DNA of 33,205 bases, from NCBI GenBank assembly GCA_002772535.1, contig PFDP01000005.1, positions 349 through 33,553 on the forward strand, given 5' to 3'. Position numbers and translations under genes: made by a program. The DNA is from Candidatus Peregrinibacteria bacterium CG10_big_fil_rev_8_21_14_0_10_36_19. GTDB lineage: Bacteria > Patescibacteriota > Gracilibacteria > UBA1369 > LOWO2-01-FULL-3. A model generated the notes under the pieces. It worked only from the letters and a program-made list of their open reading frames with translations, did no database searches and was not told the DNA's origin. This document shows positions 1-33,205 of the stretch, one piece after another. Positions within the stretch are counted from its first letter, which is position 1; every line of letters begins with the position of its first letter.

Positions 1-2
1 AC

Positions 3-227
3 GGGAAATGCGCCTACCCAAACTGCAAAAAATCCTATGAGCAGCTACATCATCAAGATTATTTTGCGCATACCCATAACCACAAAAACCTGATCCCGCT
101 CTGCAAAATTCATCATGAATTTATGCATAATGGGGTGGTGGCTGAAAGTGAGCCGAAAAAGTGGCAGATAAAATTAGGAATTCCTAAAAATAGCTTTGAT
201 GTGAAGTATAGGGCGAGGAGGGTGTGA
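3..227 (+). CDS. HNH endonuclease, C-terminal part (cut by window edge)
   Basis: The open frame runs in from the left edge and stops at TGA 225-227, giving 74 residues. It has a CxxxxC pair (CAYPNC), then LHHQDYF, then NLIPLCKIHHEFMHNG. This order of a zinc-binding Cys pair, a His-His catalytic strand and an N...CxxHH end is the core of HNH (beta-beta-alpha metal) nucleases. The family cuts DNA with one divalent metal at the first His. The N-terminal part lies outside the window, so any fused domain is unknown. It is followed by an 88-bp gap holding the ndk promoter and is probably not part of that operon. Confidence 0.7.
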   Translation, partial: GKCAYPNCKKSYEQLHHQDYFAHTHNHKNLIPLCKIHHEFMHNGVVAESEPKKWQIKLGIPKNSFDVKYRARRV

Positions 228-254
228 GGGCTTACATATTTAAAAATGTAGCGA

Positions 255-282
255 TTGCAAATCCCACAGATTTTGTTAGAAT
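255..282 (+). promoter_or_regulatory. Sigma70-type promoter of the ndk-tkt-prs-rpi-rpe operon
   Basis: A -35 box TTGCAA (255-260) and a -10 box TAGAAT (277-282, 5 of 6 to consensus) are 16 bp apart. Transcription would start near 289, about 27 nt before the ndk ATG. A second TAGAAT lies at 294-299. No ribosome-binding site precedes the ATG. Confidence 0.5.
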
Positions 283-315
283 CCATACACATTTAGAATC
301 TAACTAATTATTTTT

Positions 316-792
316 ATGTCAGGAATTAAAGAAAGAACTTTGGTTTTGGTTAAGCCGGATGCGATGCAGAGAGGGCTTGTTGGTCAAATTATTTCAAGAT
401 TTGAACTTAAGGGTTTGAAACTTGTTGCTATGAAGATGATGTCTCTTGATGAGGCTGTTTTGCGTGAACACTATGCTCACATTGCAGATAAACCTTTTTT
501 CCCAGGGATTGCTAAATTTATGCAAAGTACTCCTGTTGTGGCTATGTGTTGGGAAGGTCTTGAAGTTGTTGATGCTGTAAGAAGAATCACTGGAATTACT
601 AAGGCTCGTGAAGCTGAGGCTGGTTCTATTCGTGGAGATTTTGCTATGAGTATGGGATGTAATGTTATTCATGCATCTGATTCTGTTGAAAATGCAGAAG
701 CTGAGGTAAAAAGATTCTTTAACCCAGACGAAGTATTCAGCTACGATAAGTCTGAATATCTACACGTTTACGCAGAAGACGAAAGAGCATAA
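316..792 (+). CDS. ndk: Nucleoside diphosphate kinase
   Basis: This cytosolic enzyme moves the gamma phosphate of ATP onto NDPs through a phospho-histidine, balancing the NTP and dNTP pools. The protein has 158 residues, slightly longer than the usual 130-150. It starts with ERTLVLVKPDAMQRGLVG (Lys13 region) and carries the active-site signature NVIHASDS, with His119 as the phosphorylated residue. Arg and Gly residues of the nucleotide pocket are present (ITGITKAREA, GSIRGDFA). It is the first gene of the PRPP/ribose-phosphate operon and the next ATG follows 6 bp after its stop. There is no Shine-Dalgarno sequence; the start is set by homology. Identification is secure. Confidence 0.97.
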   Translation: MSGIKERTLVLVKPDAMQRGLVGQIISRFELKGLKLVAMKMMSLDEAVLREHYAHIADKPFFPGIAKFMQSTPVVAMCWEGLEVVDAVRRITGITKAREAEAGSIRGDFAMSMGCNVIHASDSVENAEAEVKRFFNPDEVFSYDKSEYLHVYAEDERA

Positions 793-798
793 TCAATT

Positions 799-1614
799 AT
801 GAAAGATTTAGTTAAAAAATCAGCTCAAATTAGGCTGGAAGCTTTGTTGTCTATTTGCAAAGCTGGTAAGGGGCATACTGGCAGTTGTATGTCTGTGGCT
901 GATATTTTGGTTGAACTTTATTATGGTGGCTGGATTCAATGTGATCCAATGAGACCCGGTAGTGATGAACAAGATTACTTGGTTTTGAGTAAGGGCCATG
1001 CGGCTCCTGTACTCTATGCAATTTTGGCTGATCTTGGTTTTTTTGATAAATCGGAATTGAATTATCTTGGTCAGGAGGGGGCTCTATTAACAGAAAGGCC
1101 TAATGTTAAAATTCCTGGAGTTAATGTTTCTACTTTATCGTATGGTCATGGTCTTTCTGCAGCTTTTGGTTTGGCGTTAGCACTAAAAATGGATAATAAG
1201 CCAAATAAAGTTTTTGCTGTTTTGGGAGATGCAGAATTGCAGTGTGGTCAGGTTTGGGAGGCGGCTATGGCTGCTGCTCATCATCATTTAGACAATTTAA
1301 TTTTGGTCATAGATAATAACAAAATGCAAACTGGTGGACTTAATGCTGCGGTTGTAAATATTGATCCAATTCAAGCGAAATTTGATGCTTTTGGTTGGAA
1401 GGTTGTACAGGTAAGAAATGCTCATGATTTTGATCAATTATATGAAGGTTTTAGTAAAGCTCATGCAATTAGTAGGCAGCCTGTTTGTGTTTGGTGTCAT
1501 ACAATTACTGGGAAGGGGATAGAGTTTGCAGAAGGTAAAATTGGGTATAAGGGGGTTGCTTTGAGTGAAGGAGAGTTGTCGGCAGTATTACCTAAACTAC
1601 AATCTTTAGTATGA
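799..1614 (+). CDS. tktA: Transketolase, N-terminal (TPP-binding) subunit
   Basis: This is one half of a split transketolase, which moves two-carbon ketol units between sugar phosphates using thiamine diphosphate and Mg. Its 271 residues cover the PP domain: KGHTG (His26), SKGHAAP (His67), YGHGLS (His117) and the TPP/Mg motif GDAELQCG (143-150), ending in the metal-binding Asn pair of VIDNN (173-174). The motif has GDA where GDG is common. The gene overlaps the C-terminal subunit by 4 bp (ATGA), so the halves are probably coupled in translation. In a cell without the oxidative pentose branch, this enzyme would make pentose phosphates from fructose-6-P and glyceraldehyde-3-P. The subunit assignment is secure; the symbol is a family name. 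Confidence 0.9.
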   Translation: MKDLVKKSAQIRLEALLSICKAGKGHTGSCMSVADILVELYYGGWIQCDPMRPGSDEQDYLVLSKGHAAPVLYAILADLGFFDKSELNYLGQEGALLTERPNVKIPGVNVSTLSYGHGLSAAFGLALALKMDNKPNKVFAVLGDAELQCGQVWEAAMAAAHHHLDNLILVIDNNKMQTGGLNAAVVNIDPIQAKFDAFGWKVVQVRNAHDFDQLYEGFSKAHAISRQPVCVWCHTITGKGIEFAEGKIGYKGVALSEGELSAVLPKLQSLV

Positions 1615-2120
1615 CCTTTATAAAAGCATTAGACGAAAATTTGTTTAAATTAGCTAAAAAGTATAGCAATTTTGTGGTTATAACTACAGATTTGGCGAGT
1701 CATGCTTGTAATGATATGTTTGCGAAATTTTTTAGTAACCGTAGAATTAATTTGGGATTGGCTGAAATGAATGCAGCTTCTTGTGCTGTTGGTTTTAATG
1801 TTAGAGGGAAAGTTCCTATTGTGGTTGGTCCGGCGGAATTTTTGGCTGCAAGGGCTTGGGAACAAATGAAATATGATATTTGTATTCCAAATTTGAATGT
1901 GAAATTTGTTGGTGTTGGTTATGATGGAACAGACGATGTTGAACTGATGAAGCTTTTGCCAAATATGAAAGTCGTTTGTCCTCGTACTGAAGAAGAAGTG
2001 GTTATTGCAATTGAAAATATGTTTCTGCATTATGGCCCAATGTATCTGCGTTTAACTGATGCTCTTTTGCCTGATATTGATGATGAAAAATTATTGCGCA
2101 GGCAGGCGAGTGTGTTATAG
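1611..2120 (+). CDS. tktB: Transketolase, C-terminal subunit, short form (pyrimidine domain only)
   Basis: This is the partner half carrying the Pyr domain that activates the TPP aminopyrimidine. The catalytic Glu lies in GLAEMNA (Glu52), and LPNMKVVCPRTEEE and GPMYLRL fit the family. The protein is only 169 residues; split transketolase C subunits usually have about 300 because a third, C-terminal domain follows. That domain is missing: the frame ends at 2120 and prs starts 28 bp later. The loop around residues 103-110 (GYDGTDDV) is also short and lacks the usual Gly-Pro-Thr-His-Gln stretch, which carries a substrate-site His. It may be a minimal transketolase or a related ketol transferase with altered substrate use. 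Confidence 0.8.
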   Translation: MTFIKALDENLFKLAKKYSNFVVITTDLASHACNDMFAKFFSNRRINLGLAEMNAASCAVGFNVRGKVPIVVGPAEFLAARAWEQMKYDICIPNLNVKFVGVGYDGTDDVELMKLLPNMKVVCPRTEEEVVIAIENMFLHYGPMYLRLTDALLPDIDDEKLLRRQASVL

Positions 2121-2147
2121 TTGGTGTACTAGTCTTTAATCTTCAAT

Positions 2148-3098
2148 ATGGCGTCTAAGTCTACTCTCAAAATTTTTGCAGGATCTTCTCATCCAGAGTT
2201 AGCTAGAGAGGTTGCAAAGGCTCTTAAGGTGCAACTTTCTGAATTGGTTATTTCGAAGTTCGCTTGTGGAGAAATTTATGCAAAGCCTAAAGATTCGGTT
2301 CGTGGTAGTGATGTTTTTGTTATTCAAACTGCTACTGAAAATGTGAATGAAGATTTAATGGAACTTTTTGTGATTTTAGATTCTTTGAAAAGATCTTTTG
2401 CTGGAAGAATACATGTTGTAATTCCTCATTATCCATATTCAAGACAAGATAGAGTGGCAACTCCTCGTGAACCAATTTCTGCGAAATTAGTAGCAGATTT
2501 GATTTCTACAGCTGGAGCTGATCATGTAATTACAATGAAACTACATAGTGATCAAGAACAAGGATTTTTTAATTTCCCTGTTGATAATTTAAACCCAGAA
2601 AAACTTTTTGCAGACTATTTTAAAAAGAAAAAAATTAAAGATTTAGTGGTTGTTTCTCCAGATGCTGGTGGAGCAAAAGATGCGAAAAAATTTGCAGATA
2701 GACTTGGTGCAACCTTAGCAATTATTCACAAAACAAGACCTGGTCATAATAAATCTGAAGTTACTCATGTAGTTGGTGAAGTAAAAGGAAAAACCTGTGT
2801 ACTTTTTGACGATATGATAGATACAGCTGGAAGTGTAACTGCTGCAAAAGCGGCTTTAGATGCCATGGGTGCGAAAAAAGATGTTTATTTAGCTGCTACA
2901 CATGCTGTTTTTTCTGACCCTGCAGCTGAAAGATTTAAAGAGGCAGGTTTTAAAGAAGTTGTTGTAAGCAACTCAATTCCGATTGAAAAAAGAAAGCATT
3001 TTAAGGGGTTAACTGTACTATCAGTTGCACCTTTCTTGGCTGGAATTATCAAAAGTGTTCATGAAGATAAATCTGTAACAAATTTTATTAACTGTTAA
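2148..3098 (+). CDS. prs: Ribose-phosphate pyrophosphokinase (PRPP synthetase)
   Basis: This enzyme makes PRPP from ribose-5-phosphate and ATP for purine, pyrimidine, NAD, His and Trp synthesis. The 316 residues are normal for class I. Visible motifs are the substrate-loop region IPHYPYSRQDR (92-102) followed by REPISAKLVADL, the LHSDQEQGFF strand (His133), the catalytic Lys195 in HKTRP, and the PRPP-binding loop DDMIDTAGSV (221-230). It lies between the transketolase subunits and rpiB, so the operon both makes ribose-5-P and activates it. The start ATG has no Shine-Dalgarno sequence. Confidence 0.96.
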   Translation: MASKSTLKIFAGSSHPELAREVAKALKVQLSELVISKFACGEIYAKPKDSVRGSDVFVIQTATENVNEDLMELFVILDSLKRSFAGRIHVVIPHYPYSRQDRVATPREPISAKLVADLISTAGADHVITMKLHSDQEQGFFNFPVDNLNPEKLFADYFKKKKIKDLVVVSPDAGGAKDAKKFADRLGATLAIIHKTRPGHNKSEVTHVVGEVKGKTCVLFDDMIDTAGSVTAAKAALDAMGAKKDVYLAATHAVFSDPAAERFKEAGFKEVVVSNSIPIEKRKHFKGLTVLSVAPFLAGIIKSVHEDKSVTNFINC

Positions 3099-3102
3099 TT
3101 TT

Positions 3103-3549
3103 ATGGAAAAAGTAAGTGTATATATGGGTGCGGATCATGCTGGTTTTGAAGTTAAGGGAAAGCTAAGAGATTATTTGGAATCTGAAGGATATAATGTAAT
3201 TGATCTTGGTATTTTTACTGATGATCCTGCTGATTATCCGGATATTGCTCGTGAAGTTGGAGAAAAAGTTTTGGAGGTAAAAGGTAGTTTTGGAATTTTG
3301 CTTTGTGGTAGTGGAGTTGGTGTGTGTATGGCGGCAAATCATCTAAAAGGTATTCGTGCCGCTTTTGCTAACACTGAAGATTTGGCAGACACTTCACGCA
3401 GACATAACAATGCTAATGTTCTGACACTTGGAGCTCGCAATACGGATTTTGAATTGATTAAAAAAATTACTATTAAATTTCTAACCACTGCTTTTGAGGC
3501 TGACCAAGAAAGACATGTGAGAAGAGTAGAAAAACTTGATGCATTATAA
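3103..3549 (+). CDS. rpiB: Ribose-5-phosphate isomerase B
   Basis: This enzyme interconverts ribulose-5-P and ribose-5-P (RpiB/LacAB family). It has 148 residues. The GADHAGFEVK start (Asp11, His12), the catalytic Cys68 in LLCGSGVGVCMAAN, the phosphate-binding KGIRAA segment and RRHNNANVLTLGAR (His101) are all intact. It follows prs by 4 bp and is followed at once by rpe, which shares the substrate ribulose-5-P. Identification is secure. Confidence 0.96.
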   Translation: MEKVSVYMGADHAGFEVKGKLRDYLESEGYNVIDLGIFTDDPADYPDIAREVGEKVLEVKGSFGILLCGSGVGVCMAANHLKGIRAAFANTEDLADTSRRHNNANVLTLGARNTDFELIKKITIKFLTTAFEADQERHVRRVEKLDAL

Positions 3550-3550
3550 T

Positions 3551-4177
3551 ATGAATATAAAAGTTTCACCGTCGATACTGTCGGCAGATTTTGGAAAATT
3601 GAATGAGGAGGTTGCCTCTATTGAGCCTGAAAGTGATATTTTGCATGTTGATATTATGGATGGAGAGTTTGTTCCTAATATTAGCTTTGGAGCACCCGTG
3701 ATGAAATGGGTGAAAACTCAATTGCCACAGGATTATCATTTAATGACAGTTAAACCTTGGAGATATTTTGATGATTTTGTGAAGGCTGGAGCAGATAGAT
3801 TAATTGTTCATGTGGAAGCTTGTGATGACTTAAGGGGAGTTTTAGGACAAATTATAGATGCCGGTGCAAAGCCTGGTGTTGCTATTAAACCTGCCACTTC
3901 TGCTGAAAGTATAAAAGGAGTTTTAGATCTTTTAGATTATGTTTTGGTTATGACAGTGGAGCCTGGATTTTCCGGTCAATCTTTCATGGCTAATATGGTG
4001 CCAAAAATGCAACAAATTCGTGATATGGGATTTGCTGGAGATATGGGGCCAGATGGAGGTATTGATGATGTGAATGCTAAGATTTGTGCGGGGGCTGGAG
4101 CTAACGTGATGGCTGCAGCTAGTTATGTTTTTAATGCTGAAGATAGACTTGCTGCTTTGAGAAGCTTAAGGGGTTAG
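3551..4177 (+). CDS. rpe: Ribulose-phosphate 3-epimerase
   Basis: This enzyme interconverts ribulose-5-P and xylulose-5-P, giving transketolase its donor. The ATG at 3551 gives 208 residues starting MNIKVSPSILSADFGKL, as in the family; an upstream TTG at 3536 would overlap rpiB and add five unconserved residues. Metal and acid-base residues are visible: His32 and Asp34 in LHVDIMDGEFVPN, His63 in HLM, Asp168 in GPDGG. EPGFSGQSF matches the phosphate loop (usually NPGFGGQSF). It is the last gene of the operon, and its end overlaps the convergent HD-domain gene by 12 bp, so no separate terminator fits between them. Confidence 0.95.
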   Translation: MNIKVSPSILSADFGKLNEEVASIEPESDILHVDIMDGEFVPNISFGAPVMKWVKTQLPQDYHLMTVKPWRYFDDFVKAGADRLIVHVEACDDLRGVLGQIIDAGAKPGVAIKPATSAESIKGVLDLLDYVLVMTVEPGFSGQSFMANMVPKMQQIRDMGFAGDMGPDGGIDDVNAKICAGAGANVMAAASYVFNAEDRLAALRSLRG

Positions 4178-5812
4178 AGGGTGAGCTGATTTCCATTGAT
4201 CAATGGTTTGTTGGATTCTTTCCGGAAGTTCTCGTAATAAATTATTTATTAATATTTCTCCGTACCATAGATTTAATTGGTTTATTAGTTGTTCGTCTTT
4301 TTCTGTAATTACTGTTGGGTGTTCTCTTTTAAGTTTTTCATATTTTTCTATTGTTGTGTAAATTAGGCGTGGTAATGCATTATAGAGTGGATATTCTGTT
4401 AAGTTATGTTCTGTCATACACCATGCTATTAGTCTGGTTGTTGTTTCTCTAAATAGTTCTTTTTTCTTTTCTGGAGAAAAACCGTCTGATGTAGCAATAT
4501 TGTGCGCACGATCTTCAGCTTTAACTATTAGTGACATTTGTCTAACTTTATTTGAGGTTGTCATTGAATTTAGACGAAGTAGAAATTTTGTCATTTTGCT
4601 ATTGTCGTACTCTTCTGGGAACATAACAAAGGGTAGTTTTTTTTCTTGAACTGGTTTTGCGTTTTGCCATTGTTTTTCTTCTTCTGGAGTGATTGTTAGC
4701 AATTTAACTGTGAGATCTTTACCGCCGATACTAGATTTTAGTGCAGCTATTTTTTCTTGATTAGTCCATTGGGTTGTACTTGAAAGAATTCTCATAACTC
4801 TTTTGAAGTTTGTTATTGTAGTTTTTTTTATTAGATTGAGTGCTTTATCTTTAAACTCCTGCCTTGAGTTTGGATTATCTTCATTGAATGGCAGTTTTAT
4901 AAACGGATCAATGGAGCCGTCATAACTATCTGCTCGGTTGAGGTAGTTGTTCACTATATCTTCAAGAGTTAGGTCTGTGTCTTCCTCGAGATCGTGTAGA
5001 GATGTTACTATTGATAAAAGTATGAAATCGAAGCTGATTTTACCTTCCAATGTAAATGGGATTACATCCATGATTGCCATGTTGCTTACGTCTTCGGTGT
5101 GAAGTACATATGGTAATCTGGCATTTTTTCTTATTTTTCCATGTGATTGATGGTGATGGCCGGTTTTTGCTATAGAGGTTGCTGCGTGCTTTATTTGTAT
5201 TAAGCGAAGATAGTTGTTTTTGTCTGCAATTTTTTGTCTTTCGGGATGATTTTGTGGGAGTACGTATTGTTCATCTTTATGGTATAGAAGAAATTCGTAA
5301 TATAATCTGAGAGAGGTTATTAACTTTTTTGATTGTTTATATATTAATTCTCTTATCCCTCTTTCTGATACTTGCCAACTTAGTACTGTTCTTGATGATG
5401 AACTTTTTTCTAAAAGCGTTAAAACAGTTTTTTTTGTTTCGGCAGTCATTTTATATGGAGTTGTTGCAAGAAGGGCTTCTGTTTTTTCATTTGTTACATC
5501 TGGAGTGTTTTCCCAAGTTTCGCGTAGAGCTATTAAGTATTCCGCATATTTTTGGGTTACGTCTTGTAAATTCTCCCAAATTTCTTTTAATTGAGGGTGC
5601 AATTCTGTAGGAATATCGGCAAGTAGGCGATTTATATGAAGGCTTTCGGGAACTTTGAGATTTTCTTTTTCTAGATTAAAAAAGTAAGCATTTTCTGGAG
5701 AATGACATTGCTCCGCCGATTCCCCAATGGGGGCATGTTCACGCATTAGCAAATGATACCCTGCTTTAAGGATTTGTTGCTCTTCAAACTGTGTTAATGG
5801 TTGATTTTCCAT
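4166..5812 (-). CDS. HD-domain protein of the RelA/SpoT hydrolase type, no synthetase domain
   Basis: The protein has 548 residues and no signal peptide. Its centre matches the HD phosphohydrolase half of Rel/SpoT proteins: RLPYVLHTEDV (His238), then SLHDLEEDTDLTLEDI with His273-Asp274 and the Glu277-Asp278 pair that takes part in ppGpp hydrolysis, and KAEDRAHN with Asp434, the last metal ligand. About 150 residues separate HDLEEDT from the final Asp, far more than in Mesh1-type hydrolases, so a helical insertion sits inside the domain. Residues 1-200 are helical and unrecognised. No (p)ppGpp synthetase, TGS or ACT domain is present. The role may be alarmone or nucleotide hydrolysis; the substrate is inferred only from the motif spacing. 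Confidence 0.6.
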   Translation of the reverse strand: MENQPLTQFEEQQILKAGYHLLMREHAPIGESAEQCHSPENAYFFNLEKENLKVPESLHINRLLADIPTELHPQLKEIWENLQDVTQKYAEYLIALRETWENTPDVTNEKTEALLATTPYKMTAETKKTVLTLLEKSSSSRTVLSWQVSERGIRELIYKQSKKLITSLRLYYEFLLYHKDEQYVLPQNHPERQKIADKNNYLRLIQIKHAATSIAKTGHHHQSHGKIRKNARLPYVLHTEDVSNMAIMDVIPFTLEGKISFDFILLSIVTSLHDLEEDTDLTLEDIVNNYLNRADSYDGSIDPFIKLPFNEDNPNSRQEFKDKALNLIKKTTITNFKRVMRILSSTTQWTNQEKIAALKSSIGGKDLTVKLLTITPEEEKQWQNAKPVQEKKLPFVMFPEEYDNSKMTKFLLRLNSMTTSNKVRQMSLIVKAEDRAHNIATSDGFSPEKKKELFRETTTRLIAWCMTEHNLTEYPLYNALPRLIYTTIEKYEKLKREHPTVITEKDEQLINQLNLWYGEILINNLLRELPERIQQTIDQWKSAHPLTP

Positions 5813-5832
5813 TTTTCTTTAAGTAGTAGCGA

Positions 5833-5861
5833 ATTTTGCCATTTTTTTTACTTTTAGTCAA
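5833..5861 (-). promoter_or_regulatory. Promoter of the HD-domain gene
   Basis: On the minus strand TTGACT (5856-5861) and CAAAAT (5833-5838) are separated by 17 bp. Transcription would start near 5826, leaving a leader of about 13 nt before the ATG at 5812. Confidence 0.45.
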
Positions 5862-5877
5862 ATTTGTGTTTTAAAGC

Positions 5878-5905
5878 TTGCATATTTTGGGGAAATTGTT
5901 AGGAT
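5878..5905 (+). promoter_or_regulatory. Promoter of the methyltransferase gene
   Basis: TTGCAT (5878-5883) and TAGGAT (5900-5905) are 16 bp apart. It is divergent from the promoter of the HD-domain gene within the same short gap. A 20-codon open frame (ATG 5928 to TAG 5988) starts just downstream in another frame and overlaps the start of the methyltransferase; it could be a leader peptide or chance. Confidence 0.4.
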
Positions 5906-5964
5906 GCCTTCTTAATTTTTTAAAGTTATGAGAGAAGATTTTTTATTTGGTATTGAAGGCGGAT

Positions 5965-6762
5965 ATGTGGATAGGGTATTTAGATACTAGTTTTAATGAA
6001 GGGTCTGATGGTAGATTTAATTTGGTTGATGGCTTAGTGTCTCCAGATAGGCTGGTGGGGAGTAGTGCGCCTTTTTCTTTGGAGTTAACTAGAGATTGTG
6101 TAGATGTTAGGCGTGGTGTGGCTGGCGGACTGAATCCACAAAATATGCATGATAGGAGAATCTCTCATCATCCTACTGATGGTTTTGTGGGAACATATGA
6201 GGCTCGTATTGGCTTTAATCAGGGCCAAATGGTTGGCTTGATAAGGCAATATGCCGATTCACTTGGTAGAAAATTATCTGTTTTAGATGCTGGGTGTGGT
6301 TATGGATCAGCTTTATTGGATTTATTTGAGATAGATTGTGTTGATAGAGAGGCATCTTTTGGGGTTACATTGAGAACAGAGTTGGTGAAGAGGGAAGTAA
6401 GAGATAGGGTTTTTGGCGGTAATTTTGCATTCTTGGAGATTGATGATGATGTTTCCAGATTTGATTTGTTTTTTTCGGTGTTTGGCGCTTTGTATTATCA
6501 TCCTATTGTTCAAAGAAAAGGGTATTCATATTTATATAATTTTCCTTTTTTACATGCAGTAAATATGACAAAAATTGGTGGTCTAATTTTTATTGATGGT
6601 TCGACTTTGTGGGGAATTAATGTTGATGATTTTGTAAAAATGGGGGTTGTGGAAGAGATTATTCCTCAAAAAGGCTGTTTGAAACTTTTGAGAAGGCCTT
6701 CTGATGATGAAATTGCTCAAGTTTTAAAATTGAAAGGTGGTGTGATGCCTTTTGATGTGTAG
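5965..6762 (+). CDS. Class I SAM-dependent methyltransferase-like protein
   Basis: The ATG at 5965 gives 265 residues; an in-frame TTG at 5947 would add six. Residues about 102-112 read LSVLDAGCGYGSALLDL, motif I of Rossmann-fold methyltransferases, which holds the SAM carboxypropyl and ribose groups. A later acidic strand (FDLFFSVFGALYYH) is in the place of motif IV, and GGLIFIDGSTLW resembles the strand after it. The first 90 residues are not recognised. The substrate cannot be read from the sequence. The 3' end overlaps the convergent DUF4105 gene by 46 bp. No signal peptide, so cytosolic. Confidence 0.6.
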   Translation: MWIGYLDTSFNEGSDGRFNLVDGLVSPDRLVGSSAPFSLELTRDCVDVRRGVAGGLNPQNMHDRRISHHPTDGFVGTYEARIGFNQGQMVGLIRQYADSLGRKLSVLDAGCGYGSALLDLFEIDCVDREASFGVTLRTELVKREVRDRVFGGNFAFLEIDDDVSRFDLFFSVFGALYYHPIVQRKGYSYLYNFPFLHAVNMTKIGGLIFIDGSTLWGINVDDFVKMGVVEEIIPQKGCLKLLRRPSDDEIAQVLKLKGGVMPFDV

Positions 6763-7535
6763 GGAAATTTTATTAAATACCGATCTTGGACTTCTGTGAA
6801 ATCTTTTAAGTCTGTTTCTATGAGGCCCATTTTGAAGAGGGCGCGACCGGCGTAGCCGGGAGCGAAGGTTTTTTCGTAGAATGGGAAGCGTGTGTCTGAA
6901 ATTTTTTCTACTTCTTTGGTTATGAGGTTGGTGCAGTTTTTGAAAAAGAGGTGATAGAATTCCGGTTTTTCGTAGAGCGAGTTTACTTTTTCGCCAACTA
7001 GTTGGAAAAGTTTTTGGGCTTTTTCGGGAGTGGTTTTGATTGGGTAGATGTAGACACGTTCGTCTCGCATTTTTCGTAGAGATAGGAGATCTTCTTTGGT
7101 TGCTAGGATGTAGATGAGTTCGTAGTCGAAGATGAGGCCTTTTATTATCTCAAATTCTTCGTTTTTGTCGCGTCGGCTTTCTATTGATAAGGCGACGTTG
7201 CGTCCATCTTTAAGGTTGAAGATTAGGAAAACGTGGCCAATTCCTTCGTGAATAGAGAAGTGGGATTCGCCAACTTCTAGGCTTTGGATGTCTTGGAGAG
7301 TGAATGTTAGGTCGGTGTAGTTTTCTTCTTGGCCTTTATTTGTCCAGTTGTAGTCGCGGAGGTCTTTTACTGTTATTGAGTCTTTATTTGAGAGGACTTG
7401 TTGGAGTTTTTGTTGGCCAAATTCCCAGTCGGAATCGTTTGTGGGGGTTTTGATTAACCAGAGAGTTAAAGTGAGTACAACAAAGAATGCTAATATTGCG
7501 ATTACTATTTTGGCGAGGAGTTTGAGGAGGGGCAT
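6717..7535 (-). CDS. DUF4105 (Lnb N-terminal-like) membrane-anchored protein
   Basis: The 272-residue protein has one N-terminal membrane segment (about 7-28) and an exported domain. Matches to DUF4105 are the GHVFLIFNLKDGRNVALSIESRR block (His101), IKGLIFDYELIYILATKEDLLSLR, and FYHLFFKNCTNLI with Cys201. The His and Cys fit the thiol-protease-like site of this family. The domain is the periplasmic half of the lipoprotein N-acyltransferase Lnb in diderms such as Bacteroides. Here the polytopic C-terminal half of Lnb is absent. The target may be a lipoprotein or a cell-wall acyl or peptide bond; that is inference. It sits upstream of nothing obviously related, and its 3' end overlaps the methyltransferase gene. 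Confidence 0.7.
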   Translation of the reverse strand: MPLLKLLAKIVIAILAFFVVLTLTLWLIKTPTNDSDWEFGQQKLQQVLSNKDSITVKDLRDYNWTNKGQEENYTDLTFTLQDIQSLEVGESHFSIHEGIGHVFLIFNLKDGRNVALSIESRRDKNEEFEIIKGLIFDYELIYILATKEDLLSLRKMRDERVYIYPIKTTPEKAQKLFQLVGEKVNSLYEKPEFYHLFFKNCTNLITKEVEKISDTRFPFYEKTFAPGYAGRALFKMGLIETDLKDFTEVQDRYLIKFPYTSKGITPPFNFKT

Positions 7536-7585
7536 TGGTTATTTGTGAAATGGGAGTTTTCCAAATTAAATAGAGTAAAGATCCC

Positions 7586-8086
7586 TTACCTTTTCTCTCT
7601 CAACACCGAGCCATTCTCGTTTGTGTGATAAGTAAAGGATTGTCCCTGTGCTTCGGCGGTTACTTCGTAGCCTGGTGTAATAACGGCAAGGCAAGATTCT
7701 GCAGGACCACCGAGTCCTAGGCAGGAATCTGACCAATCTTTTTCATATGCAGTCATAATGATTACAAGCCCTTCTCGGATCCCAAGATCATTGGCGATTT
7801 TTGTGCGTACTGCGGCAACAGCATCCGGCACTGGTAGATTGTGGATGCTTCCTGCTGGAGCATCATCTGCGGATGTAGCTGTGGTATCTTCTGGGGCATC
7901 TATCTCCTCAACGTATGTCACTCCTTCATGTCTACATTGTCTTGGATAGCTTTCCATTGCCGGATTTCCAGCTGCGATACACTCTTCAAAGTTGTTTACC
8001 ACAATGTCTGAATTTTCCTGCATTATAAGATATCCTCCTCCGAGGATAATTAATATTCCGATGATTGTAAGAAGTGGCTTTTTCAT
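7586..8086 (-). CDS. Small membrane-anchored envelope protein, function unknown
   Basis: The protein has 166 residues. One membrane segment (about 5-23) is followed by an exported part. Residues 32-60 hold a short cysteine module (NNFEECIAAGNPAMESYPRQC), a pattern I associate with small secreted modules in candidate-phylum proteins. An Ala/Asp-rich linker (about 63-82) leads to a C-terminal domain with WSDSCLGLGGPAESC and a GYEVTAEAQGQSFTYHTNENG end. Four cysteines outside the membrane could form two disulphides. I cannot name a function. It lies 50 bp from the DUF4105 gene, same strand, so both may belong to one envelope-related transcript. Confidence 0.6.
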   Translation of the reverse strand: MKKPLLTIIGILIILGGGYLIMQENSDIVVNNFEECIAAGNPAMESYPRQCRHEGVTYVEEIDAPEDTTATSADDAPAGSIHNLPVPDAVAAVRTKIANDLGIREGLVIIMTAYEKDWSDSCLGLGGPAESCLAVITPGYEVTAEAQGQSFTYHTNENGSVLREKR

Positions 8087-8111
8087 GGTTTTGAGGTTGG
8101 TTGGGGGGTGG

Positions 8112-8318
8112 TTATTTTATAATCTTTGAAGCTTTTTCTGCGTCCTCTTTGCTCACTTGTAGTTCAATTTGGCCCATGTTGTCTGAAAAAGCGACATGGG
8201 TATTTACTATTCCTTCGTTTTTAAGAAAAGATTTAATTCCTTTAGATTCTAATTGTCCTTTTAGAATATGGGCTTCTGCACTTGTGAGGTAGGATTTGAT
8301 TGTGACTAGCTTGTTCAT
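8112..8318 (-). CDS. DUF2007-family small protein
   Basis: This 68-residue protein matches the DUF2007 (putative prokaryotic signal-transducing protein) pattern: LVTIKSYLTSAEAHILKGQLESKGI, a variable middle, then IELQVSKEDAEKASKII. Members are small alpha/beta folds related to ferredoxin-like and PII-like domains, with no proven role. On the minus strand a perfect TATAAT (8325-8330) ends exactly 6 nt before the ATG, so the mRNA is likely leaderless. It lies between the envelope protein and the defence island. Confidence 0.7.
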   Translation of the reverse strand: MNKLVTIKSYLTSAEAHILKGQLESKGIKSFLKNEGIVNTHVAFSDNMGQIELQVSKEDAEKASKIIK

Positions 8319-8324
8319 GGTTCT

Positions 8325-8330
8325 ATTATA
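8325..8330 (-). promoter_or_regulatory. -10 box giving a leaderless DUF2007 mRNA
   Basis: Minus-strand TATAAT is followed by 6 nt (AGAACC) and then the ATG at 8318. The usual start point, about 7 nt after the -10 box, would be the A of the ATG. No good -35 box is seen 16-18 bp upstream. Confidence 0.45.
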
Positions 8331-8370
8331 AAGGATTTTTGGTATTTTGGGGAGGAGGGGGTGAAAATGC

Positions 8371-9207
8371 CTATCTTAATACTTCATCCATTGTTTTTCC
8401 TTCACTATTCTTCCAGGTGATCCAGGCGTTAATATTTCTTCCGGCTGCGAATCCGCCGGCATGATTCGGGCTTCTAAATGTCACATTCTCTTTTAAAATA
8501 TATGCTCCATTAATTAAATCTGCAGATTTGCTAAAAATATTATTTCGTTCATCTAGTGAACTTGGAAATGCTTTTGCCCAACTCTGTGCAACTCCAGGAT
8601 CGATTTCAGAACCTGCAAGCATTACAAATTTACCAGCGTCAAAAACTGCTCGTGCTGTTTTGCTTTTTATTTTACATATCCATACGTCCTTTTGACTTAT
8701 TTCTTTTTCATCTAGAACATCAAATATTGGATAGCCTAGGGCTGAACTTAATAGTGATGCATCTTGAAAAAACTCTTCAACACTTGAAATTTTGAATTGA
8801 TGTAAATTATTTTTTGTTGGTACTGTTCGGTTGTGAATTTCACATTTTGACGCCTCTTTTGCTTGTGCAACAGCTATTGCTTCAAGATATCCAACATCGC
8901 TTTTTTCTAAAGAAGAATCTTTTGCTACGAAAACAAGGACAAGATCCCAATAGTCTTTTTCTGTATCTGCTCCATGTGTGGATATTCTTGATAGAAAATT
9001 TTCTGTTTCTCCGATATATGCATGTTCACCATCTTTTGATACCAATATATACAATGCAGGTTTGGTTAATTCCTCAAAATATTTAGCTTCTGCAAGTTTT
9101 TCTCTTGGCAATACATAGCCACGTATAATCCTATTTGATAGTTCGGCTATTTTAATTCCTGTTGGATCGCCAGATGGAAGGTGGATTGTAATTGTTTTTG
9201 GGTTCAT
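8371..9207 (-). CDS. GIY-YIG nuclease domain plus DUF4357 protein
   Basis: The 278-residue protein has an N-terminal GIY-YIG-like nuclease region (about 50-140): ALYILVSKDGEHAYIGETENFLSRISTH, where YIL and YIG are the two signature strands. The C-terminal part (about 195-278) matches DUF4357: AGKFVMLAGSEI, NNIFSKSADLINGAYILKENVTF and NAWITWKNSEGKTMDEVL. This architecture is often found beside restriction-modification and other defence genes, and its role there is not settled. It begins 2 bp after the DUF2779 gene, so it is likely the last gene of the mod-res operon. A TATAAT inside the end of the DUF2779 gene lies exactly 6 nt before the ATG and could also give a separate leaderless transcript. 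Confidence 0.75.
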   Translation of the reverse strand: MNPKTITIHLPSGDPTGIKIAELSNRIIRGYVLPREKLAEAKYFEELTKPALYILVSKDGEHAYIGETENFLSRISTHGADTEKDYWDLVLVFVAKDSSLEKSDVGYLEAIAVAQAKEASKCEIHNRTVPTKNNLHQFKISSVEEFFQDASLLSSALGYPIFDVLDEKEISQKDVWICKIKSKTARAVFDAGKFVMLAGSEIDPGVAQSWAKAFPSSLDERNNIFSKSADLINGAYILKENVTFRSPNHAGGFAAGRNINAWITWKNSEGKTMDEVLR

Positions 9208-9209
9208 AT

Positions 9210-10709
9210 TTATATTATATTTAGTAATTCTTCATAAATTCTGACCATAGCCCAGGTATCTAATTTACAATATTCGAGTAAATCTTTTTTTATTTGTTCT
9301 TTTTCAACTTCATTTAATTCTTCAAAGACCATTTTTTTCCATGAATTCATTGCCATTGATCCATCTCTTATATTTAGCTCTTTGTAACTTAATTTGGGGT
9401 CAAAAATAGGTAATACTTTTTTAATTGAATATTTACCTTCAAAATCTTTATGTGCATATAGATTTTTTTGAAATACTTCCATTAAATCAAATAATCTTTC
9501 ATTAAGTTTTTGCATCTCTTCTGTATATTCGGGAAATACTTCGCCAATATTTTCATTACACTTCTTTTCAAACTTTTTATTCCAAACAATTATGCTGCCT
9601 TCATCTCCAATAGCTTCTTTTAATGATTCAACAAGTGCTTTCATTGGATTTTCGTCTCCTTCTTCGGCTAAAAATTCTAGATGTTCATATTTGCCACCCG
9701 GCTCTCTTTGTATATGTAATGAGTATTGAAAGGGGATTTGCATATATGGCCTACATCCTTCATATATTGGTACTGCTGTTGGGTAGGTTTCATAGTCTAA
9801 ATAGTAAAATGGATATTTTATTTCATCTAAAAATTTCTTGATTTCTTCTGATTTATTAATGGTTATTCCTGTTTGAGTAACATCAACGTGTATTCTTTGC
9901 TTTTTGGATAATTCAAAATCTTCTGGCACATCATAAATGCTTAAATATCCTCCTTCTACCATGCCTTCAAGTCTTCTGGGACTATTACCAATTAGGGTTA
10001 TGTCATGCACTGAATATTCAGGCATATCCGGATACAAATAAGCAAAGGCTGGGCAATGATTTGATCGTGATTTATAAATACAATCGCAAAGTTTAGGTTC
10101 ATTATCTTGATCCATCAATATTCTCATTCCTGTAATATTTTCATTAATTTCAGGTTCTAGCTCATGTACTTTTTCAGTAATGTCTGTTTTTGTGATCAGT
10201 TGCAGTGGGTTTATTTCTCCTTTCTTTACATATTCTTTATTGAGCTCAAGTAAATTTACTTTGCCTACTTTGTAACCTGCTAGATTTAAAACGATATATT
10301 GAAAACCTGCATCATAAATATGTAGTTTTTTGTTTTTACTTTCACCTTCTTTGTCACATGTTGAACCTTTTGCTTCGTTAATAATCCAATATTGATTATT
10401 TTCATCCCATTCCAACATGTCTACCATCACATATAGTCCTTCTGCTTCAAATGTTGCTTGAAAGATAACTCTTTTGCCTTCGTCTATTAGTTTTTTAGTG
10501 TCCGCTACAGCTTGTTCTTGGCCACTTTCGACTAAAACCCCACTAGGGAATAGTTTGCGTCCCCATGCCTCAACTTCTTGCCCGCTTTTAACTAGTTCTA
10601 ACTCAAATTCATTCAGTTCTTTTGTATCAAGAACCTCTGGTTTATTTTTGTGGAACCAGAAGTACTCTGGGCAGGTGAGGAATTTTAGGTAGTCGGATTT
10701 GGTGATCAT
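9210..10709 (-). CDS. DUF2779 protein: Cas4/RecB-like nuclease fused to a DEDDy exonuclease
   Basis: The protein has 499 residues. The N-terminal half has the marks of a Cas4/RecB PD-(D/E)XK nuclease with an iron-sulphur cluster: Cys13 in FLTCPEYFW, Asp97 in VMVDMLEW, Glu112-x-Lys114 in NEAKG, then Cys208, Cys210 and Cys219 in LCDCIYKSRSNHC. The C-terminal half (about 295-495) is an RNase H-fold exonuclease: Asp305-x-Glu307 in YYLDYETYP, Asp408 in LFDLM and YCKLD (Tyr480, Asp484), the DEDDy order. DUF2779 proteins are known but not characterised to my knowledge. It lies 44 bp after res and 2 bp before the GIY-YIG gene, so three nuclease genes share this operon. It may process DNA ends made by the restriction enzyme or act alone. 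Confidence 0.75.
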   Translation of the reverse strand: MITKSDYLKFLTCPEYFWFHKNKPEVLDTKELNEFELELVKSGQEVEAWGRKLFPSGVLVESGQEQAVADTKKLIDEGKRVIFQATFEAEGLYVMVDMLEWDENNQYWIINEAKGSTCDKEGESKNKKLHIYDAGFQYIVLNLAGYKVGKVNLLELNKEYVKKGEINPLQLITKTDITEKVHELEPEINENITGMRILMDQDNEPKLCDCIYKSRSNHCPAFAYLYPDMPEYSVHDITLIGNSPRRLEGMVEGGYLSIYDVPEDFELSKKQRIHVDVTQTGITINKSEEIKKFLDEIKYPFYYLDYETYPTAVPIYEGCRPYMQIPFQYSLHIQREPGGKYEHLEFLAEEGDENPMKALVESLKEAIGDEGSIIVWNKKFEKKCNENIGEVFPEYTEEMQKLNERLFDLMEVFQKNLYAHKDFEGKYSIKKVLPIFDPKLSYKELNIRDGSMAMNSWKKMVFEELNEVEKEQIKKDLLEYCKLDTWAMVRIYEELLNII

Positions 10710-10753
10710 GGGGTTTGAGTTTGTTTAGAGTTAAATGTATTTTTTAAAATTCC

Positions 10754-13624
10754 TTATTTGTATATTTCCTGTATTAAATTAGCGATTCTCTTATTGCTAA
10801 ATTGCGTTTCAAATCTTATTTCTACTGCATCGCCAAAAAACTGCTCAGCATGTCTAATTTTTTGTTCTTCTTCCGTTCTTAAACTTTCTTCATCAGTATT
10901 TTTTGTTTCAACAATGAAATACAATTTTTTCTTTCCATCTTCAAAATTTAAAACATAGGCAAAATCTGGAGAATAACTTTTTCCTCCTGCAACTGGTATT
11001 TTGATAGAATTTTTGGGGATTTTAGAAAAAACAAGAACTTCGGAAATGTTTGTCTTAATATTATTTTTCTCTAATTCGCTGTCATAAAAAAGCTCATCAA
11101 AAAGATAATTGTTTGCTACTTTCTCATCAGAATATAACACACCAATATCAGAAGCACTGATTTCATTTAATACTTCACCTTTAGAACTAGTAAGTTTTGT
11201 GGGATGAAGTGTGTTTGTAACTTTTTGATATCCAATACCAAAGACATCAATAGCATTATACAAAAGATACATATCAAATTTTTGTTTCAAAGTTCTGATT
11301 GTTGAAACATTGAGATAATCATTGATATTTATTTCTGTATCAATAAATGCACTGTGAAGTGTTTTGATATTTATATTAAGGTTTTGAGATAGTTGTTTGA
11401 TAAAATCATCATACTGCATCGTTGATATTTTTGTGATTTCATTTTCTTGTATTGATATTTCTTCAAAAACTACCGCTTGCCCATTTGCTATATCAATTCT
11501 TGTCTGCCTATTTACCAAACCATCTTGAGTGAGTGATGGTGTATATTTTTGCAAAAAATCTACAAAAAGTTTTTGAAATTTTTCTTCATTTTCAATCTTG
11601 TATTCCAAAACTACTTTTTGATTGAGCTTTTCCCAAAGGTCTTTGAGTTCACTATATTTTTCTGTTCTTATTCTGATTTTCTTTTTCTCGTCAGTTGCTT
11701 TTCTTACTTTATTTGATCCAACACCTTCAAAAATAAGAGGATAATTTGATTTTATATACTCAAAACCGCCATCCAAAAATTTGTGAGAAGCTTTGATTAC
11801 TTTGTTTTCTACTAAATCATCAATAAGATCATCTTCATTGTCAATTTTTGGATATTTTTCAAGTATTTGCTTGATCATCTGTTCTGATATTTTTTCTGGA
11901 ATATCTTCAAAAGAAATTGCACCTGACTTTTCATTGATTTCATTGACAAGCTGTTCTACAAAATTACTTTCTGAAAAATCGACAAAATAATTGAGATAAA
12001 ATTGCTCATCTTTGACACGATTGCCGTATTCATTGACTGGTAAACGAAGTCCACGACCGACTTCTTGGAGTTTTGAAATTTCACTACCGCTACTTCTCAA
12101 CTTGCAAATTTGGAAAACATTAGGATTATCCCAACCCTCACGAAGAGTCCATTTAGAAAAGATAAATCTTCTTGGATTATCAAGGGAAAGCATCGCTTGT
12201 TTGTCGTGCAAAATTTCAACTACTTCTTGCTCTATAGCTTCGTCTTTTTCGCTATTGTCTTTGCTAAAATATCCTCCATGGGTTTTGCTAATATCTACTA
12301 GTGCTTTCTCTAAATAGCCTTTGTAAAAAGTATCTGTTTCGGTTTTTAATAATTTTACTACCTCTGCCTTGATGCATTGTTCTACTGTTTTTTTCAAATA
12401 CCCATCGGCATTTCTATACTCTTCAATATTGTCGATAAAAAATAAAGTCAGTGGTTTTATTTTTACTTCTCTTTTTAGGAATTGTTTTTCTAGTTCAAAA
12501 TGCTTGGCGATAGCTTTGGCAATCATTGTTTCTTGTAAGGTTTCCGCATAGCTGTATGGGTTTATTTTGTCGCCCTTTTTTAGTTCTAGGCCATTTGATA
12601 GCACTACCGCACTTTTATTTAGATTTTCAATAATCAGATCATTCATAGCACTATGCACTTTTTCCAAACTTTCTTTTTTAGCGAGTTTTACGGTGTGTTT
12701 TTTCTCGTTTTCCGTGAGTTCAAAAGTTGCTTCTGTTCCGTCAGAATCAATAAATTTCACCATTGTATTTTGACCAGTCGCAAACTTTGTAATATGACCG
12801 ATTACCCCTTTGACAAGGTTTTTATTAAACGAATCAACAGCCGTGAGTGTATAAATCAAATTTTCATATTCTGGAAAAGTCGCACCATAACGAATAATAT
12901 ATTGTGGTTTCATTTTTTGGATATTTTCCCAAGTTTTGTTCCCTTGTGTAAACTTGTGAGGTTCATCAATAATCACAAACGGACAAGTTGCGGAAATTGC
13001 ATCAAATGGTACGGAATATTTATCAAAAAGACTGGCATCAAAACTTTTTTGCATGGTTTCAGAATTGATCATACCAGCATTAATAATCAGTACTTGAATA
13101 TGATTCTTTTCAAATGTTCCAGCATTTACAAAACTATTTACCGCAGGAGGAAGATATGATTTCTTGTTTTTCCCGCCTTTTTGACTTTCTACAATGTGGA
13201 GATTGAGAGTTTTTCCGTATTGTTCTTTGAAATGTTCACGAGAGCTATCAGACTTGAGAAAGTCTATTGTTCCAGCTTTGATAGAAAGTGTCGGCACGAC
13301 AATCACAAACTTAAAAATTCCATACAGTTTATTGATTTCAAAAATTGTTTTAGTGTAGGTATAGGTTTTTCCTGTCCCTGTTTCCATCATAATATCAATG
13401 ATATTGCTATCATGTTTGATTCTTCCATCTATTACTCCGTATTCAGTACGAGTAAGACGGATATTTCTGGCATAATCTGTCCCTGCTTTATCTATCAGAG
13501 GATTGACAAACTGTCTGTCAGCTTCTTTTGGTTTTACAATTTCCAGACTATCAAAAACAGCTACCGTAGCGGATACGGCTTTGCTTTGATGATCGAGGTT
13601 TTTTTCAAAATTAAATCCTGCCAT
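10754..13624 (-). CDS. res: Type III restriction enzyme, Res (helicase-nuclease) subunit
   Basis: The 956-residue subunit pairs with Mod to cut DNA with unmethylated sites in an ATP-dependent way. It has an SF2 helicase core: Walker A METGTGKT (80-87), VVPTLS, Walker B VIIDEPHKF (near 220), RYGATFPE, and the motif VI-like region EVGRGLRLPVNEYGNR. The C-terminal nuclease reads YSPDFAYVLNF...LYFIVETKN, the D-(x)n-ExK of type III enzymes. Length and domain order are complete, with no frameshift. It starts 2 bp after mod. The subunit probably works as Mod2Res1-2 and moves or switches along DNA between sites. Confidence 0.95.
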   Translation of the reverse strand: MAGFNFEKNLDHQSKAVSATVAVFDSLEIVKPKEADRQFVNPLIDKAGTDYARNIRLTRTEYGVIDGRIKHDSNIIDIMMETGTGKTYTYTKTIFEINKLYGIFKFVIVVPTLSIKAGTIDFLKSDSSREHFKEQYGKTLNLHIVESQKGGKNKKSYLPPAVNSFVNAGTFEKNHIQVLIINAGMINSETMQKSFDASLFDKYSVPFDAISATCPFVIIDEPHKFTQGNKTWENIQKMKPQYIIRYGATFPEYENLIYTLTAVDSFNKNLVKGVIGHITKFATGQNTMVKFIDSDGTEATFELTENEKKHTVKLAKKESLEKVHSAMNDLIIENLNKSAVVLSNGLELKKGDKINPYSYAETLQETMIAKAIAKHFELEKQFLKREVKIKPLTLFFIDNIEEYRNADGYLKKTVEQCIKAEVVKLLKTETDTFYKGYLEKALVDISKTHGGYFSKDNSEKDEAIEQEVVEILHDKQAMLSLDNPRRFIFSKWTLREGWDNPNVFQICKLRSSGSEISKLQEVGRGLRLPVNEYGNRVKDEQFYLNYFVDFSESNFVEQLVNEINEKSGAISFEDIPEKISEQMIKQILEKYPKIDNEDDLIDDLVENKVIKASHKFLDGGFEYIKSNYPLIFEGVGSNKVRKATDEKKKIRIRTEKYSELKDLWEKLNQKVVLEYKIENEEKFQKLFVDFLQKYTPSLTQDGLVNRQTRIDIANGQAVVFEEISIQENEITKISTMQYDDFIKQLSQNLNINIKTLHSAFIDTEININDYLNVSTIRTLKQKFDMYLLYNAIDVFGIGYQKVTNTLHPTKLTSSKGEVLNEISASDIGVLYSDEKVANNYLFDELFYDSELEKNNIKTNISEVLVFSKIPKNSIKIPVAGGKSYSPDFAYVLNFEDGKKKLYFIVETKNTDEESLRTEEEQKIRHAEQFFGDAVEIRFETQFSNKRIANLIQEIYK

Positions 13625-13626
13625 AT

Positions 13627-15513
13627 TTAATACCTAGTTATAAAATCAATATCCAGTTTCTTCTTGTTTGCATAGTTTGAGACATTTTCCGCTATTTCTC
13701 TCAAAACTTTACTTCTAAAATGATAGCCAAAAACAATAATACTGATTGGATTGAAAGTTGTGTCTTCATCAATCTTGTTGAGGAGTGCTTTTAAGTTTTT
13801 TGTTTCAAATCCTTTATTCATTAAATACAATCTGCCATTGCCATAGTATCCAGTATAACCCTCCAAATCTACATTTTTTAAACTTTCGGTAAGGGATATA
13901 TTGTCGTACGTTTTCCAAGTGGTAAGAAGTGTTTGCAAATCTTCACTTGATAATTTGCTTTCATCAAAAAGTTTTGTTTGTGCATCAAATTCTTTGGCTT
14001 CAAATTCATAATCTTCCCAAATTGGTTGAGTTTCAAAAATCTTGAATCCACTTTTGTCATCTATTTTCTTTCCTGCTCTCACCAGTCTTTCTTTGGTAAT
14101 TTCAAAAATAGTCGGTTCATCAACTCCAAGTTCATTTTTCACAAAATCGTATGCTGTCTTGTTTTTCTTTGGATCTATCAATTCTGGAAGTTGTACAAGA
14201 ATATATTTTCTATTTCCTTCTTTTCCATTTGCTCTATCTTCTGCATTGAGCTGCATCACTGCATCGCCAGTCGTTCCACTGCCTGCGAAAAAGTCGAGGA
14301 TGAGGTCGTTGGAAGTAGTTGCTAAACTAATGATTTTTTTAATTAATTTAGAAGGTTTAGCGGTATCAAATAAGTTAATATCTTGAAAAAAATCTAAAAT
14401 CTCTTTTTTACCTTCTTTATTTGTTGCTACATTGTCCCAATAATTTGAAATGGTTTGACCAGAGCTTTCATGTAAATAAATAATTTTCTGTGGTATTGCA
14501 TTTCCATCTACTCCAAAGTAAATTAAGCCTTTTTCTAAAAGTTCTTTATACCCATATTCTGGATAAGCCCATAATTTGTCATGAATTTTTCCGGTAGGAG
14601 TTTTGATAGAATAGTTATAGCCTCCACCTGACAACCCTTTAGAAACAGTAATTGGAACAGGTCTCCATTTGCCTTTTGTATATATTTTATTCGGTTCATT
14701 ATAGCTTTTTTTAATGTATTCATCCGACAATAATTCATTATTGATTTCTGCTTTTAGCGTTTTAGAAAAACACAAAACATATTCTCCTTGAATTGCAATT
14801 TTTTTTGAATCGCTTGAGATTTCTTTTTTTCTTTTCCAAAGTATTTGCCCCACAAAATTCTCCTCCCCAAAAATCTCATCCATCAAAATGCGGAGCTGGG
14901 CGACTTCATTGTCATCAATACTCACAAAAATCACGCCATCGTCTTTGAGGAGTTGTTTGGCGATATACAGTCTCGGATACATAAAAGTTAGCCACGCACT
15001 ATGTGAATTGCTTTTGCTGTTTACAAAACTTAAAATCTTTTTGGCTTGTTCTTCGTCTACTCCTGCAAGTTCGGAGAATTGCTCTACGGTAAACTTGCGG
15101 TCATCTTCATAGACAAACCCATCACTTCCTGTGTTGTAAGGTGGATCAATATAAATCATCTTCACTTTTTCGTGATAGGCATTGGAGAGATGTTTTAATA
15201 CTTCCAGATTATCGCCTTTGATCAGCAAGTTTTCAGAATTTTTGTTTTCTTGCTTTTCGTTCCAATCTATATCTTCTTTGATAAGAGTTTTGGCAGGATC
15301 AGTTGCAAGCAGTCTTGCATAGCTTTTTCCTAGCCAGTCCATGCCATAACTTTCTTTGGAGAAATTGATTTCGCTTGTTGTAAGTTCTTTTTTAAACTTT
15401 TCAAAATCAAAATCACCACTTTTATCGAAACAGTGCGGAAAATTCTTTTTTACTATTTCCAAGTCGTTATTTGGAGCAATTATATTTTGAGTAGTGTTTT
15501 GATTATCTGCCAT
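13627..15513 (-). CDS. mod: Type III DNA adenine methyltransferase, Mod subunit
   Basis: The 628-residue subunit methylates adenine N6 and also supplies site recognition for Res. It is a beta-class enzyme: the catalytic DPPYNTGSD (123-131) comes before the SAM motif LDFFAGSGTTGDA (407-418). The region between them (about 225-370) is the target-recognition domain, which I cannot translate into a DNA site. The start ATG is preceded by AAGGA with a 7-nt spacer, the only convincing Shine-Dalgarno sequence in the window, which fits a gene brought in from elsewhere. I saw no long homopolymer or tandem repeat of the kind that makes phase-variable mod genes. A TATACT at about 15549-15554 on the minus strand may be its -10 box. 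Confidence 0.95.
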   Translation of the reverse strand: MADNQNTTQNIIAPNNDLEIVKKNFPHCFDKSGDFDFEKFKKELTTSEINFSKESYGMDWLGKSYARLLATDPAKTLIKEDIDWNEKQENKNSENLLIKGDNLEVLKHLSNAYHEKVKMIYIDPPYNTGSDGFVYEDDRKFTVEQFSELAGVDEEQAKKILSFVNSKSNSHSAWLTFMYPRLYIAKQLLKDDGVIFVSIDDNEVAQLRILMDEIFGEENFVGQILWKRKKEISSDSKKIAIQGEYVLCFSKTLKAEINNELLSDEYIKKSYNEPNKIYTKGKWRPVPITVSKGLSGGGYNYSIKTPTGKIHDKLWAYPEYGYKELLEKGLIYFGVDGNAIPQKIIYLHESSGQTISNYWDNVATNKEGKKEILDFFQDINLFDTAKPSKLIKKIISLATTSNDLILDFFAGSGTTGDAVMQLNAEDRANGKEGNRKYILVQLPELIDPKKNKTAYDFVKNELGVDEPTIFEITKERLVRAGKKIDDKSGFKIFETQPIWEDYEFEAKEFDAQTKLFDESKLSSEDLQTLLTTWKTYDNISLTESLKNVDLEGYTGYYGNGRLYLMNKGFETKNLKALLNKIDEDTTFNPISIIVFGYHFRSKVLREIAENVSNYANKKKLDIDFITRY

Positions 15514-15708
15514 AGATTATTCCTTATAAGTAAAAGTTATTTCTAGTATATAAGTTTTCTTGTTCTTTTTACATCTATAAATCGTTTTCAGAGCGATAGT
15601 GGAGAAAACAACCTTATACCCCCTCTTTAAAATATAAAAAAATCAAATTCCTTATTTCTTAAAGCCCATCAAAAACTTTTTATTAAACAAATTTTTCAAA
15701 AATATGTC

Positions 15709-15820
15709 GCTTAACGTCTAGGTATAAGCGATGTTTGCGGGTGATATAATAGCCGACAGTCTGATATGGGTGAAGTAAAGGAGTGAAGTGACTGAACGGA
15801 ACCTCTTATACCTTGTTAGC
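15709..15820 (-). repeat. attC-like long imperfect hairpin
   Basis: On the minus strand the order is GCTAAC (15820-15815), AAGGTATAAG, a folded centre, CTTATACC (15728-15721), and GTTAAGC (15715-15709). GGTATAAG and CTTATACC are perfect 8-bp arms; a second stem inside is CCG/CGG plus CAGTC/GACTG (15753-15761 with 15790-15799). GTTAAGC fits the attC R' box (GTTRRRY); the outer GCTAAC fits the R'' box less well. At about 112 bp the element has the size and two-stem layout of long integron attC sites. It lies right after the OLD-like ATPase gene in the orientation a cassette attC should have. No integrase is in the window, and only one copy is seen. Confidence 0.5.
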
Positions 15821-15896
15821 TGATGTATTCCTTTTATTTTCCGACGATAGTTGGTTGTTTTAAAAATTTTCAAATTTCTTTTTCCGTTTTGGGTGG

Positions 15897-15929
15897 TGGG
15901 CAGAGGGGGATTAAAGGGGTGAATGCCCA
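15897..15929 (-). terminator. Hairpin after the OLD-like ATPase gene
   Basis: TGGGCA and TGCCCA form a 6-bp stem around a 21-nt loop, starting 6 bp after the stop codon on the minus strand. No run of T follows, so it is a weak terminator candidate or part of the mobile-element end. Confidence 0.25.
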
Positions 15930-15934
15930 AACAC

Positions 15935-17707
15935 CTAAGCTTCTTCTTTTTCTTTATTTTCTTCAATAATTATTTTTTCAATAATCTCTAATATTTCTTG
16001 AAAATTCTTGAAATCTTCTTTTGTTCCATTTGAACAAATCCAATCACAAATGGATTGTTTGTTGCTATCAATTTTAAAATTTTGTTTGTTTCCAGCTTTC
16101 ATCAAATAGCTAAAATGATCTGGGAAGTTTTTATAAACCTTATCAATCAAATCTTTTTCAAACAAATTCTCAATCCCTTTTTGAAGAGGGTTCTCGTTAT
16201 GCTTTGGCATCTTTCTGATATAAAGAATGTTTTTATATTCTTGATCTTGAATAGATTCTTCCGGGTCGTTTAATAGAATTACCTTTTGTTTTAGGAGATT
16301 AAGATTTGTGCTGAGTAATTTTTGAGCATTCCCTAGTGCCTTATTATTTGAATTGTTTGTTCCAAAATTAGTTTCCTCGCCAATAATTTCAATATCGAAA
16401 TTATCGTAAGCTTTACTGTGTAAATCGTATGCTTTTTTTAGGTATTTTACATCTGTTGGACCTTCTACATAAATTATTGGTTTGTTATTACTGATGATTT
16501 TGGCTTTTACATCATCTTCAAATTTTTGTGTTTTTTTCAAAACATTGTAAGCATTTTCAAATTCTGAAAACCTTTCTGTTGTTATTATTTCTCCATTTGG
16601 CATATCTCTAATTTCAAAATTTTCTTCTCCAAAAATTTTCTTCATACCTAACAAAAACAAAGGGGAATGTGTCGTGATAATGAATTGGATCTTTGGAAAA
16701 TCTTTTATCAATTCTGGCAAAACAGTACTTTGCAAATTTGTATGTAAGTGAACATCTATTTCATCAATTACTACAATTCCTTCAATTTGCTCTCTAGTTT
16801 TTGGAGGAGTATCCCCATGTCGAATGATATTTACAAAAAGGTTGAGCAAAAGAGATTCTCCCAATGAAAGATTGTCGATACTCGGCAATAATTGCCTTTT
16901 TATACTTTGGTCGCTATTAACTTCTACAATACTAACTCGATATCCGCCTCTTGGGCCAATTCCGAATATTATATCATTTCTTTGTTTGATTTTTTTGAGA
17001 ATATTGTTGATTAATTGCCAAGTGATTTGATCAACGACATTTGATGGATTGCTTACAAAATCTAAAACCAAATCCATCAAATAGGACTTATTATCTTTTG
17101 TAGCACTTACGATTTCTATATCTTTCTTCAGTTCCCCAGAGAATCTTCTTTTATCCTCAAACCTTTGCTTGTCTGTAAAGGGTTTGTTTTTCCAAAAAGG
17201 CTCTTCATACCTATATGCTGGTTGATAAAAGTGGACTCCGCGTAACCATTCTTCTTGAAAATTTTCCTTATGTGTACCATTAATATTTGTTGATAGTTTT
17301 TGGAAATCTTTTTGTGAGTTTGGTGATAATGAAAAATCTTCAATCAAATCAGTAAAATCTTCTTTTTTTACTTCTCCAACTTTATCGAAGTACTCAATTT
17401 TATTACCTTCATTATCAACAAAGCTCAAAATTGAGAAGCCATTATCTTTTCCACTTTGTACATTTATGCTGCCTGAAATTTTATAAAAGCTTCTTTTTAA
17501 TCCACTTTGAATACCGATGTCATCAAATAAATTACTAGCTAACTCGTAGAAGCTATCAATTATTTGAGATTGCAATATTGTTTTGCCTGAGCCGTTTTCA
17601 CCAACAAAAATTATAGGTTTTGGTTCCCCATTTTCTTTGAAGGGCAAGGAAACACAGAGTGAATCTATTGGCCCGATATTTTTAAATGCAATTTTTTTAA
17701 GATACAT
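15935..17707 (-). CDS. OLD-like AAA/ABC ATPase with a TOPRIM domain (candidate defence nuclease)
   Basis: The protein has 590 residues. The N-terminal half is an SMC/ABC-type ATPase: Walker A GENGSGKT (36-43), signature LSLGES (280-285), Walker B IVVIDEID (Glu316 region) and the switch His347 in ITTHSPLFL. A TOPRIM-like domain follows: IIYVEGPTDVKYL with Glu415 and Asp419, and an acidic ILLNDPEE (Asp481, Glu483) where OLD nucleases carry DxD. The order ATPase then TOPRIM is that of class-OLD proteins such as P2 Old and GajA. The usual helicase partner (UvrD-like GajB) is absent; a HEPN protein lies 65 bp upstream instead. It probably senses something with the ATPase and cuts DNA or RNA; the trigger is unknown. 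The C-terminal tail is very rich in Glu and Lys. Confidence 0.75.
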   Translation of the reverse strand: MYLKKIAFKNIGPIDSLCVSLPFKENGEPKPIIFVGENGSGKTILQSQIIDSFYELASNLFDDIGIQSGLKRSFYKISGSINVQSGKDNGFSILSFVDNEGNKIEYFDKVGEVKKEDFTDLIEDFSLSPNSQKDFQKLSTNINGTHKENFQEEWLRGVHFYQPAYRYEEPFWKNKPFTDKQRFEDKRRFSGELKKDIEIVSATKDNKSYLMDLVLDFVSNPSNVVDQITWQLINNILKKIKQRNDIIFGIGPRGGYRVSIVEVNSDQSIKRQLLPSIDNLSLGESLLLNLFVNIIRHGDTPPKTREQIEGIVVIDEIDVHLHTNLQSTVLPELIKDFPKIQFIITTHSPLFLLGMKKIFGEENFEIRDMPNGEIITTERFSEFENAYNVLKKTQKFEDDVKAKIISNNKPIIYVEGPTDVKYLKKAYDLHSKAYDNFDIEIIGEETNFGTNNSNNKALGNAQKLLSTNLNLLKQKVILLNDPEESIQDQEYKNILYIRKMPKHNENPLQKGIENLFEKDLIDKVYKNFPDHFSYLMKAGNKQNFKIDSNKQSICDWICSNGTKEDFKNFQEILEIIEKIIIEENKEKEEA

Positions 17708-17772
17708 ATTTCTTAATTTTTAAAGCGTTTCCGAAGCGTAGCGGAGGAATTACATTAAATATTTAAAAAGAT

Positions 17773-18579
17773 TTAGAAAATAGTTTTTACAATTTTTTCT
17801 ACTCCTTCAACCAGTTCTTCAACATCATCTTTTGTTGGCTCTTTCTTTTTTTTATGATCGCATAAATTACGCAAATCTCCTAAATGTTGTATTTTGCGCC
17901 ACGTAGGTGTTTCAAACACACCAGCATCCTTTAACTTATCGTTGTAATCACTAATTGAAGGATTCTTTTTAGCAACTTTCACTGCATGATTATCGCAAAC
18001 CTGTGAAAGATGTTTTTCTAAAACAACGCCAGCAACAGCCCCAGCACCTCGAGAAAAACCTTTTTTGTTTAATTCTTTGGCAGCTTCCAATTCTGAATCA
18101 AATATATCAGCTTGGACAAGTTGTTGGATATCAAAAAGAGAACTTTCAAACCTTTTTTCTATTGACTTGATAATATTGAGTTGTTGCTCAAATTGTGCTG
18201 TTGCTGCTTCTGGCCCTACTTTTCTATCGCCATAACCATTAGTGACAACGAGATTTTGAAGATAGTCCTCAATGACGTAATTCCCATATTCTATAGATTT
18301 TCTACTCTTTGGTTTTTCATACAGTTTTACAAAGTCAGGGATTCTGTCCGGTAATAGTTGTTTTAGTAAGATAAGAGCTTCGGAGTACCAGCTTTGATAA
18401 GAGTTTCTAAAAGTTGGGATTTTTTTGACGAAGTCTGCATATTTTTCTTTTAAACGAGGTTTCAATTGTTTTTCAAATTCTTCAGGATATGACTCGTATT
18501 GCATTGCTGTATGAAGATCTTGTCCGGTGGATATCATTTTTTCTAAATCCTCTTTATATTTTTGTAAATTTGTAATCAT
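17773..18579 (-). CDS. HEPN-type protein, candidate RNase or partner of the OLD-like ATPase
   Basis: The protein has 268 helical residues and no signal peptide. Near the C-terminus it reads GDLRNLCDHKKKKEP: RNLCDH (237-242) is the R-x4-6-H motif of HEPN ribonucleases, set in a helix after AGAVAGVVLEKHLSQVCD, a pattern seen in DUF4145-like and abortive-infection HEPN proteins. The N-terminal 150 residues are not recognised; they may bind the ATPase or the trigger. It is the first gene of the minus-strand island and is followed by the OLD-like gene. Pairs of a HEPN RNase with an ATPase are a common toxin-sensor layout in phage defence. The active-site call rests on one motif. Confidence 0.55.
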   Translation of the reverse strand: MITNLQKYKEDLEKMISTGQDLHTAMQYESYPEEFEKQLKPRLKEKYADFVKKIPTFRNSYQSWYSEALILLKQLLPDRIPDFVKLYEKPKSRKSIEYGNYVIEDYLQNLVVTNGYGDRKVGPEAATAQFEQQLNIIKSIEKRFESSLFDIQQLVQADIFDSELEAAKELNKKGFSRGAGAVAGVVLEKHLSQVCDNHAVKVAKKNPSISDYNDKLKDAGVFETPTWRKIQHLGDLRNLCDHKKKKEPTKDDVEELVEGVEKIVKTIF

Positions 18580-18627
18580 AGAAAAGAATATTTAAAGACA
18601 TTTCACTTAACTAGTATTTATTCGAAC

Positions 18628-18656
18628 ATACTACTTTCCTACCTCCTTTTCAACAA
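18628..18656 (-). promoter_or_regulatory. Possible promoter of the HEPN-OLD operon
   Basis: On the minus strand TTGTTG (18651-18656) and TAGTAT (18628-18633) are 17 bp apart. A GGAGG lies in the spacer, and a 3-codon frame (ATG TTC GAA TAA) follows 12 nt later, so the start region may hold a mini leader. Boxes are weak. Confidence 0.3.
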
Positions 18657-18709
18657 TCTCTATCTGTATTTATTGTACTGGCTTCAATAGGGAAACACTG
18701 AAAAAGCTG

Positions 18710-18742
18710 GAAAAATCTTCCTCCTGGCCGTCGGGATTTTTC
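18710..18742 (-). terminator. Inverted repeat downstream of tRNA-Arg
   Basis: GAAAAATC (18710-18717) and GATTTTTC (18735-18742) are perfect 8-bp inverted repeats, with a CC/GG pair inside. On the minus strand it follows the tRNA and ends in T-rich sequence (GATTTTTCCAGCTTTTTC), so it may end that transcript. Confidence 0.4.
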
Positions 18743-18815
18743 GGCGCTTTTTCTCCTGCGGCTCCGGCTTGCTCGCGAAGCTCGAAAAGCCTGCGCCTCC
18801 GGATCGTGTTTCTCG
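18719..18815. repeat. GC-rich segment with a 13-bp near-perfect direct repeat
   Basis: This stretch is strikingly GC-rich against AT-rich surroundings. CCTGCGGCTCCGG (18755-18767) and CCTGCGCCTCCGG (18790-18802) differ at one base, and the DNA between them (GCTTGCTCGCGAAGCTCG) is itself self-complementary in part. It directly adjoins the tRNA 3' end. It may be an intergenic repeat family or the scar of an integration event. Confidence 0.45.
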
Positions 18816-18824
18816 CTACTACTA

Positions 18825-18901
18825 TGGTGCGCTCGACAGGATTCGAACCTGTGACCCTTGGCTCCGCAAGCCAATGCTCTATCCAGCTGAGCTACGAACG
18901 C
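18825..18901 (-). tRNA. tRNA-Arg, anticodon GCG, CCA encoded
   Basis: All four arms fold. The 7-bp acceptor stem is GCGTTCG with CGAGCGC (one G-U pair), discriminator A and an encoded CCA. The D arm is GCTC...GAGC. The anticodon stem TTGGC/GCCAA has the loop TTGCGGA, so positions 34-36 are GCG, reading CGC (and CGU by wobble). The T arm is ACAGG TTCGAAT CCTGT. Bacteria normally use an ACG tRNA here, with A34 converted to inosine by TadA, so G34 is notable. The tRNA is 55 bp from the inositol-phosphatase gene and has its own promoter. Confidence 0.95.
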
Positions 18902-18924
18902 ACGTTTGTGCTTAATGCGGGGAA

Positions 18925-18953
18925 ATAGTAATGAAAAGAGTTGAGAAAGGCAA
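18925..18953 (-). promoter_or_regulatory. Promoter of tRNA-Arg
   Basis: On the minus strand TTGCCT (18948-18953) and TACTAT (18925-18930) are 17 bp apart, placing the start about 17 nt before the tRNA 5' end at 18901. Confidence 0.5.
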
Positions 18954-18955
18954 GT

Positions 18956-19762
18956 TTAGATGTTGAGCGTGTCTATCATTTCTTGATGGGTGTGTTTGTT
19001 TGAGGCAAGAATTTCTTTGCTGAAAAGGTCTAGTTCTGCTCCATTGAGGTCTGTGAGGTGGCCGCCGGCTTCTTGGACAATTAGGGCTCCGGCTGCTATG
19101 TCCCATGGCTGTAGTCCGAGTTCCCAGAAGGCGTCGAAACGGCCGGCGGCCAGATAGCAAAGGTCTAGAGCTGCGGAACCGAAGCGGCGAATGCCTTGTG
19201 CGCGGCTAACTATTTTTTCAAAATAAGGCAGAGCCTCTTCTTTGTTTTCATAGGGGAATCCTGTGGCTACTACGGAATCTTGTAATGTTTTTGTTGTGGA
19301 TACTTGGATTTTTTTGCCGTTTAGGAAGGCTCCTTGGTCTTTTGCAGCATAAAAAGTTTCGTTAAGGCGAGGGGCGTGTACTACGCCAGCAATTAGTTCG
19401 CCACCTTTGTATTCAAAATTTTTTGAACTTTCTGAGTAGGTTGTGGCAAATACAGCTATAGAAATGCTGTAATTTGGGATGCCGTGTGCATAATTAGTTG
19501 TTCCGTCTATTGGGTCTATTATCCAAATGAAGTCTTTTTTTGCTATTTCTTTGAGGTCGTTTTCGCTTTCTTCCGCTAATATGCCATGGTCTGGGAAGGC
19601 TTTTTTTATGGCCGATTTTATGAGTTTTTCTGAAGCTTTGTCGGCATTTGTAACAAGGTCGCGAGGGCCTTTTTTGCTTATTTTAAAGCCTTTTTCCGCT
19701 TCTTTGATAGTTAGTTCTCCAGCTTCTTTGGCTATTTTGATAGCAAATTCCATTAAATTCAT
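18956..19762 (-). CDS. suhB: Inositol monophosphatase family protein (SuhB-like)
   Basis: This Mg-dependent sugar-phosphate phosphatase has 268 residues. Metal-site motifs are complete: ILAEESEND (Glu near 64-65), WIIDPIDGTTNYAHG (the DPIDGT motif) and ELGLQPWDIAAGALIVQEAGG (the WD motif). Family members hydrolyse inositol-1-P, and some act on PAP/PAPS or fructose-1,6-bisphosphate; SuhB also assists rRNA antitermination in E. coli. The substrate here is not determined. The ATG at 19762 is supported by a TGC-TAATAT extended -10 box ending exactly 6 nt before it. The gene is divergent from uvrB. Confidence 0.9.
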   Translation of the reverse strand: MNLMEFAIKIAKEAGELTIKEAEKGFKISKKGPRDLVTNADKASEKLIKSAIKKAFPDHGILAEESENDLKEIAKKDFIWIIDPIDGTTNYAHGIPNYSISIAVFATTYSESSKNFEYKGGELIAGVVHAPRLNETFYAAKDQGAFLNGKKIQVSTTKTLQDSVVATGFPYENKEEALPYFEKIVSRAQGIRRFGSAALDLCYLAAGRFDAFWELGLQPWDIAAGALIVQEAGGHLTDLNGAELDLFSKEILASNKHTHQEMIDTLNI

Positions 19763-19768
19763 ATTTTT

Positions 19769-19777
19769 ATATTAGCA
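19769..19777 (-). promoter_or_regulatory. Extended -10 promoter giving a leaderless suhB-like mRNA
   Basis: On the minus strand TGC directly precedes TAATAT (19769-19774), and six nt (AAAAAT) separate it from the ATG. Transcription should start at or within one base of the A of the ATG. Confidence 0.5.
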
Positions 19778-19785
19778 CATTGGCA

Positions 19786-19814
19786 TTGCAAAGCACGTTT
19801 ATTTTCGCTATGCT
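19786..19814 (+). promoter_or_regulatory. Promoter of uvrB
   Basis: TTGCAA (19786-19791) and TATGCT (19809-19814) are 17 bp apart, with a leader of about 17 nt. No LexA-like operator was recognised. Confidence 0.4.
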
Positions 19815-19837
19815 TTTTCGGCTTATTTAAACTAAAA

Positions 19838-21823
19838 ATGGTAGATAAAAAATTCGTTCTAAAAAGTGATATGAAGCCAATGGGGGACCAGCCCGCTGCT
19901 ATTAAACAGCTTACTACTGGCCTTCAAAAAGGTGAACAATTCCAAACTCTTTTGGGTGTCACTGGGTCTGGAAAAACTTACACTATGGCGAAAGTTGTAG
20001 AAGAAATGCAAAGACCTGCTTTAGTTTTAGCTCATAATAAAACTCTTGCTGCTCAACTTTGTAGTGAGTTTCAGGAATTTTTTCCAGATAATGCTGTGAG
20101 TTACTTTGTTTCTTACTATGATTATTATCAACCGGAAGCCTATAAACCCTCTACGGATACCTATATTGAAAAGGATGCGGCAATTAATGAAGAGATTGAT
20201 AAGTTTAGACATGCGGCTACTAAAAATCTTTTAACAAGAAGAGATGTTCTTATTGTGGCTTCTGTATCTTGTATTTATGGACTTGGATCTGTTGATGATT
20301 ATACGGAATTGGCTTTTGATGTGAAAGTTGGAGATATGGTTGTAAGGGATAATTTTTTGCGTCGTTTGAGTGACATTCAATATGTGCGTAGTTCAATGGA
20401 TTTTAAAAATAGTATGTTTCATGTGCTTGGAGATGTGGTTGAAGTTTTTCCACCGGATAGCGATACAGTAATTAGATTTGAATTTTTCGGTGATGAAATT
20501 GAGGCGATTAATGAAGTTGATAGTTTTACCGGCGAATTAATTCGTGAACTTGAGGCTGTGAAAATATTTCCAGCGAAACATAATGTTACAACAGAGGAGA
20601 AGATTGAAAGAGCTGTAGACGGTATTAGAGCGGATTTAGAGGAAAGGTACACCCAGCTTAAAAAAATGGGTAAGATGATAGAAGCTGAGCGTATAAAGAC
20701 GCGTACAGAGTATGATATAGAAATTTTGTTGGAGACTGGTTACTGTAATGGAATTGAAAATTATGTGCGCTATTTTGATAATAAAGAACCGGGGCAGAGA
20801 CCAACTACTTTGATGGATTATTTGCCTAGTGATTTTATGTTGTTTATAGATGAGTCCCATATTTCTGTTCCTCAAATTGGTGGAATGCATAATGGGAATT
20901 TGTCTCGTAAGCAAACTTTGATTGAGCATGGCTTTAGATTACCTTCGGCTTATGATAATCGTCCTTTGAGGTTTGATGAGTTTGAAGGATATATGAAAAA
21001 CACTGTTTTTGTTTCTGCTACACCTGGTAAGTACGAACTTGCTGTTACTCCAAAAAAGAATATTGCGGAACAGGTTGTGCGCCCAACTGGTCTTGTTGAT
21101 CCTGAAATTTCTGTGCGTCCAACGAAGGGTCAGATTGAAGATTTGTTGAAGGAAATTAAGATGCGTATTGATAAGGGAGATAGAATTTTAATAACTACAC
21201 TCACAAAAAGAAGTGCCGAGGATATGACAGACTTTTTAACAGACGCAGATCTTCGTGTGAAATATTTACATTCTGATATTGATACAATTGAGCGTATTGA
21301 GATTTTAAGAGATTTAAGACTTGGTAAATTTGATATTTTAGTTGGGATTAATCTTTTAAGAGAAGGGTTGGATCTTCCGGAGGTGAGTTTGGTTGCGATT
21401 ATGGATGCAGATAAACAAGGCTTCTTGAGAAGTACTAGTGCGTTGATTCAAACTGTTGGTCGTTGTGCCCGTAATGCGGAAGGTTTTGTGATTATGTATG
21501 CCGATAGAGTTACAGATGCGATGGCACAATGTATAGATGAAACTCAAAGACGCCGTACAAAACAAATTGAATACAACAAAGAACATGGAATTACTCCTGA
21601 AACAATTAAAAAGGCCGTTAAGGATATTGCTCAATTTGGTGGGAAGAAAAAGGATAAAGTTGGGTTTGGCTTTGATGTTAAAAAGGTTCCAAAAGATGAA
21701 CTTAAGCGTTTAATTACAGTGCTTGAAGGTAAAATGGATTTGGCTAGTCAGAATTTTGAATTCGAAAAAGCTGCTGAGTTAAGAGATGAAATTGATGCTT
21801 TAAGAGAAGAGTACGGTCTTTAA
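19838..21823 (+). CDS. uvrB: Excinuclease ABC subunit B
   Basis: This is the damage-verifying helicase of nucleotide excision repair, loaded by UvrA and joined by UvrC. It has 661 residues, full length. Visible parts are Walker A GVTGSGKTYTMAK (about 40-52), the damage-binding beta-hairpin YYDYYQPEAYKPSTDTYIEK with its tyrosines, DESH (about 338-341), SATPGKYE, motif VI QTVGRCARNAEG, and the C-terminal UVR domain (FEFEKAAELRDEIDALREE) that contacts UvrC. uvrA and uvrC are not in the window. The stop codon abuts the stop of the convergent DUF2207 gene with no base between. Confidence 0.98.
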   Translation: MVDKKFVLKSDMKPMGDQPAAIKQLTTGLQKGEQFQTLLGVTGSGKTYTMAKVVEEMQRPALVLAHNKTLAAQLCSEFQEFFPDNAVSYFVSYYDYYQPEAYKPSTDTYIEKDAAINEEIDKFRHAATKNLLTRRDVLIVASVSCIYGLGSVDDYTELAFDVKVGDMVVRDNFLRRLSDIQYVRSSMDFKNSMFHVLGDVVEVFPPDSDTVIRFEFFGDEIEAINEVDSFTGELIRELEAVKIFPAKHNVTTEEKIERAVDGIRADLEERYTQLKKMGKMIEAERIKTRTEYDIEILLETGYCNGIENYVRYFDNKEPGQRPTTLMDYLPSDFMLFIDESHISVPQIGGMHNGNLSRKQTLIEHGFRLPSAYDNRPLRFDEFEGYMKNTVFVSATPGKYELAVTPKKNIAEQVVRPTGLVDPEISVRPTKGQIEDLLKEIKMRIDKGDRILITTLTKRSAEDMTDFLTDADLRVKYLHSDIDTIERIEILRDLRLGKFDILVGINLLREGLDLPEVSLVAIMDADKQGFLRSTSALIQTVGRCARNAEGFVIMYADRVTDAMAQCIDETQRRRTKQIEYNKEHGITPETIKKAVKDIAQFGGKKKDKVGFGFDVKKVPKDELKRLITVLEGKMDLASQNFEFEKAAELRDEIDALREEYGL

Positions 21824-23506
21824 TTAACGACCGCCGCCGCCTCCACCACCACCTCCACCGCCGGAGAATCCGCCACCACCGAATCCACTGGATTTAGATG
21901 GTTCTTGAGTTGTTTGTGTGAAGTTGTTTGTGAAGCTGTTTAGGCTGTGTGAGAAATTCATGATTGAAAAGTGATTTGCATTTGAGGTGAACCAACTTGG
22001 TGGTGTTTTGATTATATCGGCAAATACTTTTGACCATTTTTCTGCTAAACCAAATGCAATTGCATAAGGCATAAGTTTTTCGAACATTATGTTGGCATCT
22101 TCTTGGAATTTGATGCGGTCTTTTTCTGCTGTTTTTATGTATTCGTATAATCCTTTAAGTTTAAAATATGTTTCTGCTCCTTTCATTGTTCTGCGTGGCA
22201 TATTTTTACCGAAGCCATAAATTGATAATGCTGTGAGGAGAAATGTTGCTATGTATATTGGACCAAGTGCTATTACTTGGAAAGTTATGATAAAAAAGAT
22301 TGATGCAATAAATGTGTAGACCTTTTTTATTGTCATGGGGTTGTGAGGAAAATAATTTTGGCTTATTAAATCGTTTATAACTTCTTTTTCTATTGCTGGC
22401 ATATGTTTGTGGAAGGTGGTTTTTAGGCTTTCAGTATTTACTTTTATACCTGCTTCATTGAGTGGAAAAATTCCTTCAAGTATTAATTTTTGGAATTTTT
22501 TTGTAGTTTCGTAGGGTTTTTTTAGCTCTAAAATATATTGAGTTGTTTTGATAAAAAGTACTTTTAATTCTACTTCATGAATTTGGATATAACCTTTGAT
22601 TGCAAATTCTATGATGGTTGCTGTGATGTCTTGAGGGTCGAGCGCTTCATCAAAAATGATGCCAGTTTCTGTAGGGGATATTCCCTCTGGTGCTGTGTAG
22701 TGGGGGATGATTGTGTTTTTTATAGCTTTTTCGTCGCGTCCTTTTGTAAACCATAGGAAAAACATTATTAGAGTTACAAAAAATGGGATTAAAAGTGGAA
22801 TATATTCTTGTAATTTTTTATTTCTTAGTTCGCTTGGGCTTGGTTTTTGTATTGTTCCTGCTGGCATGCCAACTGCTATGGTGAGATTTTCGTAACGATT
22901 AAATGGTTTAGTTGCTGTGAATTGTATTGTGTGTTCGTCGATAAATTTGTATTCGCAATTTTGGTCGGTACTTCCATAGAATCCTGTATTACAAGTTAGC
23001 TGAATTTGGTCTTGAGTGAGGCTTTCTGGAATATGTACTGTTGCTGAAACTTGATCTGCGGTAACAGGCCACTCAGTTCCGTTTACATTCCAATGGAGTT
23101 CGTCGTGGTCATCAAAAAACTTGTAACCATATTTTACAAGGTAGGTGATTAGGTAAGTGTTGATGTCGTTGCGATATTCAAGTTCTTGGTTTAGAGACTC
23201 TATATCGATGTTGCCACTGTAGTGTCTGATTGTGTTGTACCACTGGTTGCCATTTTCATCTACTGAGCTTATAAATTCTATTTCTGTGTCGTTGAGTGGT
23301 ATAACTCTGCCAATACCTCTGTGAGCTTCATTGGTGAAATCTGCGGTGATTTTTTCTGTTACTTGAAAAGTTCCGTTTGTGTTGATTGTGATATCAGAAT
23401 GAAATTCTTTGATTTGCCAGTACTCGTCTATAGTTGAAGCAAAAACAGCAGTGGTATTTAGTAATACCACTGCTGTGCTTAGAATTGTGATGAGTGATTT
23501 TCTCAT
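21824..23506 (-). CDS. DUF2207 membrane protein with glycine-rich tail
   Basis: The protein has 560 residues. A signal peptide (1-23, ending VFA) leads to a large exported DUF2207 domain (about 25-215; start DEYWQIKEFHSDITINTNGTF). Membrane segments follow at about 235-252 and as a pair at about 405-440, then a cytosolic-side domain and a tail with GFGGGGFSGGGGGG-type repeats ending in Arg. DUF2207 proteins with a low-complexity Gly/Ser tail commonly stand next to LemA, as here: the ATG overlaps the LemA stop by one base (TAATG). The function of the pair is unknown, though membrane stress and envelope roles have been proposed. The glycine tail may mediate assembly. Confidence 0.8.
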   Translation of the reverse strand: MRKSLITILSTAVVLLNTTAVFASTIDEYWQIKEFHSDITINTNGTFQVTEKITADFTNEAHRGIGRVIPLNDTEIEFISSVDENGNQWYNTIRHYSGNIDIESLNQELEYRNDINTYLITYLVKYGYKFFDDHDELHWNVNGTEWPVTADQVSATVHIPESLTQDQIQLTCNTGFYGSTDQNCEYKFIDEHTIQFTATKPFNRYENLTIAVGMPAGTIQKPSPSELRNKKLQEYIPLLIPFFVTLIMFFLWFTKGRDEKAIKNTIIPHYTAPEGISPTETGIIFDEALDPQDITATIIEFAIKGYIQIHEVELKVLFIKTTQYILELKKPYETTKKFQKLILEGIFPLNEAGIKVNTESLKTTFHKHMPAIEKEVINDLISQNYFPHNPMTIKKVYTFIASIFFIITFQVIALGPIYIATFLLTALSIYGFGKNMPRRTMKGAETYFKLKGLYEYIKTAEKDRIKFQEDANIMFEKLMPYAIAFGLAEKWSKVFADIIKTPPSWFTSNANHFSIMNFSHSLNSFTNNFTQTTQEPSKSSGFGGGGFSGGGGGGGGGGGR

Positions 23507-24153
23507 TATTGTTGAGGAGTTTCTGGTGGAGTTTGAGGTTGTTCTGGTGTTGTTGGGGCTTGTGGTTCAACAGTAGGTGCTGCTGGAGTTGGAGCAACTG
23601 GTGTTTCTGGTTTAAAATCTACTGTTACATTTTGTTTTTCTGATTCTGTAGCTTGGAAGAAATCCATTTTTTGGAAACCAAGTGAACTAGCTACAATGTT
23701 GTTTGGGAATGTTTCTAGTTTTGTGTTTAGATCACGAACTGTTCCGTTATAGTAACGGCGTGACATTTGTACATGTTCTTCAATATCCTTAAGAGTTGTT
23801 TGGAGTTGTAGGAAGTTTTGGTTTGCTTTTAAATCTGGATAGCTTTCTGCAAGTGCAAAGATGCTTTTTAAAGCTCCGCTAAGCATGTTTTCCGCCTTTT
23901 CTTTATCCTGTATGTTTTGTGCTCCCATTGCCATTGTGCGGGCTTCTGTGATTTGTTGAAGAGTGCCAGCTTCGTGAGATGCGTAGCCTTTTACGGTTTC
24001 AACTATGTTTGGAATAAGGTCGTAGCGTCTTTTTAATTGTGTATCTATGTCTGCCCAAGCTTCTTTTGCTTTGTTACGAAGAGCTACAAGACTGTTGTAA
24101 AGAACAGCAACTAGTACAGCTATAACTGCTAGTAAGAATATAAGATACATCAT
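23506..24153 (-). CDS. lemA: LemA family protein
   Basis: The protein has 215 residues. A membrane segment (about 3-22) is followed by the conserved helical body: YNSLVALRNKAKEAWADIDTQLKRRYDLIPNIVETVKGYASHE, then ANQNFLQLQTTLKDIEEHVQMSRRYYNGTVRDLN and FPNNIVASSLGF. The tail from about 178 is rich in Pro, Thr and Gln, which is longer than usual. LemA proteins place a short N-terminus outside and a helical bundle on the other side of the membrane; their job is not settled. It is co-transcribed with the DUF2207 gene. The track start and the second Met are adjacent (MMYL). Confidence 0.9.
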   Translation of the reverse strand: MMYLIFLLAVIAVLVAVLYNSLVALRNKAKEAWADIDTQLKRRYDLIPNIVETVKGYASHEAGTLQQITEARTMAMGAQNIQDKEKAENMLSGALKSIFALAESYPDLKANQNFLQLQTTLKDIEEHVQMSRRYYNGTVRDLNTKLETFPNNIVASSLGFQKMDFFQATESEKQNVTVDFKPETPVAPTPAAPTVEPQAPTTPEQPQTPPETPQQ

Positions 24154-24175
24154 GTTTTGTGGGTTTATTAAATCA

Positions 24176-24214
24176 ACTAGTTTTAATTGTACTAGTATGA
24201 CTTAATGTGCACAA
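24176..24214 (-). promoter_or_regulatory. lemA promoter with paired ACTAGT palindromes
   Basis: On the minus strand TTGTGC (24209-24214) and TACAAT (24186-24191) are 17 bp apart. Two ACTAGT palindromes (24176-24181 and 24191-24196) flank the -10 box with centres 15 bp apart, which could be an operator for a dimeric repressor. Confidence 0.4.
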
Positions 24215-24224
24215 CTTATTTGTC

Positions 24225-24716
24225 TTATGGCTCGTATCTTCTGGCGTAGCCTATAGGGTCTGCGTTGATTTTGAATTTTTTGATTCCTTCTTCGTCTGTT
24301 TCAATTGTCCAAGTTTCTCTGTCGTTTCCTGCTGCGTCTCTTATTTCTATTGCAGTTGTGATTGGGTTGAGAGAATTGTTAATTTCTTCGACTATTGCAC
24401 TTGGACAATTGTCTATGCTTGCTAGTGGGTCGTTTGTGATGATTTGTGATCTTATTGCCATAGCTCTTGCACACCTAATGTGGATATCTTTACTTAATTG
24501 ATATGCTGAAGGAGCTTCTACATAACCTTCTACTGGTGGTGTATGAAAATATTTTAAAGCTTTAGGTCCTTCATTAACTGCGCCTACAATTGCGCTAATT
24601 GCTAGAGTTGCACCCAATAAGTTTTTTGCAAAACTTGATTCTGGCTTTCTTTCTTCTGGTATTGGCAATGGTGTGAAACCATGATCTGTTCTTACTCTGT
24701 TTCTTAGGATAGACAT
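24225..24716 (-). CDS. Hypothetical membrane-anchored protein
   Basis: The 163-residue protein is not recognised. Its N-terminal 30 residues are polar, then a single hydrophobic stretch (about 29-47, NLLGATLAISAIVGAV) may cross the membrane. The rest is polar with two Cys (in IRCARAMA and DNCPSAI) that could pair. The C-terminal half reads like a small beta-rich domain (DRETWTIETDEEGIKKFKINADPIGY). It lies between lemA and sod on the same strand and has its own promoter, so it is probably an independent unit. Confidence 0.65.
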   Translation of the reverse strand: MSILRNRVRTDHGFTPLPIPEERKPESSFAKNLLGATLAISAIVGAVNEGPKALKYFHTPPVEGYVEAPSAYQLSKDIHIRCARAMAIRSQIITNDPLASIDNCPSAIVEEINNSLNPITTAIEIRDAAGNDRETWTIETDEEGIKKFKINADPIGYARRYEP

Positions 24717-24740
24717 AATAAATAGATTAAATAGCTTATG

Positions 24741-24769
24741 ATTATTACATCTAATTACTATTTTGTCAA
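24741..24769 (-). promoter_or_regulatory. Promoter of the hypothetical gene at 24225-24716
   Basis: A consensus TTGACA (24764-24769) and AATAAT (24741-24746, 5 of 6) are 17 bp apart on the minus strand. The leader is about 18 nt and AT-rich, without a Shine-Dalgarno sequence. It starts right at the end of the sod gene. Confidence 0.6.
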
Positions 24770-24771
24770 TA

Positions 24772-25374
24772 CTATTTTAAACTATTAAATTTCTCTGCCA
24801 CCTTTTCCCAATTGATGACATTCCAGAAAGCGGAAATGTAATCTGGGCGGCGGTTTTGGTAGTTTAGGTAGTAGGCATGTTCCCAAACATCTAGACCCAT
24901 GATTGGAGTTTTTCCTTCAGAAAGAGGGCAGTCTTGGTTTGCTGTTGATACTATTTCTAGTTCGCCATTGTTTAAAACAAGCCAAGCCCATCCGCTGCCA
25001 AATCTTGTGGCGGCGGCGGCTGAAAATTGTTCTTTGAAGGTTTCGAATGAGCCAAATTTTGTGTTGATTGCGTTTAGAAGTTCGCCTTCAGGCAAGCCGC
25101 CGCCAGTTGGTGATAAAATTTCCCAAAACATGTTGTGGTTATAAAATCCTCCTCCGTGATTACGAACGGCTGTTTGGATGTTTGCAGGCAAAGATGAAAG
25201 ATTCGTTAATAATTCTTCAATAGATTTTGCTGCATATTCACTTCCTTCTAGGGCTTCATTTAGCTTGTTTGTATAAGCTGCGTGATGTTTTGTGTGGTGA
25301 ATTTCCATTGTTTTTGCATCTATGTGTGGCTCTAGGGCGTCGTAAGAGTATGGTAGTTGTGGTAATTGAAACAT
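24772..25374 (-). CDS. sodA: Superoxide dismutase, Fe/Mn family (Mn-type signature)
   Basis: This enzyme turns superoxide into oxygen and peroxide in the cytosol. It has 200 residues and complete ligands: His26 (IHHTKHH), His80 (FYNHNMFW), Asp162 and His166 ([16 protein letters not shown]). Gly76-77 in HGGGFYNHN and Gln147 in TANQDCP are the residues usually seen in manganese enzymes, so Mn or cambialistic use is likely. It is the third gene after the MntR-like repressor and the thioredoxin-like lipoprotein, 11 bp after the latter, which ties Mn supply to Mn-dependent defence. There is no signal peptide. Confidence 0.93.
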
Positions 25375-25385
25375 GATTTTTTAGG

Positions 25386-25841
25386 TTATTTAGTTAGTGA
25401 TTTTTGAATTTGTGCAAAGTCTCCGCCTACCCATTTTTGTAGTTCGTTTCCGTTTTGGTCTATTTCAACAAGTGTGTGCTGAGTTACAATGTTGTATTTT
25501 TTCTTTAGTTCTTTTTCTGTGTCGTAGTCTGCTTTAAGAATTGTGAGATTTGATGGTAGTTCTGATAATTTTTCGTTAATTTCTTTGTTAAGTTCTTTGC
25601 AGCTTGGACACCAACTTGCGTGGAAGAAAATTAATGTTTTTCCACTTGAGGCTGCAAGATTTTCCGCTGAATAATCTAAATATTTTGCGGTAGTTTGTAC
25701 TTCTTGATTTGTAAGGCCTATTTTTTCAATTTGTTCTTCTTGTTGAGGAGTTTCTATTGGTAAATCTACTTGCTCTGTTTGTTGTGGTAAACAGCCGGCA
25801 AAGGCGATAGTTGTGAGTGATACTACAATTATTTTTTTCAT
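25386..25841 (-). CDS. Thioredoxin-like lipoprotein (CPSC)
   Basis: The protein has 151 residues. A lipoprotein signal ends in the lipobox IAFAGC (Cys17), so the protein should be anchored outside the cell. After a Gln/Glu-rich linker (about 18-50), a thioredoxin fold follows: TLIFFHASWCPSCKELNKE with the CPSC redox pair and YNIVTQHTLVEIDQNG, where the usual cis-Pro position reads Thr. It may reduce or oxidise extracellular disulphides or take part in peroxide defence. It overlaps the repressor gene by 4 bp (ATGA) and precedes sod, so its expression is likely metal-regulated. Confidence 0.85.
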   Translation of the reverse strand: MKKIIVVSLTTIAFAGCLPQQTEQVDLPIETPQQEEQIEKIGLTNQEVQTTAKYLDYSAENLAASSGKTLIFFHASWCPSCKELNKEINEKLSELPSNLTILKADYDTEKELKKKYNIVTQHTLVEIDQNGNELQKWVGGDFAQIQKSLTK

Positions 25842-26218
25842 AGTTTTGGTTTAAATGATTTGTTTTTTAAAAATTTGGTAACTTCTTTGAGCCTTTTTAG
25901 GGTTATTGGGCTTAGGGAATGTTCAATTCCATGGATGTCTTTTTCTTGGATGTTATTGGGGATTTCTAGGAGAGTTAAAAATTCTGCTATGGCTTCGTGT
26001 CGTTCTGCAATTCCTTTTCCTATTTTTTTTCCTTGAGTTGTTAATTCAATAGGGTAGTACGGCTTGTATTCTATGCAACCTTCTTTTTCAAGGCGTTGCA
26101 TCATCTGTGTTACTGATGGTTTTGATAGTTGTAATACTTCAGCAATGTCTGAAATTCTTACGAGGCCTTTTTCTTCCTTGAGCTTGTAGATTGTTTCTAG
26201 ATAATCTTCTTGTTCCAT
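25838..26218 (-). CDS. mntR: DtxR/MntR-family metal-dependent repressor
   Basis: The 126-residue protein has the winged-helix domain (RISDIAEVLQLSKPSVTQMMQRLEKEGCIEY) and a short dimerisation domain, as in Bacillus MntR, with no SH3-like domain. Metal ligands by alignment: Asp5 and Glu8 (EDYLETIY), His74 (ERHEAIAEFL), Glu99 and His100 (HGIEHSLS). The position matching MntR Glu99 and DtxR Cys102 is His96, so metal choice may differ. The gene is divergent from the metal ABC transporter; the two -35 boxes overlap. The -10 box TAATAT lies exactly 6 nt before the ATG, so the mRNA is likely leaderless. It probably represses the transporter and itself when Mn or Fe is plentiful. Confidence 0.9.
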   Translation of the reverse strand: MEQEDYLETIYKLKEEKGLVRISDIAEVLQLSKPSVTQMMQRLEKEGCIEYKPYYPIELTTQGKKIGKGIAERHEAIAEFLTLLEIPNNIQEKDIHGIEHSLSPITLKRLKEVTKFLKNKSFKPKL

Positions 26219-26224
26219 GTTGGT

Positions 26225-26253
26225 ATATTAAGCCTTGTAGTTTGATTTGACAA
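26225..26253 (-). promoter_or_regulatory. Promoter of the mntR-trx-sod operon, leaderless
   Basis: On the minus strand TTGTCA (26248-26253) and TAATAT (26225-26230) are 17 bp apart, with 6 nt to the ATG at 26218. Its -35 box shares five bases with the -35 box of the opposite promoter. Confidence 0.6.
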
Positions 26254-26276
26254 GGGGTGGGTGTAGGGTGTATTAA
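26247..26276 (+). promoter_or_regulatory. Promoter of the metal ABC transporter operon
   Basis: A consensus TTGACA (26247-26252) is followed after 18 bp by TATTAA (26271-26276). The predicted start near 26283 falls inside the palindrome at 26281-26296. Confidence 0.45.
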
Positions 26277-26280
26277 TAAA

Positions 26281-26296
26281 GTTAGGATATATTAAC
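26281..26296. promoter_or_regulatory. Candidate MntR/DtxR operator
   Basis: GTTAGGATATATTAAC is palindromic at 12 of 16 positions and covers the start point of the transporter promoter, where a repressor would block it. The ATATTAA core recurs at 26225-26231 over the mntR -10 box (GGTATATTAAGCC). Binding by the adjacent repressor is inferred. Confidence 0.45.
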
Positions 26297-26304
26297 AATT
26301 TAAA

Positions 26305-27210
26305 ATGAAAAAAATATTATTTACTTTGGTGGCGGCAATTATGCTTGTTGGTTGTACTAAAGTGGTGGATGATGGAAAAGTGAATGTTGTTACGACAGTT
26401 GGAATGTTAGCTGATGCTGTGGAGAATGTAGGAGGGGATTTAGTTAATGTAGATTCTTTAATGGGGCCGGGTGTTGATCCACATTTGTATAATGCTTCTG
26501 CCGGTGATGTAAAAAGAATGGTTGGTTCTGATGTTGTGTTTTATGTAGGTTTGCATTTGGAAGGTAAAATGATTGATGCTTTTGAGGCATTGGGTGATAA
26601 GGCTGTTGCTGTATCTGATGGGCTTGATAAAAAAAAGCTAATTAATGCTGATCCTGAAGTTTTTGGTGGTGCATATGATCCTCATGTTTGGTTTGATGTA
26701 GATCTTTGGAGTGAAATTTTACCTGTGATAGTTGATAAATTATCTGAGTTAGACCCTGAGAATAGAGAAGTTTATGAACTTAACGCTAAAAGTTATTTGA
26801 GTGATTTAGATAGTTTAAATAACTGGGTGTTGAGTCGAGTTTCTGAATTATCGCCTGAGCAAAGAATACTTGTTACTGCTCATGATGCCTTTGGTTATTT
26901 TGGAAAGGCTTATGGTTTTGAGGTTAGGGGGTTGCAAGGTATTAGCACAGCATCAGATTTTGGGGTAAAAGATTTGGAGGTGTTAATTGATTTTATTGTT
27001 GAAAGAGGAGTTAAGGCTGTATTTGTTGAATCAAGTGTTTCACCTAAGGCTATTGAGGCTTTGCGTCAGGGGGTTGAATCTAAAAAATGGAATGTTGAAA
27101 TTGGTGGTGAATTATTTAGTGATGCCATGGGAGATGCAAATACTGATGAAGGTACATATGTTGGTATGGTTAGACATAATGTGAATACAATTGTTAACTC
27201 TTTGAAATAA
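26305..27210 (+). CDS. Zn/Mn-type ABC transporter substrate-binding lipoprotein
   Basis: This cluster A-I metal receptor has 301 residues. The lipobox LVGC (Cys17) anchors it outside the membrane. Likely ligands are His60 (GVDPHLYN), His127 (YDPHVWFD), His193 (VTAHDAFGYF) and Asp273 (LFSDAMG), the His3-Asp set of TroA-like proteins; Mn-specific PsaA/MntC have Glu at the third position. No His-rich loop as in ZnuA is present. GLQGISTASDFG and VFVESSVSPK are family signatures. It starts the operon; its stop overlaps the ATPase ATG by one base. Regulation by MntR suggests Mn, with Zn or Fe possible. Confidence 0.93.
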   Translation: MKKILFTLVAAIMLVGCTKVVDDGKVNVVTTVGMLADAVENVGGDLVNVDSLMGPGVDPHLYNASAGDVKRMVGSDVVFYVGLHLEGKMIDAFEALGDKAVAVSDGLDKKKLINADPEVFGGAYDPHVWFDVDLWSEILPVIVDKLSELDPENREVYELNAKSYLSDLDSLNNWVLSRVSELSPEQRILVTAHDAFGYFGKAYGFEVRGLQGISTASDFGVKDLEVLIDFIVERGVKAVFVESSVSPKAIEALRQGVESKKWNVEIGGELFSDAMGDANTDEGTYVGMVRHNVNTIVNSLK

Positions 27211-27965
27211 TGAAAAAAACTGTATTTGAAGTTCATGATCTTACTGTAGCTTATGGTAAAAAGCCTGTTTTGTGGGGCGTTGATTTTAGTATTCCGGAGG
27301 GGAGTTTGGTTGCTGTTGTGGGGCCTAATGGTGCCGGAAAAAGCACACTTTTGAAAACTGCATTTGGATTACTTAAACCTTTATCTGGATGGGCTAAGTT
27401 TTTTGATAAAAATTACTCTGATGTGAGAAATAAAATTGCTTATGTTCCACAAAGAGAAAGTGTGGATTGGGACTTTCCTGCAACAGTTTTTGATGTTGTT
27501 TTAATGGGGAGATATGGACATTTAGGATGGATAAAGAGACCTAAAAAAAGTGATCATAAAAAAGCTATGGAGGCACTTGAAAAAGTTTCTATGGTGGAGT
27601 TTAAGGATAGGCATATTAGTGATCTTTCCGGTGGTCAGCAGCAAAGAGTGTTTTTGGCTAGAGCTCTTTGTCAGGAGGCTGATTTGTATTTTTTGGATGA
27701 GCCATTTGCAGGTGTGGATATTGTAACTGAAAAGGCGATTTTTAAACTTTTGAAGGATTTGAAGAATGATGGGAAAACTGTTGTTGTGGTGCATCATGAT
27801 ATTCAAACTGTGGAAGAATACTTTGATTGGCTTGTTCTTTTGAATGTTCGCTTGGTTGCGAGCGGTCCTTTGAAATCCACTTTAACCAAAGAAAATTTGA
27901 ATGCGGCTTATGGTGGTAGATTGGATATTTTGAGCAAGGCACAGGAACTTTTTGCTAATAAATAA
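27210..27965 (+). CDS. Metal ABC transporter ATPase
   Basis: This is the cytosolic ATP-binding subunit of the importer, 251 residues. Motifs: Walker A GPNGAGKST (38-46), Q-loop VPQRESVDWDFP, signature LSGGQQQR (about 139-146), Walker B LYFLDEPFAGVD and switch VVHHD. The QRESVDWDFP run after the Q-loop Gln is common in Mn/Zn importers such as MntB/TroB. Its TAATG and TAAAATG junctions to the genes on both sides indicate tight co-translation. Confidence 0.95.
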   Translation: MKKTVFEVHDLTVAYGKKPVLWGVDFSIPEGSLVAVVGPNGAGKSTLLKTAFGLLKPLSGWAKFFDKNYSDVRNKIAYVPQRESVDWDFPATVFDVVLMGRYGHLGWIKRPKKSDHKKAMEALEKVSMVEFKDRHISDLSGGQQQRVFLARALCQEADLYFLDEPFAGVDIVTEKAIFKLLKDLKNDGKTVVVVHHDIQTVEEYFDWLVLLNVRLVASGPLKSTLTKENLNAAYGGRLDILSKAQELFANK

Positions 27966-27966
27966 A

Positions 27967-29196
27967 ATGGAATTTTTTACTACTATAAATAGTGTTTATG
28001 TGATGATTGGCAGCATTGCCCTTGGTGCAATGTGTGGCATGTTAGGAGTTTTTGGAGTTTTGAGAAAGCAAGGGCTTTTGGGTGATGCCTTGGCGCATGC
28101 CGCTTTGCCTGGTATTGCTATCGCTTTTTTGATTATGGGGGAAAGGATTTTAGCAGGGCTTCTTTTGGGTGCTCTGGTGTCTGGATTGTTGGGGGCTTTT
28201 TGTATTCAATACCTTGTAAAAGCAACAAAGATTAAGATGGATAGTGCTATGGCTGCTGTGCTGAGTGTCTTTTTTGGTTTTGGTATTGTGTTGCTTACTT
28301 TTATACAAAGATTACCTAGTGCTTCTAAAGCTGGGTTAGATACATTTTTGTTTGGTCAAGCAGCAGCTCTTTTGAAGATAGATGTTATTTTAATGTCTAG
28401 TATTTTTCTTTTTACTTTGTTAGTTGTTTTTATATTTTGGAAAGAGTTGAAAATGTTTATTTTTGATAGTTCTTTTGCGGCGGTTTTGGGATTTAGAAGT
28501 AGATTTTTTGAGATTTTGTTTATGACAATCTATGTATTAGCCATCCTTGTTTCTTTGCAAGCTGTGGGTGTTGTTCTTACTGCTGCTATGTTTATTACTC
28601 CGGCTGCTGCTGCATTACTTTGGACAAAGCGTCTTTTGAGTGCGGTTGTGCTTTCTGTTGTGTTTGGTTCGATTTCTTCAGCAAGTGGTGCTTATGTGAG
28701 TATTGTCGCTGAAGGTATGCCTACAGGCCCTGTTATTGTTATGGCTGCAAGTGTGATATTTTTGTTTTCTTTTATGTTTGCAAGTAGAGGTGGGATAGTT
28801 TGGAAAGCAATTGAAAGATATAAATATTCCAAAAAGGTTAATTTGGAAAATTTGTTAGCAAAACTTTATCGTGATACAGAGAGTGGTGTTAATAAGTGGC
28901 AGAGGAGTGATATATCTTTAATTATGCTGTGGAGGCTTAGATCTAATGGATATATTAATAGTGGTAATGAAATTACTTTAACAAAAAAGGGTTTAGTGAG
29001 TGGATTTAAAGTTGTGCAAAAACATAGACTTTGGGAAACATATCTTGTTGAAAGAATGAATTTTTCTCATGATCATGTCCATAGAGATGCGGAAATTATG
29101 GAGCATTTGCTTACTGATGATGTTGTTGAAAAAATTAATTCCATCTTGGGAAATCCAAAAGTAGATCCACATGGTAAATCTTTAAAAATGAAATAA
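27967..29196 (+). CDS. Metal ABC permease fused to a DtxR-type regulator domain
   Basis: The ATG at 27967 gives 409 residues; the upstream TTG at 27952 lies inside the ATPase gene and adds five residues of no family match. Residues 1-275 are an ABC-3 (ZnuB/TroC) permease with 8-9 membrane segments and the GLLGDALAHAALPGIAIAF loop. Residues 285-409 are a cytosolic DtxR-like region: a wing-helix-like part (to about 343), then GFKVVQKHRLWETYLVERM and DAEIMEHLL with His353, Glu376, Glu379 and His380 as metal ligands, and NPKVDPHGK. The N-terminal ligands of MntR (Asp8, Glu11) are not conserved. Such fusions are known, for example YtgCR of Chlamydia, where the regulator is released by cleavage. 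Confidence 0.88.
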   Translation: MEFFTTINSVYVMIGSIALGAMCGMLGVFGVLRKQGLLGDALAHAALPGIAIAFLIMGERILAGLLLGALVSGLLGAFCIQYLVKATKIKMDSAMAAVLSVFFGFGIVLLTFIQRLPSASKAGLDTFLFGQAAALLKIDVILMSSIFLFTLLVVFIFWKELKMFIFDSSFAAVLGFRSRFFEILFMTIYVLAILVSLQAVGVVLTAAMFITPAAAALLWTKRLLSAVVLSVVFGSISSASGAYVSIVAEGMPTGPVIVMAASVIFLFSFMFASRGGIVWKAIERYKYSKKVNLENLLAKLYRDTESGVNKWQRSDISLIMLWRLRSNGYINSGNEITLTKKGLVSGFKVVQKHRLWETYLVERMNFSHDHVHRDAEIMEHLLTDDVVEKINSILGNPKVDPHGKSLKMK

Positions 29197-30038
29197 TGGA
29201 AGTAATGATAATTGTAATTTTGGCTACACTTACTTGTGCTTTGATTGGTAATTTTTTGGTTTTGAGAAAACTTTCTTTGATGGGTGATGCGATTAGTCAT
29301 GCGGTTTTATTTGGTATAGTAATGGCATTTTTTATTGTTGGAACTTTGCATTCAATTTGGTTTTTTATATTGTCTGTTTTGTTTGCAGTTTTTCTTGGAT
29401 TCATTGTTCAATGGATTGTGGAGAGAGTTTCTATTTCTAGGGAATCTATTATTGGCGTTGTGTTTACATTCTTTTTTGCTTTGGGAGTTTTATTGATTGT
29501 GCAGTTTGCTGGCAATATACATTTGGATACTCATGCAGTTTTATTTGGTTCTGTGGAATTTTCGGTTTTTGAGAGATTTGTTTTTTTGAGTTTTGATCTT
29601 GGGCCTAAATCTATGTGGACATTGGGAGCTGTGTTTTTGTTAAACATATTTTTGATTAAACTGTTTTACAAAGAGTTGAAAATCACAACTTTTGATCCGA
29701 ACTTTGCAACTAGTGTTGGAATTTCACCTAAATTAATCCACTATCTTGTGATGTTTCTTACGAGTATTACTGTAGTTACTGCTTTTGAAGCTGTAGGAGC
29801 TATTTTGGTTGTTGCATTGTTGGTAGTACCAGTTGTGACTTCATACATCTTTAATAAAAGGTTAAATTTTATGATAGGGTATAGTTTGTTTTTTGCTTTA
29901 TTATCAAGCATTGTTGGATATTTATTCTCTGTGTATTTTGATGTTTCGGTGGCAGGGGCTGTGGCATTTATTAGTGGAGTAATTTTGTGTTTTGTGGTGA
30001 TTTTGTATAAGATGTTTGCATATGAGCAAACTAACTGA
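29196..30038 (+). CDS. Metal ABC transporter permease, second subunit
   Basis: This 280-residue ABC-3 family permease has 8-9 membrane segments. LMGDAISHAVLFGIVMAF matches the conserved loop, and FDPNFATSVGISPKLIHYLVMF fits the TroD/ZnuB C-terminal half. Unlike the first permease it has no regulator domain. The two permeases probably form a heterodimer. Its start overlaps the previous stop by one base, and its end overlaps the VIT-like gene by 17 bp, so all five genes are one unit. Confidence 0.9.
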   Translation: MEVMIIVILATLTCALIGNFLVLRKLSLMGDAISHAVLFGIVMAFFIVGTLHSIWFFILSVLFAVFLGFIVQWIVERVSISRESIIGVVFTFFFALGVLLIVQFAGNIHLDTHAVLFGSVEFSVFERFVFLSFDLGPKSMWTLGAVFLLNIFLIKLFYKELKITTFDPNFATSVGISPKLIHYLVMFLTSITVVTAFEAVGAILVVALLVVPVVTSYIFNKRLNFMIGYSLFFALLSSIVGYLFSVYFDVSVAGAVAFISGVILCFVVILYKMFAYEQTN

Positions 30039-30747
30039 AGGCAGAAAAGAACATAGTCATAGTGATGAATATAATTGGATTCCTGATTTTGTTTATGGGG
30101 GGATTGATGGTGCTGTAACGACTTTTGCTGTTGTTGCGGGTGTTGCTGGTGCAGAACTTTCTTTACCAATTATTTTGATTTTGGGCTTTGCAAATTTGTT
30201 TGCTGATGGCTTTTCTATGGCGGTTGGGAAGTATCAAAGTGATAAAAGTGCAATTGAGCAATATAATCAAATTCGTGATATTGAGTACAGACACATAGTT
30301 GAAAAACCTGCTCATGAAAAGGCAGAGGTAAAGGATATTTTGGCTGGTTATGGTTTTAAAGGTAAGGATTTAACATCTGCTGTTGATGTAATTACTTCTA
30401 ATCCTGATGCGTGGGTGGATTTGATGATGAGAAATGAATTCAATTTAACTCAAGAAAATGTTCAACCTGTTAAAGGTGGAATTGTGACTTTTGTTTCTTT
30501 TTTAACCATAGGTTTTATCCCTATGGTTGGATATGTGTTTAAAGATTTTTTTGGAACTAATGATGACCAAACATTTATTTTAACAGCTTCGTTTACTTTA
30601 TTTGCTTTGTTTATTGTAGGTGCTGTTAAATCTAAATTCTCTGTAAGAAATTGGTTTTTGTGTGGCATTGAAACAGCCTTTGTTGGGGGATTTGCTGCAA
30701 CAATAGCTTATTTGGTTGGATACTTCTTAAAAGGTCTTGGAGTTTAA
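30022..30747 (+). CDS. VIT1/CCC1-family iron/manganese transporter
   Basis: The ATG at 30022 gives 241 residues starting MSKLTEGRKEHSHSDEY; a TTG at 30016 would add two. The protein has about five membrane segments. DFVYGGIDGAVTTFAVVAGVAGA is the first VIT1/CCC1 segment and ANLFADGFSMAVGKYQSDKS the second. The cytosolic loop has Glu/His-rich helices (EYRHIVEKPAHEKAEVKDI) in the place of the metal-binding domain. VIT proteins move Fe or Mn out of the cytosol. Here it is joined to an importer operon, so it may vent excess metal. Its end overlaps the glycosyltransferase gene by 4 bp. Confidence 0.88.
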   Translation: MSKLTEGRKEHSHSDEYNWIPDFVYGGIDGAVTTFAVVAGVAGAELSLPIILILGFANLFADGFSMAVGKYQSDKSAIEQYNQIRDIEYRHIVEKPAHEKAEVKDILAGYGFKGKDLTSAVDVITSNPDAWVDLMMRNEFNLTQENVQPVKGGIVTFVSFLTIGFIPMVGYVFKDFFGTNDDQTFILTASFTLFALFIVGAVKSKFSVRNWFLCGIETAFVGGFAATIAYLVGYFLKGLGV

Positions 30748-31778
30748 GAAATTTGAAGATTTATTAGTGCTTCTAGAGTTTCTTTGGCTGTGTTTTCCCA
30801 GGTGTTTATTTTTTTGTGTTGGCGGTTTTGAGGATATTTAAGAACCGCTTGAATATGTTTTTTCAATTTTTCTTTATCCTTAGGGCTAAACATTAGGGCT
30901 TGATCTTGAAATACTTCTTTCAAACTTCCGCCAGATGAGCAAATTACTGGCACTCCATATGAAAGCGCTTCAAGTGGTGGTAAACCAAACCCTTCGTAAA
31001 TTGATGGATAAATGAATGCCTTAGCGTTTTTATAGAGTTGAGCTTTTTGTTCTTCGGTTACGGCACCTTTATAAAGAATGCGAGGATGTTTTAATTTTTT
31101 GAGTAATTCTTCATTTTTCCAACCAGATTGACCAGCAATTATCAGCTTCTCTTTGATGTCTAATTCTAAAAATGCATCGATGAGTGTCTCAATGTTTTTG
31201 CGCGGCTCTATGGTGCCAATATATAGCAGGTATGGGGGATAGGGATTGCCAAAGGGGATGCGTTCCGGTTTGTTTGCTGCTAGTGGTACAACTTTAATTT
31301 TTCCTTTTGGAGCATAAAGATTTTCAATGTCGTTTTTTGTTGTTTCTGAAGGCGTTAAAATTAGATCTGCTTTTTTGATTGATCTTTTAAGTAAAAGTTT
31401 GTGAATAAGTTTGTTTCTGGTGGTGTGAAATTGTGGGAACAAAATTGAAGTGAGATCATGGATTGTAACAACTCTTTTTACATTTTTTGGCAGCCTAAAA
31501 GGGCCAATGTGGCAGGGCTCTAGCACAATATCTGCGTCGAGGCGGCGAATGAGGCGTGGTATTTTGAAAAGTCGGCGCACGGATTCGCCGCCTGGATAGT
31601 TCCCGCGAGGAACTATGTAGTGGTTTTGTCCGCTAAAAAAGCCATTATCTTTGCTGTGAATAAAAGTGTATTTATTTTGACTATCCAATTTAACCAAATT
31701 TTCAATTAGGTTTTTGGTGTAAACATGAATGCCGGCATTTTGATTGTCGACCGCATCGGCCAAGATAACTATGTGCAT
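30744..31778 (-). CDS. GT4-family glycosyltransferase
   Basis: The 344-residue GT-B enzyme lacks a signal peptide and is probably cytosolic at the membrane. The N-domain has an early glycine site (NQNAGIHVYTKNL), TIHDLTSILFPQFHTT and LILTPSETTKNDI. The C-domain has PYLLYIGTIEPRKNIETLI and the retaining E-x7-E motif EGFGLPPLE (262-270), which binds the sugar nucleotide. Relatives make cell-surface or mannosyl glycans. The ATG follows directly after the stop of the SLH-protein gene (TAAATG), so the two are one operon. This fits glycosylation of the surface layer, though the acceptor is not known. Confidence 0.88.
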   Translation of the reverse strand: MHIVILADAVDNQNAGIHVYTKNLIENLVKLDSQNKYTFIHSKDNGFFSGQNHYIVPRGNYPGGESVRRLFKIPRLIRRLDADIVLEPCHIGPFRLPKNVKRVVTIHDLTSILFPQFHTTRNKLIHKLLLKRSIKKADLILTPSETTKNDIENLYAPKGKIKVVPLAANKPERIPFGNPYPPYLLYIGTIEPRKNIETLIDAFLELDIKEKLIIAGQSGWKNEELLKKLKHPRILYKGAVTEEQKAQLYKNAKAFIYPSIYEGFGLPPLEALSYGVPVICSSGGSLKEVFQDQALMFSPKDKEKLKKHIQAVLKYPQNRQHKKINTWENTAKETLEALINLQIS

Positions 31779-33011
31779 TTAGAATTGTAGTTTAGCTGCA
31801 AACTCGTCTGTAAGTGTGATGGTTCTTACTGCAGTTGCGTATTCTATGTTGTTTGTTTGGTATGATGGCGCTGAATTGATTGTTAAGTGGAATGAGTGTT
31901 TATCTGATTTTAGTGCGTTTGGAATGTAGTAAGTTACACCGTCTTGTTTGCCTGTGAATTCTGTGAAGTAGTTGTTTTGTACTCTTATTGCCGGCTTTCC
32001 TCCGACTGTGGTTTTTTCTACTTCTATTTTGCTAGTACTAATTCCTTTTGTTTTAGCGATAATGCTTTTGAGTTCTGCTTCTGATTTGTTCATACCTAGT
32101 GCTGCCCAATTTGTTTGCGGAGTATCACCACCTTTCAAAATAAAATCATCTCTTTCATACCAAATTTCCGGTGATTCTGGATTTTGTTTGCCAAGATCGT
32201 CTTCGAATGTGAAGTGGTAGAGTTGTTCTTTGAAGTCTGATTTATCACGCATTATGCCTTCTCCCCAAACTCCGTTTATACACATTTGAGATGGTTCGCT
32301 GTCTACATGAACTAGGTAGTAGAAAAAATTTTGGCAATCTACTTCGTTGTTTGTGAGTTCTTCGTAGCTTACAAAGTCGTTTGTGAATGGGTTTCCGTAA
32401 GCATCTGTGAAGCTGTATGGATTTTCCGGTAATTTACTTTTTAGAGTTCTGTGCATTAGATTTGCCATTTGTCCGCGTGTAACTTTTTGTTCCATTGAGT
32501 CGAACGCTAGGGGAATGATATGCGCATCTGCTGCGATTTCTGTGAACTCTTTATACCATGGAGTGCCTTCTTCAAACTTTGCTCCGACTGTTTTAAGTGT
32601 GATTTTTAAGGCCTCTGCCAGATTAATATTGCTTGATGGTTTAAATGTTCCATCCGGGTTTCCTTGCACAATTCCTTGTGTTTTCGCATAACAAACATAT
32701 TTTGTGTACCATTGATTTGCCGGAACATCTTTGAAACAGCTTTGGGTGCCGTAGTCGTCTATAGGGTTTGATGCACTAAATTGCACAAGTCCCTCTATTA
32801 GAATTTTCAGAAACTCTGCGCGATTTAGTTTGTTGTTTGGCTTAAATGTGCCATCTGAATAACCTTGGACAATTTGATTTGCCGAAAGGAAATTTATATC
32901 TATTGAATATTGATGTGTTACTTCTATATCTTTGTATTTTGTTCCTGCAGCAAAAGCAGTTTGCGTAAGAAGAAGAATTGCTAATGTTGAAATTGCTAAA
33001 AACTTTTTCAT
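31779..33011 (-). CDS. SLH-domain surface protein
   Basis: The 410-residue protein has a signal peptide (1-21, ending AFA) and three SLH domains at about 27-75, 92-140 and 143-190. Typical SLH phrases are ANQIVQGYSDGTFKPNNKLNRAEF and TQGIVQGNPDGTFKPSSNINLAEA. SLH domains hold proteins to pyruvylated secondary wall polymers. The C-terminal half (190-410) is unrecognised, beta-rich, has Cys pairs (VDCQNFFYY, QMCINGVWG) and is probably the exposed part. It is transcribed from a short gap after the RHS gene and is followed by the glycosyltransferase. Confidence 0.88.
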   Translation of the reverse strand: MKKFLAISTLAILLLTQTAFAAGTKYKDIEVTHQYSIDINFLSANQIVQGYSDGTFKPNNKLNRAEFLKILIEGLVQFSASNPIDDYGTQSCFKDVPANQWYTKYVCYAKTQGIVQGNPDGTFKPSSNINLAEALKITLKTVGAKFEEGTPWYKEFTEIAADAHIIPLAFDSMEQKVTRGQMANLMHRTLKSKLPENPYSFTDAYGNPFTNDFVSYEELTNNEVDCQNFFYYLVHVDSEPSQMCINGVWGEGIMRDKSDFKEQLYHFTFEDDLGKQNPESPEIWYERDDFILKGGDTPQTNWAALGMNKSEAELKSIIAKTKGISTSKIEVEKTTVGGKPAIRVQNNYFTEFTGKQDGVTYYIPNALKSDKHSFHLTINSAPSYQTNNIEYATAVRTITLTDEFAAKLQF

Positions 33012-33033
33012 ATGTTTGAGGTTATATGAATTG

Positions 33034-33042
33034 ATTTTAGCA
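33034..33042 (-). promoter_or_regulatory. Possible extended -10 promoter of the SLH gene
   Basis: On the minus strand TGC directly precedes TAAAAT (33034-33039), 22 nt before the ATG at 33011. The gap to the RHS stop is 64 bp. No -35 box is clear. Confidence 0.35.
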
Positions 33043-33075
33043 GTTTTTGTTGTGAATTGGTATAGAGCTATTTAA

Positions 33076-33204
33076 TTACTTTATTGAGACAATAATTATT
33101 CTTTTCGCAATCTCCCCACTCGGATCTGTGTATTTAAGGGGATTGTTTTTTACATAGATATAAGAATTTCTACTTAGATAATCTCCTTGGCTTCCTCGGA
33201 TTGG
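33076..33204 (-). CDS. RHS-repeat protein, C-terminal end (cut by window edge)
   Basis: A frame enters from the right edge and ends at TAA 33078-33076, leaving 42 residues. YLSRNSYIYVKNNPLKYTDPSGE is the closing signature of the RHS-repeat-associated core domain (Y-x-YVxNNPLxYTDPSG). After the core, only about 12 residues remain (EIAKRIIIVSIK), so no C-terminal toxin domain follows. RHS proteins form a shell, often around a toxin, and are secreted or surface-attached. The rest is outside the window. This frame is too short for ORF calling and is easily missed. Confidence 0.7.
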   Translation of the reverse strand, partial: PIRGSQGDYLSRNSYIYVKNNPLKYTDPSGEIAKRIIIVSIK

Positions 33205-33205
33205 G

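Follow-up and report, generated by a model that had tools for sequence, protein, structure and literature searches.

At positions 15706-15825 of a 33,205-nucleotide stretch of DNA (hereafter the window), a hairpin element lies close to the end of an ATPase gene in the genome of a Candidatus Peregrinibacteria bacterium. An earlier note had read it as a single attC-like site, which raises the question of what an integron recombination site would be doing in Patescibacteria, a group that was not among the 14 bacterial phyla in which a 2021 review placed integrons (PMC8618304). The source genome (G000) is a draft of 1.07 Mb in 15 contigs, 99% complete, and the window corresponds to C14:349-33553. 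As developed below, the element very probably is the attC ending a two-gene defence cassette (HEPN plus OLD-like ATPase) that belongs to an integron-type capture system widespread in Patescibacteria, with an IntI-related recombinase.

Read on the minus strand from 15823 to 15709, the element runs TCAGCTAAC-A-AGGTATAAGAG ... CGCTTATACCT-AGAC-GTTAAGC. The R'' box TCAGCTAAC (15815-15823) and the L' arm CGCTTATACCT (15720-15730) were assigned from the sequence and geometry of the site family described below. The L'' arm AGGTATAAGAG (15803-15813) pairs with L' at 10 of its 11 positions, and the R' box GTTAAGC occupies 15709-15715, the crossover being placed between G (15715) and T (15714) according to the G/TT signature of the family. 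A single A (15814) separates R'' from L'', and AGAC (15719-15716) separates L' from R'. All the motifs quoted for an attC layout in the earlier note (GCTAAC, the two arms and GTTAAGC on the minus strand) were recovered; in control DNA, pairing of at least 10/11 between L'' and L' at the family geometry was seen for just 0.13% of AAC..GTT pairs. GTTAAGC fits the R box consensus GTTRRRY, the RRRY part of which is broken by many sites of the family (GTTATGT, GTTGTAC), where the box is fixed as GTT and then mostly a purine (GTT[AG]). The inner CCG-CAGTC/GACTG-CGG stem that had also been pointed out does exist in the window copy, but it is not the conserved inner structure of the family. Full copies possess two branched inner hairpins; the window copy has kept its R and L parts (10/11), but its second inner hairpin (hairpin B) no longer has a 5' arm. 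Folded alone as DNA, the element was not striking (z of -1.95 and -1.16), which we attribute to this damage.

A structured RNA or a transcription terminator at the end of an operon would also place a hairpin just 3' of the ATPase gene. Rfam at its gathering thresholds, however, matched only tRNA and gave no match for the element, inspection of the sequence showed no T tract directly 3' of the stem, and copies of the element lie between unrelated genes, in arrays that bear the G/TT signature beside a recombinase gene. We give this explanation almost no chance of being correct.

A DNA search of the source genome revealed related elements on contigs C10 and C15. Five C10 copies and eight copies from a stem scan of related genomes were aligned (A2) and turned into a covariance model, R1, which describes the R and L stems only and from which the window copy was excluded. 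R1 matched the window element with 73.4 bits, the E-value being 1e-15 for a search of 118 kb and 9.5e-15 for the genome as a whole. The source genome contains 14 R1 sites, namely 12 at C10:53.6-66.9 kb, all on the minus strand, one on C15 and that of the window, and sites were present in 68 of the 99 close relatives and, across Patescibacteria, in 62 of 380 genomes. The two findings that the earlier note had asked for in support of attC, a significant covariance-model hit and other copies, were both obtained, with 13 more copies in the source genome and numerous ones in relatives. In the 13 founding copies, the L stem was paired at 96.5%, with compensatory changes in 9 of 11 pairs; in 65 further copies, whose alignment was fitted to the model, it was paired at 94.5% with compensatory changes in all 11 pairs. 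This covariation was reached by none of 500 shuffles, and the pairing between L'' and L' is kept in shape, not in sequence. A REP-type or chance hairpin, a caution raised by the earlier note itself, finds some support in a REP-like repeat that lies nearby, behind a tRNA gene. It is contradicted by an E-value of 1e-15 with an independent model, by strictly directional arrays, by covariation and by the presence of an attI partner, and we regard it as refuted for all practical purposes.

From R'' to R', the family follows the plan CATC-R''(..AAC)-A-L''(11)-GGTTC-hairpin A-CCCATATT-hairpin B-AACATC-L'(11)-GAAC-GTT[AG]... The spacers on the two sides of the L stem differ: a single nucleotide, A at 130 of the 132 sites, faces 4 nt (GAAC, AAAC, GGAC and similar). 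A bulge-free L stem with 10 or 11 of 11 pairs was found in 84 of the 132 sites, and a single bulge improved the pairing in few sites, with similar frequency on the two sides (5', 25; 3', 21). No consistent extrahelical base was detected in the L'' arm across the 132 sites, the L stem being an unbroken 11 bp. Judged by its sequence, the window hairpin is an attC-type site, oriented as for a cassette ending with the ATPase gene.

To which enzyme such sites might belong is indicated by their distribution. Eighty-eight R1 sites were found in 274 kb around the genes of a second tyrosine recombinase of the relatives, about 275 aa long (C9-type, present on C9 in the source genome), whereas the control loci, 132 kb of DNA surrounding canonical Xer genes from the same group, gave none. 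Sites of attC type, always upstream and divergent, were carried by 24 of the 27 recombinase loci for which 1 kb or more of upstream DNA was available; no site was detected at a few loci with upstream DNA (L036, L047). In the relatives, the C9-type gene is frequently found no more than a few hundred bases from where its contig starts, a position to be expected if the repeats of the upstream array interrupt the assembly. The same recombinase was recovered from genomes named Nomura-, Moran-, Uhr-, Peregrini-, Dojka-, Wolfe- and Gracilibacteria and WWE3, in most groups with the same layout. For 32 of 49 arrays, among which a few genomes are represented twice, the attI core predicted from the first attC was found close to the start of the recombinase gene with 6 of 6 positions matching. 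These cores are usually situated 50-350 bp from the start of the recombinase gene, in the stretch between recombinase and attC, and follow a common motif, nAAAnAnTTCGnATAAAAAnGA/GTT, which had not been used in the core search. A position weight matrix built from 29 attI sites identified, in the source genome, a site at C9:369 (score 32), 131 bp from the C9 recombinase. The recombinase and attI of this genome stand at the broken end of C9, the large array is on C10 and the window belongs to a separate contig.

The C10 array (C10:53599-66912; L009, L010) comprises 12 attC sites. Its first cassette carries a CBASS pair, and others encode an SLH-domain protein or small unknown proteins. The array includes a 6.3-kb "cassette" (C10:57987-64266) whose ends match perfectly. 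The CBASS cassette heads the array, and a gene for a LexA-type repressor (C10:69065-69730; L010:9066-9731) is divergent from it; elsewhere, SOS control of integrase genes is frequent.

The cassettes have a median length of 600 bp, and in 71 of 82 the longest ORF is on the sense strand. Cutting between G and TT would require each cassette to begin with a match to the R'' of its own far-end site, whereas no agreement is needed between R' and R'' of one site. Over 71 cassettes, the start matched the R'' of its own terminal site at 4.46 of 5 bases, compared with 2.88±0.11 after shuffling (highest of 5000 shuffles, 3.28), and R' and R'' within one physical site agreed at only 2.81 of 5. We take this match to be the mark of site-specific recombination at G/TT. 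The site family with its covarying fold, the attI sites, the divergent layout and the cassette-end signature can all be read from the sequences.

The C9-type enzyme was compared with known recombinases. By sequence, IntI4 (2A3V) is the solved structure that fits it best, the match being split in two by residues 201-245 of IntI4. An AlphaFold model (pLDDT 90) also gave 2A3V as best match (Z 23.2, 250 residues, 2.7 Å), followed by the archaeal Xer 4a8e (Z 22.0, poor rmsd); 5hxy was also among the next matches. The catalytic RKHRH-Y residues and an IntI-like SPL end are retained. From KG..R to H.LRH, the C9-type enzymes count 64 residues (median), versus 106 in four IntIs and 74-83 in the resident Xers. 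The roughly 42 missing residues include the I2 helix and hold the IntI-specific ALERKYP..W..VF segment; the match to TIGR02249 likewise falls in two pieces around the gap, below the cut-off. In a quick tree with four IntIs only, Xers, IntIs and C9-type enzymes separated, with IntIs and C9-type enzymes on the same side of the Xers and the resident Xer in a clade of its own (support 100, long branch). The C9-type recombinase is related to IntI, as far as sequence and predicted fold tell, but it is not a canonical IntI. The IntI gene that the earlier note had suggested searching for has a counterpart on C9 in the form of a related recombinase, but neither of the two recombinases of the source genome passes the TIGR02249 cut-off. 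The other one, on C8, is the resident Xer.

These observations bear on two further explanations. In one, the sites would be ordinary integrons whose canonical IntI has been lost or left unassembled (a CALIN or single-site remnant), the recombinase without I2 helix being a bystander. In its favour, bacteria and archaea commonly contain CALINs (PMC9668308), and G078, a close relative of the same order, does hold an IntI over the cut-off (G078:C21, L040; 461 bits). This gene is the sole canonical IntI among the close relatives; its contig measures 4.1 kb and may be a contaminant from binning. No IntI over the curated cut-off was found in any of the 380 Patescibacteria genomes, versus sites in 62 of them; attI and array stand directly beside the gene without I2 helix in dozens of genomes, and the family sites are devoid of consistent extrahelical bases. 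We consider this scenario very unlikely. Two enzymes with full-length TIGR02249 matches, those of G048 and G233, were also rejected as IntIs, since their inserts are unlike I2 and the G048 enzyme nests inside the clade without I2 helix. At these loci (L039, G048:C73; L185, G233:C5) the insertion occupies the I2 position with unrelated sequence, and that of G048 has an attC upstream.

In the other explanation, the recombinase would be Xer-like and act on double-stranded sites (dif-like or IMEX-like), the hairpin amounting to two inverted binding sites and the cassettes to double-stranded circles. Speaking for it are the missing I2 helix and extrahelical bases, two absences shared with XerCD and the CTX phage hairpin (PMC4792948), and the best NCBIfam model for the C9-type recombinase, which is XerA-type. 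Yet the L arms vary between sites and keep their pairing, as for recognition of folded DNA, the crossover at R' only together with the cassette-end signature is the integron pattern, and the canonical Xer gene forms a separate clade without such sites. Although less remote than the loss of a canonical IntI, an Xer-like system is in our opinion unlikely.

Outside Patescibacteria, several recombinases of Spirochaetes, Nitrospirae, Bacillota and Aminicenantes (L158, L164, L166, L173, L174, L181) are also without the 42-residue insert. For some recombinases of these phyla, attC-like R1 matches occur downstream on the same strand, a layout resembling the inverted integrons of Treponema (PMC3607928), which we mention as a lead only.

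Within the window, the attI matrix detected one attI-like site, TAGTATGTTCGAATAAATACTA/GTTAAGTGAAATGT (18598-18633, minus strand, core G at 18611), with a score of 20.2. The next best site in the window scored 7.3, and none of 200 Markov sequences reached 20.2 (p about 0.002). The site sits behind a tRNA gene, and the ATG of the first gene of the predicted cassette follows 32 nt past its core. This gene (17773-18579, minus strand) encodes a HEPN-domain protein of 268 aa (HEPN_Apea, E 1.5e-4, just below the Pfam cut-off), and the last one (15935-17707, minus strand) an OLD/PtuA-like AAA ATPase of 590 aa (AAA_21, E 1e-10; PtuA models, up to 99 bits). In a side-by-side comparison, the 3' end of the cassette (15818-15930, minus strand) was near-identical to that of the C10 cassette terminated by the attC at 66904. 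The last 110 bp of the two are nearly equal, the C10 cassette encoding the CBASS pair, whose cyclase scored 638 bits and whose 1TM effector scored 203 bits. The start of the window cassette, GTTAAGTGA, agreed with the R'' of its attC at 3 of 5 bases, no better than chance, and the expected start, GTTAGCTGA, was absent from the window. It must consequently be assumed that one end changed later or that more than one event took place. The phosphatase-tRNA pair is kept in seven genomes of the same family, with different DNA behind the tRNA in each, which designates this place as a lineage-specific insertion point; neither an attI-like site nor an exact empty site was found behind the tRNA in these seven genomes.

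Bounded by an attI-like site and an attC, HEPN-OLD is probably a captured defence cassette. The orientation assumed in the earlier note agrees with this arrangement, the attC-type site following the ATPase gene and the attI-like site lying beyond the HEPN gene. The note had left open whether HEPN-OLD or the neighbouring restriction-modification (R-M) genes came as, or beside, a cassette. The former is favoured by the attI-like site, the attC and the 3' end held in common with the CBASS cassette, whereas for the type III R-M genes a second cassette border was sought beyond them and only chance-level matches were found, which gives no support to reading them as a cassette. Two other features of the surroundings were noted. 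A defence island adjoins the HEPN-OLD cassette at 8371-15513; in it the type III R-M genes (Mod, Res) come before those for a DUF2779 protein and for a GIY-YIG protein that matches PADLOC candidate PDC-S14. A GC-rich palindromic repeat lies behind the tRNA at 18684-18820; its matches of 70-84% are scattered over genomes of the same family, and it is REP-like, not an attC.

In the integron-type system that we favour, a tyrosine recombinase would join cassettes at G/TT by recombining a double-stranded attI next to its own gene with a hairpin attC, the latter being recognised by its shape (the covarying 11-bp L stem), most likely as a folded single strand. The C9-type recombinase would be the catalyst, and the window would represent a stray single cassette in the attI-like site behind the tRNA, probably captured in trans by the same enzyme. 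In known integrons, the I2 helix, the defining trait of their integrases, docks onto an extrahelical base of attC, and its acquisition is held to have turned an Xer-like enzyme into an integron integrase. It has been described as necessary for cassette capture and as present in no other protein (PMC7790495), and as co-evolved with the extrahelical bases (PMC4792948). Since the present system has neither, strand choice and the block to a second strand exchange must rest on something else, for which the conserved asymmetric spacer loop (1 nt against 4 nt, A opposite GAAC-type sequences) is a candidate. We lean towards an integron that works without both, in which an IntI relative devoid of the I2 patch recombines folded attC and has another way of preventing the lethal second strand exchange, in a group without known integrons and in a state that either preceded the acquisition of I2 or followed its joint loss with the extrahelical bases. 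A quick tree with four IntIs is compatible with both an ancestral and a reduced form.

If so, gene capture in Patescibacteria may operate without an integrase part thought to be indispensable. These tiny, mostly symbiotic bacteria would gain a gene-capture device that carries genes for defence (HEPN-OLD, CBASS). Cassette platforms having neither I2 helix nor extrahelical bases become available in a large natural collection. With the enzyme, attI and attC sequences at hand for dozens of genomes, the origin of integrons becomes directly testable. The additional domain is the criterion by which IntegronFinder tells IntI from other integrases (PMC9024848), which suggests that searches demanding it would score such platforms as integrase-less. 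No description of Patescibacterial or I2-less integrons was found in the searchable literature, from which subscription papers and preprints are mostly excluded.

Compared with integrons such as that of Vibrio cholerae IntI4 (2A3V), the Patescibacterial system shares an IntI-related recombinase, an adjacent attI, divergent and mostly single-ORF cassettes, hairpin attC sites with R and L boxes and the G/TT crossover. It differs by an integrase that is short of about 42 residues including I2, by attC sites with an unbroken L stem, no consistent extrahelical base and 1-nt/4-nt spacers, by an R box fixed only as GTT[AG] and by branched inner hairpins. The C10 array and the window site resemble the CALINs and single attC remnants of IntegronFinder in having no integrase on their own contig, but a related recombinase, accompanied by an attI of its own, exists in the same genome at one end of contig C9. 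Archaeal integrons were likewise met in an unexpected, mostly uncultured group, many of them as CALINs, and their IntIs were reported to carry the IntI-specific additional domain (PMC9668308), unlike the Patescibacterial enzymes. Xer recombinases and the elements that exploit them (XerA, XerCD, CTX phage) have a similar fold (4a8e, 5hxy) and no I2 helix; the Patescibacterial enzyme, in contrast, falls in a clade apart from the resident Xer and is accompanied by attC/attI cassette arrays that are absent around the latter. Taken together, an integron layout and junction signature combined with neither I2 nor extrahelical bases place this system outside the strict definition of an integron, as a new variant of it.
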